From: Minwuia thermotolerans
GTDB taxonomy: Bacteria > Pseudomonadota > Alphaproteobacteria > Minwuiales > Minwuiaceae
Direction: 5' to 3'
NCBI RefSeq assembly: GCF_002924445.1
Contig: NZ_PIGG01000037.1
Coordinates: 62,001-126,000 of the forward strand
Length of the DNA stretch: 64,000 nt
A program made the position numbers and the translations under genes. Positions 1 to 64,000 of this stretch are shown here, piece after piece; the first letter of the stretch is position 1, and every line of letters begins with the position of its first letter. Under the pieces are notes generated by a model. That model had not been told where the DNA came from. It did no database searches and worked only from the letters and a program-made list of their open reading frames with translations.

Positions 1-22
1 ATCAGTGAGCAACGTCCGGCCC

Positions 23-883
23 TCACAGCCCCATGAAGCGCAGCACGGCGGTCAGGTCGGCATGGTCGATGCGCGCATCGGCGGCCTTTGCGGTCACGGG
101 CTTGGCGCGCCAGGCGACGCCGAGTCCGGCCTTGACGATCATGCCGAGATCGTTGGCCCCGTCGCCGATCGCGACCGCCTGCGCCGGGCCGATGCCCAGC
201 TTCGCGCAGATCTCGTCCAGCGCCTCGGTCTTGGCCTGGCGGCCCAGGATCGGCTGCGTGACCTCGCCGGTGAGTACGCCGTCCTCGAAGATCAGCGTGT
301 TGGCGCGGTTCTCGTCGAAGCCGCAGAGCTCGGCGACGCGGCGGGTGAAGTAGGTGAAGCCGCCGGAGACCAGGGCGCAGTGCATGCCCGCCGCGCGGCA
401 GCCGGCGATGAGTTCCCGCGCGCCGGGGCTGAGGCGCACGCGCTCGTCGAAGCACTGCTGCAGGGCGCTTTCCTTCAGGCCCTGCATCAGGCGCACCCGC
501 TCGGTCAGCGCGCCCTCGAAGTCGATCTCGCCGCGCATGGCCCGCTCGGTGATCGCGTGAACCTGGTCGCGCACCCCGGCGAAGTCGGCCAGTTCGTCGA
601 TGCATTCGACCGTGATCATGGTCGAATCCATGTCGGCGATGAGCAGTCTCTTGTTTCCCTGCATGTCCGCCGGCTGCACGCAGATGTCGATCGCCTCGCC
701 CTCCAGCGCGCGGTCCACCCGGTCGCGCAACTCGGCGTGGTTGTCCCAGTCGAAGCGCAGGTGCCGGACGCCGCCGGCGCCCTCTGCCGTGGCGGCGGCG
801 GGCAGGACCGCCTCCAGGGCGCTCAGCGCGCGCTCAGGGATTTCTTGACCAGGCGCGGCGACGAGCGTCAGAACCGTCTGCAT
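23..883 (-). CDS. serB: Phosphoserine phosphatase SerB
   Basis: Last step of serine synthesis: hydrolyses O-phosphoserine to serine in the cytoplasm. The 286-residue protein has a short N-terminal regulatory-type region (1-75) and then a HAD phosphatase domain. The nucleophile motif DMDST is at residues 84-88 with Asp84 as the predicted nucleophile, the Ser-motif region is VSGGFTYF, and the metal-binding motif IGDGANDLGM is near the C terminus. The reading frame stays open 45 codons upstream, but that stretch lies inside miaA. MQTVLTLVA is the start expected for alphaproteobacterial SerB. This start overlaps the miaA start on the other strand by 2 bp. Family assignment is firm; only the exact start is inferred. 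Confidence 0.95.
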   Translation of the reverse strand: MQTVLTLVAAPGQEIPERALSALEAVLPAAATAEGAGGVRHLRFDWDNHAELRDRVDRALEGEAIDICVQPADMQGNKRLLIADMDSTMITVECIDELADFAGVRDQVHAITERAMRGEIDFEGALTERVRLMQGLKESALQQCFDERVRLSPGARELIAGCRAAGMHCALVSGGFTYFTRRVAELCGFDENRANTLIFEDGVLTGEVTQPILGRQAKTEALDEICAKLGIGPAQAVAIGDGANDLGMIVKAGLGVAWRAKPVTAKAADARIDHADLTAVLRFMGL

Positions 884-1850
884 GAACGAGTCTCCGGAGC
901 GGAAGCAGGGGGGGAACGAGGCCCTGCTGATACTCGGCCCGACGGCCAGCGGCAAGTCCGCGCTGGCGCTGGCCGCCGCGCAGGATTTCGGCGGGGTCGT
1001 GATCAATGCCGATTCCATGCAGGTCTACCGCGACCTGAGAATCATTACCGCCCGGCCCGGCGAGCGGGCGCTGGCCGCCGCGCCGCACCGGCTCTACGGC
1101 TTTCTCGACGCGGCGGAGATCTGTTCGGCGGCCCGCTGGGCCGGCCTGGCCGCCGGAGAGGTGCAGGCCGCCCGCGCGGCCGGGCGCCTGCCTATCGTCG
1201 TCGGCGGCTCGGGGCTCTATGTCCGCGCCCTGCTGGAGGGCTTCTCGCCGATCCCCGACATCGATCCGGCGCACCGCAAGGCGGCGGCAGCGAAGCTGGC
1301 CGAACTGGGCGGCGAACGGTTCCGCGCCTTGCTGGCCGAGGCCGACGCGGAAACGGCGGCGCGGCTGCATGCGGGCGACAGCCAGCGGCTGATCCGCGCC
1401 TGGGAGGTCTGGCTGGGCACCGGCCGGCCGCTTTCCGAATGGCAGACGCTGCCGCCGGAGCCGCCGTCGCTGGATCTGGACCTGCTGAAGGTCGTCCTGC
1501 TGCCCGACCGGAAGATGCTCTACGAACGCTGCGACGCCCGCTTCGGCGAGATGCTGGAGGAGGGCGCCATGGCGGAGGTCCGCGCGCTGGCGGCGCGCGG
1601 CCTGGACCCGGATCTGCCCGCCATGAAGGCGCTGGGCGTGCCGCAGCTCATCGCCGCCGATAGGGGCGAGATCGGGCTGGAGACTGCCGTAACGGAAGCC
1701 CGCACCCTGACCCGCCGTTACGCGAAGCGGCAGGTGACATGGCTCAGGCATCAGATAATTTCCGACATCACCCATGATGCGCAACATATGGAAAGAATGA
1801 AGGCCGATATCTTTCCGAAAATAAGCGAATTCCTGTTGACCCGTTCCTGA
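882..1850 (+). CDS. miaA: tRNA dimethylallyltransferase MiaA
   Basis: Transfers the dimethylallyl group to A37 of tRNAs reading UNN codons, the first step of ms2i6A37 synthesis. The 322-residue protein carries a P-loop GPTASGKS at residues 19-26, a DSMQVYRDL substrate-binding motif at about 44-52, and the GGSGLYVRALLEG segment typical of the family. The C terminus has the RRYAKRQVTWLR motif. The length is normal. It is divergent from serB with the two ATG codons sharing bases, so both promoters must lie within coding sequence. A hairpin follows the stop by 17 nt. The next gene, ilvI, starts 152 bp downstream and probably has its own promoter. Confidence 0.96.
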   Translation: MNESPERKQGGNEALLILGPTASGKSALALAAAQDFGGVVINADSMQVYRDLRIITARPGERALAAAPHRLYGFLDAAEICSAARWAGLAAGEVQAARAAGRLPIVVGGSGLYVRALLEGFSPIPDIDPAHRKAAAAKLAELGGERFRALLAEADAETAARLHAGDSQRLIRAWEVWLGTGRPLSEWQTLPPEPPSLDLDLLKVVLLPDRKMLYERCDARFGEMLEEGAMAEVRALAARGLDPDLPAMKALGVPQLIAADRGEIGLETAVTEARTLTRRYAKRQVTWLRHQIISDITHDAQHMERMKADIFPKISEFLLTRS

Positions 1851-1866
1851 CCCTGCCCTATGGTCA

Positions 1867-1890
1867 GCCGGCCCTCTCCGGGGGACCGGC
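1867..1890 (+). terminator. Possible terminator hairpin after miaA
   Basis: Arms GCCGGCCC (1867-1874) and GGACCGGC (1883-1890) pair with one internal mismatch around an 8-nt loop, 17 nt after the miaA stop. Only three T residues follow, so intrinsic termination would be weak. It could equally be part of the ilvI leader. No leader peptide rich in Val, Leu or Ile codons was seen between here and ilvI. Confidence 0.35.
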
Positions 1891-2002
1891 CTTTCCGGCT
1901 GCCAGCGCGGACTTTCCGCCGCCGGCGGGCGGTCAATTCGCGGCCGCCCCGGCGGGGCGTTTCGTTTGTGAACCCGAGACGCAAGACAGATGGGACAGAC
2001 CA

Positions 2003-3769
2003 ATGTCGACCAAGACGATGACCGGCGCTGAAATACTGATCAAGGCACTCGTCGATCAGGGCGTGGACACGGTATTCGGATATCCGGGCGGCGCGGTACT
2101 ACCCATCTATGATGCGCTGTTCCAGCAGAACTCCATCCGCCACATCCTGGTCCGTCAGGAGGGCGGTGCAGTGCATGCGGCCGAGGGCTATGCGCGCTCC
2201 ACCGGCAAGCCGGGCGTCGTGCTGGTCACGTCCGGCCCCGGGGCGACCAACGCCGTCACCGGCCTGACCGACGCGCTGATGGACTCCATTCCCGTCGTCT
2301 GTCTGACCGGTCAGGTGGCGACGCACATGATCGGCAACGACGCCTTCCAGGAGTGCGACACCACCGGCATCACCCGGCCCTGCACCAAGCACAACTACCT
2401 GGTGAAATCGACGGACGACCTGGCGCGCGTGGTTCACGAGGGCTTCTATGTCGCCACCAACGGCCGGCCCGGCCCGGTGGTCATCGACATTCCGAAGGAC
2501 GTGCAGATCAACACCGGCGTCTATGCCGGGCCCGACCAGGGCCGGCACAAGTCCTACCGTCCGAAGGTCAAGGGCGACCTGGAGGCGATCCGCAAGGCGG
2601 TCGACCTGATCGCGAAAGCGGAGCGGCCGATCTTCTACACCGGCGGCGGGGTCATCAATTCGGGGCCGAAGGCGTCGATGCTGCTGACCCAGTTCGCGCG
2701 CCAGACCGGTTATCCCGTGACCTCCACGCTGATGGGGCTCGGCGCCTATCCGTCCGCGGATCCGCAGTTCCTGGGCATGCTGGGCATGCACGGGGCCTAC
2801 GAAGCCAACATGGCGATGCACGACTGCGACGTCATGATCTGTGTCGGCGCGCGCTTCGACGACCGGGTGACGGGCCGCCTCGACGCCTTCTCGCCGCATT
2901 CGAAGAAGATCCACATCGACATCGACCCCTCCTCGATCAACAAGAACGTGGCGGTCGACGTGCCGATCATCGGCGACGTGGCCCATGTGCTGGAGGACAT
3001 GATGCGGGTCTGGAAGGCCGGGGCGCGTCAGGCCGACAGGAAGCGGCTGGCGCCCTGGTGGGCGGACATCGAACGCTGGCGCGGCCGCAACGGCTTCGCC
3101 TATGCGGAGACGGCGGACATCATCAAGCCGCAGCGGGCGATCCAGGCGCTCTACGAGAAGACCAAGGACCGCGATCCGATCATCTCCACCGAGGTCGGCC
3201 AGCACCAGATGTGGGCGGCGCAGTTCTTTGGTTTCCAGCAGCCCAACCGCTGGCTCACCTCGGGCGGGCTGGGGACCATGGGCTATGGTCTGCCCGCCGC
3301 CATGGGCGCGCAGGTGGCCCATCCCGGCCGGCTCTGCATCGACATCGCCGGCGAGGCCTCGATCCTGATGAACATTCAGGAAATGTCGACGCTGGCCCAG
3401 TACCGGCTGCCGGTGAAGATCTTCATCCTCAACAACCAGTGGATGGGGATGGTCCGCCAGTGGCAGGAACTGCTGCACGGCAAGCGCTATTCCGAGAGCT
3501 ATGTCGACAGCCTGCCGGACTTCGTGAAGCTGGCCGACGCCTTCGGCGCCGTCGGGCTGATCGCCGAAAAGCCGGACGATCTGGACGGCGTCATCGACGA
3601 AATGCTGGCCGTGGACCGGCCGGTGATCGCCGACATTCGCGTGGACCGGGAGGAGAACTGCTTCCCGATGGTGCCTTCGGGCGCCGCCCACAACGAGATG
3701 ATCCTGGGCAACGAGGCCAATTCGGAGGATTCGCCGAAGGTGACGGACAAGGGCTTCGCCCTGGTCTGA
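2003..3769 (+). CDS. ilvI: Acetolactate synthase, large catalytic subunit
   Basis: Catalytic subunit of acetohydroxyacid synthase, a ThDP/FAD/Mg2+ enzyme that makes acetolactate and acetohydroxybutyrate for valine, leucine and isoleucine synthesis. The 588 residues show the usual order: N-terminal pyrimidine-binding domain with the catalytic Glu in RQEGGAVHAAEGYA, a central FAD domain, and a C-terminal pyrophosphate-binding domain. The last has the NNQWMGMVRQWQ segment. The metal-ThDP motif reads AGEAS, where the classical motif is GDG or GDA, so Glu replaces the usual Asp ligand. The small subunit follows 64 bp later and ilvC after that. Length and order are normal for alphaproteobacteria. 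Confidence 0.97.
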   Translation: MSTKTMTGAEILIKALVDQGVDTVFGYPGGAVLPIYDALFQQNSIRHILVRQEGGAVHAAEGYARSTGKPGVVLVTSGPGATNAVTGLTDALMDSIPVVCLTGQVATHMIGNDAFQECDTTGITRPCTKHNYLVKSTDDLARVVHEGFYVATNGRPGPVVIDIPKDVQINTGVYAGPDQGRHKSYRPKVKGDLEAIRKAVDLIAKAERPIFYTGGGVINSGPKASMLLTQFARQTGYPVTSTLMGLGAYPSADPQFLGMLGMHGAYEANMAMHDCDVMICVGARFDDRVTGRLDAFSPHSKKIHIDIDPSSINKNVAVDVPIIGDVAHVLEDMMRVWKAGARQADRKRLAPWWADIERWRGRNGFAYAETADIIKPQRAIQALYEKTKDRDPIISTEVGQHQMWAAQFFGFQQPNRWLTSGGLGTMGYGLPAAMGAQVAHPGRLCIDIAGEASILMNIQEMSTLAQYRLPVKIFILNNQWMGMVRQWQELLHGKRYSESYVDSLPDFVKLADAFGAVGLIAEKPDDLDGVIDEMLAVDRPVIADIRVDREENCFPMVPSGAAHNEMILGNEANSEDSPKVTDKGFALV

Positions 3770-3793
3770 CCCCTTCGTCACCCCGACATTCCG

Positions 3794-3833
3794 AAGGAGG
3801 GGCGGACCTGGCCCGGCCGGGTCCGCGGGAAGC
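3794..3833 (+). promoter_or_regulatory. Strong Shine-Dalgarno separated from the ilvH start by a hairpin
   Basis: AAGGAGG lies at 3794-3800, 33 nt before the ilvH ATG, too far for normal initiation. Between them, GCGGACC (3802-3808) pairs with GGTCCGC (3820-3826), and the loop contains self-complementary GGCC segments. Folding would bring the strong ribosome-binding site to about 8 nt from the ATG. Nearer the ATG there is only a weak GGGAAG. No other in-frame start lies between the two sites. The sequence is directly visible; the structured-spacer role is inference. Confidence 0.45.
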
Positions 3834-4340
3834 ATGCACGATACAGTCGAAACCCACACCATCGCCGTCCTGGTCGACAACGAGGCCGGCGTCCTGGCGC
3901 GCGTGATCGGTCTCTTTTCCGGCCGTGGCTACAACATCGAGAGCCTGACCGTCTCCGAGGTCGACCGGGAGAACAATCTCTCCCGCATCAACGTCGTCAC
4001 CTCGGGCACGCCCATGGTGATCGAGCAGATCAAGGCGCAGCTCGACCGCCTGGTGCCGGTGCACCGGGTGGCCGACCTGACCGTCGACGGGGAACACATC
4101 GAGCGCGAGCTGGCGCTTCTGAAGGTGCGCTGCTCGGGCGAGAAGCGCGTCGAGTCGCTGCGCATCGCCGATATCTTCAAGGCCAAGGCGGTGGACGCCA
4201 CCGACCGCAGCTTCGTGTTCGAGATCACCGGTTCGACGAAGAAGATCGACGCCTTCGCCGACCTGATGCGGCCGCTCGGTCTGATCGACATCAGCCGCAC
4301 CGGCATCGCCGCCATCAGCCGCGGCCCGGACGAACTTTGA
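3834..4340 (+). CDS. ilvH: Acetolactate synthase, small regulatory subunit
   Basis: Regulatory subunit that activates the large subunit and confers valine feedback inhibition. The 168-residue protein has an N-terminal ACT domain (about 8-80) starting HTIAVLVDNEAGVLARV and followed by GLFSGRGYNIESLTV, then the C-terminal ALS_ss_C-type domain. The start is fixed by the ACT domain beginning within ten residues of the ATG. It is co-directional with ilvI (64-bp gap) and sits upstream of ilvC, with an REP-like repeat in the 197-bp gap before ilvC. That repeat may separate or attenuate transcription of the two halves. Confidence 0.96.
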   Translation: MHDTVETHTIAVLVDNEAGVLARVIGLFSGRGYNIESLTVSEVDRENNLSRINVVTSGTPMVIEQIKAQLDRLVPVHRVADLTVDGEHIERELALLKVRCSGEKRVESLRIADIFKAKAVDATDRSFVFEITGSTKKIDAFADLMRPLGLIDISRTGIAAISRGPDEL

Positions 4341-4361
4341 GGAGCCTGTCGATCATCACTC

Positions 4362-4462
4362 GTCACCCCCGCCCTGTGCGGGGGTCCGGGGTGGCGTTCC
4401 CTCCGGCACTTGCCAAACAGGAAGAAACACCCTACCGGACCCCCGAATGAATCGGGGGTGAC
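4362..4462. repeat. REP/BIME-like bipartite palindrome between ilvH and ilvC
   Basis: The outer arms GTCACCCCCG (4362-4371) and CGGGGGTGAC (4453-4462) are perfect inverted repeats. So are GGGGGTCCGG (4380-4389) and CCGGACCCCC (4435-4444). Each end also forms its own hairpin: CCCCCGC with GCGGGGG (4366-4384), and ACCCCCGA with TCGGGGGT (4439-4459). This two-headed layout is typical of bacterial interspersed mosaic elements. Related CACCCCCGC/GCATGACACC modules occur at 17041 and 42301 in this window. Confidence 0.75.
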
Positions 4463-4489
4463 ACTCAGCGACCGGTCGCCGGCACCTGA

Positions 4490-5557
<1,068 letters not shown>

Positions 5558-5566
5558 GTCGAAGCA

Positions 5567-5601
5567 GGCGGGATGGGGATGGCTGGGCCGGCCATCCCGC
5601 C
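5567..5601 (+). terminator. Terminator-like hairpin after ilvC
   Basis: GGCGGGATGG (5567-5576) and CCATCCCGCC (5592-5601) form a perfect 10-bp stem with a 15-nt loop, 10 nt after the ilvC stop. The downstream sequence is pyrimidine-rich rather than a clean T run, so it may act as an mRNA 3'-end stabiliser as much as an intrinsic terminator. Confidence 0.55.
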
Positions 5602-5672
5602 GTCCTCCATATCTCTCTTGTCCCGTGGGTTGGCTCGGCCGGCACGGGGCGCGGCACAGAACTTCGACAGAA

Positions 5673-5707
5673 GGCGCGCAGGCCGACCGGCCCATCCCCT
5701 GCGCGCC
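5673..5707. repeat. Inverted repeat in the gene-free stretch 5558-5876
   Basis: The 319 bp between ilvC and the next gene hold no convincing ORF. After the ilvC hairpin there is a second perfect 10-bp inverted repeat, GGCGCGCAGG (5673-5682) with CCTGCGCGCC (5698-5707). The motif GGCC(C)ATCCC also appears three times, around 5589, 5688 and 5768. The rest of the gap is GC-rich and without a recognisable family until the repeats just upstream of 5877. Confidence 0.5.
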
Positions 5708-5842
5708 AACCTGTCCGGCCGGCCGGCGGGTCTTCTGACTCCTTCAGGCCAGTGGACCAACCGACGGGCCCATCCCCTTGCCTCCCCTCTGCGTGAACGC
5801 GCCATGAACAAAACTGGACGTCAGGTAGCGTTCATGTTTCAA

Positions 5843-5869
5843 TGTTCACGGAAAAGATGTGTTCACGGA
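5843..5869 (+). promoter_or_regulatory. Tandem TGTTCACGGA repeat upstream of a small membrane protein gene
   Basis: TGTTCACGGA occurs at 5843-5852 and again at 5860-5869, a 17-bp period, immediately before the predicted start at 5877. A related TTCATGTTTCA lies just upstream, at 5831. The second copy also supplies the GGAGG ribosome-binding sequence. Tandem sites this close to a start suggest an operator, but no regulator can be named. Confidence 0.35.
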
Positions 5870-5876
5870 GGCAGTG

Positions 5877-6284
5877 ATGGAAGGGATCTGGATCTGGGCG
5901 CCGGTCGTGGCGTTGATCGGAGTCGCGGTGGTCGCGGTGGCGACGGAGCGCTCCGGCCAGCGCATGCCGCGGGCCGCGTTCTTCGGGCTGACCGTGGCGG
6001 CGTGGATCGTCGGGGGGTTGCTGGAGCGATTGGCCGAGTATGCCGCAGCGCACTGGGCGCCGAATATCGGCCTGACCGTCACCATCGTCTCACTGCTGCT
6101 GATGGCGGTGGTGGGCTGGTTCTACTTCCGCATCGCCGCGCGGCGCAGCCGGGACGCGATCGGCAGCCGGGCGCTGGCCTTCGCCATGGCCGTGCCGGTG
6201 ATCGGGCTGCTGGCGATGCTCACGCTGTTCTTCTGGCCCAGCCAGGCCGAGGATCCGCCTGATCCGCACGGGGTCTTCGTCTGA
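5877..6284 (+). CDS. Small four-helix membrane protein, unknown function
   Basis: A 135-residue hydrophobic protein that I do not recognise. It has four likely membrane segments: residues 5-22 (WIWAPVVALIGVAVVAV), about 33-52 (FFGLTVAAWIVGGLL), about 67-86 (IGLTVTIVSLLLMAVVGW), and about 106-126 (AMAVPVIGLLAMLTLFFW). Short loops are charged. The ATG at 5877 is preferred because GGAGG sits 5 nt upstream; a GTG at 5859 would add six residues. It stands alone between ilvC and a convergent acyl-CoA dehydrogenase gene, with a tandem repeat in its promoter. Confidence 0.7.
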   Translation: MEGIWIWAPVVALIGVAVVAVATERSGQRMPRAAFFGLTVAAWIVGGLLERLAEYAAAHWAPNIGLTVTIVSLLLMAVVGWFYFRIAARRSRDAIGSRALAFAMAVPVIGLLAMLTLFFWPSQAEDPPDPHGVFV

Positions 6285-6315
6285 CCCCGGAAGGGCGCGC
6301 GGACTGCAGGCGTTC

Positions 6316-7524
6316 CTAAAGCCCCAGCACCAGCTTGGCCATGATGTTGCGCTGGACCTCGTTGGAGCCGCCATAGATCGTCGCGGCGCGGTGATTGAGG
6401 TGCGAGGGCAGGGCGGTCATGGCGTGGTCCGGGCCCACGGCCGGCGCGTTGGAGCCGACATGGCGCGCCGGCTTCTGGTCCGGCCAGGCGTAGTAGCCCA
6501 CGGCCTCCGCGGTCAGCCCCGCGGCCTTCTGCAGCGTCTCCGAGCCCACCACCTTCATCATCGAGGAGGCGGGACCGGGCTGGCGGCCGGCGGCCAGATC
6601 GCAGAGGATCTGCTTCTCCACATGCTCCAGCGCGATGATGTCGCATTCGGCGTCGGCGATGCGCCGGCGGAAGCCCGGATCGTCGATCAGCCGGCCGCCG
6701 TCATCGCCGCGCTCGGCCGCCGCGACCCGCTTCAGGTGTGCGATGTGGGCGTGCAGACCGGGGCTGTAGGTGTCGCCGCCGCGCTCGAACTCCAGCAGGT
6801 ACTTGGCCACCGTCCAGCCCTCGTTCTCCGGGCCGACGCGGTTGGCCACCGGCACGCGCACATCCTCGAAGAAGACCTGGTTCACGTCGTGGTCGCCCGA
6901 CATCAGGATGATCGGCTCCACGGTGATCCCCGGCGCGTCGAAATCGTCGATCAGGACGAAGCTGATGCCCTCCTGCGGCTTGCCCTCGTTCGAGGTGCGC
7001 ACCAGGCAGAACATGCGGTTGGCGTGGTGGGCGAAAGTGGTCCAGATCTTGGAGCCGTTGATGACGTAGTCGTCGCCGTCGCGCACCGCGCGCGTCTTCA
7101 GGCTGGCGAGGTCGGAGCCGGAGCCCGGCTCGGAATAGCCCTGGCACCAGACGTCCTCGCCGGAGAGGATGCGCGGCAGGTACTTCTGCTTCTGCTCGTC
7201 GGTGCCGTATTTCATCACCACGGGGCCTACCATGCGGGTGCCCATGATGGAGAAGGCCGGGGCGCTGGCGGCGGCGGATTCGACGTCGAAGATGTAGCGC
7301 TGGATCGCCGTCCAGCCGGGCCCGCCATATTCCTTCGGCCAGGCCGGCGCCGACCAGCCGCGCTTCGCCAGGGTCTCGAACCAGCGCTGGCCGTATTCGA
7401 ACTCCGCGAACGGACCGCAGGTCAGCCGCCCGGCCTCCCGCATCTCCTCGGTCAGGTTCTCGGCCAGGAACGCCCGCACCTCGTCGCGGAAGGCCCGGTC
7501 CTCCGGTGTCAGTGTCAGATCCAT
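6316..7524 (-). CDS. Acyl-CoA dehydrogenase family protein
   Basis: An FAD-dependent acyl-CoA dehydrogenase of 402 residues. It has the N-terminal helical domain (MDLTLTPEDRAFRDEVRAFL), the FAD/substrate-binding middle domain with GYSEPGSGSDLA and NGSKIWTTFA, and a C-terminal four-helix domain ending YGGSNEVQRNIMA. The position used by MCAD-type enzymes for the catalytic Glu is Gly here (YGGS). The base may instead be the Glu in the EFERG segment, as in isovaleryl-CoA dehydrogenase-like enzymes. The chosen ATG follows GGGGAGA at good spacing. The substrate cannot be predicted. It is divergent from an amidase gene. Confidence 0.9.
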   Translation of the reverse strand: MDLTLTPEDRAFRDEVRAFLAENLTEEMREAGRLTCGPFAEFEYGQRWFETLAKRGWSAPAWPKEYGGPGWTAIQRYIFDVESAAASAPAFSIMGTRMVGPVVMKYGTDEQKQKYLPRILSGEDVWCQGYSEPGSGSDLASLKTRAVRDGDDYVINGSKIWTTFAHHANRMFCLVRTSNEGKPQEGISFVLIDDFDAPGITVEPIILMSGDHDVNQVFFEDVRVPVANRVGPENEGWTVAKYLLEFERGGDTYSPGLHAHIAHLKRVAAAERGDDGGRLIDDPGFRRRIADAECDIIALEHVEKQILCDLAAGRQPGPASSMMKVVGSETLQKAAGLTAEAVGYYAWPDQKPARHVGSNAPAVGPDHAMTALPSHLNHRAATIYGGSNEVQRNIMAKLVLGL

Positions 7525-7593
7525 GATGTTGTTCTCCCCAAGCGTCCGCCTATTGTACCGGGCAGGCGGCATTCAGGGGAAGGGGGCGCGCGC

Positions 7594-8937
7594 ATGCTCG
7601 AGACAGGATTGACCGCGCTGGCCGAAGCGCTGGCGGCGGGGCGGACGACGAGCGCGGAACTGACCGGCCGGGCGCTGGCGGCGAGCGCCGAGGGCGAGGG
7701 GCCGACGGCCTTCATGCAGGTATATGCCGACCGCGCCAGGGCCGAGGCGGCGGCCCTCGACGGGCTGCGCAAGGCGGGGCGGGAGGCCAGGCCCTTCGCC
7801 GGCATTCCGATCTCGATCAAGGACCTGTTCGACGAGGCCGGCCGCGTCACCACCGCCGGATCGAAGGCGCTGGCCGACGCGGCGCCTGCGGACCTGGATG
7901 CGCCCATCGTCGACCGGCTGCGGCGTGCGGGTTTCGTGATCACCGGCCGCACGGTGATGACCGAGTTCGCCTATTCGGGCCTCGGGCTCAACCCGCATTA
8001 CGGCACGCCCGCCGCGCCCTGGGACCGGGCGACGGGCCGCATTCCCGGCGGCTCCACCTCGGGCGGGGCGGTGAGCGTCGCCGACCGCATGGCCGCGGCC
8101 ACCATCGGCACCGACACCGGCGGCTCCTGCCGCATCCCCGCGGCGTTCTGCGGCATCACCGGTTTCAAGCCGACCATGGCGCGGATTCCGCGCGCCGGCG
8201 CGACGCCGCTCTCGCATTCGCTGGATTCCGTCGGCCCGCTGGGCAACTCGGTCGGCTGCTGCGCCATCCTGGACGACATCATGGCCGGCGGTCCCGGCGC
8301 CGGGGCGATGGCGCGGCCGGCGGACGGGCTCAGGCTGGCGGCCATGACCAACTATGTCACCGTCGACATGGACGGTACCGTCGCCGCCGGCTACGAGGCC
8401 GCGCTGAAGCGGCTCCGCGACGCCGGCGCGGCGGTGGTGGAGACGGCCTTCCCCGAGATCGACGCCCTGCCCGCGCTCAACGCCGCCGGCGGTTTCGCCG
8501 CCGCCGACGCCTGGGCCTGGCACCGGACGCTGATCGCCGACAAGGGCGGGCTCTACGACCCGCGCGTCATCTCCCGGATCGAGCGGGGCGCGATGATCTC
8601 GGCGGCCGACTATATCGACCTGATGCACGCGCGCAGCGCCATGCAGGCGGCCAGCGCCCAGTCCATGGGCGGCTTCGACGCCGTGCTGATGCCGACGGTG
8701 CCCATCGTCCCGCCGCCCTTCTCCGCATTCGAGGACGACGAGAGTTATGCCCGGCTCAACCTGCTCTGCCTGCGCAACCCGTCGGTCGCCAACTTCCTCG
8801 ACCGCCCGTCGATCAGCCTGCCCTGCCACGAACCTGGCGAAGCCCCGGTCGGGCTCATGCTGATGGGCCACAACGGTCTGGACCGGGAGCTGTTCGACAT
8901 CGCCGCCGGGGTAGAGGCGGCGCTGAGGCCGAGCTGA
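7594..8937 (+). CDS. Amidase (amidase-signature family)
   Basis: A 447-residue amidase-signature hydrolase using a Ser-cisSer-Lys triad. The Lys is in SIKDLFDEAGRVTTAGS. The glycine-serine-rich signature reads GGSTSGGAVSVAD, followed by IGTDTGGSCRIPAAFCG, which holds the nucleophilic Ser, and ITGFKPT. The frame is open far upstream, but that sequence is antisense to the acyl-CoA dehydrogenase gene. The ATG at 7594, after an AGGGGA-rich stretch, is the likely start. The substrate is unknown; GatA is unlikely because no gatB or gatC is nearby. An REP-like repeat lies downstream. Confidence 0.92.
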   Translation: MLETGLTALAEALAAGRTTSAELTGRALAASAEGEGPTAFMQVYADRARAEAAALDGLRKAGREARPFAGIPISIKDLFDEAGRVTTAGSKALADAAPADLDAPIVDRLRRAGFVITGRTVMTEFAYSGLGLNPHYGTPAAPWDRATGRIPGGSTSGGAVSVADRMAAATIGTDTGGSCRIPAAFCGITGFKPTMARIPRAGATPLSHSLDSVGPLGNSVGCCAILDDIMAGGPGAGAMARPADGLRLAAMTNYVTVDMDGTVAAGYEAALKRLRDAGAAVVETAFPEIDALPALNAAGGFAAADAWAWHRTLIADKGGLYDPRVISRIERGAMISAADYIDLMHARSAMQAASAQSMGGFDAVLMPTVPIVPPPFSAFEDDESYARLNLLCLRNPSVANFLDRPSISLPCHEPGEAPVGLMLMGHNGLDRELFDIAAGVEAALRPS

Positions 8938-8962
8938 GGTTCCGGGTCTCCGCTGCGCTTCG

Positions 8963-9064
8963 CCCGGGATGACACCAGGGGTCGCCCAAACAAAGGTGTC
9001 ATCCCCGCCAAGGCGAACGGCGTGGGGCGCGAGCCGGGACCTGCCCGGAATCCAGGCGGCAAGG
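8963..9064. repeat. REP-like palindromic element downstream of the amidase gene
   Basis: GATGACACC (8968-8976) and GGTGTCATC (8995-9003) are perfect inverted repeats. The match extends outward with one mismatch (CCGGGATGACACC against GGTGTCATCCCCG). A GC-rich tail continues to about 9060. The ATGACACC core is shared with the repeats near 17127 and 42384, so this is probably a member of the same dispersed family. Confidence 0.6.
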
Positions 9065-9145
9065 CCGGCGCCGCTACCTCCCTCTCGACCCCGCGCACAG
9101 CTGCGCTACCATTCCGGCAAGACATCCATTCCGGGAGAGCGAGCC

Positions 9146-9907
9146 ATGGCCGACACCGCGCCGCACCGCGTCAGCACCGAGCCCTGCTGCAAGCGCATCC
9201 GCGTCGAGTTCAACGGCGAGACCGTCGCCGACACCACCGGCGCGATCTACCTCTACGAACCGCCGATCCCGCCGGTCTACTACATCCCCCTGGAGGACAT
9301 CCGGGCGGAGTTCCTGCACCGCTCCGAACATTCGACCCACTGCCCGTTCAAGGGCGATGCGGTCTACTGGGACGTGGTGGTCGGCGAGAAGCGCGCGGAA
9401 AACGCCGTCTGGTCCTATCCGGAGCCGATCAGCGCGGTGCCCGAGCTGGCCGGCTACGGGGCCTTCTACTGGAAGAAGATGGACCGCTGGTTCGAGGAGG
9501 ACGAGCAGATCTTCGTCCATCCGCGCGACCCGCATGTCCGCGTCGACATCCTGCCGTCCTCGCGCACGGTCGAGGTTTCGCTGGACGGCGAGACGCTGGC
9601 GAAGACGAACCGCGCGCAGTTCCTGTTCGAGACCGGCCTGCCGACGCGGTACTACATTCCGCGCGACGACGTCACCGCGGCGCTGACGCCGTCGAACCGG
9701 CGCACGGCCTGCCCCTACAAGGGCGAGGCGAGCTATTACCACGTCGATGTCGGCGGGGTCCGGTACGAGGACCTGGTCTGGAGCTACGAGAGCCCGGTGC
9801 GGGAGGCGGCGCCGATCCGCGGCCTGCTCTGCTTCTTCAATGAAAAGGTCGACATCGCCGTCGACGGCAAGACCGAGGCGCGGCCCGAGACGAAATTCGC
9901 CAAGTGA
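9146..9907 (+). CDS. Protein with two tandem DUF427 domains
   Basis: A 253-residue soluble protein made of two DUF427 units. The first runs about 15-120 (RVEFNGETVADTTGAIYLYE, then VYYIPLEDI, CPFKGDAVYW and NAVWSYPEP). The second runs about 130-235 (DGETLAKTNRAQFLFETG, RYYIPRDDV, CPYKGEASYY, DLVWSYESP). The repeated CP(F/Y)KG and WSY motifs show an internal duplication. The biochemical role of DUF427 is not established. The start at 9146 follows GGGAGAG. It is co-directional with the acyl-CoA dehydrogenase gene 57 bp downstream. Confidence 0.88.
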   Translation: MADTAPHRVSTEPCCKRIRVEFNGETVADTTGAIYLYEPPIPPVYYIPLEDIRAEFLHRSEHSTHCPFKGDAVYWDVVVGEKRAENAVWSYPEPISAVPELAGYGAFYWKKMDRWFEEDEQIFVHPRDPHVRVDILPSSRTVEVSLDGETLAKTNRAQFLFETGLPTRYYIPRDDVTAALTPSNRRTACPYKGEASYYHVDVGGVRYEDLVWSYESPVREAAPIRGLLCFFNEKVDIAVDGKTEARPETKFAK

Positions 9908-9964
9908 CGGCCCGACGGCCTGCGCTATAACGGGACGCCAGAGACCACGCCATACCGGGGAGAG

Positions 9965-11110
9965 ATGACGATGGGCCAGCCGCGCGAGCTGTTCACCGAG
10001 GATCACGAGATCTTCCGCCGCTCCATGCACAGGTTCCTGGCCGAGGAACTGGCGCCGCGCCACGAGAAGTGGGAGGAGCAGGGCTATGTCGACCGCGACG
10101 CCTGGGAGCGCGCGGGCGAGCTGGGCTTCCTGTGCATGTCGATGCCCGAGGAATACGGCGGCTCCGGCGCGGACAGGCTCTATTCGATGATCCTGTTCGA
10201 GGAAGTGCAGAAGCTGAACCTGACCGGCCTCGGCTTTGGCCTGCACAACGAGATCGTCGCCCCCTACATCCTGCGCTACGGCTCCGAGGAGCAGAAGAAG
10301 AAGTACCTGCCGAAGATGGCGAGCGGCGAGATGATCGGCGCCATCGCCATGTCGGAGCCGGGTACGGGCTCCGACCTGCAGGGCGTCAAGACCACGGCGC
10401 TGAAGGACGGCAACGAGCTGGTGGTCAACGGCCAGAAGACCTTCATCACCAATGGCTGGCACGCCGACGTGGTCATCGTCGTCGCCAAGACCGATCCCAG
10501 CAAGGGCGCCAAGGGCACCTCGCTGGTGATGCTGGAGCGCGGCGACGAGGGCTTCGACAAGGGCCGGCGGCTGAAGAAGCTGGGGCTGAAGGCGCAGGAC
10601 ACCTCGGAACTGTTCTTCGACAATGTCCGCATTCCCGCCGACCGCATCCTCGGCGAGGAGGGCAAGGGCTTCCAGTACCTGATGCAGGAACTGGCCTGGG
10701 AGCGGCTGCAGGTCGCCATCTCGGCCGCCCAGGCGATCGAGACCGCGCTGGATCTGACGGTCGAGTACTGCAAGGAGCGCAAGGCCTTCGGCCAGCCGCT
10801 GATCGAGTTCCAGAACACCCGCTTCAAGCTGGCCGAGGTGAAGACCCACGCCCGCGTCGCCCGCGCCTTCGTCGACGACTGCATGGCGAAGCTGCTGCGC
10901 GAGGAGCTCGACGCCGAGACCGCGTCGATGGCCAAGTGGTGGACCTCGGACATGCAGAACCGGATGATCGACGAGTGCCTGCAGCTCTTCGGCGGCTATG
11001 GTTTCATGACCGAATATCCGATCAGCCGCATGTACGCCGACGCCCGCGTCCAGCGCATCTACGCCGGCACCAACGAGATCATGAAGGAGATCATTGCCCG
11101 CGGTCTGTGA
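9965..11110 (+). CDS. Acyl-CoA dehydrogenase (isovaleryl/short-chain-like)
   Basis: A 381-residue acyl-CoA dehydrogenase with all three domains: an N-terminal helical part, a middle domain with AMSEPGTGSDLQG and NGQKTFITNGW, and a C-terminal helical part with RKAFGQPLIEFQNTRF, LFGGYGFM and IYAGTNEIMKEI. Ala occupies the MCAD catalytic position in IYAGT. The Glu of AWERLQVA matches the isovaleryl/long-chain-type base, so that is the likely active site. Two in-frame ATGs (9965 and 9971) follow GGGGAGAG; the second has better spacing. A strong hairpin follows the stop. Confidence 0.92.
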   Translation: MTMGQPRELFTEDHEIFRRSMHRFLAEELAPRHEKWEEQGYVDRDAWERAGELGFLCMSMPEEYGGSGADRLYSMILFEEVQKLNLTGLGFGLHNEIVAPYILRYGSEEQKKKYLPKMASGEMIGAIAMSEPGTGSDLQGVKTTALKDGNELVVNGQKTFITNGWHADVVIVVAKTDPSKGAKGTSLVMLERGDEGFDKGRRLKKLGLKAQDTSELFFDNVRIPADRILGEEGKGFQYLMQELAWERLQVAISAAQAIETALDLTVEYCKERKAFGQPLIEFQNTRFKLAEVKTHARVARAFVDDCMAKLLREELDAETASMAKWWTSDMQNRMIDECLQLFGGYGFMTEYPISRMYADARVQRIYAGTNEIMKEIIARGL

Positions 11111-11126
11111 CCCGGCGGCCGCCGCT

Positions 11127-11160
11127 CCGGCGGGCGGAACAGACGACGTTCCGCCGCCGG
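11127..11160 (+). terminator. Strong hairpin after an acyl-CoA dehydrogenase gene
   Basis: The left arm 11127-11140 and right arm 11148-11160 pair over 13 bp with one bulged G, around the loop AGACGAC. It begins 17 nt after the stop codon. No T run follows, so this is a terminator-like or RNA-stabilising structure rather than a textbook intrinsic terminator. Confidence 0.5.
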
Positions 11161-11252
11161 AACCGCGCAGGCCCCATGCGGCTTCTTCACGTGTCCTCAA
11201 CCGCTTCATGGTTTAAGGGTCAGCGACCGTTACCCTTTCACCGCGAGTCCGC

Positions 11253-12221
11253 GTGACCGACAAGTTCAATTCGCTGCCCGACAATGTCCGCGGCGCGCTC
11301 TGGCTGCTGATGGCCGGCGTGTTCCTGTCGGCCATGGGCGTGTTCATCAAGCTGGCCAGTGAGGAACTGCACCCGTTCCAGGTCGCCTTCTTCCGCGCCT
11401 TCTTCGGCCTGCTGGTGATCGTGCCCTTCGCACTCCGCACCGGCCTGTCCGGCGTCCGCACCACCCGCCCGGGCATGCACCTGGTGCGCGGGCTGATCGG
11501 CGGCGTGGTGCTGCTCGCCATGTTCTACTCGGTCGCGCACCTGCCGCTGGCCGACGTCACTGCACTCAGCTTCACCAAGCCGCTGTTCCTGATCCCGCTG
11601 GCGGTGCTGTTCCTGGGGGAGACGATCCGGCTCCGGCGCACCGTCGCCACCATCGTTGGCTTCGGCGGCGTCATCGTCATGCTCCGGCCCGGCGGAGAGA
11701 CCGATCCCGTGGCCTTCATCGCCCTGGGCGCGGCGGCGCTGGTCGCGGTGATCACGATCTTCATCAAGATCCTCTCGCGCACGGATTCGCCGAACACCAT
11801 GGTGTTCTGGTCCAGCCTGATCCTGAGCGTGGTCACGCTGGCCCCGGCGCTGGTCTACTGGCGCATGCCCAGCCTGGAGGTCTTCCTGATGCTGGTGGCG
11901 TTGGCAGTCTGCGGCACCATCGGCCAGTCCATGCTGATCCGGGGCTACTCGGCCGGCGAGGCGACCGCGGTGACGCCGTTCGACTACAGCCGCCTGATCT
12001 ACGCCGGGGTCGCCGGCTTCCTGGTGTTCGGCGAGATCCCGGATCTGTGGACCGTCGCCGGCGCGCTGATCATCGTGGCGTCGACCATCTACATCGCCCG
12101 CCGCGAGGCCCGTCTGAAACCGGGCTCGCGCCCGACGACCGCGACCTTCGACGGGCCGGCCGGCGGCTCGTCGCCGGAGACGGTGCGGGAGGGACCGCCC
12201 CAGGCCGCCCGCGGCGGCTGA
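11253..12221 (+). CDS. DMT-superfamily transporter (EamA family)
   Basis: A 322-residue inner-membrane protein with two EamA repeats and about ten transmembrane helices. The first repeat covers about 10-145 (ALWLLMAGVFLSAMGVF, VAFFRAFFGLLVIVPF) and the second about 155-290 (AALVAVITIFIKILSR, AVTPFDYSRLIYAGVAGFLVF). It probably exports a small metabolite; the substrate cannot be read from sequence. The C-terminal 30 residues are hydrophilic and Pro/Gly-rich. The start is GTG. It is convergent with a histidine kinase gene, 15 bp apart. Confidence 0.88.
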   Translation: MTDKFNSLPDNVRGALWLLMAGVFLSAMGVFIKLASEELHPFQVAFFRAFFGLLVIVPFALRTGLSGVRTTRPGMHLVRGLIGGVVLLAMFYSVAHLPLADVTALSFTKPLFLIPLAVLFLGETIRLRRTVATIVGFGGVIVMLRPGGETDPVAFIALGAAALVAVITIFIKILSRTDSPNTMVFWSSLILSVVTLAPALVYWRMPSLEVFLMLVALAVCGTIGQSMLIRGYSAGEATAVTPFDYSRLIYAGVAGFLVFGEIPDLWTVAGALIIVASTIYIARREARLKPGSRPTTATFDGPAGGSSPETVREGPPQAARGG

Positions 12222-12236
12222 CGGCGGCGGCTGCGT

Positions 12237-13853
12237 TCAGGCGCTGTGGGCGGCTGTCTGGCCGCGTTCGCCGGAGCCGGCCTCGGCGGCGGGCAGGCCG
12301 ACCCGCACCGTCGTGCCGGCGCCCAGTTCGCTCTCCAGCCGCAGCGTGCCGCCCATCAATACGGCCAGCCTTTGCGCCAGCGGCAGCCCCAGCCCCGTGC
12401 CGCGCAGCTTGCCGTCGGCGACGGCGTCGACCTGCACGAACGGCTCCAGGACACGCGGGATGTCGGTCTCGCCGATGCCGATGCCGTTGTCGCTGATGGC
12501 GATCTCGATCGCCGCGGGGCCGGTGCGGGTGATGGCGCAACGCACGCGGCCGCCCTCGGGCGTGAACTTCAGGGCATTGTTGAGAAGGTTCACCAGGATC
12601 TGGCGCACCGCCTTGGCGTCGCCCTGTCCCGTCTTCGCGTCGTCGTCGGCGGACCAGCTCAGCTCGATGTCCTTCTCTTCGGCCAGATGGCCGACCAAGC
12701 GGATGGCCTGACGGGTCAGGTCCTCCAGGTCGAGCGGTTCCGAGCGGAGTTCCAGTTTGCCGGCCTCGATCCTGGAGAGGTCCAGCAGATCGTCGACCAG
12801 CGAGAGCAGATGCGCCCCCGATTCGCGGATGTCGCCTGCATATTCCAGATAGCGCGGATTGCCGACCGGCCCGAGATACTGGTTCCTGATGATGTCGGAG
12901 AAGCCGATGACGGCGTTGAGCGGCGTGCGCAGCTCGTGACTCATGCCGGCGAGGAAATCGGACTTCATGCGGTTGGCCGCTTCGGCGGCGGCGCGGGCCT
13001 CGGTCAGCTGGCGCGCATGGGCGCCGAGCTGCCGGGCGAAGACGAATCCGATGACCGCCAGCACGCAGGCGAAGACCGTCAGGCCGATGATTGCGGCCGG
13101 AATCATGCGCCGGCCGGGCAGGGCCGGTCGCCAGATCAGATGGGGGTCGGCGCCGGCGCCGTAGTGGGCGAGAGGGATGGAGGTCTCGGCGCCTTCCGCC
13201 GGTTGCCGGGAAATGCGCATGTTCCGGACCAGGTTGGCGGCCTCCAGGCTCGCCAGCATCTCCTCGTCCACGAGGCGCGAGAACAGCAGAACGTGGTCGG
13301 TGCTGTAGTCGTTCTCGGCGTCGTAACTTGTCATCCTGAGCGCCGCCGTCATCGACAGTGCGCCGTCCTCGAAGGTGAAGCCGGCGGCCGGTTCGGGCTC
13401 GGCGTCGTCCGCGCTCGCCCGCGCCGCCCGCGCGAGCGCCATCCGGTCCGGTCCGGGGGCCGCCGCCGCGGCCGGATCCTGACGCACGCCGGCGGTCACG
13501 CGCAGCACGGTGCGGTCCTGGCCGTCCACCACCTGGACGACATCGATGCCGCCCTGGCGGTGGAGATACTCGCCGAACTCGCTGTCGATCCATTCCGGGT
13601 CGAAGTCGTGGACGATGTTGGCGACCGCCTGGTCCCAGTAGCCGTAATCGAGCAGAAGCTGGTTCAGCTCCCTCATCCGGCGGTCGATGTCGCCGCGCAC
13701 GAGGCTTTCCGAGACGGAGCGGGAATTGCGATCCTGAAGGTGGATCAGCAGGAAGGACAGCGTGACCGCGACAGCCAGGGTGATGGTGCTCAGCGCGACG
13801 AACCAGATGGAGAGCGAGCGAACCGAGCTTCTCTTCCACGATGCCAGTGGCAT
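12237..13853 (-). CDS. Membrane histidine kinase with CHASE4-like sensor domain
   Basis: A 538-residue sensor kinase. One membrane helix lies at 14-38, a periplasmic sensor region at about 40-248 contains a CHASE4-like stretch ([21 protein letters not shown]), and a second helix is at 250-274. A short coiled linker leads to a HisKA domain with phospho-acceptor His306 in [15 protein letters not shown]. The HATPase domain follows, with N box [16 protein letters not shown] and GTGLGLPLA. The DHp domain resembles the PleC/DivJ group. No response regulator gene is adjacent, so it is an orphan. An SDR gene lies divergently upstream. Confidence 0.93.
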
Positions 13854-14134
13854 GGTTCGATTCCAATGCTGCCCAGGCCATCCGGTCGCGATGTCCGGTG
13901 GCTTCGCCCGCGCCCGATGGCGCCGATCCCCCCAATGCCGGTTCTACCGGCCCGAGCGTTGAGATTGCGTTACGACCGCGCGCTTTTACGCGGCGGCGGA
14001 GCATTCCGCAAGGGAACTCGGCCCGGATGCGGCCGGGACACTCGCACGGCGGGGTTTGCGCGCCCCGGCGACTTGTGATTAATGACGGCGACCATTCCAG
14101 ACAGCGGCGCCGTCCTGGCGCGGGGGGAGAGACA
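13854..14134. other. 281-bp divergent intergenic region
   Basis: This gap separates the histidine kinase and SDR genes and should contain both promoters. It is GC-rich, with no ORF with family resemblance, no tRNA and no long inverted repeat. A GGGGGGAGAG ribosome-binding sequence lies at its right end, before the SDR start. Confidence 0.5.
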
Positions 14135-14896
14135 ATGAAACTGAAGGGTGCAGCGGTCGTCGTCACGGGCGGCGCTTCCGGTCTTGGCGGCGCCACGGCG
14201 CGCGAGCTGGCTTCCGCCGGCGCGAAGGTGACGATCTTCGATCTCAACGAGGATCTGGGCAACAAGATCGCCGGCGAGATCGGCGGCGTGTTCGCGAAGT
14301 GCAACGTCGCCGACGAGGCTTCCGCCGAGGCCGCGTTCAAGACCGCCAGCGATGCCCACGGGCCCTGCCGGGTGCTGATCAACTGCGCCGGCATCGGCAC
14401 GGCGACCAAGACCACCTCGAAGGGGACGCCGCATCCGCTCGACGCCTTCAGGAAGGTCATCGACGTCAACCTGATCGGCACCTTCAACTGCATCCGACTG
14501 GCCGCCACCGAGATGGCGGCCGGCGAGCCGGACGAGAACGGCGACCGCGGCGTCATCGTCAACACCGCATCGGTCGCGGCCTTCGACGGCCAGATCGGCC
14601 AGGCGGCCTATTCGGCCTCGAAGGGCGGCATTGTCGGGATGACCCTGCCGATCGCGCGCGACCTGATGAATGACGGCATCCGCGTTTGCACCATCGCGCC
14701 GGGCCTGTTCATGACGCCGCTGCTGGCCAGCCTGCCGGACAACGTCAAGGACGCGCTGGCCGCCTCCGTGCCGTTCCCGAAGCGCCTCGGCGATCCGTCG
14801 GAATACGCCCACATGGCCCGCACCATCATCGAGAACCAGATGCTGAACGGCGAGACCATCCGCCTGGACGGCGCCATCCGCATGGCGCCGCGCTGA
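14135..14896 (+). CDS. SDR family dehydrogenase, 3-hydroxyacyl-CoA dehydrogenase type 2-like
   Basis: A 253-residue classical short-chain dehydrogenase. The cofactor motif [12 protein letters not shown] is at residues 10-21, the NCAG motif (INCAGIG) at about 85-91, the active-site Ser in NTASVAAF, and the YxxxK motif in YSASKGG. Asp in FDLNED after the second strand favours NAD(H). The overall pattern, including the [19 protein letters not shown] segment and the [10 protein letters not shown] loop, closely matches HSD17B10/type 2 3-hydroxyacyl-CoA dehydrogenases. That fits beta-oxidation next to several acyl-CoA dehydrogenases. Convergent with a second histidine kinase gene. Confidence 0.9.
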
Positions 14897-14919
14897 ACTG
14901 AAACCGGCCGGGGCGCCGC

Positions 14920-16125
<1,206 letters not shown>

Positions 16126-16250
16126 CGCAGCTGGGAGCTCCCCTGTCTGGCGCGAACCCAGCATAGCTACCCGCCTATTCTTAAGCCCGCGTAAACCACG
16201 CCGCAGATTCCGGTCGCCTTCCGTATTGTCACAGGAAGACAGCGCTCTAT

Positions 16251-16277
16251 GTGTTAAACTTCCGAATTCACACATCA
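16251..16277. promoter_or_regulatory. Imperfect inverted repeat upstream of the peroxiredoxin gene
   Basis: ATGTGTTAA (16251-16259) and TTCACACAT (16269-16277) match as an inverted repeat at 8 of 9 positions with a 9-nt spacer. The right arm ends 18 nt before the peroxiredoxin ATG, just ahead of its GTGGAGG ribosome-binding site. It may be an operator or a 5'-leader hairpin. Confidence 0.35.
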
Positions 16278-16295
16278 CGAACGTGGAGGAACGCG

Positions 16296-16958
16296 ATGGG
16301 CCTGCGCATTGGCGAGGAAGCCCCCGACTTCAAGCAGAACTCGACCGAGGGCGAGATCAGCTTTCACGACTGGATCGGCGACAGCTGGGCGGTGCTGTTC
16401 TCCCATCCGAAGGACTTCACGCCCGTCTGCACCACCGAGCTCGGCGCGGCGGCGCGGCTGAAGCCGGAATTCGACAAGCGCAACGTCAAGCTGATCGGCC
16501 TCAGCGTGGATTCGGTCGACGACCACAAGGCCTGGTCGAAGGACATCGCGGAGACCCAGGGCACGGCGCCCAACTTCCCGATGCTGGGCGACGAGGACAT
16601 GAAGGTCGCCAAGCTCTACGACATGATCCATCCGGAAGCCTCGGGGCCGGCGAAGGACCGTACGGCCGCCGACAACCAGACCATCCGCTCCGTCTACGTC
16701 ATCGGCCCCGACAAGAAGGTGAAGCTGGTCCTGACCTATCCCATGGCGACGGGGCGGAACTTCGCTGAGATCCTGCGGGTCATCGATTCCATGCAGCTCA
16801 CCGCGAAACACCAGGTCGCGACCCCGGTGGACTGGAAGTCCGGCGAGGACTGCATCATCGTCCCCGCGGTCTCCGACGAGGCGGCGAAGGACAAGTTCCC
16901 CGACGGCTGGAAGACGGTGAAGCCCTATCTGCGCTACGTGAAGCAGCCGCAGGGCTGA
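16296..16958 (+). CDS. Peroxiredoxin, 1-Cys (Prx6) type
   Basis: A 220-residue thiol peroxidase that reduces hydrogen peroxide and alkyl hydroperoxides. The peroxidatic Cys is in DFTPVCTTELG near residue 46, and the conserved Arg lies in the NQTIRSVYVI segment. The long C-terminal domain (VDWKSGEDCIIVPAVSDEAA, PYLRYVKQP) is diagnostic of the Prx6/1-Cys group; no canonical C-terminal resolving Cys is present. GTGGAGGAACGCG precedes the ATG. It stands alone, divergent from a PAS histidine kinase gene, with an inverted repeat in the promoter. Confidence 0.95.
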   Translation: MGLRIGEEAPDFKQNSTEGEISFHDWIGDSWAVLFSHPKDFTPVCTTELGAAARLKPEFDKRNVKLIGLSVDSVDDHKAWSKDIAETQGTAPNFPMLGDEDMKVAKLYDMIHPEASGPAKDRTAADNQTIRSVYVIGPDKKVKLVLTYPMATGRNFAEILRVIDSMQLTAKHQVATPVDWKSGEDCIIVPAVSDEAAKDKFPDGWKTVKPYLRYVKQPQG

Positions 16959-17040
16959 ACGCCGCGGCCACCGGGCGCGCCCGTGCGGCGCCCGATCCAG
17001 ACAGCGCGGCTTTCTGACGGAATCGCCGCCCACCCGGCTT

Positions 17041-17132
17041 TTCGCGCCCGCCCCTGTGCGGGGGGCCGGAGCGGCTTCGCCGCAAGTCGATGGATTGACC
17101 GGATGCCCGCAGGAAGGCGGGCATGACACCGA
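17041..17132. repeat. Dispersed REP-like element, copy A
   Basis: The left half forms a CCCGCCCCTGTGCGGGG-type hairpin. The right half has the shared core ATGCCCGC...GCGGGCAT ending in GACACCG. The core, together with the preceding CGCCGC-AA-TC-ATG-ATTGAC block, is nearly identical to the copy at 42301-42393. Intergenic location, two-hairpin layout and high similarity between distant copies indicate a REP/BIME family. Confidence 0.75.
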
Positions 17133-17170
17133 ACCTCCAGTGGCGATTCAATCAGGCGCCGGCGCATCCC

Positions 17171-17235
17171 CCTCCCTGTCCTCCCCCTTCCCGAAGGGGG
17201 AGGGTGGCCCGCGTCAGCGGGTCGGGAGAGGGTGG
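17171..17235. repeat. Second palindromic element beside copy A
   Basis: CCTCCCCCTT (17180-17189) and AAGGGGGAGG (17194-17203) form a perfect 10-bp stem with a 4-nt loop. It is followed by CCCGC/GCGGG (17208-17221). Outer CCCTCCC and GGGAGAGGG blocks flank both. It ends 8 bp before the cysQ stop codon and could also act in 3'-end formation for that gene. Confidence 0.6.
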
Positions 17236-17242
17236 TTGCAGC

Positions 17243-18025
17243 CTATCCCAGGACGCGCAGCAGCTCGTCGTGGAGGTTCGGCCCCGAGGCGATGACGTTG
17301 GGATGGCGCGGACGTTCCTGATTGTAGCGGAACGTCAGGTCCTTCGTGGTGGTGCAGCGCGCGCCGGCCTCGGTGAGGATCAGGTCGGCGGCGGCGATGT
17401 CCCAGTCGTGCTTGCCGGCCATGGAGATCGCCGCGTCGAAGCGCCCGCAGGCCACCAGCGCCATGCGGTAGGCGATGGAGTTCATCCAGGTGCACTTCAT
17501 GTCGTCGCCGTGTTTCGGCCAGTCGAAATAGGTCATGTTGCGCCGGGCGGTGAGGAAGTGCGCCTCGCCGGCGTCGTGCTGTTCGGAGGGGCGGATGCGG
17601 CGGCCGTTGAGGCGCGCCCCGCCGCCCAGGGCGGCCTCGAAGAACTCGTCCTTGGCCGGATTGTAGACGGCGCCGAGGATGGGCAGGCCGTCCTCGACCA
17701 GGGCGACGCAGACGGTGAACTCGGGCACGCGGCGCATGAAGGCGCGGGTGCCGTCGATCGGATCGGCGATCCAGACCCGGCGCTTCTCCAGCCGGCCGAG
17801 ATCGTCGGCGGTCTCCTCGGAGAGCCAGCCATAGTCGGGCCGGGCCGCGGTCAGTTTCGTGCGCAGCAGGTCGTCGACGGCGATGTCGGCCTCGGTGACC
17901 GGGTTGTCGCCGCCCTTGTCCCAGGTCTTGAGATCGGTATCGAAGAATTCGAGCGCCAGCGCGCCGGCCTGGCGGACCGTCGACATCAGCAGGCTGTGAT
18001 CGGCCCGTAGCTCCCGGTTGCTCAC
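17243..18025 (-). CDS. Inositol monophosphatase family protein, CysQ-like
   Basis: A 260-residue Mg2+-dependent phosphatase, probably a 3'(2'),5'-bisphosphate nucleotidase that removes PAP. Metal-site motifs are visible in order: the Glu of WLSEET, DPIDGTRAFM, and WDIAAADLILTEAGA near the C terminus. The GTG start at 18025 includes the family-typical LRADHSLL N-terminal helix and lies 5 nt after the pmbA stop, which supports an operon. HisN-type histidinol phosphatase or inositol monophosphatase activity cannot be excluded. Confidence 0.87.
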   Translation of the reverse strand: MSNRELRADHSLLMSTVRQAGALALEFFDTDLKTWDKGGDNPVTEADIAVDDLLRTKLTAARPDYGWLSEETADDLGRLEKRRVWIADPIDGTRAFMRRVPEFTVCVALVEDGLPILGAVYNPAKDEFFEAALGGGARLNGRRIRPSEQHDAGEAHFLTARRNMTYFDWPKHGDDMKCTWMNSIAYRMALVACGRFDAAISMAGKHDWDIAAADLILTEAGARCTTTKDLTFRYNQERPRHPNVIASGPNLHDELLRVLG

Positions 18026-18030
18026 GCGCG

Positions 18031-19398
18031 TCAGTTCCCGGCCACGGTCATGCCGTCGATGCGGACGGTGGGCGCGTTGGCGCCATAGCGGAAGACCAGG
18101 TCGCTGGCGGGCCGGAGCTTCAGGAACATGTCCTTCAGATTGCCGGCGACCGTCATTTCCGAGACCGGGAAGCCGATCCGGCCGTTCTCGATCCAGAACC
18201 CGGCGGCGCCCCGGCTGTAGTCGCCGGTGACCCCGTTGACGCCGAAGCCGATCAGCTCGGTGACGTAGAAGCCTTCGGTGATGTCGGCGATCAGTTCCTC
18301 GGGCGAGACCTCGCCCGGCTCCAGGTAGAGATTGCTGGGCCCGGGCGAGGGCGAGCTTCCCGCCCCGCGGCCGGCATGGCCGGTGGTCTGCAGGCCGAGC
18401 TGGCGCGCCGTGGCGCTGTCCAGCATCCAGGTCTTCAGTATCCCGTCCTCGATCAGGTCGGTGCGGCGGACGGCGACGCCTTCCCCGTCCACCGGGCGGG
18501 AGCGCAGGCCCCGCGGGCGCAGCGGGTCGTCGACCACGCGGATGCCCTCGGCGAAGACCCGTTCGCCCATGCGGTTCTTCAGGAACGACGTGCCGCGCGC
18601 GATCGCCGTGCCGTTGATGGCGGCGGCGAAGTGGCCCAGCAGGCCGTTGGCGACACGCGGGTCGAAGACCACGGGCAGCCTGTTGGAGCCCATCTTGCGG
18701 GAGCCGACCCGGCGCACCGTGTTCAGCGCCGCCTGCCGGCCGACCTCTTCGGGGCTCGCCAGGTCCGCGAAATGGCGCGCCGAGGAGAAATCGTAGTCGC
18801 GCTCCATGTGGCCCTGCGCATCCTCGGCGATGACCGAGCATGACACCGAATGGCTGGAGGTGGTGTAGCTGGCGGCGAAGGGCCGGTCGCCGCCGCGGAT
18901 GGCGAGCGCCATGCGCGTGCGGGCCATGCCGGCGCTGCCGCCCTCCGACTGCTTGACGCCGTCGACGGCCAGCGCCGCCTCCTCCGCCGCGCGGGCGCGC
19001 TGGATCAGCCTTTCCGGATCGGGGTCGGGATGGTCGTCCAGGTCCAGGTCCGGCACCTCCCGGGCGTAGAGCGCGCTGTCGGCCAGCCCGCACCACTGGT
19101 CGTCGGGGCTGACGCTGGCCATGGCGTTGGCGCGCTCGGCCAGTTCCTCCAGCATGGACGGCTTCAGGTCGGTCGAGGCGACGGTCGCCTGCTTCTTCCC
19201 CCGGATCACGCGCAGGCCGACATCGCGGCTTTCGGAGCGCTCCAGGTCTTCGGGCTTGCCCATGCGCCAGGAGGCGCCGACCGAATCGCTCTGGATCATC
19301 ACCGCGTCGGCGGCGTCGGCCCCGTGGGCCAGCGCCCGTTTCAGCAGGTCGTCCAGCAGTTCGAGGGCGTCGTCGGCGGTGCGGGCGGTGTCGGGCAT
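18031..19398 (-). CDS. pmbA: TldE/PmbA-family peptidase component
   Basis: A 455-residue member of the TldD/PmbA family, which in E. coli forms the TldD/TldE protease used in microcin maturation and CcdA degradation. It lacks the HExxxH metal motif, as PmbA/TldE proteins do. Characteristic blocks include ESRDVGLRVIRGKKQATVAS, the GSRKMGSNRLPVVFDPRVANGL region and a C-terminal GVNGVTGDYSRGAAGFWIENG. Length matches E. coli PmbA. No tldD lies in this window. The ATG at 19398 is preceded by a promoter with a perfect palindrome. CysQ follows closely. Confidence 0.92.
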   Translation of the reverse strand: MPDTARTADDALELLDDLLKRALAHGADAADAVMIQSDSVGASWRMGKPEDLERSESRDVGLRVIRGKKQATVASTDLKPSMLEELAERANAMASVSPDDQWCGLADSALYAREVPDLDLDDHPDPDPERLIQRARAAEEAALAVDGVKQSEGGSAGMARTRMALAIRGGDRPFAASYTTSSHSVSCSVIAEDAQGHMERDYDFSSARHFADLASPEEVGRQAALNTVRRVGSRKMGSNRLPVVFDPRVANGLLGHFAAAINGTAIARGTSFLKNRMGERVFAEGIRVVDDPLRPRGLRSRPVDGEGVAVRRTDLIEDGILKTWMLDSATARQLGLQTTGHAGRGAGSSPSPGPSNLYLEPGEVSPEELIADITEGFYVTELIGFGVNGVTGDYSRGAAGFWIENGRIGFPVSEMTVAGNLKDMFLKLRPASDLVFRYGANAPTVRIDGMTVAGN

Positions 19399-19448
19399 GA
19401 AGATCCTGATTTCGTGGAGGTCGGGGGAACGCGGCGCGCAGCGCCAGA

Positions 19449-19460
19449 ATGTACGTACAT
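19449..19460. promoter_or_regulatory. Perfect palindrome upstream of pmbA
   Basis: ATGTACGTACAT is a perfect 12-bp palindrome, 50 nt upstream of the pmbA start on the minus strand, in an otherwise GC-rich gap. Its size, symmetry and position fit a regulator binding site. No regulator can be assigned. Confidence 0.4.
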
Positions 19461-19548
19461 CATCTAGTGTCGGAACCGGGCTGCGTTCAAGAGCGGAGGA
19501 GTGGGCGCGCAAGGCCCGCCGGGAGCCTGGCATCCGTCCGCCGCCCTC

Positions 19549-20193
19549 CTATTTCCAGGCGAAGACCGGCTGTTCGTAATGGGCGACGCGGGTGGGGCGC
19601 CCGTGCAGCGCCGCCTCCCGGAACTGGTAGAGCACGGCCGCCGTCGGCGCGTGGATCAGGTTGTCCATCAGCGGCAGGCGGATCACCGGCCGGTCGCTTT
19701 CGGGAATCTCCACGAACTGCGGCGAGTCCTCCCGGTCCAGGTCCGCCAGCGGCAGCATGTGCAGCTCCTGCACCTCCGCCGGGTTGAGCGTGAAGGCCGG
19801 GCGCTCCCCCGCCCAGGCCACGACCGGGGCGATGCAGTAGCCCGAGCGGGTGACGTAGTCGTCGAGCCGGCCCAGCACGTCCGCATCGGGAATGTGCAGG
19901 CCGATTTCCTCCCGCACCTCGCGCAGCGCCGCCTCGATCACGCTCTCGCCGGGGTCGATCCGGCCGCCGGGCAGGGCCCATTGCCCCTTGTGGCTGGAAA
20001 GCTTCGAGGAGCGCCGGGTGATGACGAAACAGGGAATGCCGTCATCGTCATGGGTGATGAGGCAGGCGACTGCGGCGCGCTTGGCCGGCTCCCGGTTCGG
20101 CGGCGTCCGCTCGAAGCCCGCCAGGTTGCGGGCCGCGTGCTCGCGCAGGCGGCCGGTGGCGGCCGCGTCCATCCAGCTTGATTTCAAATGCAT
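19549..20193 (-). CDS. Nudix hydrolase, CoA pyrophosphatase (NudL)-like
   Basis: A 214-residue Nudix protein. The Nudix box spans GGRIDPGESVIEAALREVREEIGL (shown here in part: GGRIDPGESV and REVREEIGL). It is preceded by TRRSSKLSSHKGQWALPGG, which resembles the UPF0035 motif of CoA diphosphatases. It probably hydrolyses CoA or acyl-CoA to phosphopantetheine and 3',5'-ADP, which fits the nearby CysQ-like phosphatase that would remove 3',5'-ADP. A second in-frame ATG at 20172 is possible. It is divergent from dapB, 49 bp apart. Confidence 0.88.
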   Translation of the reverse strand: MHLKSSWMDAAATGRLREHAARNLAGFERTPPNREPAKRAAVACLITHDDDGIPCFVITRRSSKLSSHKGQWALPGGRIDPGESVIEAALREVREEIGLHIPDADVLGRLDDYVTRSGYCIAPVVAWAGERPAFTLNPAEVQELHMLPLADLDREDSPQFVEIPESDRPVIRLPLMDNLIHAPTAAVLYQFREAALHGRPTRVAHYEQPVFAWK

Positions 20194-20242
20194 GGCCGTG
20201 AGTTTATGGCCTTTCACGTCAGGGCGGAAGCCGGAGGGAAGC

Positions 20243-21052
20243 ATGAGGATCGCAATTGCGGGCGCCGCCGGGCGCATGGGACGGATGCTGCTGAAGCAGG
20301 TGAGCGAAACCGAGGGCGCGGAAATCGCCGGCGGGCTGGAGGCGAAGGGCGCCGCCGCGGTCGGCGAGGACCTCGGGCGGCTGGCCGGGCTGGAGCCGGT
20401 CGGCGTCACCGTCTCCGACGACCCGGCCGCGGTTTTCGGCGCCGCCGACGTGGTCATCGACTTCACCGTGCCCGAGGCGACGGTCGCCAACGCGAAGGCC
20501 GCCGCCGAGACCGGCTGCGCGATGGTGATCGGCACCACAGGGCTGTCGAAGGACCAGCAGGCCGGGATCGAACGCGCGGCGGAGAAGGTCGCCGTGGTCC
20601 AGGCGGGCAACATGTCGCTCGGCGTCAACCTGCTGATGCAGACCGCAAAGCAGGTCGCCGCCGCCCTCGGCCTCGACTGGGACGTGGAGGTGGTGGAGAT
20701 GCACCATCGCTGGAAGATCGACGCGCCCTCCGGCACCGCGCTGATGCTGGGCCGGGCCGCCGCCGAGGGCCGGGGACAGGACCACGACAAGGTCGCCGTG
20801 GGCGGGCGCTACGGCCATACGGGCGCGCGGAAGAAGGGTCAGATCGGCTATGCGGCGCTGCGCGGCGGCAATGTCGTGGGCGAGCATTCGATCATCTTCG
20901 CCACCGACAACGAACGGGTGACGCTCAGCCACACCGCGACCGATCGCGCCATCTTCGCCGCCGGCGCGGTGCGGGCCGCGATGTGGACCGAAGGGCGCCC
21001 GCCCGGCCTCTATGGCATGGTCGACGTGCTGGGACTGGGCGGCGAGCGCTGA
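20243..21052 (+). CDS. dapB: 4-hydroxy-tetrahydrodipicolinate reductase DapB
   Basis: Reduces hydroxytetrahydrodipicolinate with NAD(P)H in lysine and diaminopimelate synthesis. It has 269 residues. The N-terminal nucleotide motif is GAAGRMGRM at residues 7-15, FTVPEA and GTTGL lie in the cofactor domain, and the catalytic/substrate loop is EMHHRWKIDAPSGTAL. The Trp replaces the more common variable residue between the two His and the Lys; the His-His-Lys pattern itself is intact. GGAGGG precedes the ATG. The TGA stop is directly adjacent to the convergent stop of the next gene. Confidence 0.96.
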   Translation: MRIAIAGAAGRMGRMLLKQVSETEGAEIAGGLEAKGAAAVGEDLGRLAGLEPVGVTVSDDPAAVFGAADVVIDFTVPEATVANAKAAAETGCAMVIGTTGLSKDQQAGIERAAEKVAVVQAGNMSLGVNLLMQTAKQVAAALGLDWDVEVVEMHHRWKIDAPSGTALMLGRAAAEGRGQDHDKVAVGGRYGHTGARKKGQIGYAALRGGNVVGEHSIIFATDNERVTLSHTATDRAIFAAGAVRAAMWTEGRPPGLYGMVDVLGLGGER

Positions 21053-22204
21053 TCAGAGCCGCTTCGCCACCTCCTCCAGCATCACCTCGGAAGCGCCGCC
21101 GCCGATCGACATCACCCGCGCATCCCGGTACATGCGCTCGACCGGGTTCTCGGTCATGAAGCCCATGCCGCCGAAGAACTGCGTGCACTCGTAGAGCACG
21201 TGGTTGACCATGTCGCCGGTCAGCGCCTTCACCATAGAGACCTCGCGCGTGCAGTCGAGGCCCTGCGCGTCCAGCCAGGCCGCGTGCCAGGTCAGCTGCC
21301 GTGCTGCCTCGACTTCGGCGGCGGCCTTCGCCATGCGCTGGCGCACCGCGCCGAGATCCCACAGCGGGTTGCCGAAGGCGCGGCGCTGCTTGACCCAGTC
21401 GAGCGTCTGCTCGATCCCGGCCATGGCCATGCCCACCGAGGCCGCGCCGAGGGTCAGACGCTCGTTCTGGAAATTGTCCATGATGGCGTAGAAGCCCCGG
21501 TTCTCCTGCCCCAGAAGGGCGTCGGCGGGCAGGCGTGCGTCCTCGAAGACCAGTTCCGCGGTGTCCGAGGAGCGCCAGCCGGTCTTGTCGAGCGTGCGCG
21601 CGGTCTCGAAGCCCGGCGTGTCGCGCTCGACGATGAAGATGGAGATGCCGCGGCTGCCCTTGACCGAGCTGTCGGTCTTGGCCGCGACGAACAGCACGTC
21701 GGCGGTGGCGCCGTTGGTGATGAAGATCTTGCGCCCGTTGAGCCGCCAGCCATTGCCGTCGCGCACGGCCTTGGTCGATATGCCGGCGACGTCGGAACCC
21801 GCGCCGGGCTCGGTCACCGCGACCGCGGTCAGGATGTCGCCGGCGACGATGGCGGGCATGTACTTCTGCTTCTGTTCGTCGGTGCCGTAGCGGGCCAGAT
21901 GCGGCGAGGCCATGTCGGTGTGGACCGAGACCATGGCGTGAAAGCCGCCATAGGTGGAGCGGCCGAGTTCCTCGTGCAGCGCCACGGTGGCCAGGGTGTC
22001 GAGTTCGGAGCCGCCGTATTCGGCCGGATAGCGCACGCCCAGCAGACCGAGATCGCCCAGCTTCTTCAGCACCGACTTCGGCGTGCGCCCCTCCTTCTCC
22101 CAGGCGTCGCCCTTGCCCGTCACTTCCTCAGCGACGAAGCGGCGTACGGTGTCGCGCAGCATGCCGAGTTCTTCGGTCATGTGGACCGGATCGCGGAATA
22201 TCAT
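21053..22204 (-). CDS. Acyl-CoA dehydrogenase family protein
   Basis: A 383-residue acyl-CoA dehydrogenase with the three usual domains. Visible motifs are GVRYPAEYGGSELDTLA in the N-terminal domain, AVTEPGAGSDVAG and NGRKIFITNG in the middle domain, and RRAFGNPLWDLGAVRQ, FFGGMGFM and GGGASEVMLEE at the C terminus. The MCAD Glu position is Gly; the Glu in QNERLTLG is the probable base. It is close to the citronellyl/isovaleryl-like clade in general features, but the substrate is not predictable. Its stop touches the dapB stop. The upstream gap carries a perfect 12-bp inverted repeat. Confidence 0.9.
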   Translation of the reverse strand: MIFRDPVHMTEELGMLRDTVRRFVAEEVTGKGDAWEKEGRTPKSVLKKLGDLGLLGVRYPAEYGGSELDTLATVALHEELGRSTYGGFHAMVSVHTDMASPHLARYGTDEQKQKYMPAIVAGDILTAVAVTEPGAGSDVAGISTKAVRDGNGWRLNGRKIFITNGATADVLFVAAKTDSSVKGSRGISIFIVERDTPGFETARTLDKTGWRSSDTAELVFEDARLPADALLGQENRGFYAIMDNFQNERLTLGAASVGMAMAGIEQTLDWVKQRRAFGNPLWDLGAVRQRMAKAAAEVEAARQLTWHAAWLDAQGLDCTREVSMVKALTGDMVNHVLYECTQFFGGMGFMTENPVERMYRDARVMSIGGGASEVMLEEVAKRL

Positions 22205-22240
22205 CGTTTCGGGCCCTCCCCGGCCTCGCTCGCCGGCGCG

Positions 22241-22335
22241 GGAACGAATCGGCGCCCCCCGATTCGTTCCGCCTTCACCGGCCTGTCCCCTTTCGTTCGC
22301 GCCTGTTCCGGAAATGCGACTCGGAAATGTTCCGG
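22241..22335. promoter_or_regulatory. Perfect 12-bp inverted repeat and direct repeats in a divergent promoter
   Basis: GGAACGAATCGG (22241-22252) and CCGATTCGTTCC (22259-22270) are perfect inverted repeats with a 6-nt loop. They begin 36 bp upstream of the acyl-CoA dehydrogenase start. Further right, TGTTCCGG occurs at 22304-22311 and 22328-22335, and CGGAAATG at 22309-22316 and 22322-22329. The layout suggests binding sites serving both divergent genes, though the 12-bp palindrome could also be an RNA hairpin. Confidence 0.45.
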
Positions 22336-22392
22336 TCGCGGCGCAGCGTCACCCTGCTGTAGCATGGGCCGAAAGACCGGGGGAGATGCCAG

Positions 22393-22911
22393 ATGGTGGA
22401 TTTCGACAAGGTGCTGAAGCGCTTCACCGACGCGGTGGAGTCCAATGACGGCGCGGGGCTGGCGGCCCTGTTCGCCGAAGACGGCGTCTATCACGACTAT
22501 ATCTACGGACCCTTCGAGGGCCGCGAGCGAATCGCCCACATGCTGTCGAACCATTTCTGGGGCGATGCGAAGGATTTCAGCTGGCAGATGATCGATCCGG
22601 TCTGCGACGGGCGCACCGGCTATGCCCGCTATCTGTTCAGCTTCATCTCCACCATGCCGGCCTTCGCGGGCAATCACGTGCTGCTGGAAGGCACCTCGAT
22701 CTTCATCTTCGGCGAGGACGGCCTGATCGAGAGCTACCGGGAGACGGCGAACGGCGCCGCGGCCATGGTCCAGCTCGGCGTGCCGCCGGAGGTCATGGCG
22801 GCCAAGAGCCGGAAGTGGGCGAAGGAACTGCGCGGGCGCGCGGAAGCGGCGGGTCATGTCGCCGCCGGCCGCTCGGCGCTCGACGGTCCGGCGGCGCCCG
22901 GAACCGGATAG
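22393..22911 (+). CDS. SnoaL/NTF2-like protein, unknown function
   Basis: A 172-residue protein with an NTF2-like fold signature: an N-terminal helix (DKVLKRFTDAVESNDGAGLAAL), then LFAEDGVYHDYIYGPFEGRERI and a beta-rich section with YARYLFSF and EGTSIFIFGEDGLIESYRE. SnoaL-like proteins bind small hydrophobic ligands and some are enzymes, but nothing here names a substrate. The last 40 residues are a polar extension beyond the domain. GGGGGAGATG precedes the start. It is followed after 132 bp by the cytochrome oxidase operon. Confidence 0.8.
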   Translation: MVDFDKVLKRFTDAVESNDGAGLAALFAEDGVYHDYIYGPFEGRERIAHMLSNHFWGDAKDFSWQMIDPVCDGRTGYARYLFSFISTMPAFAGNHVLLEGTSIFIFGEDGLIESYRETANGAAAMVQLGVPPEVMAAKSRKWAKELRGRAEAAGHVAAGRSALDGPAAPGTG

Positions 22912-22955
22912 TACAGCTTCAATTGCGACATTATCGCCCCTGTGGCGCGGCTCGC

Positions 22956-22985
22956 TTGGAGGGTAGGTTCCGGCGCAGCTATAAG
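22956..22985 (+). promoter_or_regulatory. Candidate promoter of the cytochrome oxidase operon
   Basis: TTGGAG (22956-22961) and TATAAG (22980-22985) are separated by 18 nt, a sigma70-like spacing, about 60 nt upstream of ctaC. The gap shows no strong palindrome. Confidence 0.35.
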
Positions 22986-23043
22986 GGGGGTCTGCGGCCG
23001 GGGCGCCGCGGACGGGTTACAGGTATCGAGGATCGGAACGGAA

Positions 23044-25519
<2,476 letters not shown>

Positions 25520-25532
25520 GGACCGCAACGCC

Positions 25533-26453
25533 ATGAGCGACGCCGCATATGCTGCGAAGAACGAAGCCGCCCGGGCCACGGAAGCCCGGGCGGTCGACTT
25601 CATGCGTCTGCTCAAGCCGCGGGTGATGTCGCTGGTGGTATTCACCAGCGCCGTCAGCCTGCTGGCCGCGCCCGGCTCGGTGCATCCGGTCACGGCGCTG
25701 ATCGCGGTGATCTGCATCGCCGTCGGCGCCGGCGCCTCCGGCGCCATCAACATGTGGTTCGACGCCGACATCGACGCCGTCATGTCCCGCACCGCCGCCC
25801 GGCCCGTGCCGGCGGGGCTCGTCGGACGCGGAGACGCGCTGGTCTTCGGCCTGTTCCTGGCCGCAGCATCGGTCTTCACCATGGGCCTGCTGGTCAACCT
25901 GGCGGCCGCGGCGATGCTGGCCTTCACCATCTTCTTCTACGCCGTCATCTACACCATGTGGCTGAAGCGGCTGACGCCCCAGAATATCGTCATCGGCGGC
26001 GCGGCGGGCGCGTTTCCGCCGGTGATCGGCTGGGCCGCGGCGACGGGCGACCTCGCCGCGCCGGGCGCGTGGGCGCTGTTCGCCATCATCTTCCTGTGGA
26101 CGCCGCCGCACTTCTGGGCGCTCGCGCTCTACCGCAGCGGCGACTACGCCCGCGCGGGCGTGCCGATGATGCCGGTCGTGGCGGGGGAGCCGGCGACGCG
26201 GCGGCAGATCCTGGTCTATGCGGTCCTGCTGGCGCCGGTGGCGATCCTGCCCTGGGTGCTGGGCGTCGGCGGCGCGCTCTACCTTGCCGTCGCCGTGGTG
26301 AGCAGCCTGGTATTCATTGCCCTCGCCGCCGTCGTCTGGCGGCAGCCCACGGGCTATTACGAGGGCGCGAAGCGGCTGTTCGGCTATTCCATCGTGCATC
26401 TCTTCACGCTGTTCGCCGCGCTGGGGATCGAGCATGCGGCGGGGTGGGCCTGA
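25533..26453 (+). CDS. ctaB: Protoheme IX farnesyltransferase (heme O synthase)
   Basis: Farnesylates protoheme to heme O, the precursor of the heme A needed by subunit I. The 306-residue protein has about nine membrane helices. The UbiA-family Asp-rich motif is [15 protein letters not shown], followed by RPVPAG. The second conserved loop, [17 protein letters not shown], and [10 protein letters not shown] match the family. The ATG lies 13 bp after ctaD. The stop TGA shares its A with the ATG of coxF, indicating translational coupling. Confidence 0.96.
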
Positions 26454-26626
26454 TGGACCGCTTCGAGCCGCTGAACGAGCAGGAGGCGAAACGCCGCCGC
26501 GGCCGCAACCTGGCCGTCGCGCTGGCGCTGGCGGCCTTCGTGGGACTGGTCTTCGCCGGCTCGCTGGTGAAGATGAGCCAGGGCGATCTGCCCGTCATGA
26601 ATGGGGATGTCGGTGTCCAGCGCTAG
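26453..26626 (+). CDS. Small CoxF-like membrane protein
   Basis: A 57-residue protein with a basic cytoplasmic N terminus (NEQEAKRRRGRN) and one membrane helix (residues 20-40, AVALALAAFVGLVFAGSLVKM). Its start overlaps the ctaB stop as TGATG, and its last 26 bases overlap the start of ctaG. Size, topology and position between ctaB and ctaG match the small CoxF-type proteins of alphaproteobacterial oxidase clusters. The molecular role of that family is not settled; it may act in oxidase assembly. Confidence 0.8.
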   Translation: MDRFEPLNEQEAKRRRGRNLAVALALAAFVGLVFAGSLVKMSQGDLPVMNGDVGVQR

Positions 26627-27212
26627 CGGCCGCAGCAACGGACGGGTCGTCGTCGTCTGCCTCGCCATGGTGGCGGGCATGGTCGGCCTGTCCTACGCCG
26701 CCGTGCCGCTCTACGACCTGTTCTGCCGGGTCACGGGCTTCGCCGGCACCACCCAGCAGGCCGAGGCCGGGTCGGAGATGCTGGGCGAGACCACGATGAA
26801 GGTGGAGTTCGATTCAACCCTGGCGCGCGGCATGCCCTGGACCTTCCGGCCCGTGCAGCGCAGCATGACGGTGCGCACCGGAGAGACCGGGCTCGCCTTC
26901 TATCGCGCCACCAACCCGACCGACCGGACCATCACGGGCACGGCGAGCTTCAACGTCGCGCCGCTGAAGGCCGGGCAGTATTTCGTCAAGATCGAGTGCT
27001 TCTGCTTCACCGAGCAGACGCTCGCGCCCGGCGAGTCCGCGGACATGCCGGTACAGTTCTATGTCGATCCCGCCATCGAGCAGGATCCCAACGCGGACGA
27101 GGTGCGCACCATCACGCTCTCGTACACGTTCTTCGAGGCGAAGCCCGCCAAGGGCGAGCCGGACAGCAGGGTCAGCGCCGCCGGTGGGGACGGCGCGGCA
27201 AGGAGGGAGTGA
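26601..27212 (+). CDS. ctaG: Cytochrome c oxidase assembly protein CtaG (Cox11)
   Basis: Copper chaperone that delivers copper to the CuB site of subunit I. The 203-residue protein has one N-terminal membrane helix (about 15-36) followed by [19 protein letters not shown]. The periplasmic Ig-like domain has the copper-binding [10 protein letters not shown] motif with two Cys. Conserved PVQFYVDP and ITLSYTFF strands follow. The C-terminal 20 residues are a polar tail. Start at 26601 or an ATG two codons later; both overlap the coxF end. ctaE follows 4 bp downstream. Confidence 0.96.
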
Positions 27213-27216
27213 GAGC

Positions 27217-28053
27217 ATGGCTGACGCTCACGCCAAGAACCACGATTACCATCTCGTCGATCCGAGCCCCTGGCCGATCATCGGCGCCATCGCCGCCTTT
27301 CTCATGGCGGTGGGCGGAATCCTCTCGATCCCGCGCCACAACACCGATGGCTCGATCATCCCGGTCATCGTCTTCGCCGTGGGCTTCCTCGGCGTGATCT
27401 ACACCATGATCGTGTGGTGGCGGGACGTGATCGACGAGGCCGAGCACAAGGGCCACCACACGCCGGTCGTCCAGTTGCACCACCGCTACGGCATGATCCT
27501 GTTCATCGCCTCCGAAGTGATGTTCTTCGTGGCCTGGTTCTGGGCCTTCTTCGGCGCCGCGCTCTATCCCAATGAGGGGATCGGCGGGCAGTGGCCGCCG
27601 CAGGGCATCGAAGTCTTCGATCCCTGGCATCTGCCCTTCGTCAATACCGTCATCCTGCTGCTCTCCGGCACCACGGTGACCTGGGCGCATCACGCGCTCA
27701 GGGAGGGCGACCGCAAGGGCCTGGTCAACGGGCTGATCTGCACCGTCCTGCTTGGGGCGCTGTTCTCCTGCGTGCAGGCCTATGAATACGCCTATGCGCC
27801 CTTCGGTTTCCGGGACGGCATCTACGCCTCGACCTTCTTCATGGCGACGGGCTTCCACGGCTTCCACGTGCTGATCGGCACCATCTTCCTGCTGGTCTGT
27901 CTGGTGCGGGCGATCAAGGGCCACTTCAGCCCCGACCACCATTTCGGTTTCGAGGCGGCGGCCTGGTACTGGCACTTCGTGGACGTGGTCTGGCTGTTCC
28001 TGTTCGTCTGCATCTACTGGTGGGGCGGCTCCGGCGGCGTCATCCACCAGTGA
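27217..28053 (+). CDS. ctaE: Cytochrome c oxidase subunit III
   Basis: Third core subunit of the aa3 oxidase, which stabilises the complex and binds lipid. It has 278 residues with seven membrane helices. Family blocks include [11 protein letters not shown] at residues 11-21, [23 protein letters not shown] (partly quoted: [10 protein letters not shown]), [26 protein letters not shown] and [30 protein letters not shown] precedes the ATG. It follows ctaG by 4 bp and is followed by the DUF983 gene after 21 bp. Confidence 0.97.
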
Positions 28054-28074
28054 TCGCCTGATCGCCGGCCCGGA

Positions 28075-28440
28075 ATGATGGAAGAAGGCTTTGTCTCGCC
28101 ATTCCGGGCCGGCTTCGGCTGCCGCTGTCCGCGCTGCGGGGAGGGTCGGCTGTACAGCGGTTTCCTGCAGGTGGCGCGGGCCTGCGACGTCTGCGACCTG
28201 GATTATTCGAAGGTCGATTCGGGCGACGGCCCCGCGGTCTTCATCATCTTCATCATCGGCGCGGTCGCCGCGGCCCTGGCGCTCTGGGTCGAGTTCAGCT
28301 TCGCGCCGCCCGTCTGGGTCCATCCGCTCTACCTGCTGCCGGTCGTGATCGGCGGCTCGCTCATCCTGCTGCGTCCGGCCAAGGCGCTGCTGATCGCGCT
28401 GCAGTTCCGCAACCGGGCGACGCAGGACGTCGATATCTAG
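28075..28440 (+). CDS. DUF983 membrane protein with a zinc-ribbon-like N terminus
   Basis: A 121-residue protein. The N terminus has two Cys pairs (CPRCGEGRLY and CDVCDLDY), a probable zinc ribbon, followed by KVDSGDGPAVFIIFI. Two membrane helices follow, at about 57-78 and 83-102. DUF983 proteins regularly sit between ctaE and surf1 in alphaproteobacteria, which suggests a part in oxidase assembly, but no activity has been established for the family as far as I know. Confidence 0.9.
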   Translation: MMEEGFVSPFRAGFGCRCPRCGEGRLYSGFLQVARACDVCDLDYSKVDSGDGPAVFIIFIIGAVAAALALWVEFSFAPPVWVHPLYLLPVVIGGSLILLRPAKALLIALQFRNRATQDVDI

Positions 28441-28458
28441 AACCGCAGGACAGCCGCG

Positions 28459-29157
28459 TTGCGTTTTCGTCCCTCTCTCTGGCTCACGATCTTTGCCGCC
28501 ATGGCCTTCGCCGTGCTCTGCGGTCTCGGCTACTGGCAGCTGGAGCGGCGCGCCTGGAAGACCGGCCTGATCGAGCAGATCGCCGCCCGCATGGGCCAGC
28601 CTGCACGGCCCCTGCCCCAGGCGATCGCCGATCCGGCCGAATGGCGCTTCCGGCGCGTCGAACTGAGCGGCGTGTTCCGCCATGAGGGCGAGGTCTATCG
28701 CGCCGGCAGGCCGGAAGACGGCGAGATCGGCTACCGCGTCTTCACACCCCTGGTGCGGGACAACGGCCAGGTCGTCATGGTCGAGCGCGGCTGGGTGCCG
28801 GGCCGCTTCCGCGATCCCGCGGCGCGGCCGGGCGAGCCGCCCCGCGGCGAGGTGACGGTGACCGGCGTCCTGCGCCTGCCCGATCCCGACACCATCTTCA
28901 CGCCGGGACCCGACGCGGCGAGCCGCACCTGGTTCGCGGTCGATCCCCCGGCCATGGCCGCGATGTCCGGGCTGGAAGCGCCGGCATGGTACGTGGTCGC
29001 CGAGAACGGCAGCGAATGGCCCCGCGCGGAACGGCCCGACCTCAACCTGCGCAACACCCATCTGAACTACGCGCTGACCTGGTTTTCCCTGGCCGCAGTG
29101 CTGGCGGTCATCTGGCTGATCATGGGTTTCAGGCGCGGACGGGAGGGACGCCGGTGA
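28459..29157 (+). CDS. SURF1-family oxidase assembly protein
   Basis: Assembly factor for heme-copper oxidases, linked to heme a insertion. The 232-residue protein has an N-terminal membrane helix (about 7-24) followed by the family hallmark GLGYWQLERRAWK. A periplasmic domain contains GYRVFTPL and VMVERGWVP, and a second helix lies near the C terminus (TWFSLAAVLAVIWLIMGF). The start is TTG at 28459, after AGGACAGCC. Its stop overlaps the GTG start of the next gene by 4 bp. Confidence 0.94.
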   Translation: MRFRPSLWLTIFAAMAFAVLCGLGYWQLERRAWKTGLIEQIAARMGQPARPLPQAIADPAEWRFRRVELSGVFRHEGEVYRAGRPEDGEIGYRVFTPLVRDNGQVVMVERGWVPGRFRDPAARPGEPPRGEVTVTGVLRLPDPDTIFTPGPDAASRTWFAVDPPAMAAMSGLEAPAWYVVAENGSEWPRAERPDLNLRNTHLNYALTWFSLAAVLAVIWLIMGFRRGREGRR

Positions 29158-30650
29158 ACGGTATGGACGCCTATGCGGCCCTGGTCGCACGTTTCCGCCG
29201 GCGCGGCCGGGTCGAGGACGCGCTCGGCATCCTCTACTGGGACCGGGCGACGCTGATGCCGTCCGGGTCGGCGGAGGGCCGCGCGGACCAGATCGCCGAG
29301 CTCAGCCTGATCGCCCGCGAGATCCTGATCGCGCCGGAAACGGCCGAGCTGCTGGACTGCGCCGAGGCCGACCGGAACCGGCTGGAGAGCTGGCAGGCCC
29401 GGAATCTGGAACTGATGCGCCGCGAATACCTGCTCGCCACCGCCGTGCCCACCGACCTCGTCGAGGCGCTGCAGCGGGCCGGCGCGGCCTCCGAGATGTG
29501 CTGGCGCGAGACGCGGCCCGCCAACGACTTCGCCCGCCAGCAGCCCCATCTGGAGAAGGTCTTCGCCCTGGTGCGCCAGGCCGCGGCGGCGCGGGGCGAG
29601 GCGCTCGGCCTCGCGCCCTATGACGCCCAGCTCGAGCTCTTCGAGCCGGGCCTGAGAGAGGCCACGGTCGCGCCGGTGTTCGAGGATCTGGCCGTCTGGC
29701 TGCCGGACATGATCGATGACATCCTGTCCCGTCAGGCCGAGGCCCCCGAACCGGCGCCGCCGCGCGGCCCCTTTCCCCTCGCCGGCCAGAAAGCGCTGGG
29801 CCAGCGGGTCATGGCGGCGCTCGGCTTCCGCTTCGCGCAGGGCCGGCTGGACGAAAGCGTTCACCCCTTCACCGGCGGCGTGCAGGACGACGTCCGCCTG
29901 ACCACGCGTTACGCGCCCGAGGGCTTCGCCGAGGCGCTGATGGGCATTGTCCACGAAACCGGCCACGCCCTCTACGAACAGGGCCTGCCCGTCGAGTGGC
30001 GGGGCCAGCCGGTTGGCCGCTCCGGCGGCATGGCGCTGCACGAGAGCCAGTCCCTGATCTGCGAGATGCAGCTTTCCCGCGGGCCGGCCTTCCTGCGCTG
30101 GCTCTCGCCCCTTCTGGCGGAAACATTCGGGCCCCAGGCGGCATTCGACCCTGACAATCTGAACCGGCTGGTCACCCGCGTCGCGCGCGGCCTGATCCGC
30201 GTCGACGCCGACGAGGCGACCTATCCGCTGCATATCGTGCTGCGGCACCGTCTGGAGAAGGCGCTGCTGTCGGGCGATCTCGCCGTCGGCGACCTGCCCG
30301 GCGCATGGAACGACGGCATGGCGGAGCTTGTCGGCATCCGCCCGCCCGACGACCGCGACGGCTGCCTGCAGGACATCCACTGGATGGACGGCGCGGTGGG
30401 CTATTTCCCGACCTACACGCTGGGCGCGCTGGCGGCGGCGCAGCTCATGGCGGCGCTCAGGCGCGATGTCGCTGATCTGGACGAACGCGTCGCCGGCGGG
30501 GACTTCGCGGCCTTCACCGGCTGGCTCAGGGAAAAGGTCCACCGCCGCGGTCTTTCCGCGACGACGGAAGAAGTGCTGGCCGACGCCACCGGCGCGCCGC
30601 TCTCGGCGGAGGCGTTCCGGACCCATCTGGCGGCCCGCTATCTCGGCTGA
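29154..30650 (+). CDS. M32-family metallocarboxypeptidase
   Basis: A 498-residue carboxypeptidase of the Taq type. All M32 signatures are present: HPF, DVRLTTRY, the zinc motif HETGH in GIVHETGHALYEQG, HESQS, and GCLQDIHW near the C terminus. It removes C-terminal residues other than Pro from peptides, in the cytoplasm. The GTG at 29154 overlaps the surf1 stop and has GGAGG at good spacing; an ATG at 29163 is the alternative. Translational coupling to the oxidase operon is positional and does not prove a functional link. Confidence 0.93.
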   Translation: MNGMDAYAALVARFRRRGRVEDALGILYWDRATLMPSGSAEGRADQIAELSLIAREILIAPETAELLDCAEADRNRLESWQARNLELMRREYLLATAVPTDLVEALQRAGAASEMCWRETRPANDFARQQPHLEKVFALVRQAAAARGEALGLAPYDAQLELFEPGLREATVAPVFEDLAVWLPDMIDDILSRQAEAPEPAPPRGPFPLAGQKALGQRVMAALGFRFAQGRLDESVHPFTGGVQDDVRLTTRYAPEGFAEALMGIVHETGHALYEQGLPVEWRGQPVGRSGGMALHESQSLICEMQLSRGPAFLRWLSPLLAETFGPQAAFDPDNLNRLVTRVARGLIRVDADEATYPLHIVLRHRLEKALLSGDLAVGDLPGAWNDGMAELVGIRPPDDRDGCLQDIHWMDGAVGYFPTYTLGALAAAQLMAALRRDVADLDERVAGGDFAAFTGWLREKVHRRGLSATTEEVLADATGAPLSAEAFRTHLAARYLG

Positions 30651-30746
30651 GCGCGGGGAACCGGCGGGAAATTTGTATCTTCAAGAAGCCGGATTTCCGC
30701 ACTAGGGTTCGGCCAACGAACAATCGGGCAAGGGGAAGGACACGTC

Positions 30747-31598
30747 ATGCGGCTGATGAGCTTCGAGATCGACGGGAAGACGAGCTTCGGCGCCGTCGAG
30801 GGCGACGCGGTGATCGACCTCTTCCCGCTGCTGGGCCAGAAGTACCACAGCCTGCGCGAGGTGCTCGCCGACGACGCGCTTGGCAAGGCCATCCAGGCCG
30901 GCTCCGAGGGCAAGCCCGATCATGCGCTGAAGGACGTGACCTTCCTGCCCGTCATCCCCGATCCCCGCAAGATCGTCTGCGTCGGCCTGAACTACGAGGA
31001 TCACCGCATCGAGACCGGCCGCGATCCGACCGGCTACCCGGTGCTGTTTCCGCGTTACGCCAACTGCCAGGTCGGGCACGGCCAGGCCATGGTGAAGCCG
31101 CGCAATTCCGACCAGTTCGACTATGAGGGCGAACTCGCCGTGATCATCGGCAAGGCCGGCCGCCATGTCGGCCGCGACGACGCGCTGAAGCACATCGCGG
31201 GCTATGCCTGCTACAATGACGGCTCGGTGCGCGACTGGCAGGCCCACACCCACCAGTTCATGCCGGGCAAGAACTTCACCACCACCGGCGCCTTCGGGCC
31301 CTGGATGGTCACCTCCGACGAGATCCCGGATCCCTCCCGGCTGACGCTGACCACCCGCCTCAACGGCGAGGTCATGCAGCACGCCAATACTGATCAGCTC
31401 ATCTTCAACGTGCCGTTCCTGATCTCCTACATCACCAGCTTCATGGAACTGGAGCCGGGCGACGTCATCGTTTCCGGCACGCCGGGCGGCGTGGGCATGA
31501 AGCGGACGCCCCCTGTGTTCATGAAGGATGGCGATACGGTCGAGGTCGAGATCACCAATGTCGGCGTGCTGATCAACCCGATCGTGAACGAGGCCTGA
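30747..31598 (+). CDS. Fumarylacetoacetate hydrolase family protein
   Basis: A 283-residue FAH-fold enzyme. The catalytic domain starts about residue 70 with IVCVGLNYEDHRIETG. Metal-binding acidic residues lie in DYEGELAVIIGK and downstream in CYNDGSVRDWQ. The GTPGGVGMKRTPPVFMKDGD segment is the usual C-terminal active-site lid. Family members include fumarylpyruvate hydrolases, oxaloacetate decarboxylases and 2-keto-diacid hydratases, so the substrate is open. A ribosome-binding AAGGGGAAGG precedes the ATG. Convergent with an EAL gene, 15 bp apart. Confidence 0.9.
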   Translation: MRLMSFEIDGKTSFGAVEGDAVIDLFPLLGQKYHSLREVLADDALGKAIQAGSEGKPDHALKDVTFLPVIPDPRKIVCVGLNYEDHRIETGRDPTGYPVLFPRYANCQVGHGQAMVKPRNSDQFDYEGELAVIIGKAGRHVGRDDALKHIAGYACYNDGSVRDWQAHTHQFMPGKNFTTTGAFGPWMVTSDEIPDPSRLTLTTRLNGEVMQHANTDQLIFNVPFLISYITSFMELEPGDVIVSGTPGGVGMKRTPPVFMKDGDTVEVEITNVGVLINPIVNEA

Positions 31599-31613
31599 GG
31601 CCGGCCGGGACGG

Positions 31614-33305
31614 CTACTTGGAGGCCGGGAAGGGCGGCGGGCCGCCCAGGCGCGCCATCGCCAGGTCGCGCCATTGCGGCGGCGGCAACGGTCTGGAGAA
31701 GAAGTAGCCCTGCAGGCGGTCGCAGCCATTGGCGACCAGCCAGTCGGCGATCTCCTGCGTCTCGACGCCCTCGGCGACGATGTCCATGCCCAGGTCCTTG
31801 CCGATCTGGATGGTGCGGCGGACCAGAATGGCATCGCGTTCCGAGCTCATGACGTCGCGGACGAAGGACTGGTCGATCTTCAGCGTGTCGGCCGGAATCC
31901 TCTTGAGATAGACCAGCGACGAATAGCCGGTGCCGAAGTCGTCGATGGCGATGCGGACGCCGGTTTCGCGCACGCGCTCCAGGACGGGAACGAGGCGCTC
32001 CAGATCCTCGATGATCGCGGTTTCGGTGATCTCGAGCTCGAGCAGGGCGAGATCGGCGGGATCGTCGCCGAAGGCCTCGCGCAGCATGTCCGGGAAGCGC
32101 GGATCGGTGACGTCGCTGCCGGAGACGTTGACAGAGAACCGCAACGCCGACTGCGGCGCGAATCCGCGAACCTCGAGGACGTGGCGCTTCGCGGTCTCGA
32201 AGCCGAAGCGGGTGAGGTCGAAGATCAGCCGTGATTTTTCCGCCAGCGGGATGAAACGGGCGGGCGAAATGAAGCCGTTTTCCGGATGCGCCCAGCGGAC
32301 AAGCAGTTCGGCGCCCCGGAGCGAACCGTCCACGGCGAATTTCGGCTGCGCGTGGAAGACCAGCAGCCGCCCGTCGATGGCGCCGCGAAGGTCCGACAGC
32401 AGGCGCAGGTTGTCGCGCTGTGCGCCGTCCTGCCCGGAGTCGAACAGATGCACCGACCTGTTCGGGGCCTGACCGGCGCGGGCGATGGCGGCGAAGGACG
32501 CCCGCAGCAATTCCTCCGGCTCATCGCCGTGGTCCGGATAGGTCGCGATGCCGATCTCGCAGTCCACCAGCGCCGGCAGGCCGCCCATGTCCAGCGGATC
32601 GCGCAGCGCCGAGCGCAGATCCTGGCCGACCGCCACCGCGTCCGTTTCCGGCGTGTTGATCAGGAAGCAGAGGAAACGCGCCTGACCGCCGCGCGCCAGG
32701 AAGCCGTCGTCGGGAAGGGCCCCGGCGATGCGCCGCGCGCAGGAGCGCATCAGCGTCTCGTAGGCGTCGACCCCGAACGAGGAATGGATGTCGTCGCCAT
32801 TGGTCAGGCTCAGGTGGATGACGGCGTGCTGGCCGCTGGAGCCGCCCTCCGCCTCCAGGGTCTGGGCGATATGACGCCGGAGCGGTCCGGCGAGCGGCAG
32901 TTCGGTGCTCGCATCGTAATTGGCAAGGCGGAAGCGCTCTTCCCGGCCCCGCAGGACGATGCGGTTGAGCAGGCCGATCACAACGCCGATGGCGCAGAGG
33001 TAGACGCCGCGGAACAGCCAGTTCGAGGCCGGCTGCATCTCGCCCGTGGCGACGTCGAGCGGCATCAGCGGCCCCATGAGGATCATGCCGACGAGACCGG
33101 CGACGAAGCCGCCGAGCTCGTCGTAACGGAAGGCGGCCAGCAGGATCGGGAAGTAGATGACGTGCAGGTGGACGTATTTCGTGCCGCCGTCAGCGTGCAC
33201 CAGCAGCCAGGCCCCGGCAAAGGTCAGGATAATCAGGGGTATCGCGACCCAGTGGCGCCGGAACAGCCGGATCGCTTCGAACGCGGACGCAACGCGGTAA
33301 CTCAT
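31614..33305 (-). CDS. Membrane EAL-domain protein with degenerate GGDEF domain
   Basis: A 563-residue c-di-GMP signalling protein. The N terminus (1-120) has about four membrane helices. A GGDEF-like domain (about 128-290) has GGQAR at 206-210 in place of GGDEF, so cyclase activity is unlikely. The EAL domain (about 300-550) has ELL in place of EAL, but the other catalytic residues are visible: Asn in SVNVSGSD, Glu in ELEITETAI, the Asp pair in IAIDDFGTGYSSL, Lys in LKIDQSF, Glu in AEGVETQE, and QGYFFSRPLP. It is probably a phosphodiesterase. Confidence 0.93.
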   Translation of the reverse strand: MSYRVASAFEAIRLFRRHWVAIPLIILTFAGAWLLVHADGGTKYVHLHVIYFPILLAAFRYDELGGFVAGLVGMILMGPLMPLDVATGEMQPASNWLFRGVYLCAIGVVIGLLNRIVLRGREERFRLANYDASTELPLAGPLRRHIAQTLEAEGGSSGQHAVIHLSLTNGDDIHSSFGVDAYETLMRSCARRIAGALPDDGFLARGGQARFLCFLINTPETDAVAVGQDLRSALRDPLDMGGLPALVDCEIGIATYPDHGDEPEELLRASFAAIARAGQAPNRSVHLFDSGQDGAQRDNLRLLSDLRGAIDGRLLVFHAQPKFAVDGSLRGAELLVRWAHPENGFISPARFIPLAEKSRLIFDLTRFGFETAKRHVLEVRGFAPQSALRFSVNVSGSDVTDPRFPDMLREAFGDDPADLALLELEITETAIIEDLERLVPVLERVRETGVRIAIDDFGTGYSSLVYLKRIPADTLKIDQSFVRDVMSSERDAILVRRTIQIGKDLGMDIVAEGVETQEIADWLVANGCDRLQGYFFSRPLPPPQWRDLAMARLGGPPPFPASK

Positions 33306-33448
33306 GCCCGGACCTTTCGGACCATGCGGTATCCCGTATAGGATGCACGTCAGGGTAATATGGTCCTACATTCAGTCGCGAACCAGCGCCCATGGTTCCC
33401 GCTTGGGCTGCGCCAGACGCATAGCCTGAGTGCCGACCGCATTTTCCG

Positions 33449-34384
33449 TCAGCTGGCGGCGATCAGCAGGCCGGAAACGCTCAGCACGGCGAGGCCGGTG
33501 GTCAGCAGCACAATGGTCGAGGCGCGGGCGACCGCTGCGTCGTACTGGGCCGCAAGCACGTAGATGTTCGCGCCGGTGGGCAGGCTGGCGATGACCACCA
33601 CCAGAAGCGCCAGGTCGGGGGGCAGGTCGAGCACCAGGAAGGCCAGCACCGCCGCCAGCGCCGGATGGACGGCAAGCTTGCAGAGCGTGGCGAAGCCCAC
33701 CTCGGCGCGGCCTTCGGCGATGGGGCGGCCGTAGAGGCTGCCGCCCAGCGCGAACAGGGCGCAGGGGCCGGCGGCGCCGCCCAGCAGGTCGCCGAAGCGT
33801 TCCACCGGTCCCGGCAGCGGCAGGGCCAGAAGGCCCCAGACCACGCCCAGCACCATGCCCAGCATGAAGGGATTGCGCCCGAAGCCCTTCAGCACGTTCA
33901 GCGCCAGCCGCGCGGGGCGGAAGCTGGGCGCCGAGGCGGCCTCCAGGAAACCCATGATCAGGGTGATCAGGATCAGGTTGTCGGCCAGCAGGATCAGGCC
34001 CGCCGGCGCGCCCGCCGCGGGCCCCAGCGCGCCGATCACCAGCGGCACGCCGAGATAGGCGATGTTGGAGAAGGCGGCGCCGCCGGCGACCACGGTGCGT
34101 TCGGCCAGGCTCCGCCCCGGAAAGACGGCGCGGCCCAGCAGCAGGGTGGCGAAGAACAGGATCACCGAGGCCCCGGAATAGGCCGCGACCAGCCGCCAGT
34201 CCGACAGCGCACCCATCGGCGCGCGGGCGAAGATGAAGAACAGCAGCACCGGCAGGGCGAAGTAGTAGACGAAGCGGTTGAGGCCCGCGAGGCCCTCGGC
34301 GCTGAGCACCCGGAAGCGCATCGCCGCGAAGCCGAGCAGGACCAGCGCGAACAGCGGGACGACCGATTCCAGGACCGCGGTCAC
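33449..34384 (-). CDS. AEC-family transporter
   Basis: A 311-residue membrane protein with ten predicted helices in two five-helix halves. The N-terminal motif VVPLFALVLLGFAAMRFRVLS and LNRFVYYFALPVLLF are typical of auxin efflux carrier family proteins, as is GANIYVLAAQYD near the last helices. Bacterial members export organic acids or related metabolites; the substrate is not known here. The GTG start overlaps the stop of the upstream gene by 4 bp (GTGA). It is the last gene of the cyclase operon. Confidence 0.9.
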   Translation of the reverse strand: MTAVLESVVPLFALVLLGFAAMRFRVLSAEGLAGLNRFVYYFALPVLLFFIFARAPMGALSDWRLVAAYSGASVILFFATLLLGRAVFPGRSLAERTVVAGGAAFSNIAYLGVPLVIGALGPAAGAPAGLILLADNLILITLIMGFLEAASAPSFRPARLALNVLKGFGRNPFMLGMVLGVVWGLLALPLPGPVERFGDLLGGAAGPCALFALGGSLYGRPIAEGRAEVGFATLCKLAVHPALAAVLAFLVLDLPPDLALLVVVIASLPTGANIYVLAAQYDAAVARASTIVLLTTGLAVLSVSGLLIAAS

Positions 34385-35253
34385 AGGGCCAGCAGGGCCC
34401 GGAATCCCTCCATCGCGGCGGCATCGGGCGGGCTGCGCCGGCCGCTGGCGCGGTCGAAGAAGCTCATGACGTACTCGACCCGGGCCACGATCTCCCCGTC
34501 GGTCTCGTCGGCGATGATCTGGCCAAAGCGGACCGAGGTCTCGCCGAAGCCGAGCGTCGCCACCCGCACGGAAAGCAGGTCGCCCATGCGCGCGGGCCGG
34601 CCGTGGCGCACCTGGACGGCGGTCATGGCGCCGGCCGCGCCGCGCTGGCCCATCTCGCGGCGATGGCCGCCCAGCGGGACCTGCACCGCCCAGAGCGCGC
34701 GGGTGACGATGTCGAAGATCGCCCGGGGCGACTGCAGTTCGTGCTCGTCGCAGTCGCGCACCTCCACCGTGCCGCGCCAGGCGAGCAGCGCGTGCTCGGG
34801 CGGGTGCGCCGGCGTCCAGGGTTCCGGGATCGGCCGGAGCCGCGCCTCCGCTTCCACCGGCGGCAGGTCCGGCGTTGTCCCATCCACCGACACCCGGCGG
34901 TCGACGTCGTGGATGGCCCAGCTCGTCTCGAAGCGCATGACCGGCGCGTCGTCATGCGGGCGCAGCATGCGGCCCGCCAGCGTCGTTTCCCCGTCAATGT
35001 CCAGCCCGCCTGCGCCCTCGATGAAGGCGGCGTCGCCCGGCGCCAGCTCGCGGCGGAAGTCGATGCGTTCCTTCAGCGGGCGGACGGCAAGGCCCTTCGC
35101 GCGCATCTCGATCGGGTCATGGCCCAGTTCGAAGGCGTGCGCCCGGCGCGCTTCCTCGATGGCGTTGGCGTAGTGCTGGATGTTGACGTGGCCGCCCAGG
35201 CCGCGCTGCCACTGGTTGAACACCCCGCGCCAGTAGACCGCATCCCCGCTCAC
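34381..35253 (-). CDS. Double-hotdog thioesterase-like protein
   Basis: A 290-residue protein that appears to contain two hotdog folds. The first has GGHVNIQHYANAIEEARRA, a variant of the 4HBT GHVN-Y motif. The second has WRGTVEVRDCDEHELQSPRAI. The linker (about 120-160) is Pro-rich. An acyl-CoA thioesterase or related role is likely, but no specific catalytic set could be confirmed. The GTG start overlaps the stop of the preceding thioesterase gene, and its own stop overlaps the AEC start, both as GTGA. Confidence 0.75.
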   Translation of the reverse strand: MSGDAVYWRGVFNQWQRGLGGHVNIQHYANAIEEARRAHAFELGHDPIEMRAKGLAVRPLKERIDFRRELAPGDAAFIEGAGGLDIDGETTLAGRMLRPHDDAPVMRFETSWAIHDVDRRVSVDGTTPDLPPVEAEARLRPIPEPWTPAHPPEHALLAWRGTVEVRDCDEHELQSPRAIFDIVTRALWAVQVPLGGHRREMGQRGAAGAMTAVQVRHGRPARMGDLLSVRVATLGFGETSVRFGQIIADETDGEIVARVEYVMSFFDRASGRRSPPDAAAMEGFRALLAL

Positions 35254-35687
35254 AGGCCGAACGCCTCCTTCGGGGCGACGAAGGTCCGGGCGGCGGCGAG
35301 AATGTCATCGGGCATGATGGTCCGTTTGCGCGCCTCGAGATCGAAGGGGAAGCCCAGCGAATGGGCGTTCAGCGCCAGCACGCCGTCGGTCAGCCGCGTC
35401 ATGCGGTGGGCGGTGTGGACCTGCCGCTCCGTCACTTCCAGGAAGCCGGTCTCGACCATGTACAGATCGCCGGGCCGCAGCTCGCGGCGGAACTTCAGTT
35501 CCATGGAGACGGCGGCGAGGCCGAGCCGGCGCTGCTTTACCACTGCCGGTCCCAGCCCGATCAGCGACAGCATGTGCAGGAAGGCGTCGCTCAGCGCGGC
35601 GTCGTAGAACTGCACGTTCATGTGGCCGAAATGGTCGCACTGCTCGGCGCGGACCACGCCGCGGAACGTCTCCGTCGGTCCGCTCAC
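35250..35687 (-). CDS. 4HBT-family acyl-CoA thioesterase
   Basis: A 145-residue single hotdog protein. AEQCDHFGHMNVQFYDAALSD matches the 4-hydroxybenzoyl-CoA thioesterase motif, with Asp as the likely catalytic residue. FRRELRPGDLYMVETGFLEV and a hydrophobic C-terminal strand complete the domain. The GTG start overlaps the end of the adenylate cyclase gene by 4 bp, and its stop overlaps the double-hotdog start, so all should be translated from one mRNA. The acyl-CoA substrate is unknown. Confidence 0.85.
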   Translation of the reverse strand: MSGPTETFRGVVRAEQCDHFGHMNVQFYDAALSDAFLHMLSLIGLGPAVVKQRRLGLAAVSMELKFRRELRPGDLYMVETGFLEVTERQVHTAHRMTRLTDGVLALNAHSLGFPFDLEARKRTIMPDDILAAARTFVAPKEAFGL

Positions 35688-37360
35688 GATTTCGTCCCGC
35701 CCCCGCTCTCCGGCAGGTCCGCGGCCGAGTTGAGCACGAAGGCGTCGACGGTGCGGTCGCGGCCGGGAATGGCGACCTGCCGCCGGGTCCGCCCGCTCAT
35801 GTCCAGCCCCGCAGTCGCCGCGGTTTCGGCCGACAGCACCAGCTGGCTGCCGAATTCCTTGTTGGCCGCCTCCAGCCGGCTGGCGGTGTTCACCGCGTCG
35901 CCGATGGCGGTCAGCGAGACCGTATCGCGGTAGCCCATCTCGCCGACGATGACGTCGCCGACATGGACGCCGATGCCGATGCGCATGGGCTGGCCCAGAT
36001 CGTCGGCCAGCGCCTGGTTCATGCGATCGAGCGCCACCGAGATGTCGCGCGCCGCCGCGAGCGCCCGCCTTGCCCCGTCCTCGGGTCCCGATTCGATACC
36101 GAACAGCGCCATCACCCCGTCGCCGATGAACTTGTCGAGCCGGCCCCCATTGGCCTCGACTGCGCGGCCCATATAGCGGCAATACTGGTTGATGACAAAG
36201 ACCACGTCATAGGGCAGGCGGCCCTCGGCGAAGCGGGTGAAGTCGCGCAGGTCGGCGAACAGGATGGCGATTCGCCGTTCCGCGCCCTGGGCGTAGCCGT
36301 TGCGGCCATAGGCGTCGCGGACCTCCGCCGGCTCCGCCACCAGGGGGATGACGCGCAGGTCGGCCTCGGGCCGGAGCTGGCAGGCCAGCCGGACCCCTTC
36401 CGGCGCGCCGATCCGGCGCAGCACGCGGCGCTCTGCGTCTTCCGGCGGCGGCAGCTTTTCCCAGCCTTCCAGCACCCGGATACGGCAGGTGGAGCAGCGC
36501 CCGCGGCCGCCGCAGACGCTGGCGTGGGCGATGCCGGCGCGGCGGCTGGCCTCCAGCACCGTGACGCCGGGTTCGACGATGGCGCGGCGGTTGTCGGGAT
36601 AGCGGATGGTGACCAGGTTGCGCCGCCGCTCCCACAGGTAGTGCGCGCCGCGCGCCGCGCCCAGCAAGCCGATGAAGGCGATCATCGCCGTCCACGTCGC
36701 GTCGCGCGTCTCGTAGACCCAGGCCGCCGCCTCGGCCGGCAGGGCGGTGCGCTGCGTATAGGCCTGCAGCCAGACCGGATCCTGGGCGCGCAGGCTCACT
36801 TCCTGGCCGCCGCTGACGAAGCCGGCCAGGCCGAGCACCAGCACCATCAGCGCCGCGGTGTAGAGCGCCGGGGCGCAGGGGCGGTAGCGGGGTTTCAGCC
36901 TGAGCCACATGTGGACGCCGAGACAGCCATGGATCCAGGCGATGATCGTCAGCGCGGCCTGTTTCAGGCCCTCGAAGGGGTCGAGCTGCCACAGTCCCAT
37001 CAGCACCCAGCTGTAGGTGTCCTCCAGGCCGTGCAGTTCGTGCAGGCCCCGGTTGGCGAGGATGTGGAGCACCAGCAGCGGCGGGATCGCCAGCGCGGTG
37101 ATGTACTGCACGACCTCGGCCGCCGTGATGCCGCGCCAGGTCCGCCGGCGGTAGATCGAGGCGAGGCCGGTGGCGACATGGGCCATGGTCGCGGTCAGCA
37201 GCACCGCCGTGCCGGCCCAGGAGCGCCAGACGAACAGGAATATCTCGCGGCCCCCGTCCATCGCCTGCAGCGAGACGATGCCCAGGGCGTGATTGACCAG
37301 ATGCGTGGCCAGGAAGGCGAACAGCACCAGCCCCGAATAGAGCCGCACCCGGTTGATCAT
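35684..37360 (-). CDS. CyaC-like adenylate cyclase with SDHC-type diheme and [2Fe-2S] domains
   Basis: A 558-residue membrane protein in three parts. Residues 1-245 form about six helices with paired His (H20/H24, H61, H99, H110, H144, H150), resembling the diheme cytochrome b anchor of succinate-quinone oxidoreductases. Residues 246-340 are a ferredoxin domain with ligands C283, C289, C292 and C327. Residues 360-545 are a class III cyclase with metal Asp370 (FADLRDF), Asp414 (GDGVMALFG), Lys410 and Asp488 (IGDAVNTASR), which favour ATP over GTP. The same architecture is known from S. meliloti CyaC, a redox-controlled cyclase. The frame is open to 37525; the Met at 37360 fits the first helix. 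Confidence 0.87.
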   Translation of the reverse strand: MINRVRLYSGLVLFAFLATHLVNHALGIVSLQAMDGGREIFLFVWRSWAGTAVLLTATMAHVATGLASIYRRRTWRGITAAEVVQYITALAIPPLLVLHILANRGLHELHGLEDTYSWVLMGLWQLDPFEGLKQAALTIIAWIHGCLGVHMWLRLKPRYRPCAPALYTAALMVLVLGLAGFVSGGQEVSLRAQDPVWLQAYTQRTALPAEAAAWVYETRDATWTAMIAFIGLLGAARGAHYLWERRRNLVTIRYPDNRRAIVEPGVTVLEASRRAGIAHASVCGGRGRCSTCRIRVLEGWEKLPPPEDAERRVLRRIGAPEGVRLACQLRPEADLRVIPLVAEPAEVRDAYGRNGYAQGAERRIAILFADLRDFTRFAEGRLPYDVVFVINQYCRYMGRAVEANGGRLDKFIGDGVMALFGIESGPEDGARRALAAARDISVALDRMNQALADDLGQPMRIGIGVHVGDVIVGEMGYRDTVSLTAIGDAVNTASRLEAANKEFGSQLVLSAETAATAGLDMSGRTRRQVAIPGRDRTVDAFVLNSAADLPESGGGTKS

Positions 37361-37523
37361 CTGGCAAGCGCCCGCATTTCCCCCTTCATGAGCCGAACCT
37401 AGACGAATTTCCCCCGGGCGGGCAGGCTTTCCGGCGGGTGCGCCGATCAAGGCTTTGTGCATTCGATTTGCCGCGCCGGGCGGTCTATAGCTCGGCCGGA
37501 ATGAAACAGGGGGAGGAGCGGCC

Positions 37524-38141
37524 ATGTCCGCTGATGGCGTGATCGAATATTTCTATGCGGCCCATTCGGCCTTTGCCTATCTGGGCTCGAGGCGGTTCAT
37601 GGAGATCGCGGCGAAGGCCGGGCGGCGGATCGTCCACCGGCCGGTGGACCTGCGGCTGGTGGTGGCGGAAGCCGGCGCGACGCCGTTCCCGAAGCGCTCG
37701 AAGGCGCATGTCCGGTATTTCTTCGGCCGCGAGATACAACGCTGGTCGGAGGAGCGCGGCGCGCCGGTGCTGGGCCGGACGCCCACCTTTCACCACCACG
37801 ACATCGGCCTGCCCAACTGTTTCCTCATCGCCGGCATGGAGCAGGGGCTGGTGATCGACGAACTGGCGCATCGCCTGCTGGAAGCGCACTGGAAGGAGGA
37901 CGCCGATCTCGCCGACCCGGCGACGCTGCTGCGTCTCGGCCGGGAAGCGGGCGTCGAGCCGCAACCGCTGCTGGAGGCCGCCGACAGCCCGGCCATGCGC
38001 GAGATCTACGACCGCTTCACGCGCGAGGCGATCGAGCGCGGCATCTTCGGCTCGCCGACCTATTTCGTCGACGGCGACATGTTCTACGGCCAGGACCGTC
38101 TGGAGATGGTCGAACGCGCGCTGGCGAAGCCCTACGCGTGA
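37524..38141 (+). CDS. 2-hydroxychromene-2-carboxylate isomerase/DsbA-family protein
   Basis: A 205-residue thioredoxin-fold protein of the HCCA isomerase (kappa GST-like) group. The N-terminal strand IEYFYAAHSAFAYLGSRRF has the Ser-bearing loop in place of a CxxC. The C-terminal part has GIFGSPTYFVDGDMFYGQDRLEMVE, the family hallmark around the cis-Pro. Relatives act in naphthalene degradation or as glutathione-dependent isomerases, and no aromatic catabolic genes are nearby, so the substrate is open. GGGGGAGGAG precedes the ATG. It is divergent from the cyclase operon. Confidence 0.88.
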   Translation: MSADGVIEYFYAAHSAFAYLGSRRFMEIAAKAGRRIVHRPVDLRLVVAEAGATPFPKRSKAHVRYFFGREIQRWSEERGAPVLGRTPTFHHHDIGLPNCFLIAGMEQGLVIDELAHRLLEAHWKEDADLADPATLLRLGREAGVEPQPLLEAADSPAMREIYDRFTREAIERGIFGSPTYFVDGDMFYGQDRLEMVERALAKPYA

Positions 38142-38175
38142 CGCGACGATCTGCAACGACACTAGATCCGTTGGC

Positions 38176-38247
38176 GTCCTGGGGCTTGACCCCAGGACCC
38201 AGAGGGGCGGTGCTGCAGGGCTGGGCCCTTGGATCAAGTCCAAGGGC
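38176..38247. repeat. Two perfect hairpins with mutually complementary loops
   Basis: GTCCTGGGG (38176-38184) pairs perfectly with CCCCAGGAC (38190-38198) around the loop CTTGA. GCCCTTGGA (38225-38233) pairs perfectly with TCCAAGGGC (38239-38247) around the loop TCAAG. The loops are reverse complements of each other. They lie in the 157-bp gap between two convergent genes, consistent with a REP/BIME-type element that may also help define 3' ends. Confidence 0.65.
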
Positions 38248-38298
38248 GGCAGGAGAGGGCAGGGGCGACCTGCATCACTACAGCCCCGGCGAATGCGC

Positions 38299-39741
38299 CT
38301 ATTTCGTCTCGTGGTCGGCGCGGTTGTAGGGATCGTCGAGGCGGACGATGTCGTCCTCGCCCAGATAGCTGCCCGACTGGATCTCGATGACCTCCAGCGG
38401 CACCTTGCCGGGATTGGCGAGGCGGTGGGCCGTGCCGATGGCGATGTAGGTGGATTCGTTCTCCGACAGCAGCACGGTGTTCTCGCCGGTCGTTACCTTC
38501 GCGGTGCCGGAGACCACCACCCAGTGCTCCGCGCGGTGGTGGTGAAGCTGGTAGGAGAGCTGCGCGCCGGGGTTCACCACCAGCCGCTTGACCTGATAGC
38601 GGGCGCCGAAATCCAGCGGCTCGTAGTAGCCCCAGGGGCGGTAATGGCGGACATGGCTCTCGTGCTCGGCGCGGCCGTCCGCCTTCAGCATCTCGACCAC
38701 CTCCTTGACCTCCTGGGTGCGGTCGCGGCGGGCGACCAGCACCGCATCGGAGGTCTCGACGATGGTGAGGTCGGAGACGCCGATGGCGGCGACGACCGTC
38801 TTTTCGGTGCGGATGTAGCTGTTGCTCACGTCGCGCAGGATGACGTCGCCCTGGACGGCGTTGCCGTTGGCGTCCTTCTCGGCGATGTCCCACAGCGCGG
38901 TCCAGGAACCGATGTCCGACCAGCCGATGTCGCAGGGCATGACGGCGGCGTGTTCGGTCTTCTCCATCACCGCGAAGTCGATCGACTGCGCCGGGCAGGC
39001 GGCGAAGGCGGCCTCGTCCAGGCGCAGGAAGTCGAGATCGCGCTTCGCGCCGTCCAGCGACCGCTCCACGGCCTGGACGATGTCGGGACGGAAGCGCCGC
39101 ATCTCCTCGACCAGCGTGTCCGCGCGGGCGACGAACATGCCGGAGTTCCAGGAATAGCCGCCATCGGCGAGATAGCCGGTCGCCGTCGCCGCGTCGGGCT
39201 TCTCGGTGAACCGGTCGACATGGAAGACGCCATCGGCGATGGCCTGGCCCTGGCGGATATAGCCATAGCCCGTGTGCGGCTCGGTCGGGCGGATGCCGAA
39301 GGTGACGATGTGGCCGGCGTCGGCCATCTCCACCGCCCGCGCCAGCAGGCGGCGGAAGCCCTCGACGTCGCGGATGACGTGGTCGGCGGGCAGCAGGGCG
39401 ATCACCGCCTCCGGGTTGCGCGCGAGGCACCAGAGCGCCGCCGCGGCCGCCGCCGGCGCGGTGTTGCGGCCAACCGGCTCCAGCATGATGGCCAGCGGCT
39501 CGCGGCCGATGGCGCGGAGCTGTTCGGCGATGATGAAGCGGTGGTCGTTGTTGCAGATCGCCAGCGGCGCTGCGTAGGCGGGGTCGCCGGGCACACGCAG
39601 CGCCGTCGCCTGCAGCATGGTCTCCTCGCCGGCCAGCGGCAGGAGCTGCTTGGGGTAGAGGCTGCGCGAGAGCGGCCAGAGCCGTGTCCCCGCGCCGCCC
39701 GAGAGCAGCACGGGAAAGATCCGCGCGGTCCCGCTGGTCAT
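38299..39741 (-). CDS. Mannose-1-phosphate guanylyltransferase / mannose-6-phosphate isomerase
   Basis: A bifunctional 480-residue enzyme of the XanB/AlgA/ManC type that makes GDP-mannose for exopolysaccharide or LPS. The N-terminal nucleotidyltransferase domain (1-290) has LLSGGAGTRLWPLSR at about 12-26, YPKQLL and FTEKPD. The C-terminal cupin isomerase domain (about 345-470) has RPWGYYE, VKRLVVNPGAQLSYQLHHHRAEHWVV (quoted in part: QLHHHRAEHW) with the metal His residues, and IAIGTAHRLANP. Its ATG overlaps the stop of the upstream transporter gene. No other polysaccharide genes are in view. Confidence 0.93.
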   Translation of the reverse strand: MTSGTARIFPVLLSGGAGTRLWPLSRSLYPKQLLPLAGEETMLQATALRVPGDPAYAAPLAICNNDHRFIIAEQLRAIGREPLAIMLEPVGRNTAPAAAAAALWCLARNPEAVIALLPADHVIRDVEGFRRLLARAVEMADAGHIVTFGIRPTEPHTGYGYIRQGQAIADGVFHVDRFTEKPDAATATGYLADGGYSWNSGMFVARADTLVEEMRRFRPDIVQAVERSLDGAKRDLDFLRLDEAAFAACPAQSIDFAVMEKTEHAAVMPCDIGWSDIGSWTALWDIAEKDANGNAVQGDVILRDVSNSYIRTEKTVVAAIGVSDLTIVETSDAVLVARRDRTQEVKEVVEMLKADGRAEHESHVRHYRPWGYYEPLDFGARYQVKRLVVNPGAQLSYQLHHHRAEHWVVVSGTAKVTTGENTVLLSENESTYIAIGTAHRLANPGKVPLEVIEIQSGSYLGEDDIVRLDDPYNRADHETK

Positions 39742-40658
39742 CCTGCCGCCCTCCGTGCCGGTCGCTGGCCGCCGAGATTTACCATGGCCACGCCCACGGT
39801 CACCAGAACCATGCCGGCGATGGCGGCCGGCCCGAAGGTCTCGCCGAACAGGGGCCAGGCGATCAGCGCCGTGGACGCGGGCACGAGGAAGAACAGGCTG
39901 GAGACCTTCGACGCCGCGCCCTGGCGGATCAGGATCATCAGCAGTGTGATGGCGCCGATGGACATCACCAGGACCAGCCAGCCGAGCGCAAAGACGAACT
40001 CGCCCGACCAGGTGATCTCGCGGGTCTCGATGGCGAAGGCGATGACGCCGAGCGCGACCGCGGCCGCGGCGAACTGGATGGCGTTGCCCGTGCGCAGGTC
40101 CATCTGGGTGCAGAAGCGTTTCTGGTAGAGCGTGCCGATGGTGATGCCGAACAGCGCCATCACCGCCAGCGCCATGCCTTCCGGGGTGCCGAGGCCCTGA
40201 TCGAGCTTGCGGTAGACCACCAGGAAGACGCCGGCGAGGCCGAGAAAGAAGCCGATCCACTGGCGCAGGCTGACGCGCTCGCCCAGCACCGGCCCGGCCA
40301 GGATGGCGGTGAGGATCGGCTGCAGGGCGACGATCAGCGCCGCGGTGCCGGCCTCCACGCCCAGGCTGATGGCGGCGAAGACGCCGCCCAGATAGACCCC
40401 GTGCAGCAGCACGCCGACGATGGCGATATGGCCCACGTCGGCCGCGCGGTCCGGCCAGGGCGCCCGCATCAGCAGCGCCAGCGGCGCCAGGATCGCCACG
40501 ACGAGGGCGAAACGCAGCGCCAGGAAGGTCATGGGCTCGGCATAGGGCAGGCCGAGCTTGGCGCCGATGAAACCGGTCGACCACAGGAAGACGAACACCG
40601 CCGGCATCAGCACGGCGGCGACGAATCCGGGCGACGGGGTCTGCGCGGGCGCGGTCAT
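39738..40658 (-). CDS. DMT-superfamily transporter (EamA family)
   Basis: A 306-residue protein with about ten membrane helices in two EamA repeats. FVFLWSTGFIGAKLGLPYAEP near the N terminus and LRFALVVAILAPLAL are typical. The second repeat has ALPATA-equivalent VVYRKLDQG and ASKVSSLFFLVPASTALIAWPLFGE (quoted in part: LFFLVPASTALIAW). The start at 40658 is chosen because the upstream in-frame Met (40706) would give an unusual polar N terminus. Its last 4 bp overlap the guanylyltransferase ATG. It is divergent from the DUF2125 gene. The substrate is unknown. Confidence 0.87.
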   Translation of the reverse strand: MTAPAQTPSPGFVAAVLMPAVFVFLWSTGFIGAKLGLPYAEPMTFLALRFALVVAILAPLALLMRAPWPDRAADVGHIAIVGVLLHGVYLGGVFAAISLGVEAGTAALIVALQPILTAILAGPVLGERVSLRQWIGFFLGLAGVFLVVYRKLDQGLGTPEGMALAVMALFGITIGTLYQKRFCTQMDLRTGNAIQFAAAAVALGVIAFAIETREITWSGEFVFALGWLVLVMSIGAITLLMILIRQGAASKVSSLFFLVPASTALIAWPLFGETFGPAAIAGMVLVTVGVAMVNLGGQRPARRAAG

Positions 40659-40738
40659 CGGTCTGCCATAGCCGGGCGGGGGCAGACGGACAAGGCCGGA
40701 CCTCATATAAGGGGCCTGATTCGAACCCGGAGTTCCTC

Positions 40739-41761
40739 ATGAGCAAGGTCGCGCGCTGGATCGGTCCCATCATCCTGCTGTCGGTGGTCGCCGCCGGCGT
40801 GGGCTACTGGTTCTACTGGAATGCGCTGGCCGATGGCCTGGAACGCGGCTTCGGCCGCTGGGTCGAGCAACGCCGCGCCGAGGGCGTCTCGGTCCGCCAT
40901 GGCGCCGTAGAGGTGACCGGGTTCCCCTATCGGCTGGAACTGCATGTCGCCCAGCCCGAGATCGCCGCGCCCCGCCTCAACATGGCGCCGGAATGGTCGG
41001 CCGACGAGGCCGTGATCTACTTCCAGCCCTGGAAGCGCGGTCATGCCATCGCCGAAATCCGCGGGCCGCAGAAGCTGGGCTGGATCGATGGCGGGGTCCA
41101 GCGCCGCGCCACCGTGGTGGCGGAACGGGCGCTGTCCTCCGTGCGCTTCACCGACCGGGGTCGGATCACCCGCTATGACGCCGATCTGGTCCAGGTGGAG
41201 GCCTCGGGCGATCTCGCGCTCAGGCGCGCGGCGCGGCTGCAGAGCCATGGCCGGCTGGCCGACGCCGGGGATGGCGGTCCGCCGGCGCTGGAGCTGACCT
41301 TCCGGGGCGACGAGATGCGGGTAGACCCGGCGGTCAGTCCCCTGGGCGAGGCCGTCGACCTGGCGCGGATCGCCGTCACCCTGGCGCCCATGCCGGAATC
41401 GACCGCGCCGGCGGCGCTGGACGCCTGGCGCGACCGGGGCGGGGTGCTGGAGGTCAACGCGCTGCATGTCCGCACCGGGGAGCTGGCGGTCACCGGCGAC
41501 GGCACCTTCGCCCTCGACGCGGCGCGCCGTCCGGAGGGCGCGGGCGTGCTGCAGGTCTTCGGCGCCGAGGCCTTCGTCGACGCGCTGGCGGCGGCGGGCG
41601 ACCTTTCCGGCGGTGCGCAACTCGGCCTGAAGCTGGCCATCAAGGCGCTGGAAGAACGCGACAGGGAGGGGCGCGCTGTCGTGCGGGCGCCCTTCTCGAT
41701 CCAGAATGGCCGTATCCGCCTGCTCGAATTCGGCCTGTTCGAGGCGCCGCCGCTTTATTGA
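40739..41761 (+). CDS. DUF2125-family protein
   Basis: A 340-residue protein with one N-terminal membrane anchor (about 7-27, WIGPIILLSVVAAGVGYWFYW) and a large periplasmic beta-rich domain. Hallmarks of DUF2125 are VTGFPYRLELHVAQPEI near residue 60 and IYFQPWKRGHAIAEIRGPQ near residue 95. The domain has AsmA-like repeats of amphipathic strands (IQNGRIRLLEFGLFEAPPLY at the end). Function is not established; an envelope role is inferred from topology. It starts just after an 80-bp divergent promoter. Confidence 0.88.
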   Translation: MSKVARWIGPIILLSVVAAGVGYWFYWNALADGLERGFGRWVEQRRAEGVSVRHGAVEVTGFPYRLELHVAQPEIAAPRLNMAPEWSADEAVIYFQPWKRGHAIAEIRGPQKLGWIDGGVQRRATVVAERALSSVRFTDRGRITRYDADLVQVEASGDLALRRAARLQSHGRLADAGDGGPPALELTFRGDEMRVDPAVSPLGEAVDLARIAVTLAPMPESTAPAALDAWRDRGGVLEVNALHVRTGELAVTGDGTFALDAARRPEGAGVLQVFGAEAFVDALAAAGDLSGGAQLGLKLAIKALEERDREGRAVVRAPFSIQNGRIRLLEFGLFEAPPLY

Positions 41762-41833
41762 TGGCCGTCGCTTGCCGCGCGCGCGCCGAAGCCTGATATC
41801 AACCGGCAGTGATCATCCAGGAGGCCAACAACA

Positions 41834-42262
41834 ATGAAATCGCTGATCGCCGCGCTCGCCATCCTTGCCGCGCCTGCCCTGGCCCTGGCCGAGTCCTCGC
41901 CCTGGCCGGCGGACGCCGAACTCTACATCGTCTCGCCGAAGGACGGCGACACCGTCTCCAGCCCGTTCCGTGTGGTGTTCGGCGTCAAGGGCGTGGCCGT
42001 CCGGCCCGCCGGCGACGAGACGCCGGGATCCGGCCATCATCACCTGTTGATCGACCGCATCGTGCCGGCCGGCGAGGACCTGCAGTATTCCCTGCCGGCC
42101 GAAGACAGCCTGGTGCATTTCGGCAAGGGCCAGACCGCCGTCGAGCTCAGGCTGCCGTCCGGACCGCACACGCTCCAGCTCATCATGGGCGACGCCAATC
42201 ACATCCCCCACGATCCGCCGCTGGTCTCCGAGCCGATCAGGGTCATCGTGCGGAACCAGTAG
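41834..42262 (+). CDS. Periplasmic DUF4399 protein
   Basis: A 142-residue secreted protein. The signal peptide (1-19) ends near ALALA before ESSPWP. The mature domain starts ELYIVSPKDGDTVSSPFRVVFG and contains the DUF4399 hallmark GSGHHHLLIDR and the HTLQLIMGDANHIPHDPP segment. The clustered His residues suggest metal binding, but the role is not known. AGGAGGCC precedes the ATG. It stands alone, with an REP-like repeat downstream. Confidence 0.88.
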   Translation: MKSLIAALAILAAPALALAESSPWPADAELYIVSPKDGDTVSSPFRVVFGVKGVAVRPAGDETPGSGHHHLLIDRIVPAGEDLQYSLPAEDSLVHFGKGQTAVELRLPSGPHTLQLIMGDANHIPHDPPLVSEPIRVIVRNQ

Positions 42263-42300
42263 GCCCGACGTTCGACACGATTGAATTTCAGTTTCACATC

Positions 42301-42393
42301 CTGTCACCCCCGCCTTGTGCGGGGGCCCGGTGCGGCTGCGCCGCGAATCAATGAATTGACGGGATGCCCGCACGCAGGCGGGCATGACACCGG
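42301..42393. repeat. Dispersed REP-like element, copy B
   Basis: The left half is a CACCCCCGC...GCGGGGG hairpin, as in the ilvH-ilvC element. The right half, with ATGCCCGC...GCGGGCAT and GACACCG, is nearly identical over about 50 bp to the element at 17041-17132. It lies between convergent genes DUF4399 and tyrC. Confidence 0.75.
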
Positions 42394-42414
42394 CGGGTCG
42401 ATCGGTCGCCTGTG

Positions 42415-43350
42415 TCAGTCGTCGCCAGCGCCGTCGACATCGCGGCCGAAGTTCGGCGCCGCGGAGTCCTGACCGGCATCGATGATGGCGCGGCGGATGG
42501 CGCGGGTGCGGGTGAAAAGCTGGAACAGCGTCTCGCCGTCGCCCCAGCGTATGGCGCGCTGCAGCGCCGTCAGATCCTCGGAAAAGCGCGCCAGCATCTC
42601 CAGCACGGCTTCCCGGTTGTTGAGGAAGACGTCGCGCCACATGGTCGGATCCGAGGCGGCGATACGCGTGAAGTCGCGGAAGCCGGCGGCGGAGAACTTG
42701 ATCACCTCCGACTTGGTCACCGTCTCCAGGTCGTCGGCCGTGCCGACGATGTTGTAGGCGATCAGATGCGGGATGTGGCTGGTGATCGCCAGCACCTGGT
42801 CGTGGTGACCGGCGTCCATGACTTCCACTTCTGCGCCCATTGCGGTCCAGAAGGCCGTCAGCCGCGCCACCGATTGGTCGTCGGAGAGGCCATTGGGCGT
42901 GATGACCAGCCAGCGCCCGCGGAACAGCGACGCGAAACCCGCCGCGGGGCCGGAATTCTCGGTGCCGGCGATGGGGTGGGCGGGCACGAAACGCACATGG
43001 TCGGGCAGGTGCGGCGCGACGGCGTCGATCACGCCCTGCTTGACCGAGCCCACGTCGGAGAGGATCGCGCCTTCGTCCAGATCACCGCTGATTTCGCGCG
43101 CCACGGCACCCATCACGCCCACTGGCGTGCACAGGATGACCAGATCGGCGCCGCGCACGGCTTCGGCGTTCGAGGCGAAGGCTTCGTCGGCGAGGCCCAG
43201 CGCCAGCGCCTCGGCGCGGTGCGCCGGGTCCGGCGAGGCGCAGACGATGGTCTCGGCCAGGCCGTGTTCGCGCGCCGCCCGGGCAATGGAAGAGGCGATC
43301 AGGCCGATGCCGACCAGGCACAGCCTGCGGAAGGGTTGCGCGTCGGCCAT
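42415..43350 (-). CDS. Prephenate/arogenate (cyclohexadienyl) dehydrogenase
   Basis: A 311-residue NAD(P)-dependent dehydrogenase of the TyrA/TyrC family, producing 4-hydroxyphenylpyruvate or tyrosine from prephenate or arogenate. The nucleotide motif is VGIGLIASS at residues 13-21, with Ala at the last glycine-motif position. Catalytic and substrate residues are in SDVGSVKQGV, FVPAHPIAGTENSG and ITSHIPHLIAYNIV. AGFRDFTRIAASDPTMWRDVFLNN is the C-terminal helical block. There is no ACT domain. It overlaps the upstream hisC stop by 1 nt, in the order chorismate mutase-hisC-tyrC. Confidence 0.93.
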   Translation of the reverse strand: MADAQPFRRLCLVGIGLIASSIARAAREHGLAETIVCASPDPAHRAEALALGLADEAFASNAEAVRGADLVILCTPVGVMGAVAREISGDLDEGAILSDVGSVKQGVIDAVAPHLPDHVRFVPAHPIAGTENSGPAAGFASLFRGRWLVITPNGLSDDQSVARLTAFWTAMGAEVEVMDAGHHDQVLAITSHIPHLIAYNIVGTADDLETVTKSEVIKFSAAGFRDFTRIAASDPTMWRDVFLNNREAVLEMLARFSEDLTALQRAIRWGDGETLFQLFTRTRAIRRAIIDAGQDSAAPNFGRDVDGAGDD

Positions 43351-44438
43351 CAGCTTTCCAGGAAGGCCTTCAGCGCATCGATGACGGCCAGGTTGTCGTC
43401 CTCGGTGCCGATGGTGATGCGCAGGCAGTCGGGGAGGCCATAGGCGCCGACCGGGCGGACGATGATGCCGCGCGCCTTCAGGAAGGCGTCGGCCGCCAGC
43501 GCCTGCTCGGCGCCGCCGGGAAAACGCGCCAGCGCGAAATTGCCGATCGACGCGGTGGTCTCCAGGCCGAGCCCGTTCAGCGCCGCGGTCAGCTTCGGCA
43601 GCCAGACGTCGTTGTGGGTGCGCGCGGCGTCGATGTGGGCGGTGTCGTCCAGCGCCGCCAGGGCGGCCTCCTGCGCGGCCAGGTTGACGTTGAACGGACC
43701 GCGGGCGCGTTGCAGCACGTCGATGACTGCCGCAGGCGCATAGGCCCAGCCGACACGCAGCCCCGCCAGCCCGTAGATCTTCGAGAATGTGCGGGTCATG
43801 ACGACATTGTCGTTCGCGTTCACCAACTCCACGCCGGGCTCGTAGTCGTTGCGGGAAACGTATTCCGCATAGGCGGCGTCGATCACCAGCAGGATGTTGT
43901 CGCGCAGACCCGCGCGCAGGCGCGCGACCTCGTCGGCTGTGACGAAGGTGCCGGTCGGATTGTTGGGGTTCGCCAGGAAGACCAGCCGCGTGCGTTCGGT
44001 CACCGCGGCCAGCAGCGCGTCGACGCTGGCGGTGTAGTCCGTCTCCGGCGCCATCACCGGCGTGGCGCCGTTTGCCTTGGCGGCGATGGCGTACATCAGG
44101 AAGCCGTGGCGGCTGAACAGCACCTCGTCGCCCGCACCTGCATAGGACGAGACCAGCAGCCCGATCAGTTCGTCGGAGCCGTTGCCGCAGACGATCCGGT
44201 CTGGGTCCAGGCCATGGCGGCGGCCCAGCGCGCGGCGCAGCCGGGTGGCGCCGCCGTCCGGATACTGGCCGATGCGGTCGGCCATGGCGCGGAACGCCTC
44301 GATCGCCTTCGGGCTGGGGCCGAGCGGCGTCTCGTTGGCGGAGAGCTTGCGCACGTGGCTCTGGCCCTCGATCTCGGATTCGCCGCCCTTGTAGGGCGTG
44401 ATGTCCATCAGGCCTGGCTGCGGCGTCGGGTTGGTCAT
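43350..44438 (-). CDS. hisC: Histidinol-phosphate/aromatic aminotransferase
   Basis: A 362-residue PLP-dependent class I/II aminotransferase. Family blocks are KLSANETPLGPSP at about 31-43, the Asn of FLANPNNPTGT, DAAYAEYV, and the PLP Lys in TRTFSKIYGLAGLRVGWAYA. The C terminus has the Arg in LRITIGT. Its place between a chorismate mutase-domain gene and tyrC suggests it serves phenylalanine/tyrosine synthesis, perhaps in addition to histidine; no other his genes are here. The stop and the tyrC start share a base (TGATG). The chorismate mutase gene is 10 bp upstream. Confidence 0.92.
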   Translation of the reverse strand: MTNPTPQPGLMDITPYKGGESEIEGQSHVRKLSANETPLGPSPKAIEAFRAMADRIGQYPDGGATRLRRALGRRHGLDPDRIVCGNGSDELIGLLVSSYAGAGDEVLFSRHGFLMYAIAAKANGATPVMAPETDYTASVDALLAAVTERTRLVFLANPNNPTGTFVTADEVARLRAGLRDNILLVIDAAYAEYVSRNDYEPGVELVNANDNVVMTRTFSKIYGLAGLRVGWAYAPAAVIDVLQRARGPFNVNLAAQEAALAALDDTAHIDAARTHNDVWLPKLTAALNGLGLETTASIGNFALARFPGGAEQALAADAFLKARGIIVRPVGAYGLPDCLRITIGTEDDNLAVIDALKAFLES

Positions 44439-44448
44439 GGGAAGTCCT

Positions 44449-45318
44449 CTACTCGGTGTCCAGCACGCCGAGCGGCCGCGCCGAGGCGCCGATGACGGCG
44501 GCCCGGGTGATCGCGCCGTCGCTGCCGCCGACCAGGCGGCCCAGCCGCTCGTCCTGGCGGCCGATGAAGCCGTCCAGCTCCAGCAACTGCTTCATCAGGC
44601 CCTCCCGGCCATAGGTGGCCATCACGCCGCCCTTCAGCCCCGCCTGGTTGAGCAGCGCGCCGAGGCGCGTGCGGCTGAGCTCCGGGTGGGTGTCGACGAT
44701 CATGTAGCTGACGTCGTCGCTGGAGGGTTCGGGCGGATAGGTCGCCACCGCCATCAGGCGACGGCTCTCGAAGCGGCCCGTGGCGCTTTCGTAGAAGGGC
44801 AGGGCGCTGACGATGTTGACGGCCCGCGCGTCCTCGCTGGCCAGGTTCGGCCACCAGGGCTGCGCCTCCTCGTGGTCGGGCCAGGGCAGCACGCCGATGG
44901 TGTTCTGCTGGCCGACCTCCTGCAGCACGCGCTGGGCGCTGGCGCAGAGCCGGATCGGCGTCAGGCTGCCGAAATGGTTGCGCACCAGATCCCAGTGGGA
45001 GATCGAGCGTTCCGGCGAATAGAGCGCGACGCCGAAGGGGGCCTGCATCTGGCAGGCGCCGGAGAGAATCTCGCGCCAGATGCGCGCCACCGAGGCGGCG
45101 GGCAGCGCGCCGTCATGGTCGCCGATCCGGCCGCGCATCAGCTCCGCCTCGCGTCCCGGGCGGATGAATGCGGCCCGCTCGCCGCTGGCGGTCCGCTTGG
45201 CCAGGCCGATGCGGCGCACCACCGCCGCCCGCTCGCGCAGGAGCTGGTGCAGCTCCCGGTCGATGCGGTCGATGTCCTCGCGCAGCTTGTCCAGACCTGC
45301 CGGCGCTTCCTCCGACAT
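44449..45318 (-). CDS. Chorismate mutase fused to a divergent prephenate dehydratase-like region
   Basis: A 289-residue protein. Residues 8-95 are an AroQ-type chorismate mutase: LDKLREDIDRIDRELHQLLRERAAVVRRIGLAKR, followed by IRPGREAELM and VARIWREILSGACQMQ. The rest (about 96-289) has the length and periplasmic-binding-like pattern of a dehydratase domain, but the catalytic TRF motif is not seen; the equivalent stretch reads FESRRLM. A Ser/Asp-rich ACT-like stretch (SYMIVDTHPELSRTRLGALLNQAGLKG) may be present. The N-terminal activity is fairly sure; that of the C-terminal part is doubtful. GGAGGAGAAC precedes the ATG. Confidence 0.83.
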   Translation of the reverse strand: MSEEAPAGLDKLREDIDRIDRELHQLLRERAAVVRRIGLAKRTASGERAAFIRPGREAELMRGRIGDHDGALPAASVARIWREILSGACQMQAPFGVALYSPERSISHWDLVRNHFGSLTPIRLCASAQRVLQEVGQQNTIGVLPWPDHEEAQPWWPNLASEDARAVNIVSALPFYESATGRFESRRLMAVATYPPEPSSDDVSYMIVDTHPELSRTRLGALLNQAGLKGGVMATYGREGLMKQLLELDGFIGRQDERLGRLVGGSDGAITRAAVIGASARPLGVLDTE

Positions 45319-45496
45319 TGCGACCGTTCTCCTCCTGATTGCCCTGGCGGCGGCGGAGCATAGTCACAAGCGCCATGCCCCGCAAAGGCCGAATCGCCGC
45401 CCCGCAGCACCCGGCCGCGGCGCATGCTGGACAAGGCCTGGGCCCGCTGCTACTGACCCTCACACGTCCATGAGTCCCTTCGAGGGGAAGCCGCCT

Positions 45497-46483
45497 ATGA
45501 GTTCGCAGAAGAAACCGCTGGTCATCGTCACCCGGAAGCTGCCAGACGCGATCGAGACGCGGATGATGGAGCTGTTCGACACGCGGCTGAACCTGGACGA
45601 CAAGCCGATGTCCAAGACCGAACTGATGGAGGCGGTGAAGGTCGCGGACGTGCTGGTGCCCACGGTGACGGACCGCATCGACGCGGGCATTCTCAGCCAG
45701 GCCAATCCGGATCTCAGGCTGATCGCCAGCTTCGGCACCGGCGTCGACCACATCGATCTCGCCGCCGCCCGCCAGCGCGGCATCACCGTCTGCAACACGC
45801 CGGGCGTCCTGACCGAGGACACCGCCGACATGACCATGGCGCTGATGCTCGCCGTGCCGCGGCGGCTGACCGAGGGCGAGCGGAAGCTGCGCGAGGGCGA
45901 CTGGAGCGGCTGGTCGCCGACCCACATGCTGGGTCACCGCATCTGGGGCAAGCGCCTCGGCATCATCGGCATGGGGCGCATCGGCACCGCCGTCGCCCGC
46001 CGCGCCAAGGCCTTCGGCCTCTCGATCCATTATCACAACCGTCGCCGCGTGCACGAATCCGTCGAGCAGGAACTGGAGGCGACCTACTGGGAAAGCCTGG
46101 ACCAGATGCTGGCCAGGATGGACATCATTTCGGTCAACTGCCCGCACACCCCGGCGACCTATCATCTTCTGTCGGCCCGGCGGCTGAAGCTGATGCAGCC
46201 GACCTCCTACATCGTCAACACCTCGCGCGGCGAGGTGATCGACGAGAACGCGCTGACGCGGATGCTGCGCGCCGGCGACATCGCCGGCGCCGGCCTCGAC
46301 GTCTTCGAGCACGAGCCGGCGGTGAATCCGAAGCTGATCGAGATGGACAACGTCGTCCTGCTGCCGCACATGGGCTCGGCCACCATCGAGGGACGCGTCG
46401 ACATGGGCGAGAAGGTGCTGATCAACATCAAGACCTTCGTCGACGGCCACGCCCCGCCCGACCGGGTACTGCCGGACCTCTGA
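45497..46483 (+). CDS. D-2-hydroxyacid dehydrogenase (glyoxylate/hydroxypyruvate reductase-like)
   Basis: A 328-residue NAD(P)-dependent dehydrogenase. The nucleotide-binding segment is GIIGMGRIGTAVARR at about 154-168, followed by YHNRRR, whose Arg residues favour NADPH. The catalytic Arg is in NTSRGEVID, Glu in DVFEHEPAVN and His in LLPHMGSAT. The overall form resembles glyoxylate reductases. The start follows GGGGAAG by 8 nt; an in-frame ATG 27 bp upstream is less well placed. It is divergent from the chorismate mutase gene and may serve photorespiration-like glyoxylate recycling. Confidence 0.92.
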   Translation: MSSQKKPLVIVTRKLPDAIETRMMELFDTRLNLDDKPMSKTELMEAVKVADVLVPTVTDRIDAGILSQANPDLRLIASFGTGVDHIDLAAARQRGITVCNTPGVLTEDTADMTMALMLAVPRRLTEGERKLREGDWSGWSPTHMLGHRIWGKRLGIIGMGRIGTAVARRAKAFGLSIHYHNRRRVHESVEQELEATYWESLDQMLARMDIISVNCPHTPATYHLLSARRLKLMQPTSYIVNTSRGEVIDENALTRMLRAGDIAGAGLDVFEHEPAVNPKLIEMDNVVLLPHMGSATIEGRVDMGEKVLINIKTFVDGHAPPDRVLPDL

Positions 46484-46541
46484 GGCCGGCGCGCAGGCGG
46501 CGGGACAACGTCAGCCTAATTCGGAAGGCGCGCCGACCTGG

Positions 46542-47642
46542 TCACATGAACAGCGAGAGCACGCCCGTATAGGTGTAGAGCCGGGCGTTGGAGATTTCCC
46601 CGTTGCAGAAGAAGCCCGTCAGCGGGAAGTCGCCGAAGCGCTCGGCGATCATGTCCAGCTCCGTGCGGTCGGCGTCGAACATGTTCGGCCCCCGGCCCAG
46701 GCAGGAATAGTACAGCCCGCCGCGCGGCCGTCTGCCGTCCAGCGAGCGCTCCAGCTTGTCCAGCATCCGCGTCATGTCCTCGGCCGCGCTGGCCCCGTCG
46801 CGGCGGCAGAACATCAGCCGCCCGCCGACCTCGACTTCCTCGGCGACGGCGACCAGGCCGTGTTGCGGGTCCAGGCCGGTGATGTCGCGCACCAGATAGT
46901 CGCCGCTGTCGGCGCCGCTGACCGGCAGGCCGGCGAAGATGAAGCCCGGCACGCGCTCCAGATTGCGCGCCAGCACCTCGCCGGCCTCCTCGCGGAAGAC
47001 CTCGAAGGCGGGCTGCCCGTCCAGTTCGACGACCACGTTCTTCTCGGCGCGGTTGATTTCGCGCGGCGGGCCGATGGGCGAGCAGCCCTGGCTCAGCGCC
47101 GTGCGGACGCCGATGTCGGCGGAAAGCGCGACGCCGCTCAGCGGCGTGTCCGCCAGTCCGCGCGCGATCATCGGCCAAGCGGCGCGGGAGGCGGCGATGC
47201 CGCCCACCCAGTAGCCGCCGAGCCGCTCCGCCAGTTCCGCCACGCCCTCGGGCAGGTCGGGCGCGCGGGCGTCGGCGTGGAGGACGCCGAACCAGGGTTC
47301 GATCCCCTCGATGTCATCCTCGGCGCGGCGCAGCAGGCGGTAGTGCGCGCGCGGCGCGGCCATCGCCATCGCCGCCACGCCGGGTTCGTCGAACAGTTGC
47401 CGGCGGCCGGCGACCACGCCGATGCCGGTTGTGCCGACCCAGTCGTCGATGCCGGTGCGGCCGCGCAGCACGGTCAGGATGTCGCTGGCGTGGGCCGAGA
47501 AATGGTCGGTGAGATAGACGAAGCCGAGGCGGCAGCCGGCGGCGCCGCTGGCTTCCAGCTGGTCGAGGCAGGCGCTCACCGCCGTGCGCCAGTCGCGGTC
47601 CGCGCCGGCGCCGAACGCGAATGTGTCGGCGGGTTCCGTCAT
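46542..47642 (-). CDS. FIST-domain protein
   Basis: A 366-residue soluble protein with FIST-N (about 20-220) and FIST-C (about 225-360) domains. Recognisable blocks are LGFVYLTDHFSAHASDIL, WVGTTGIGVV, GLPVSGADSGDYLVRDITGLD, and the C-terminal GRGPNMFDADRTELDMI and GFFCNGEIS, the most conserved part of the family. FIST domains are thought to be small-ligand sensors, possibly for amino acids, and are often linked to signalling domains; here the protein is stand-alone. Start at 47642; an upstream Met at 47675 is less likely. Confidence 0.9.
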   Translation of the reverse strand: MTEPADTFAFGAGADRDWRTAVSACLDQLEASGAAGCRLGFVYLTDHFSAHASDILTVLRGRTGIDDWVGTTGIGVVAGRRQLFDEPGVAAMAMAAPRAHYRLLRRAEDDIEGIEPWFGVLHADARAPDLPEGVAELAERLGGYWVGGIAASRAAWPMIARGLADTPLSGVALSADIGVRTALSQGCSPIGPPREINRAEKNVVVELDGQPAFEVFREEAGEVLARNLERVPGFIFAGLPVSGADSGDYLVRDITGLDPQHGLVAVAEEVEVGGRLMFCRRDGASAAEDMTRMLDKLERSLDGRRPRGGLYYSCLGRGPNMFDADRTELDMIAERFGDFPLTGFFCNGEISNARLYTYTGVLSLFM

Positions 47643-47687
47643 GGCGCCATCAAAGGACGGCAGCCGCCGCGGCACAAGGGGGTGCGC

Positions 47688-48269
47688 CTAGATTTCCCTG
47701 TCCTTGAGTTCCTTGGCGATGGCGTCGGCGCGGCTGCGCACCTGATCCATGTGCGGGTTGATCAGCAGCGCCCGCTCGAACGCCTTGAGGGCGGCTTCGG
47801 GCTGATCGAGCCGGTCATAGATCATGCCGAGCCCCGAATAGGCGCCGAAATGGCGGGGCTCCAGATCCAGGACGCGCTGGATGTCCTCGATCGAGCCGCG
47901 ATAATCGCCGCGGATGAAACGCAGGGTGGCGCGCCGGTTCCAGCCCTCGGCGAATTCCGGGGCCAGATCGATCACCGCGTCGTACTGCGCCTCGGCCTGC
48001 TCGTGCAGGCCGCGCTGCATCGCCTCGGCGGCGTCGACCATCAGCAGGTCCACGGTGTCGGAGCCGGATTCGTGCCAGACGCCCCAGATCCGGTTCTGCA
48101 CCTTCAGGGCTTCCGGCCCCTCGATGCTCTGCAGCTCGCCGAACAGGCCGTCCAGGCGCGGATCGTTCTGATCGGCCCCCGCCGGCGTCCAGGCCGTCAG
48201 AAGGCCGGCCAGGGCCGCCGCCGCAAGCGGCATTCTCATGGAACGTCGGTACATGCGCATATTCTGCAT
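47688..48269 (-). CDS. Exported TPR-repeat protein
   Basis: A 193-residue protein with a signal peptide (about 1-33, with LAAAALAGLLTAWTPAGA) and at least three tetratricopeptide repeats between about 75 and 180: AEAQYDAVIDLAPEFAEGWNRRATL, SIEDIQRVLDLEPRHFGAYSGLG and ALKAFERALLINPHM (given in part). The mature protein is probably periplasmic and a protein-protein adaptor. Several Met codons lie at the N terminus and none has a clear ribosome-binding site, so the start is uncertain by up to 12 residues. It follows glmS by 37 bp. Confidence 0.85.
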   Translation of the reverse strand: MQNMRMYRRSMRMPLAAAALAGLLTAWTPAGADQNDPRLDGLFGELQSIEGPEALKVQNRIWGVWHESGSDTVDLLMVDAAEAMQRGLHEQAEAQYDAVIDLAPEFAEGWNRRATLRFIRGDYRGSIEDIQRVLDLEPRHFGAYSGLGMIYDRLDQPEAALKAFERALLINPHMDQVRSRADAIAKELKDREI

Positions 48270-48306
48270 ATGGGCGGCGGCGGCGTCGAGACGAGGCCGC
48301 GGCCGC

Positions 48307-50130
<1,824 letters not shown>

Positions 50131-50144
50131 GCCCTGTGCTCCTT

Positions 50145-51500
50145 CTACTTGGCGTTCTTGTTCTTGCGGTCCTGCCGACCGGCGCGGAAGCCTGCGGCCC
50201 AGCCGCTTTTCGCCGTCTGCGGCGCGCGGGTGAACGCCAGGTCGTCGTCGGCGACGTCCTCGGCGATGGTGCTGCCGGCGCCGACGATGGCGCCGTCGCC
50301 GATGCGGACCGGCGCCACCAGCGCCGAGTTGGAGCCGATGAAGGCGCCGGCGCCGATGTGGGTATGGTGCTTGTCGAAACCGTCATAGTTGCAGGTGATG
50401 GTGCCGGCGCCGACATTGGCCTGCCGCCCGACGCGGGCGTCGCCGATATAGCTCAGGTGGTTGACCTTGGCGCCCGCCTCGATCACCGCCTTCTTCACCT
50501 CGACGAAATTGCCGATGCGGGCCGCCGCCTGGATCTCGGCGCCGGGGCGGAGACGGGCATAGGGGCCGATCTCGGCGGTGGCGTGCACATCGGCCCCCTC
50601 CAGATGGCTGAAGGCCTTGATATGGACATCGTCGCCCACCGTGACCCCGGGGCCGAAGACGACATGGGGCTCCACGGTGACGTCGCGGCCCAGCCTGGTG
50701 TCCCAGCAGAAATGCACGGTCTCGGGATCGATCAGCGTCGCGCCGTTCGCCATGGCGTCATTGCGCAGGCGGCGCTGCGCCACCCGCTCCGCCGCCGCCA
50801 GCCGCAGCCGGTCGTCGACGCCCATGACCTCCTCCGCATCGCCCTCGACGGTGACGCAGGCCCGGCCCTCGGCGCGGGCGAGGGCCACGATGTCGGTCAG
50901 GTAGTACTCGCCCTTGGCGTTGTCGTTGCCGATGCGGTCCAGCAGGGCCAGCGCCACGCGGCCGTCCAGGCCCATGATCCCGGCATTGCAGAACCCGATC
51001 CGCCTCTGCGCCTCGTCGCAGTCGCGGAACTCGACGATCGCCTCCAGCGCGCCGTCGCCGCTCGTCACCAGCCGGCCATAGGCGGCCGGGTCCTCGGGAC
51101 GGAAGCCCAGCACGGCGACGGCCGGATCCGCCGGTCCCTCCATCGCCCCGGCCATGGCGCGCATGGTCTCTTCGGTCAGCAGCGGGGTGTCGCCGAACAT
51201 GACCAGGATGATGCCGTCGAAACCCTCGAGATGCTCGCGGGCCGCCAGTACGGCGTGGGCGGTGCCGAGCGCGGGCTGCTGCACCGCGGTCTTCGCCGGC
51301 GCGACCGCCGCCCGGACCGCGTCGTGATCCGGCGCGGTGACGACGACCGTGCGCTCGGGCGCCAGCGGCGCCAGGGTGTCGATGATGCGGTTGATCATCG
51401 GACGGCCGGCCACCGGATGCAGCACCTTGGGCAGGGCCGACTTCATCCGCGTTCCCATGCCGGCCGCCAGGATGACGGCCGCGACCGCGCGTTGGGTCAT
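50145..51500 (-). CDS. glmU: Bifunctional UDP-GlcNAc synthase GlmU
   Basis: Acetylates glucosamine-1-phosphate and then uridylylates it to give UDP-GlcNAc. It has 451 residues. The N-terminal pyrophosphorylase domain has AAGMGTRMKSALPKVLHPVAGRPM at about 12-35 (motif GxGTRMKS...PKVLHP). The C-terminal left-handed beta helix has hexapeptide repeats such as IGPYARLRPGAEI and GNFVEVKKA, with the acetyl-acceptor region LSYIGDARVG and TITCNYDG. The basic tail RAGRQDRKNKNAK ends the protein. It forms an operon with glmS, 14 bp downstream. Confidence 0.97.
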   Translation of the reverse strand: MTQRAVAAVILAAGMGTRMKSALPKVLHPVAGRPMINRIIDTLAPLAPERTVVVTAPDHDAVRAAVAPAKTAVQQPALGTAHAVLAAREHLEGFDGIILVMFGDTPLLTEETMRAMAGAMEGPADPAVAVLGFRPEDPAAYGRLVTSGDGALEAIVEFRDCDEAQRRIGFCNAGIMGLDGRVALALLDRIGNDNAKGEYYLTDIVALARAEGRACVTVEGDAEEVMGVDDRLRLAAAERVAQRRLRNDAMANGATLIDPETVHFCWDTRLGRDVTVEPHVVFGPGVTVGDDVHIKAFSHLEGADVHATAEIGPYARLRPGAEIQAAARIGNFVEVKKAVIEAGAKVNHLSYIGDARVGRQANVGAGTITCNYDGFDKHHTHIGAGAFIGSNSALVAPVRIGDGAIVGAGSTIAEDVADDDLAFTRAPQTAKSGWAAGFRAGRQDRKNKNAK

Positions 51501-51619
51501 TTCGTGATTCTCCGCTCCCGAATTCGCGAACTGCTATGCCATGCCGGCGTCGGCAGGGCCAATTCAAACACTGTTTCAAAGCCTTGCAGAAGCCGCGCCA
51601 CTGGGGCAAAGGATCGGTC

Positions 51620-52291
51620 ATGACCCGACCCACCATCGTCTTCGATCTCGACGGCACGCTCGCCGACACCGCGCCGGACCTCTACCAGACCGTCTGCTGG
51701 CTGCTGGCCATGGAGAACCGCCCGCGCGTCACCTTCGAGCGGATGAAGGGCCTGATCGGCGACGGTGCAGGCCCGATGATCCGCGGCAGCTTCGGCGACA
51801 CCGGCGGCGTGCCCGAGGGCGACGGGTTCGAGCGGCTGCTGCGCATGTTCCTGGCCTATTACGCGCAGCACCTGGCCGATCACAGCGAGCCTTTCCCCGA
51901 GGCGCTGGCGGCGATCCTCCGCTTCCGGGCGCGGGGCGCGAAGATCGCCATCTGCACCAACAAGCGCTATGAATTCGCCGCCGAGCAGCTCAGGATCTGG
52001 CGCATCGGCCACCTGTTCGATGCGGTCAAGGGCGCCGACAGTTTCCCCTTCCGCAAGCCGGACGGGCGGCATCTGAGCGAGACGATCAAGGCGGCCGGCG
52101 GCGATCCCGGCCGGGCGCTGATGATCGGCGATTCGTCCGCCGACGTGGGCGCGGCGCGCGACGCCGGCGTGCCCTGCATCGCCGTCACCTTCGGCTATGG
52201 CTCGACGCCGGCGCACGAGCTCGGCGCGGATCTGGTGATCGAGGGCTTCGGTCAGCTCGACGCCGCGGCCCGGCGGCTCGGCGTGATCTGA
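51620..52291 (+). CDS. HAD hydrolase, phosphoglycolate phosphatase-like
   Basis: A 223-residue HAD-IA phosphatase. The nucleophile motif VFDLDGTLADTAPDLYQ is at about 6-22, motif II (ICTNKR) is at about 115, the catalytic Lys is in FRKPDGRHL, and the acidic motif GDSSADVGAARDAG is at about 170. It most resembles Gph, which dephosphorylates 2-phosphoglycolate from DNA repair. Together with the nearby glyoxylate reductase-like gene this could be glycolate salvage, but HAD substrates are hard to infer. It is divergent from glmU and convergent with the MocR gene, with a 2-nt gap. Confidence 0.88.
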   Translation: MTRPTIVFDLDGTLADTAPDLYQTVCWLLAMENRPRVTFERMKGLIGDGAGPMIRGSFGDTGGVPEGDGFERLLRMFLAYYAQHLADHSEPFPEALAAILRFRARGAKIAICTNKRYEFAAEQLRIWRIGHLFDAVKGADSFPFRKPDGRHLSETIKAAGGDPGRALMIGDSSADVGAARDAGVPCIAVTFGYGSTPAHELGADLVIEGFGQLDAAARRLGVI

Positions 52292-52293
52292 GT

Positions 52294-53709
52294 TCACCCG
52301 TCCCAGCGCGTCAGAACCTGCTCCAGCCGCGCGAAACCGCCGGCCATCTCCGCCGGTTCACAGGCGCAGAAGCCCAGCAGCAGGCCGCGCGGGCCGCCCG
52401 GTCGGGCGCGGTAGCGCGACAGCGGCGGACAGCGCACGCCGGCTTCGGCCGCGAGCCGCGACAGAGCCGCATCGTCGGCGCCTTCCTCGAGGCGGAGCGC
52501 GATCTGCATGCCCGCCTGACTTTCCTCCCAGGCGAACCGCCCGCCCACCGACGCGGCGAGCAGGCCCAGGAAGGCGCGGTAGCGCTCGGCGTAGATCCGG
52601 CGCATGCGCCGGATGTGGCGGTGGAACTCCCCCTCCGCCATGAAGGCGGCCAGCGGGCGCTGCAGCGCAGCCGACGCCTTGGGCCGGGAGCGTCGCTCCA
52701 GCGTGTCGCGGAAAGCCGGCAGCAGGGCTTCCGGCGCCACCATGTAGCCGAGCCGGAGGCCCATGGAGAAGACCTTGGAGAGGCTGCCGACATAGATCAC
52801 GCGCCCGCCCCGGTCGAGGCTGGCGAGGGCCGGGATTGGCCGGCCGGCATAGCGGAACTCGCTGTCGAAATCGTCCTCCACCAGCCAGGCGCCAGTGGCC
52901 TCGGCGAAGTTGAGGAAGGCGAAGCGGCGGCTGGTCGGCATCGCACCGCCCAGCGGGAACTGGTGCGAGGGCGTCAGGATGCCGAGCCGGGGCGGGTCGG
53001 CGGCCGGGGGCGGCGCGGCGCCTTCCGCGTCGACATCGAGCCAGAGCGGCCGCAGGCCGAGGCCGAGGACGAATTCGCGGAGCGGCAGGTAACCCGGATC
53101 CTCCAGCCCCACCGTGTCGCCCGGCCCGGCCAGGGTGCGGATGGCGATCTCCAGCGCGTCGCCTGCGCCGGCGGTCACGATGATCTGCTCGGGCCGCGCC
53201 TCGACGCCGCGCCATTCGGCCAGATGGCGGGCGATCTCCGTCCTGAGGTCCGGGTCGCCGAAGGCCTCGGTTTCCTGGACCAGCGCTTCCGGCGTCGCCC
53301 GGGCGGTCCGCGCCACCGTGCGGCCCCAGGCGCGATAGGGAAAGGCGCGCATGTCCGGCACGCCCGGATCGAAGGCCACCGGTCTGGAGCGCGCGGCTTG
53401 CGGCCGCCGGCGTTCGGACGGTGCGGTGGCCGCGGCCGGGGCGGGCACGACGCCGATATCGCCGACATAGACGCCCGAACCCCGCCGCCCCTCGGCATAG
53501 CCCTCGGCGACGAGCTGATCGTAGGCGGCGACGACCGTGGCGCGGCTGACCCCCAGTTCGGCGGCGAAAGGACGGCTCGCCGGCAGGGCGGCGCCCGGCT
53601 TCAGCCGCCCGTCCGCGATCAGCGCTCTCAGCGCGTCATAGACCTGCGCCGCCAGCGGGGCGGGCAGGGTGCGGTCCAGGGTCAGGGCGGCAAGCAGGGC
53701 GTCGGACAT
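52294..53709 (-). CDS. MocR-type GntR regulator with aminotransferase domain
   Basis: A transcription factor of about 471 residues. The GntR winged-helix domain (about 12-75) has LAAQVYDALRALIADGRLKPGAALPASR and LGVSRATVVAAYDQLVAEGY (given in part: ADGRLKPGAALPASR). A class I aminotransferase-like domain follows, with TAGAGDALEIA, VEDDFDSEFRY and the PLP Lys in YVGSLSKVFSMGLRLGY. An upstream ATG at 53742 is possible, but the added residues come from an AT-rich stretch that looks like promoter, so the Met before the winged helix is preferred. It is divergent from the PPOX-fold gene, its likely target. Confidence 0.9.
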   Translation of the reverse strand: MSDALLAALTLDRTLPAPLAAQVYDALRALIADGRLKPGAALPASRPFAAELGVSRATVVAAYDQLVAEGYAEGRRGSGVYVGDIGVVPAPAAATAPSERRRPQAARSRPVAFDPGVPDMRAFPYRAWGRTVARTARATPEALVQETEAFGDPDLRTEIARHLAEWRGVEARPEQIIVTAGAGDALEIAIRTLAGPGDTVGLEDPGYLPLREFVLGLGLRPLWLDVDAEGAAPPPAADPPRLGILTPSHQFPLGGAMPTSRRFAFLNFAEATGAWLVEDDFDSEFRYAGRPIPALASLDRGGRVIYVGSLSKVFSMGLRLGYMVAPEALLPAFRDTLERRSRPKASAALQRPLAAFMAEGEFHRHIRRMRRIYAERYRAFLGLLAASVGGRFAWEESQAGMQIALRLEEGADDAALSRLAAEAGVRCPPLSRYRARPGGPRGLLLGFCACEPAEMAGGFARLEQVLTRWDG

Positions 53710-53794
53710 ATTGGACTGTTCAAATTCTTCTGAATTGGCCATTTCGATCAGGCCAGTCTCAGCCTAGCTTCGCCGCCGCCGAGGAGGAAGAGCC

Positions 53795-54451
53795 ATGACC
53801 GAGCACGAACTGACCACGACCGACCGCACCCGGCTGAGGCGCGCGCACCTGCGCGGCCATGCGGACCGGGCAACCGCCTACGCCATCCTGGACGCCACCA
53901 TGCACTGCCATGTGGGCTACACCATCGACGGCAGCCCCTATGTCACGCCGACCTTCGAGTGGCGTGAGGGGGACGACGTGTTCTGGCACGGTTCCAGCGC
54001 CAGCCGGGCGCTGCGCGCGGCGGAAGGCGCCGAGGTCTGTCTCACTGTCTCCCTGCTCGACGGGCTGGTGCTGGCGCGGTCCGGGTTCCACCACTCGGTC
54101 AACTACCGCTCGGTGATGCTGTTCGGGCGCGCCAGGAAGATCGAGGATCCGGCGGAGAAGACCGAGCGGCTGAAGACCTTCGTCGAGATGATCACGCCGG
54201 GCCGCTGGCAAACCCTCAGGCCGATGACCGATCAGGAGCTGAAAGGCACCACGATCCTGACCATGCCCATCGACGAAGGCGCGGCCAAGGTGCGCGATGG
54301 CGGCCCCATCGACGACGAGGAGGACTACGCGCTGCCCATCTGGGCGGGCGTGGTGCCGATACGCCAGCAGGTCGGCGAACCGGAGCCCGATCCGCGCAAC
54401 CTGCCGGGGCTGGATGTTCCCGGGCACGTCAGGGCCTTCCGCATCGGCTGA
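53795..54451 (+). CDS. PPOX-fold FMN-binding protein
   Basis: A 218-residue split-barrel flavin-binding protein related to pyridoxamine-phosphate oxidase-like enzymes. Core strands include [29 protein letters not shown] (given in part: [16 protein letters not shown]) near residue 45 and [17 protein letters not shown] near 105. Relatives include FMN-dependent reductases and heme-handling proteins; the substrate is unknown. GAGGAGGAAGAG precedes the ATG. It is divergent from a MocR regulator, a common pairing in vitamin B6 or amine metabolism. Confidence 0.88.
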
Positions 54452-54498
54452 CCGGCCGGACTTCGCCCGGCAGGGCCCGGTTTACCGCGAATGAGGGG

Positions 54499-54527
54499 TT
54501 GCGCGGGGGCGCTAATTGCGCCATATC
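54499..54527 (+). promoter_or_regulatory. Candidate promoter of the rpsF operon
   Basis: TTGCGC (54499-54504) and CATATC (54522-54527) are 17 nt apart, a sigma70-like arrangement. The spacer contains the short symmetric GGCGC-TAATT-GCGCC. Transcription would begin near 54534 and give a leader of about 100 nt that contains the structure at 54564-54599. Confidence 0.45.
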
Positions 54528-54563
54528 CCGCGCCTTGGCGTCCCGTCCGGGCCCGCATGAAGC

Positions 54564-54599
54564 GGTTCCGGGCGTCCGAGCCCCGGGCTTTCCGGAACC
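54564..54599 (+). promoter_or_regulatory. Candidate S6:S18-binding leader RNA structure
   Basis: GGTTCCGG (54564-54571) and CCGGAACC (54592-54599) form a perfect 8-bp stem. Inside it, a 7-nt left bulge GCGTCCG (54572-54578) contains CCG, and a second stem AGCC/GGCT (54579-54582 with 54586-54589) closes on loop CCG. S6:S18 autoregulatory leaders known from other bacteria have two stems and a conserved CCG in the bulge, resembling the 16S rRNA site. The match is by eye; the structure ends 34 nt before the rpsF start. Confidence 0.55.
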
Positions 54600-54633
54600 T
54601 TGGGGCGGGCGTCGAGAACCCGGAAGGAAAGCA

Positions 54634-55131
54634 ATGGCCTACTACGAAACCGTGTACATCGCACGGCCCGACATCTCGGCCCAGCAGGTCGAGCAGATGA
54701 ACGAAGAGTTCAACACCCTCGTTCAGGAGCAAGGCGGCGAGATCAAGAAGACCGAATACTGGGGTCTCAAGTCGCTTGCCTACAAGATCAAGAAGAACCG
54801 CAAGGGCCACTACGTGCTGTTCAATCTGGACGCACCGGCCGCGGCGCTGCAGGAGTTCGAGCGGGTGATGCGCCTGCACGACGACGTGCTGCGCTACATG
54901 TCCATCCGCATGGAAGAGCTGGAGGAAGGACCTTCGGCGCAGATGCAGTCCCGCGGCGGCGGACGCGACGCCGGCCGCGGCGGACGCGGCGGCCCTCGCG
55001 GCGACCGTGACCGGGGCCCGCGCGGCGACCGTGACCGCGGCGACCGTGGTGACCGTGACCGCGGCGACCGTGGTGATCGTGGCGACCGCAGCGAGCGTCC
55101 GGCCCGTACCAAGGAAGGAGAGCGCGCATGA
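54634..55131 (+). CDS. rpsF: 30S ribosomal protein S6
   Basis: Binds the 30S platform together with S18. The 165 residues comprise a normal S6 domain (1-100: [42 protein letters not shown]) and a disordered tail of about 55 residues rich in RGD/DRG repeats. Tails of this kind are common in alphaproteobacterial S6. At the DNA level the tail holds a 24-bp unit repeated near 55025-55075. GGAAGGAAAG precedes the ATG. The stop overlaps the rpsR start. A candidate autoregulatory leader lies upstream. Confidence 0.98.
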
Positions 55132-55403
55132 GCATCGGCACCGAGCACAAGGGCGTTGTCCGCGCCGCCGTCAAGGGCGGCCGCCGTCCGTTCTTCCGCC
55201 GCCGCAAGACCTGCCCGTTCTCGGGCGCGAACGCGCCGAAGATCGACTACAAGGACACCAAGCTCATGCAGCGCTACCTGTCGGAGCGCGGCAAGATCGT
55301 TCCCAGCCGGATCACCGCCGTTTCCGCCAAGAAGCAGCGCGAACTGGCGCGGGCGATCAAGCGGGCGCGGTTCCTGGCGCTCCTGCCCTACGTGCAGGAC
55401 TGA
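55128..55403 (+). CDS. rpsR: 30S ribosomal protein S18
   Basis: A 91-residue S18 with [36 protein letters not shown] (given in part: [15 protein letters not shown]) and the family motif [25 protein letters not shown] (given in part: [19 protein letters not shown]). One Cys remains in the CPF motif. Its ATG overlaps the rpsF stop by 4 bp (ATGA), so the two partners are translationally coupled. The DUF2232 gene follows after 21 bp. Confidence 0.98.
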
Positions 55404-55424
55404 GGCAGCCGGGCCGGACGCACG

Positions 55425-56357
55425 ATGAATTCGCGCGTCCCGATCGCTATCGCCTGCGGCCTCGCCGCGGCGCTGTGCAACCTGGCCCCGCAGTCCGGTT
55501 TTCCGGGAGGATTGATGCTGTCCCTGGTCACCTCATTGCCGCTGTTCTACGCCGGCCTGACCCAGAGCTGGCTCTGGGCCCTGGTTGCGGGACTGGTGGC
55601 CACGGGGGTCATGCTGGCCTTCGGCGGGGGCTGGATGGCGCTGATCTTCCTGGCCGCGACCGCGATGCCGGTGATCGTTCTGGTGCGCCAGGCATTGCTG
55701 GCCCAGCCGCTGCAGGACGGGGGGCTGATCTGGTATCCGGTCGACCGTCTCGCCTGGTGGCTGGGGGGCATCGGGCTGCTGTTCGGTCTCGGCGTCTTCA
55801 TGGTGATGGAGACCGGGCCCTTCCGCGAGACGGTGGACCAGGTCTTCCAGGCCGTGTTCGCCACGGCGGAGATGAGCGAGACGGACCTGGCCCGGTTCCA
55901 GGAGATGTTCCGGCGGATCATCCCGCCGGTCTTCGCCGGCTCGACCATGTTGCTGCTGGTGTTCAACGGGGCGCTGGCGCAGTGGATCGCGCGGCGCAGC
56001 GGACGCGCGGTGCGCGCCGAACTGCCGCTCGCCGGGCTCCGGCTGCCGATGGCTGCGGCAGTGGCGCTGGCGGCGGCGTCGCTGGGATCGGCCGTGATCC
56101 CCGGCGATGCCGGCCTGTTGCTGGCGACCGCGGCGGCGGTGCTGTCGACGCTGTTCGTGCTGCAGGGCCTGGCCGTGGCGCACCGACTGATCGGCTCGCG
56201 GACCGGCGGCGGAGGCGGGCTGGCGATCTTTTACGTGGCGGCGCTGATCATGCTGTTCGTGCTGACGCCGCTGGTGATTCTTATGCTGATGCTTCTGGGC
56301 GTCGCCGACTGTTTCCTCGACCTGCGTCGGCGCAATACCAGCGGCACGGGAACCTGA
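55425..56357 (+). CDS. DUF2232 membrane protein
   Basis: A 310-residue inner-membrane protein with about eight helices, including [18 protein letters not shown] near residue 30, [17 protein letters not shown] and a C-terminal [17 protein letters not shown]. The central soluble stretch (about 125-165) is helical and acidic. DUF2232 proteins often sit between rpsR and rplI in alphaproteobacteria; they resemble predicted membrane proteins of the YybS group. Function is unknown. Start at 55425; rplI follows 13 bp after the stop. Confidence 0.9.
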
Positions 56358-56370
56358 AGGAGAAGACGGA

Positions 56371-57021
56371 ATGAAGGTCATTCTGCTGGAGCGGATCGAC
56401 AAGCTCGGTCAGATGGGCGACGTCGTCACCGTGAAGAACGGCTACGCGCGCAACTTCCTGCTGCCGCACGGCAAGGCGCAGCGGGCCACCGACGCGACGC
56501 TGCGGGAGTTCCAGTCCCGCCGCAAGCAACTCGAAGCCAAGAACCTGGAGCTCCGCAAGGAGGCCGAGGACATTGCCGGCCGCATGAAGGGCCTGAAGGT
56601 CACGGTCATCCGTCAGTCGTCGGATTCCGGGCAGCTCTATGGTTCGGTCAACACCCGCGACATCACCGACGGGATCTCCGAGGCGGGCTTCACCATCGAG
56701 CGCCGCCAGGTGCAGCTGACCCGTCCGATCAAGACCATCGGCGTCCATGACGTCACCATCCGCCTGCATCCCGAGGTGATGGTCGACGTCGGCATCAACG
56801 TCGCCCGGTCCGAGGACGAGGCGGCGGCGCAGCTCCGCGGCGAGAACGTCTTCACCCGCGGCGACGAGGACGAGGAAGAATACTTCGACGTCGAAGAGGC
56901 GGCCGAGGAGATCTTCGAAAAGGGTCCCGCCTCGCACGAGGAGCTGATCGAGGCGATCTCCCGCGCCACCGATGAGGAAGACGACGAAGGCGCCGCGGCG
57001 GAGGAAGAAGAAAAGGCCTGA
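56371..57021 (+). CDS. rplI: 50S ribosomal protein L9
   Basis: A 216-residue L9. The N-terminal 50S-binding domain has [30 protein letters not shown] (given in part: [17 protein letters not shown]), joined by a long helix to the C-terminal domain ([31 protein letters not shown]). Unlike the 149-residue E. coli protein, it carries a C-terminal extension of about 65 residues, very rich in Glu/Asp and ending [28 protein letters not shown] precedes the ATG. dnaB, its usual downstream neighbour elsewhere, is not present. Confidence 0.98.
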
Positions 57022-57140
57022 TCCGGGCCGCCCTGCGGCCGGGCGGCGCGCCCGGCTTGCAGGTCTTGCCATGCCTCCGCTATTTTGCCCCTTTGCAACA
57101 GTGTGTTTGCTAAAGCGGTGATGTGCGGAGGGTGGACGCC

Positions 57141-58400
57141 ATGATTCTGCTATCGATGTTCATACGCCGGCTGATCAGGGTCGGCCGGCTGACCATCATC
57201 GACCACAATGGCAAGCGCCACGAGTTTCCCGGCGAGCACGAGGGGCCGTCCGCGGTCATCCGGTTGCACGACGCGAAGGTGGCCGGCGAGATCGCGCGGA
57301 ACCCCCGCCTGAAGGTCGGCGAGGCCTATATGGACGGCCGCCTGACCATCCCCGAGGGCACGCTGTACGACTTCCTCGAGGTCGCGGTCCGCAACCTCGC
57401 CTGGCACAACCGCACCCGCAGCCGGCTGGCCCTGAAGCTTCAGAAGCTCCTCACGGCCGCGCAGCACTACAACCCCATCGGCAAGGCGCAGAAGAACGTC
57501 GCCCACCATTACGACCTGTCCGACGAGCTGTTCAGCCTGTTCCTCGACGAGGACCGGCAGTATTCCTGCGCCTACTACCACGATCCGTCCGACGATCTTG
57601 AATCCGCGCAGGAGCAGAAGAAGCGCCACATCGCCGCCAAGCTGTTGCTGGAGCCGGGCCAGAAGGTGCTCGACATCGGCTGCGGCTGGGGCGGGCTGGC
57701 GCTCTACATTGCGCGCGAGACCGGGGCAGACGTCACCGGCCTGACGCTCTCGCGGGAGCAGCACGGCGTCGCCACCCGCCGCGCCGCGGAGGCCGGGCTC
57801 GCCGACCGGGTCCGTTTCAAGCTGCTCGACTACCGCCAGGAACCTGGCGTCTATGACCGCATCGTCTCAGTGGGGATGTTCGAGCATGTGGGCAATCTTC
57901 ATTACGGCGAATTCTTCGCCAAGCTGGACCGGCTGCTGAAGCCGGACGGGATCGCGCTGCTGCACACGATCGGTTCGGCCGACGTGCCCGGGCCGGTGGC
58001 GTCGTGGATCCGCAAGTACATCTTCCCCGGCGGCTATCTGCCCTCGCTGTCGGAGATCGCGCCGCACCTGGAGCGGCTCGGCCTGTGGATGACCGACTTC
58101 GAGAGCCTTCGCTTCCACTACGCCGAGACCCTGAAGGCCTGGAACGAACGCTTCCAGCGGCACCGCGACCACATCCGCGACGATCTCTACGACGAGAGAT
58201 TCTGCCGCATGTGGGAGTTCTACCTGCAGTCCTGCGAAGCCAACTTCCGGGAGTCGTTCCTGACGGTCTTCCAGATCCAGATCGCCAAGTCCATCGGCGC
58301 CGTGCCGATGACCCGCGACTACATGCTGGACTGGGAACGGGCGCATGCGCCCGACAACCGCGCCCCGAAACAGGGGCCGATGATGGCGGCGGGGGAGTAG
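57141..58400 (+). CDS. cfa: Cyclopropane-fatty-acyl-phospholipid synthase
   Basis: A 419-residue SAM-dependent enzyme that adds a methylene group to cis double bonds of membrane lipid acyl chains. The N-terminal domain (1-90) precedes NPIGKAQKNVAHHYDLSDELFSLFLDEDRQYSCAYY (given in part: HYDLSDELFSLFLD). The SAM motif VLDIGCGWGGLALY is at about 178-191, and GMFEHVG and YIFPGGYLPS are conserved. ATG at 57141 lies after GGAGGG; a GTG at 57123 is an alternative. Not part of the ribosomal operon, with a 119-bp gap. Convergent with a transporter gene, 7 bp apart. Confidence 0.95.
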   Translation: MILLSMFIRRLIRVGRLTIIDHNGKRHEFPGEHEGPSAVIRLHDAKVAGEIARNPRLKVGEAYMDGRLTIPEGTLYDFLEVAVRNLAWHNRTRSRLALKLQKLLTAAQHYNPIGKAQKNVAHHYDLSDELFSLFLDEDRQYSCAYYHDPSDDLESAQEQKKRHIAAKLLLEPGQKVLDIGCGWGGLALYIARETGADVTGLTLSREQHGVATRRAAEAGLADRVRFKLLDYRQEPGVYDRIVSVGMFEHVGNLHYGEFFAKLDRLLKPDGIALLHTIGSADVPGPVASWIRKYIFPGGYLPSLSEIAPHLERLGLWMTDFESLRFHYAETLKAWNERFQRHRDHIRDDLYDERFCRMWEFYLQSCEANFRESFLTVFQIQIAKSIGAVPMTRDYMLDWERAHAPDNRAPKQGPMMAAGE

Positions 58401-58407
58401 GCCGGGT

Positions 58408-59328
58408 TCAGGCCGCCTTGCCGGCGACCTTGCGCTCCCGGTAGAGGACGTAGGCGCCCGAGCCCATGATGACCGCCGCGCCGATCAGCATTTCCGGCGT
58501 CGGCATGTCGCCGAAGATCAGCATGCCCGCGGCGATCGCCCAGATCAGCTCGGTGTAGACGAAGGGCGCGATGGCCGAGGCTTCGGCCTGCTCGAAGGCG
58601 CGGATCATCAGGAAATGGCCGGTGCCGCCGATCAGGCCCATGGCCGCAAAGGCCAGCCAGTGCCAGGGCTCCGGCGTCTGCCAGATGAAGGGCAGCGGGA
58701 TCGTCGCGACCACGGCGCCGACGATCGCGGTGTAGAACAGCGAGTTCATCTGCGGCGCGGCGCCCCGGATCATGCGGGTCATGATCATGAACGTCGCGTA
58801 ACAGGCCGCCATGGCCAGCGGCAGCAGCGACCACCAGGAGAAATCGGCCTGGTCGGGCCGCAGGATGACGAAGACGCCGAGGAAGCCGACCAGAACCGCG
58901 GCCAGACGGCGCGGCCCGACCTTCTCCTTCAGGATCAGGATCGACAGGCCGGTGACGATCAGCGGCGCGACATAGCCGATCGCCGAGACCTGGGCCATGG
59001 GCATCAGGCTGAGCGAGGTGAAACCGAAGGCCGTGGCCATGAAGACGACCACGGAACGGGTGATCTGCAGACCCAGCCGCTTCGTGCGGAACAGCGAGAG
59101 GATGCGCGTCGGAAACAGCATCATGATCAGCAGCACGTGGAAGAAGTAGCGGCCCCAGATCACCTGCTCGACCGGGTAGATGGTCGACAGCCATTTCGCG
59201 GTGGTGCCCATGCCGACGAACAGGATCAGCGCCAGGCAGTAGAACCCGATCCCCTTCAGGGTCGGGTCCATGCCGGCGCGGGGCTCGGTCGGAAGGGCGC
59301 TGACGGGGCGGACGGACAACTCGCTCAT
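58408..59328 (-). CDS. DMT-superfamily transporter (EamA family)
   Basis: A 306-residue inner-membrane protein with ten predicted helices. EamA features include YCLALILFVGMGTTAKWLS, the TAFGFTSLSLMPMAQVSAIGYVAPLIV segment (given in part: SLMPMAQVSAIGYVAP), ILILKEKVGPRRLAAVLVGFLGVFVILRP and AIAPFVYTELIWAIAAGMLIFGD (given in part). Third member of this superfamily in the window; the three are not close neighbours. The start is uncertain (59328, 59349 or 59271); none has a clear ribosome-binding site. Substrate unknown. Confidence 0.87.
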   Translation of the reverse strand: MSELSVRPVSALPTEPRAGMDPTLKGIGFYCLALILFVGMGTTAKWLSTIYPVEQVIWGRYFFHVLLIMMLFPTRILSLFRTKRLGLQITRSVVVFMATAFGFTSLSLMPMAQVSAIGYVAPLIVTGLSILILKEKVGPRRLAAVLVGFLGVFVILRPDQADFSWWSLLPLAMAACYATFMIMTRMIRGAAPQMNSLFYTAIVGAVVATIPLPFIWQTPEPWHWLAFAAMGLIGGTGHFLMIRAFEQAEASAIAPFVYTELIWAIAAGMLIFGDMPTPEMLIGAAVIMGSGAYVLYRERKVAGKAA

Positions 59329-59419
59329 GACGGGGGAAGGTAGTGTCATTTCGCAGGTGCACAATAAACACCTTTCCAGCCACGTCATGCATCTGGCGCA
59401 TGGCTCGGAAAGGAAGCGT

Positions 59420-59887
59420 TCATGGTTCTTCCCGTCTCTCCTCCAGCCTTGCCCGCAGGCGCTGAAGCAGAGCGCGCGCTGCGTCGATCTCCCCCGGGGG
59501 CAGGCCGCGCGCTAGGGCGTTGGCCCAGGGCGCCTGGCGCGCCAAGGCGGCGGCGTAAACGGCTTCGCCGGCTGCCGTCAGCACCACCAGCTGCGCGCGC
59601 CGGTGATGCGGATTGGGCCGGAACGCCACCAGGCTCTCCGCCGCCAGTTCGTTGACGATCCGCTGCACGCCCTGCCGGGCCAGTCCCATCCCCCGGGCCA
59701 GCCGCGCCACCGGTTCCGGCGGGTCGGCCAGGGCGATGGCGCCCAGCACCTGCCAGCGTGCGCTGGTGAGGCCGAGGTCGCCCACCAGACGGTCCCCTGC
59801 CTGCAGCAGCGCGCCATTGAAGCGGAAGGTTTCCAGGATCAGCGCGGTCAGGACCGCGCCACCCGGATCATGGGCGTTGTCATTCAT
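59420..59887 (-). CDS. MarR-family transcriptional regulator
   Basis: A 155-residue winged-helix repressor. The recognition region is LTSARWQVLGAIALADPPEPVARLARGMGLARQGVQRIVNELAAESLVAF (given in part: LARGMGLARQGVQRIVNEL), with the wing at FRPNPHHRRAQLVVLTAAG. N- and C-terminal helices form the dimer domain. It is divergent from the DUF1772 gene. A perfect 16-bp palindrome sits exactly midway between the two start codons, the expected arrangement for a MarR autorepressor controlling its neighbour. Confidence 0.92.
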   Translation of the reverse strand: MNDNAHDPGGAVLTALILETFRFNGALLQAGDRLVGDLGLTSARWQVLGAIALADPPEPVARLARGMGLARQGVQRIVNELAAESLVAFRPNPHHRRAQLVVLTAAGEAVYAAALARQAPWANALARGLPPGEIDAARALLQRLRARLEERREEP

Positions 59888-59907
59888 AAGACAATGAGTT
59901 ACCGATA

Positions 59908-59923
59908 TGACAATATATTGTCA
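59908..59923. promoter_or_regulatory. Perfect MarR-type operator palindrome
   Basis: TGACAATATATTGTCA is a perfect 16-bp palindrome in the 56-bp divergent gap. It has exactly 20 bp on each side to the marR and DUF1772 start codons. A related half-site GACAAT lies at 59890-59895. The AT-rich centre includes TATATT, a possible -10 element, so binding would block both promoters. Confidence 0.8.
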
Positions 59924-59943
59924 AATTGCATGGAAAGACCGAC

Positions 59944-60372
59944 ATGCCGACCGGACAGTTCGCCTTCCTCGCCGCCGCCCTGTTCACCGGGGCGGCCGTC
60001 TACATCCTCGTTGCCGAGCAGCCGGCGCGGCTCCGGCTCGACGGGCCGGCACTGCTGGCCCAGTGGAAGCCGAGCTACAAGCGCGGCTTCGCCATGCAGG
60101 CGAGCCTCGCCGTTCTTTCCGGCCTGCTCGGTCTCTGGGCGTGGTGGAACTCCGGCGACTGGCGCTGGCTGGCCGGCGCGGCGCTGATCCTGGCCAACTG
60201 GCCTTACACGCTGCTGGCCATCATGCCGCTCAACAAGCGCCTGATGGCGACGCCGCAAAGGTCGGGCGAAAGCGAATTGCGGGCGATGGTGACACGCTGG
60301 GGCCGGCTGCATGCAGGTCGCGCTGTCCTCGGCGCGCTGGCGAGCGGCGTCTATCTGCGGGCGCTGATCTGA
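59944..60372 (+). CDS. DUF1772-like membrane protein
   Basis: A 142-residue protein with four likely membrane helices: about 5-25, 53-70, 78-97 and a C-terminal helix. The motif [20 protein letters not shown] is typical of the DUF1772 (anthrone oxygenase-like) family, in which the conserved Asn and Pro-Leu-Asn-Lys lie at a helix end. GGAAAGACC precedes the ATG. It is divergent from the MarR gene and probably its regulated target. A detoxification or quinone-related role is possible but unproven. The next gene, convergent, stops 4 bp away. Confidence 0.82.
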
Positions 60373-60376
60373 CCGT

Positions 60377-61519
60377 TCAGGCGTCGGGCCGCATGGGACG
60401 GGGTTCGCCGAACAGGTAGCCCTGGGCGAGGCCGATTTCGGCGTCGACCAGTTCGACGACCTGGTCCTCGCTTTCCACCATCGAGGCGATCAGCGTGGTG
60501 CGGGCCGCCTGCAGCCGCTCCCGCACCGACCCGGCGCTCATGGAGGCGTCGCCGATCAGCGGCCCGGCATCGATCTTCATGAAGGCGACGCCGCGCGCCG
60601 CGATCTCGTTCAGGTCCATGTCGAGACTGGTGACGTGATCGGCCGACAGGCGGAAGCCCAGCCGCCTCAACGCGTCGAGATTGGCTTGCATGCGCCCGCC
60701 GGCGTCCAGCAGCCGCGCCGCCTCGACCTCGAAGACGATGCGGTCGGCGAGGTCGCGGTTGCCGGCCAGGAACTCGGTGAACTGGTCGAAGAACTCGTCG
60801 TCGTCCAGCGTCGCCGGCGACAGGTTGCAGAAGAAGCCGATGCCGGCCATGTCGGGACCGCGCCGGGTCTTGAGGGTCTGGACGCAGCGGAACAGCGACA
60901 GGTTGTCGATGGCGTTGACCAGGCCACGGTCCTCGGCGATCGGCATGTACTGGTCCGGGGTGATGATGCGGTCCGCACCGTCGCGCAGGCGGGTGAGGCA
61001 TTCGTGGAACACGGCGCGGCGCTGCGGCAGGCGCACCACCGGCTGCAGGTAGAGATCGATGCGGTTCTCCCGCAGCGCCTCGGTGGTCGCCTCCAGCAGT
61101 GGCTGCCCCGTCAGCGGCGGAGCGGGCGCCGGCAGGGGAATGGCGGCGGGCCGGCCGGCCTCGTCGGCGCGCTCCTTCAGCCGCGACAGCTGGGAGCGGA
61201 CCAGCCGCATCTCGGCGACCAGTTCGCCCTTGTCGCGGCTCTGCTGCAGGGTCTCGATTTCGGAGGTCAGCATGGCCACGGTGCGGTACTGGGCCTCGCG
61301 TTCGCGGCGTTCCAGATCGATCCGCTCCATCAGCGTGCGGCGTTCCATGCGCCGCGCCGCGCCTTCGGCCAGGGTGACCCCCAGCAGCAGCACGCACAGG
61401 CCGACGAACGCCGCCTCGTTCACCCCGGCGTCCGGCACCAGGTTGAAGGCGGCCACGGCGGCGGCGGCGGCGAACAGGACGCTCGCGGCGTGGAACATCG
61501 AAAGCGCGGCGAAGGGCAT
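60377..61519 (-). CDS. TipF-like degenerate EAL protein
   Basis: A 380-residue protein with two membrane helices (5-25 and 36-53), a coiled coil (about 55-120), a Pro-rich linker (125-140) and an EAL-like domain (143-375). The EAL motif is altered to ECL in FHECLTRLRD, the DDFG-equivalent reads ADHVTSLDMD and the EGVE-equivalent is VESED. Asn in CNLSPATL and Lys in MKIDAG remain. Phosphodiesterase activity is unlikely, but c-di-GMP binding is possible. This architecture matches Caulobacter TipF, a flagellar-positioning c-di-GMP receptor; the identity is inferred from domain order. Confidence 0.83.
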   Translation of the reverse strand: MPFAALSMFHAASVLFAAAAAVAAFNLVPDAGVNEAAFVGLCVLLLGVTLAEGAARRMERRTLMERIDLERREREAQYRTVAMLTSEIETLQQSRDKGELVAEMRLVRSQLSRLKERADEAGRPAAIPLPAPAPPLTGQPLLEATTEALRENRIDLYLQPVVRLPQRRAVFHECLTRLRDGADRIITPDQYMPIAEDRGLVNAIDNLSLFRCVQTLKTRRGPDMAGIGFFCNLSPATLDDDEFFDQFTEFLAGNRDLADRIVFEVEAARLLDAGGRMQANLDALRRLGFRLSADHVTSLDMDLNEIAARGVAFMKIDAGPLIGDASMSAGSVRERLQAARTTLIASMVESEDQVVELVDAEIGLAQGYLFGEPRPMRPDA

Positions 61520-61558
61520 GGGATCCGCTTCTTCCCGAATGGCGTATACTGCACCGAT

Positions 61559-61590
61559 CGTTAACCAGAATCCTTTTGGTTCGGTTAACG
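61559..61590. promoter_or_regulatory. GTTAACC inverted repeat between the tipF-like and gpx genes
   Basis: CGTTAACC (61559-61566) and GGTTAACG (61583-61590) are perfect inverted repeats separated by 16 nt, in the 97-bp divergent gap. The TTAACC half resembles CtrA half-sites, and a GANTC methylation-type site (GAATC) lies between them at 61569-61573. The spacing is not the classical TTAA-N7-TTAA. Cell-cycle control of the TipF-like gene would fit. Confidence 0.45.
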
Positions 61591-61616
61591 GCGGTAATGA
61601 GCGGGGGAGGCCGGCC

Positions 61617-62192
61617 ATGCGCATCCTGAAGACACGCCATCTCGTCATCGCCCTCGCGGCGTCCCTGGCCCTCGCCTGTCTCGCCCTCGGCGGCCGCGAA
61701 GCGCGGGCCGAGACCGCGCATGATTTCACCTTCCGCGCCATCGACGGCGCCGACCTGCCCCTGGCGCAGTATCGCGGCCAGCCGGTCCTGGTGGTCAATA
61801 CAGCCTCCTTCTGCGGCTACACCCCGCAATATGACGGGCTTCAGGCGCTCTACGACGCCTACCGGGATCAGGGCCTGGTGGTGCTGGGCGTGCCGTCCAA
61901 CGACTTCGGCAACCAGGAGCCGGGCTCGGCGGCCGAGATCAAGGAATTCTGCGAGGTCAACTTCGCCATCGATTTTCCGCTGACCGAGAAGCAGACCGTC
62001 CGCGGCCCGGACGCGCATCCGCTATACCGCTGGCTCGGCGCGGAACTGGGCCCGCAGGGTCTGCCGCGCTGGAACTTCCACAAGTACCTGATCGACGGCG
62101 CAGGCCGCATCGTCGGCCACTGGCCCAGCCGGGTGGAGCCCATGTCCGATGAGGTCCGACAGGCGGTGGAGGCGGCCCTGCCGGGAGTTTGA
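61617..62192 (+). CDS. Secreted glutathione peroxidase-family protein
   Basis: A 191-residue precursor. The signal peptide (1-31) ends near REARA before ETAHDF. The catalytic Cys is in NTASFCGYTPQYDGL, the Gln in NDFGNQEPGSAAEIKEFC, and the Trp in WNFHKYLID, all present. The peroxidase uses Cys, not selenocysteine, and probably thioredoxin rather than glutathione. Periplasmic export is inferred from the signal sequence; most bacterial relatives are cytoplasmic. GGGGGAGG precedes the ATG. Divergent from the TipF-like gene. Confidence 0.92.
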   Translation: MRILKTRHLVIALAASLALACLALGGREARAETAHDFTFRAIDGADLPLAQYRGQPVLVVNTASFCGYTPQYDGLQALYDAYRDQGLVVLGVPSNDFGNQEPGSAAEIKEFCEVNFAIDFPLTEKQTVRGPDAHPLYRWLGAELGPQGLPRWNFHKYLIDGAGRIVGHWPSRVEPMSDEVRQAVEAALPGV

Positions 62193-62271
62193 CGCCGGCC
62201 ATTCGCTGTTGGCCACTGGCGCCGATGGCTGTATTGCGTTGGTTGGGTTCAGGTCTTCGGGGAGCGTTGTC

Positions 62272-63084
62272 ATGGCCATGCTGGAAATCGGGTCCGGAGA
62301 CGGACTCCACTACGAATACGAACCGCCCCGGCAGGGCCGGCCGACGATCGTCTTCGTCAACGCGCTGACCGGCAGCACCGCCGCCTGGCAGGGGCACGTC
62401 GCGCCCGCCTGCCGCGCCGTGGGGCTGGGCACGCTCTGCTACAACTTCCGCGGCCAGGTCGACAGCCCGTTCTCCGGGGACATCGCGTTCAGCGATGACC
62501 TGATCGTCGCAGATCTGCGGCGGCTGATGAACGCGGTGGCGCCGCCGCGTCCGGTGTACTGCGGCCTGTCCATCGGCGGGCTCTACGCTGCCCGGGCCAT
62601 CCTTGAGGGCGCGCCAGCCGCGGGACTGATCCTGCTCAACACGCTGCGCGAGATCGGGCCGCGGCTGCGCTGGATCAACGACGCCACGTTCCATGCGGTG
62701 AAGGTCGGCGGCTTCCCGCTGCTGATGGACATGATGCTGCCGCTGCTGACCAATCCGGAGTTCGTCGAGGCGCAGCGTCCGAACCACCTGCAGACCACGG
62801 ACTACACGCCGGAGGACCCGTCCTCGGGCCACTTCCGGCTGATGGCCACCCAGGCGGACACCGACTGGAACGTCGACTGGGCCGCGCTGACGCTGCCGGT
62901 GCTGACGGTGACGGGACTCTGCGACCGGCTGTTCTACGACGAGGCGGTGGTGGAGCGCCTGCGCGAGCTGTTCGCCGACGCGCGCCATATCGACTGGCCC
63001 GACTGCGGCCACCTGGTGCCGGCGGAGCGGCCCGAGCGGCTGGCGCAGGCCATTGTGGATTTTGCAGGGGCGCTGCCCGGCTGA
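62272..63084 (+). CDS. Alpha/beta hydrolase
   Basis: A 270-residue alpha/beta-hydrolase fold protein. The oxyanion region is IVFVNALTGSTAAWQG near residue 25, the nucleophile elbow GLSIGGLYAA is at about 98-107, the Asp is in TGLCDRLFYDEAV, and the His in DCGHLVPAERPERL. The pattern resembles 3-oxoadipate enol-lactonase and related esterases, but FVNALTG replaces the usual HG dipeptide loop. The start at 62272 follows GGGGAGC; an ATG two codons on is possible. It is preceded by the peroxidase gene (79 bp gap) and followed by the LLM oxidoreductase gene. Confidence 0.87.
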   Translation: MAMLEIGSGDGLHYEYEPPRQGRPTIVFVNALTGSTAAWQGHVAPACRAVGLGTLCYNFRGQVDSPFSGDIAFSDDLIVADLRRLMNAVAPPRPVYCGLSIGGLYAARAILEGAPAAGLILLNTLREIGPRLRWINDATFHAVKVGGFPLLMDMMLPLLTNPEFVEAQRPNHLQTTDYTPEDPSSGHFRLMATQADTDWNVDWAALTLPVLTVTGLCDRLFYDEAVVERLRELFADARHIDWPDCGHLVPAERPERLAQAIVDFAGALPG

Positions 63085-63158
63085 ACCGTTCGCCGCCCGG
63101 CGGCCTGCGATGTTACACTTCCCCGACGACAAGCCGAGCAACGCCTGGGGAGGACAGC

Positions 63159-64000
63159 ATGCACGTCGGAATGACCACGTTTTTCCAGAACAAGATCGAG
63201 GGGATGTCGGACCGGGAGGTCTGGGCCCACGAGGTCGGCATGGCCGAGCGGGCGGAGCCCATGGGCTTCCAGTCCGTCTGGTCGGCCGAGCACCACTTCG
63301 ACGACTACACCATGTGCCCGAACGTGGCGCAGTTCCTGACCTACATGGCCGGCCGGACGAAGCATGTCCGCCTCGGCTCGATGGTCATGGTGCTGCCCTG
63401 GCACGATCCCGTGCGCATCGCCGAGGAGGTGAGCGTGCTGGATCACGTCTCGAACGGGCGCGCCATTCTGGGCGTCGGCCGCGGCCTGGGCCGGATCGAG
63501 TTCGAGGGCTTCCGCCGCGAGATGGGGCACAGCCGCGAGCATTTCGTGGAGTACGCCGAGGCCATCCTGGAATCGCTCGAGACCGGCGTGATCCGGTATG
63601 ACGGCAAGCACTACAAGCAGCCGGCGAAGGAAATCCGGCCGGCGCCGTTCCAGACCTTCAAGGGCCGCACCTACGCCTCCGCCGTCAGCCCGGAATCGGC
63701 GCGGATCATGGCGCGCCTCGGCATCGGGGTGATGATCATCGCCCAGAAGCCCTGGGACAAGACGGTCGAAGAGCTGAACATGTACCGCGAGATCTACCGC
63801 GAGGAGAACAACGGCGCCGAGGCGCCCCGCCCGCTGGTGGCCTGCTTCACGGCGACCCATCCGGACGCGTCCGTCGCCGACGAGATGCACGAGAAGTACA
63901 TCCGCGGCTATTCGCGTTCGGCCCTGGAACATTACGAGTTCCACAACGAGGGGCTGGCCGACATCAAGGGCTACGAGTACTACGGGGGCCTGGCGAAGAA
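63159..64000 (+). CDS. LLM-class flavin-dependent oxidoreductase, partial
   Basis: Runs off the right edge; 280 residues are visible with no stop. It is a luciferase-like monooxygenase: MHVGMTTFFQNK at the start, EHHFDDYTMCPNVAQFLTYMAGRT (given in part: HHFDDYTMCPNVA), LGSMVMVLPWHDPVRIAEEVSVLD (given in part) and GVGRGLGRIEFEGF, which match the flavin- and phosphate-binding loops. The substrate is not predictable; relatives act on F420, FMNH2 and aliphatic sulfonates or ketones. GGGGAGGACAGC precedes the ATG. It may form a unit with the alpha/beta hydrolase gene 74 bp upstream. Confidence 0.9.
   Translation, partial: MHVGMTTFFQNKIEGMSDREVWAHEVGMAERAEPMGFQSVWSAEHHFDDYTMCPNVAQFLTYMAGRTKHVRLGSMVMVLPWHDPVRIAEEVSVLDHVSNGRAILGVGRGLGRIEFEGFRREMGHSREHFVEYAEAILESLETGVIRYDGKHYKQPAKEIRPAPFQTFKGRTYASAVSPESARIMARLGIGVMIIAQKPWDKTVEELNMYREIYREENNGAEAPRPLVACFTATHPDASVADEMHEKYIRGYSRSALEHYEFHNEGLADIKGYEYYGGLAK

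Follow-up and report, generated by a model that had tools for sequence, protein, structure and literature searches.

A CyaC-type cyclase and a three-hotdog/AEC cassette in Minwuia thermotolerans are probably separately conserved elements brought together in the ancestry of two sister genomes

The 64,000-nucleotide stretch of Minwuia thermotolerans DNA analysed here (the window) encodes on its minus strand a CyaC-type cyclase, a single hotdog protein (HD1), a double hotdog protein (HD2) and an AEC (auxin efflux carrier family) transporter, and all four genes are present in the window sequence (Table 1). We consider it fairly probable that the cyclase and HD1-HD2-AEC are separately conserved elements that came together in the line leading to two sister genomes, and that HD1-HD2-AEC is a thioesterase/export cassette. 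Judged from sequence, its most likely role is cleavage of an acyl-CoA and export of the resulting acid. Coupling of the cassette to the cyclase is possible, and the data can be explained without a signalling relation between them.

Table 1. Genes, domains and junctions of the four-gene unit (window positions).
Feature	Position	Strand	Properties
Cyclase, CyaC-type class III nucleotide cyclase	35684..37360	-	558 aa, ATG start
Presumed diheme-b membrane domain, ~aa 1-245	36626..37360	-	H20, H61, H99, H144 in 106/106 aligned rows
[2Fe-2S] Fer2 domain, aa 260-331	36368..36583	-	PF00111, E 2.7e-10; C283, C289, C292, C327
Class III catalytic domain, aa 362-537	35750..36277	-	PF00211, E 9.2e-16; matches to solved cyclases
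Cyclase/HD1 junction, 4-base GTGA overlap	35684..35687	-	
HD1, single hotdog thioesterase-like protein	35250..35687	-	145 aa, GTG start; PF13279
HD1/HD2 junction, 4-base GTGA overlap	35250..35253	-	
HD2, double hotdog protein	34381..35253	-	290 aa, GTG start; PF13279
HD2/AEC junction, 4-base GTGA overlap	34381..34384	-	
AEC-family membrane transporter	33449..34384	-	311 aa, GTG start; PF03547

The preliminary description had recognised a tight operon of four genes, and the three GTGA overlaps bear this out, as does their recurrence in the single-contig sister genome G006, which has the same four-gene set with identical overlaps and protein identities of 92-99%. Between the window genome (G000) and G006, dN/dS is below 1 for all four genes (cyclase 0.137, HD1 0.046, HD2 0.257, AEC 0.056), and together with the overlaps this is compatible with a working operon. 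Because the genes overlap, a common transcript and translational coupling are probable. Neither a sigma-70-like promoter nor a terminator was matched within 33200-37700, a result of little weight for or against separate promoters, as shuffled sequence yields 0.3 and 1.3. The genome of the window is in 82 contigs, and repeated matches in contigs C4, C15 and C37 suggest redundant contig ends, which could make the gene arrangement an assembly artefact; we reject this explanation and give it a negligible probability, since G006 carries the same genes and overlaps on one contig.

The protein identities given in the preliminary description also hold, with Pfam matches above the gathering cut-offs to Guanylate_cyc and Fer2 (cyclase), 4HBT_2 (HD1), 4HBT_2 and 4HBT (HD2), and Mem_trans (AEC). 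The assignment of the cyclase to the CyaC type is likewise supported by the combination of membrane histidines, a [2Fe-2S] domain and a class III catalytic domain. Four histidines in the membrane domain are a mark of the CyaC family, and in an alignment of 106 rows, among them the window's own protein, these histidines, the four Fer2 cysteines and the catalytic residues D370 and D414, which we take to be the metal ligands, occur in every row. The helices of the membrane domain and its hemes are predicted from sequence. By analogy with its family, the cyclase probably reads the redox state of the quinone pool through two b hemes and the [2Fe-2S] cluster and makes cAMP. Such a cluster was reportedly described for CyaC by Wissig et al. 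in 2019. The features described for Sinorhizobium meliloti CyaC (SMc01818) in PMC10463352, a redox-regulated class III adenylate cyclase with a diheme-b six-helix anchor, resemble the anchor and class III domain of the window cyclase. According to the same source, S. meliloti cyaC adjoins transcription regulator genes, whereas the window cyclase adjoins hotdog and AEC genes.

Profile searches identified 111 CyaC-type loci in Alphaproteobacteria, and locus counts were taken from these searches because gene calling by codon usage was incomplete at some loci (85 rows with a cyclase versus 111). A cyclase followed by this kind of hotdog genes and an AEC gene occurs at two of the 111 loci, those of the window and of G006, both from one genus. 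Outside the genus, the 5 kb downstream of each cyclase contained no match to either hotdog profile at a threshold of 1e-8. The preliminary description had proposed that the redox cyclase controls the thioesterases and the exporter, with conserved synteny as the check; the survey instead found the arrangement essentially only here, the outcome which that description had itself named as a refutation, and synteny thus lends this control no support. An adenosine-kinase-like gene lies upstream of the cyclase at 27 of the 111 loci, from 11 families; we found no paper on an adenosine kinase/adenylate cyclase operon in alphaproteobacteria in the open-licence PMC literature. Four sister genomes (G001-G004) have a different hotdog gene, encoding another 4HBT_2 protein, directly behind the cyclase, with a 4-base overlap in three of the four, and plain coincidence is an unlikely explanation for this second hotdog gene within the same genus. 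Among 37 same-strand downstream neighbours of the cyclase scanned with Pfam, five match 4HBT_2. Six of the 37 neighbour rows are hotdog genes of the window's genus, one of them a 49-residue piece.

The cassette has a wider distribution: several lineages share its genes and gene order. We collected 22 distinct stretches with at least three hotdog domains or an HD1+HD2 pair. An AEC gene accompanies 12 of these, in four genus-level lineages, one of which fuses three hotdog domains in one protein; genes for acyl-CoA dehydrogenase and/or carboxylase adjoin eight, ten have no AEC gene nearby, and four have neither. The lineages comprise family f1 (two genera), family f93 (one genus, the fused form) and a MAG contig of unknown family (JAFKFH010000003.1). 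The hotdog-AEC link pointed out in the preliminary description therefore extends beyond the genus, and what is confined to two sister genomes is its link to the cyclase. Seven of the best eight AEC matches of the class adjoin hotdog genes, compared with none of the next 22; four of the seven themselves went into the search profile, which leaves only G209, G300 and G377 as independent cases. In these three genomes, HD1 and HD2 correspond to one triple-hotdog protein of 451-463 aa ahead of the AEC gene. Searches of the open-licence PMC literature found no paper on a thioesterase/AEC (auxin efflux carrier) operon or gene cluster and, by listing, none on a 1+2 or triple hotdog arrangement.

Within the genus, the two elements also occur apart. 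HD1-HD2-AEC is located at other sites in the sister genomes G001, G002, G003 and G005, and G004 has HD1-HD2 with a truncated AEC gene away from the cyclase. Four sister genomes have the cassette at the SDR locus; G000 and G006 have none there, and their kinase locus is without the cyclase, from which we conclude that two separately conserved elements met recently. As the two halves stand apart in relatives, the cyclase-cassette link is of recent date and an established signalling pathway is improbable. We do not favour a horizontal origin of the cassette, because the divergence of HD1 and AEC parallels that of the cyclase in the genus: pairwise identities to the sister genomes are 59-63% for HD1 and AEC and 60-64% for the cyclase. 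Identities to G007 are 32% for HD1, 36% for AEC and 54% for the cyclase. HD2 is less conserved (37-41% within the genus, 24% to G007).

HD1 belongs to the 4HBT_2 hotdog thioesterases by family match (PF13279), by a predicted model (pLDDT 90.1) that matches YbgC/4HBT-like folds, and by a complete CDxxGHMN signature in the alignment, the Asp of which has a catalytic role in hotdog thioesterases. In these three respects it resembles YbgC and the thioesterase part of carnitine 3-dehydrogenase (NF005716), although its match to NF005716 is far under the cut-off (37 versus 592 bits). The 1+2 set of the window and the fused three-domain set of relatives are unlike hotdogs of the YbgC/NF005716 type. 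The open-licence PMC literature returned no paper on betainyl-CoA thioesterase/carnitine or on a Pseudomonas carnitine dehydrogenase-thioesterase with glycine betaine. HD2 matches 4HBT_2 in two stretches as well as 4HBT, and its predicted model (pLDDT 86.4) has a double hotdog fold of the FatA/acyl-ACP thioesterase type. The best Foldseek matches are FatA/acyl-ACP thioesterases (E about 1e-15), but identity to acyl-ACP thioesterases among the matches listed is 11-18% and the HD2 signature is degraded. The AEC transporter (PF03547, E 3.7e-37) shares its family with E. coli YfdV, which PMC10971958 lists as uncharacterised; the TIGR00946 and YfdV models are both matched under their cut-offs, the latter with 28 versus 404 bits.

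Clues to the substrate come from relatives, in which cassette neighbours encode acyl-CoA dehydrogenases, a biotin carboxylase and a carboxyltransferase. The best solved relative of the carboxyltransferase is geranyl-CoA carboxylase (792 bits, versus 547 for methylcrotonyl-CoA carboxylase). Relatives of the HD2 double hotdog in G009 and G052 are encoded in operons with this carboxyltransferase closest to the geranyl-CoA carboxylase of acyclic terpene utilisation, and in G007 close homologues of the dehydrogenase and biotin carboxylase precede the complete cassette. In the window's genus, by contrast, the cassette lies outside such an operon, and a carboxyltransferase homologue is encoded on contig C26 of the window genome. 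The ranking for the G007 biotin carboxylase piece is not decisive, as methylcrotonyl-CoA carboxylase alpha ranks first among its solved relatives and geranyl-CoA carboxylase alpha is absent among the 60 matches listed. None of the cassette neighbours reached an NCBIfam equivalog cut-off, so the geranyl-CoA link rests on ranking against solved structures. Two neighbours reached a subfamily cut-off, an enoyl-CoA hydratase at L210 (PRK08272) and a biotin carboxylase at L122 (PRK08591); neither match names a substrate of interest. By listing, we found no paper in the open-licence PMC literature on geranyl-CoA carboxylase with a thioesterase in this arrangement.

Because its first half is without the signature Asp, HD2 may not be an enzyme, and HD2, perhaps with all of the hotdogs, could, instead of being a thioesterase, serve AEC or HD1 as a regulatory or helper subunit that binds acyl-CoA. 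In alignment A2, Gly18 replaces this Asp and Gly is found in all six genus rows, the GHMN part of the second half is lost in 9/9 rows, the third domain of the fused triple-hotdog proteins is similarly degraded in signature, and dN/dS is higher for HD2 (0.257) than for the other three genes. The intact signature of HD1, the first-half Asp retained in three A2 rows from outside the genus and the predicted double-hotdog thioesterase fold of HD2 speak against this reading, which we judge unlikely while giving it appreciable weight.

A regulatory circuit, in which the cyclase responds to quinone redox and controls the hotdogs and AEC through cAMP or direct contact, with acid release when the respiratory chain backs up, would fit the gene overlaps retained in two genomes and the two forms of hotdog directly behind the cyclase within the genus (HD1, and the other 4HBT_2 protein of G001-G004). 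We regard it as improbable given its restriction to 2/111 loci, the lack of hotdog-profile matches behind cyclases outside the genus at the distance and threshold above, the occurrence of the cassette elsewhere without the cyclase, and a downstream-neighbour scan in which 4HBT_2 matches are 5/37 and this genus's own hotdog genes 6/37. Slightly less probable still is a functional partnership between the hotdog proteins and the redox cyclase, e.g., with the hotdogs as acyl-CoA-binding subunits, by which the cyclase would read acyl-CoA load as well as quinone redox and, in G000 and G006, drive an acid-export valve.

The probable joining of two separately conserved elements replaces the redox-cAMP-export circuit, which synteny does not support, by two units, an adenosine-kinase-like/CyaC pair that spans 11 alphaproteobacterial families and a three-hotdog/AEC cassette that is tied to acyl-CoA degradation and offers a handle on the cargo of such an AEC carrier. 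Family membership, the fusion and the neighbours suggest that the three hotdog domains together would cleave acyl-CoA, perhaps branched-chain or isoprenoid, and that AEC would export the acid so released. Should the cassette indeed couple a thioesterase to export, it would act as a CoA-sparing overflow valve for branched or terpene-derived acids.

The preliminary description held that a gene for a CyaC-type class III cyclase is followed by two thioesterase-like genes and an AEC exporter gene in one tight operon. All four are present on the minus strand as described, encoding the cyclase (558 aa), a single hotdog protein (HD1, 145 aa), a double hotdog protein (HD2, 290 aa), and an auxin efflux carrier family transporter (AEC, 311 aa), and each of the three junctions is a four-base GTGA overlap. 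Pfam assigns Guanylate_cyc and Fer2 to the cyclase, 4HBT_2 to HD1 and HD2, and Mem_trans to the AEC protein. In the window and the sister genome G006, this is a real, tight four-gene unit, built of two older units and probably recent in origin. A c-di-GMP phosphodiesterase-like gene lies 143 bases behind AEC on the same strand, and the divergent gene upstream of the cyclase encodes a 205-aa protein with no NCBIfam match at 1e-10, which we take to resemble 2-hydroxychromene-2-carboxylate isomerase/DsbA-like proteins. The assembly of the window's genome (G000) seems to have redundant contig ends, as matches recur at identical positions close to where contigs C15 and C37 start, as well as in C4.

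Coordinates of the four-gene unit, its flanking genes, and related features in other genomes
Feature	Source	Coordinates	Strand
Cyclase	window	35684-37360	-
HD1	window	35250-35687	-
HD2	window	34381-35253	-
AEC	window	33449-34384	-
GGDEF/EAL gene	window	31614-33305	-
Divergent gene	window	37524-38141	+
Shortened AEC	G004, L120	9613-9954	
TE48 (4HBT_2)	L033	8498-8965	
TE48 (4HBT_2)	L034	8510-8977	
TE48 (4HBT_2)	L036	6257-6721	
TE48 (4HBT_2)	G002:C105	6554-7015	
Triple hotdog, third domain degraded	L210	9157-10548	
Triple hotdog, third domain degraded	L212	8720-10075	
Triple hotdog, third domain degraded	L215	8881-10245	
Three double-hotdog genes in a row	L155 (Parvibaculum MAG)	6045-8835	

The cyclase was searched for in 96 relatives and 385 genomes of the class, and the surroundings of 110 places, with the window, gave 111 loci, all matching the cyclase profile (111/111). 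Two of these are partial matches (L065 and L066) and one is a fragment from the end of a contig (L064), and flanks stop where contigs do; 12 places from the class search and weaker catalytic-domain-only matches among relatives lie outside the set. HD1, HD2, and AEC follow the cyclase within 5 kb in two loci, the window and G006, whose cyclases are 96% identical. In 82 loci, profiles for HD1, HD2, AEC, an adenosine-kinase-like protein, and TE48 (a different 4HBT_2 hotdog protein) found none of these nearby. Pfam matches among 37 same-strand genes downstream of the cyclase included 4HBT_2 (n = 5), MFS_1 (n = 4), and the acetyl-CoA transporter family PF13000 (n = 4); from their lengths of 440-447 aa, our guess is that the MFS_1 and PF13000 neighbours are those of L046, L049, L267, and L295. 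Four histidines of the membrane domain (H20, H61, H99, H144) and four cysteines of the Fer2 domain (C283, C289, C292, C327) are conserved in all 106 aligned near-full-length cyclases, the window's included, a set that fits the diheme-b CyaC type with its predicted heme binding.

The two halves of the unit occur apart in sister genomes. G001, G002, G003, and G005 carry the HD1-HD2-AEC cassette at another place with the same four-base overlaps, and an SDR gene precedes the cassette in G001-G004, not in G005. The AEC gene of G004 is reduced to 113 codons, apparently by internal loss, beside intact HD1 and HD2. The window's genome G000 and G006 differ: their best SDR homologue (72%) lacks an adjoining cassette, the kinase gene (72%) lacks an adjoining cyclase, and the best TE48 relative (55%) precedes a gene that is presumably rplU, as TE48 does in sister genomes; the neighbours of both halves therefore differ from those in relatives.

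Beyond the genus, we examined 82 stretches with HD1-family hotdogs, a non-random set of the best matches of the HD1 and HD2 searches, of which seven were contigs taken twice (L134-L139 and L144), leaving 75. Only the window and G006 had a cyclase within 8 kb. At least three hotdog domains or a called HD1-HD2 pair were found in 22 stretches, 12 of them with an AEC gene: the window, G006, five other genus members, G007 (same family), the MAG contig JAFKFH010000003.1 (L140), and G209, G300, and G377 (one genus), spanning four genus-level lineages. None of the remaining 53 had AEC (0/53). Among AEC matches in the class, seven of the best eight adjoin hotdogs (all except G100) and none of the next 22, with adjacency scored over 1.5 kb, or as far as the contig reached, and with a profile built from cassette AECs, four of the seven (G000, G002, G003, and G007) being its own rows. 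In G209, G300, and G377, a single protein of 451-463 aa with three hotdog domains lies directly 5' of AEC, and this fusion favours HD1 and HD2 acting as a single complex. HD1 has an intact CDxxGHMN signature; within the genus, the signature Asp is Gly in the first half of HD2 and only a remnant is left in the second, which makes HD1, alone or in complex with HD2, the more probable catalyst of a putative thioester hydrolysis. AlphaFold, given alignments of 12 and 9 rows, yielded confident models (pLDDT 86.4 for HD2 and 90.1 for HD1), and the predicted folds resemble FatA-type acyl-ACP thioesterases (HD2) and YbgC/4HBT thioesterases (HD1).

Homologues of the G009 operon's carboxylase subunits or acyl-CoA dehydrogenases lie near eight of the 22 multi-hotdog stretches (L121, L126, L140, L146, L219, L222, L225, and L227; single and double hotdogs are about 3 kb apart in L225 and L227), and L121 and L140 also have AEC. 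Four (L125, L128, L155, and L209, whose contig stops after HD2) have neither. Three of the other 53 (L122, L123, and L130), all double hotdogs, are also near carboxylase or dehydrogenase genes. The best solved relative of the G009 and G052 carboxyltransferases is the geranyl-CoA carboxylase beta subunit (792 and 721 bits), followed by a propionyl-CoA carboxylase (548 and 528) and then, at 547 and 526 bits, methylcrotonyl-CoA carboxylase. For the carboxylase piece of L121, the closest relative is the alpha subunit of methylcrotonyl-CoA carboxylase. None of the cassette neighbours scanned reached an NCBIfam equivalog cut-off. A close homologue of the G009 carboxyltransferase is present in 15 of 15 genomes searched (64-74% identical in the 14 besides G009), with or without the cassette, and is thus no marker of it. 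It is safe to say that the neighbours point to the breakdown of acyl-CoAs, probably branched or isoprenoid ones, with geranyl-CoA as a lead.

The unit is documented by gene order, overlaps, domains, conserved residues, predicted folds, dN/dS, and two separate neighbourhoods. Co-transcription, heme binding and quinone sensing by the cyclase, thioester hydrolysis, and export of the freed acid are inferred. The circuit first proposed for the unit would couple quinone redox state through cAMP to the release or export of CoA-derived acids. The unit stands; the circuit is possible and not favoured, given an arrangement found in 2/111 loci. Bearing on a cyclase link is TE48, directly behind the cyclase in four of the 111 loci, all in the window's genus. 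Its proteins match YbgC models weakly, below cut-offs. The cyclase/hotdog overlap is four bases in G000, G006, G001, G003, and G004, and in G002 TE48 is uncalled, but its profile distance to the cyclase equals that in G001, G003, and G004. Because hotdog genes make up about 0.6% of the window's genome (about 29, merged from matches of two Pfam families, among about 4,800 genes, extrapolated from 63 called in 64 kb), two different ones directly behind the same cyclase gene in one genus are odd, a pattern noticed post hoc. A functional tie between hotdog proteins and the cyclase is kept as a more novel, improbable reading. The two states may reflect one event followed by replacement.

A recurrent neighbour of the cyclase is an adenosine-kinase-like PfkB gene, which precedes it in the same orientation in 27 of the 111 loci across 11 families (L032-L038, L040-L043, L046, L049, L064, L257-L262, L265, L267, L277, L286, L295, L297, and L315), at a distance of at most 150 bases in 25 (294 in L036 and 931 in L037). 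Its best solved relatives are 4e3a, named a sugar kinase, and 3ubo, named an adenosine kinase. A link between adenosine salvage and redox-controlled cAMP would merit study of its own.
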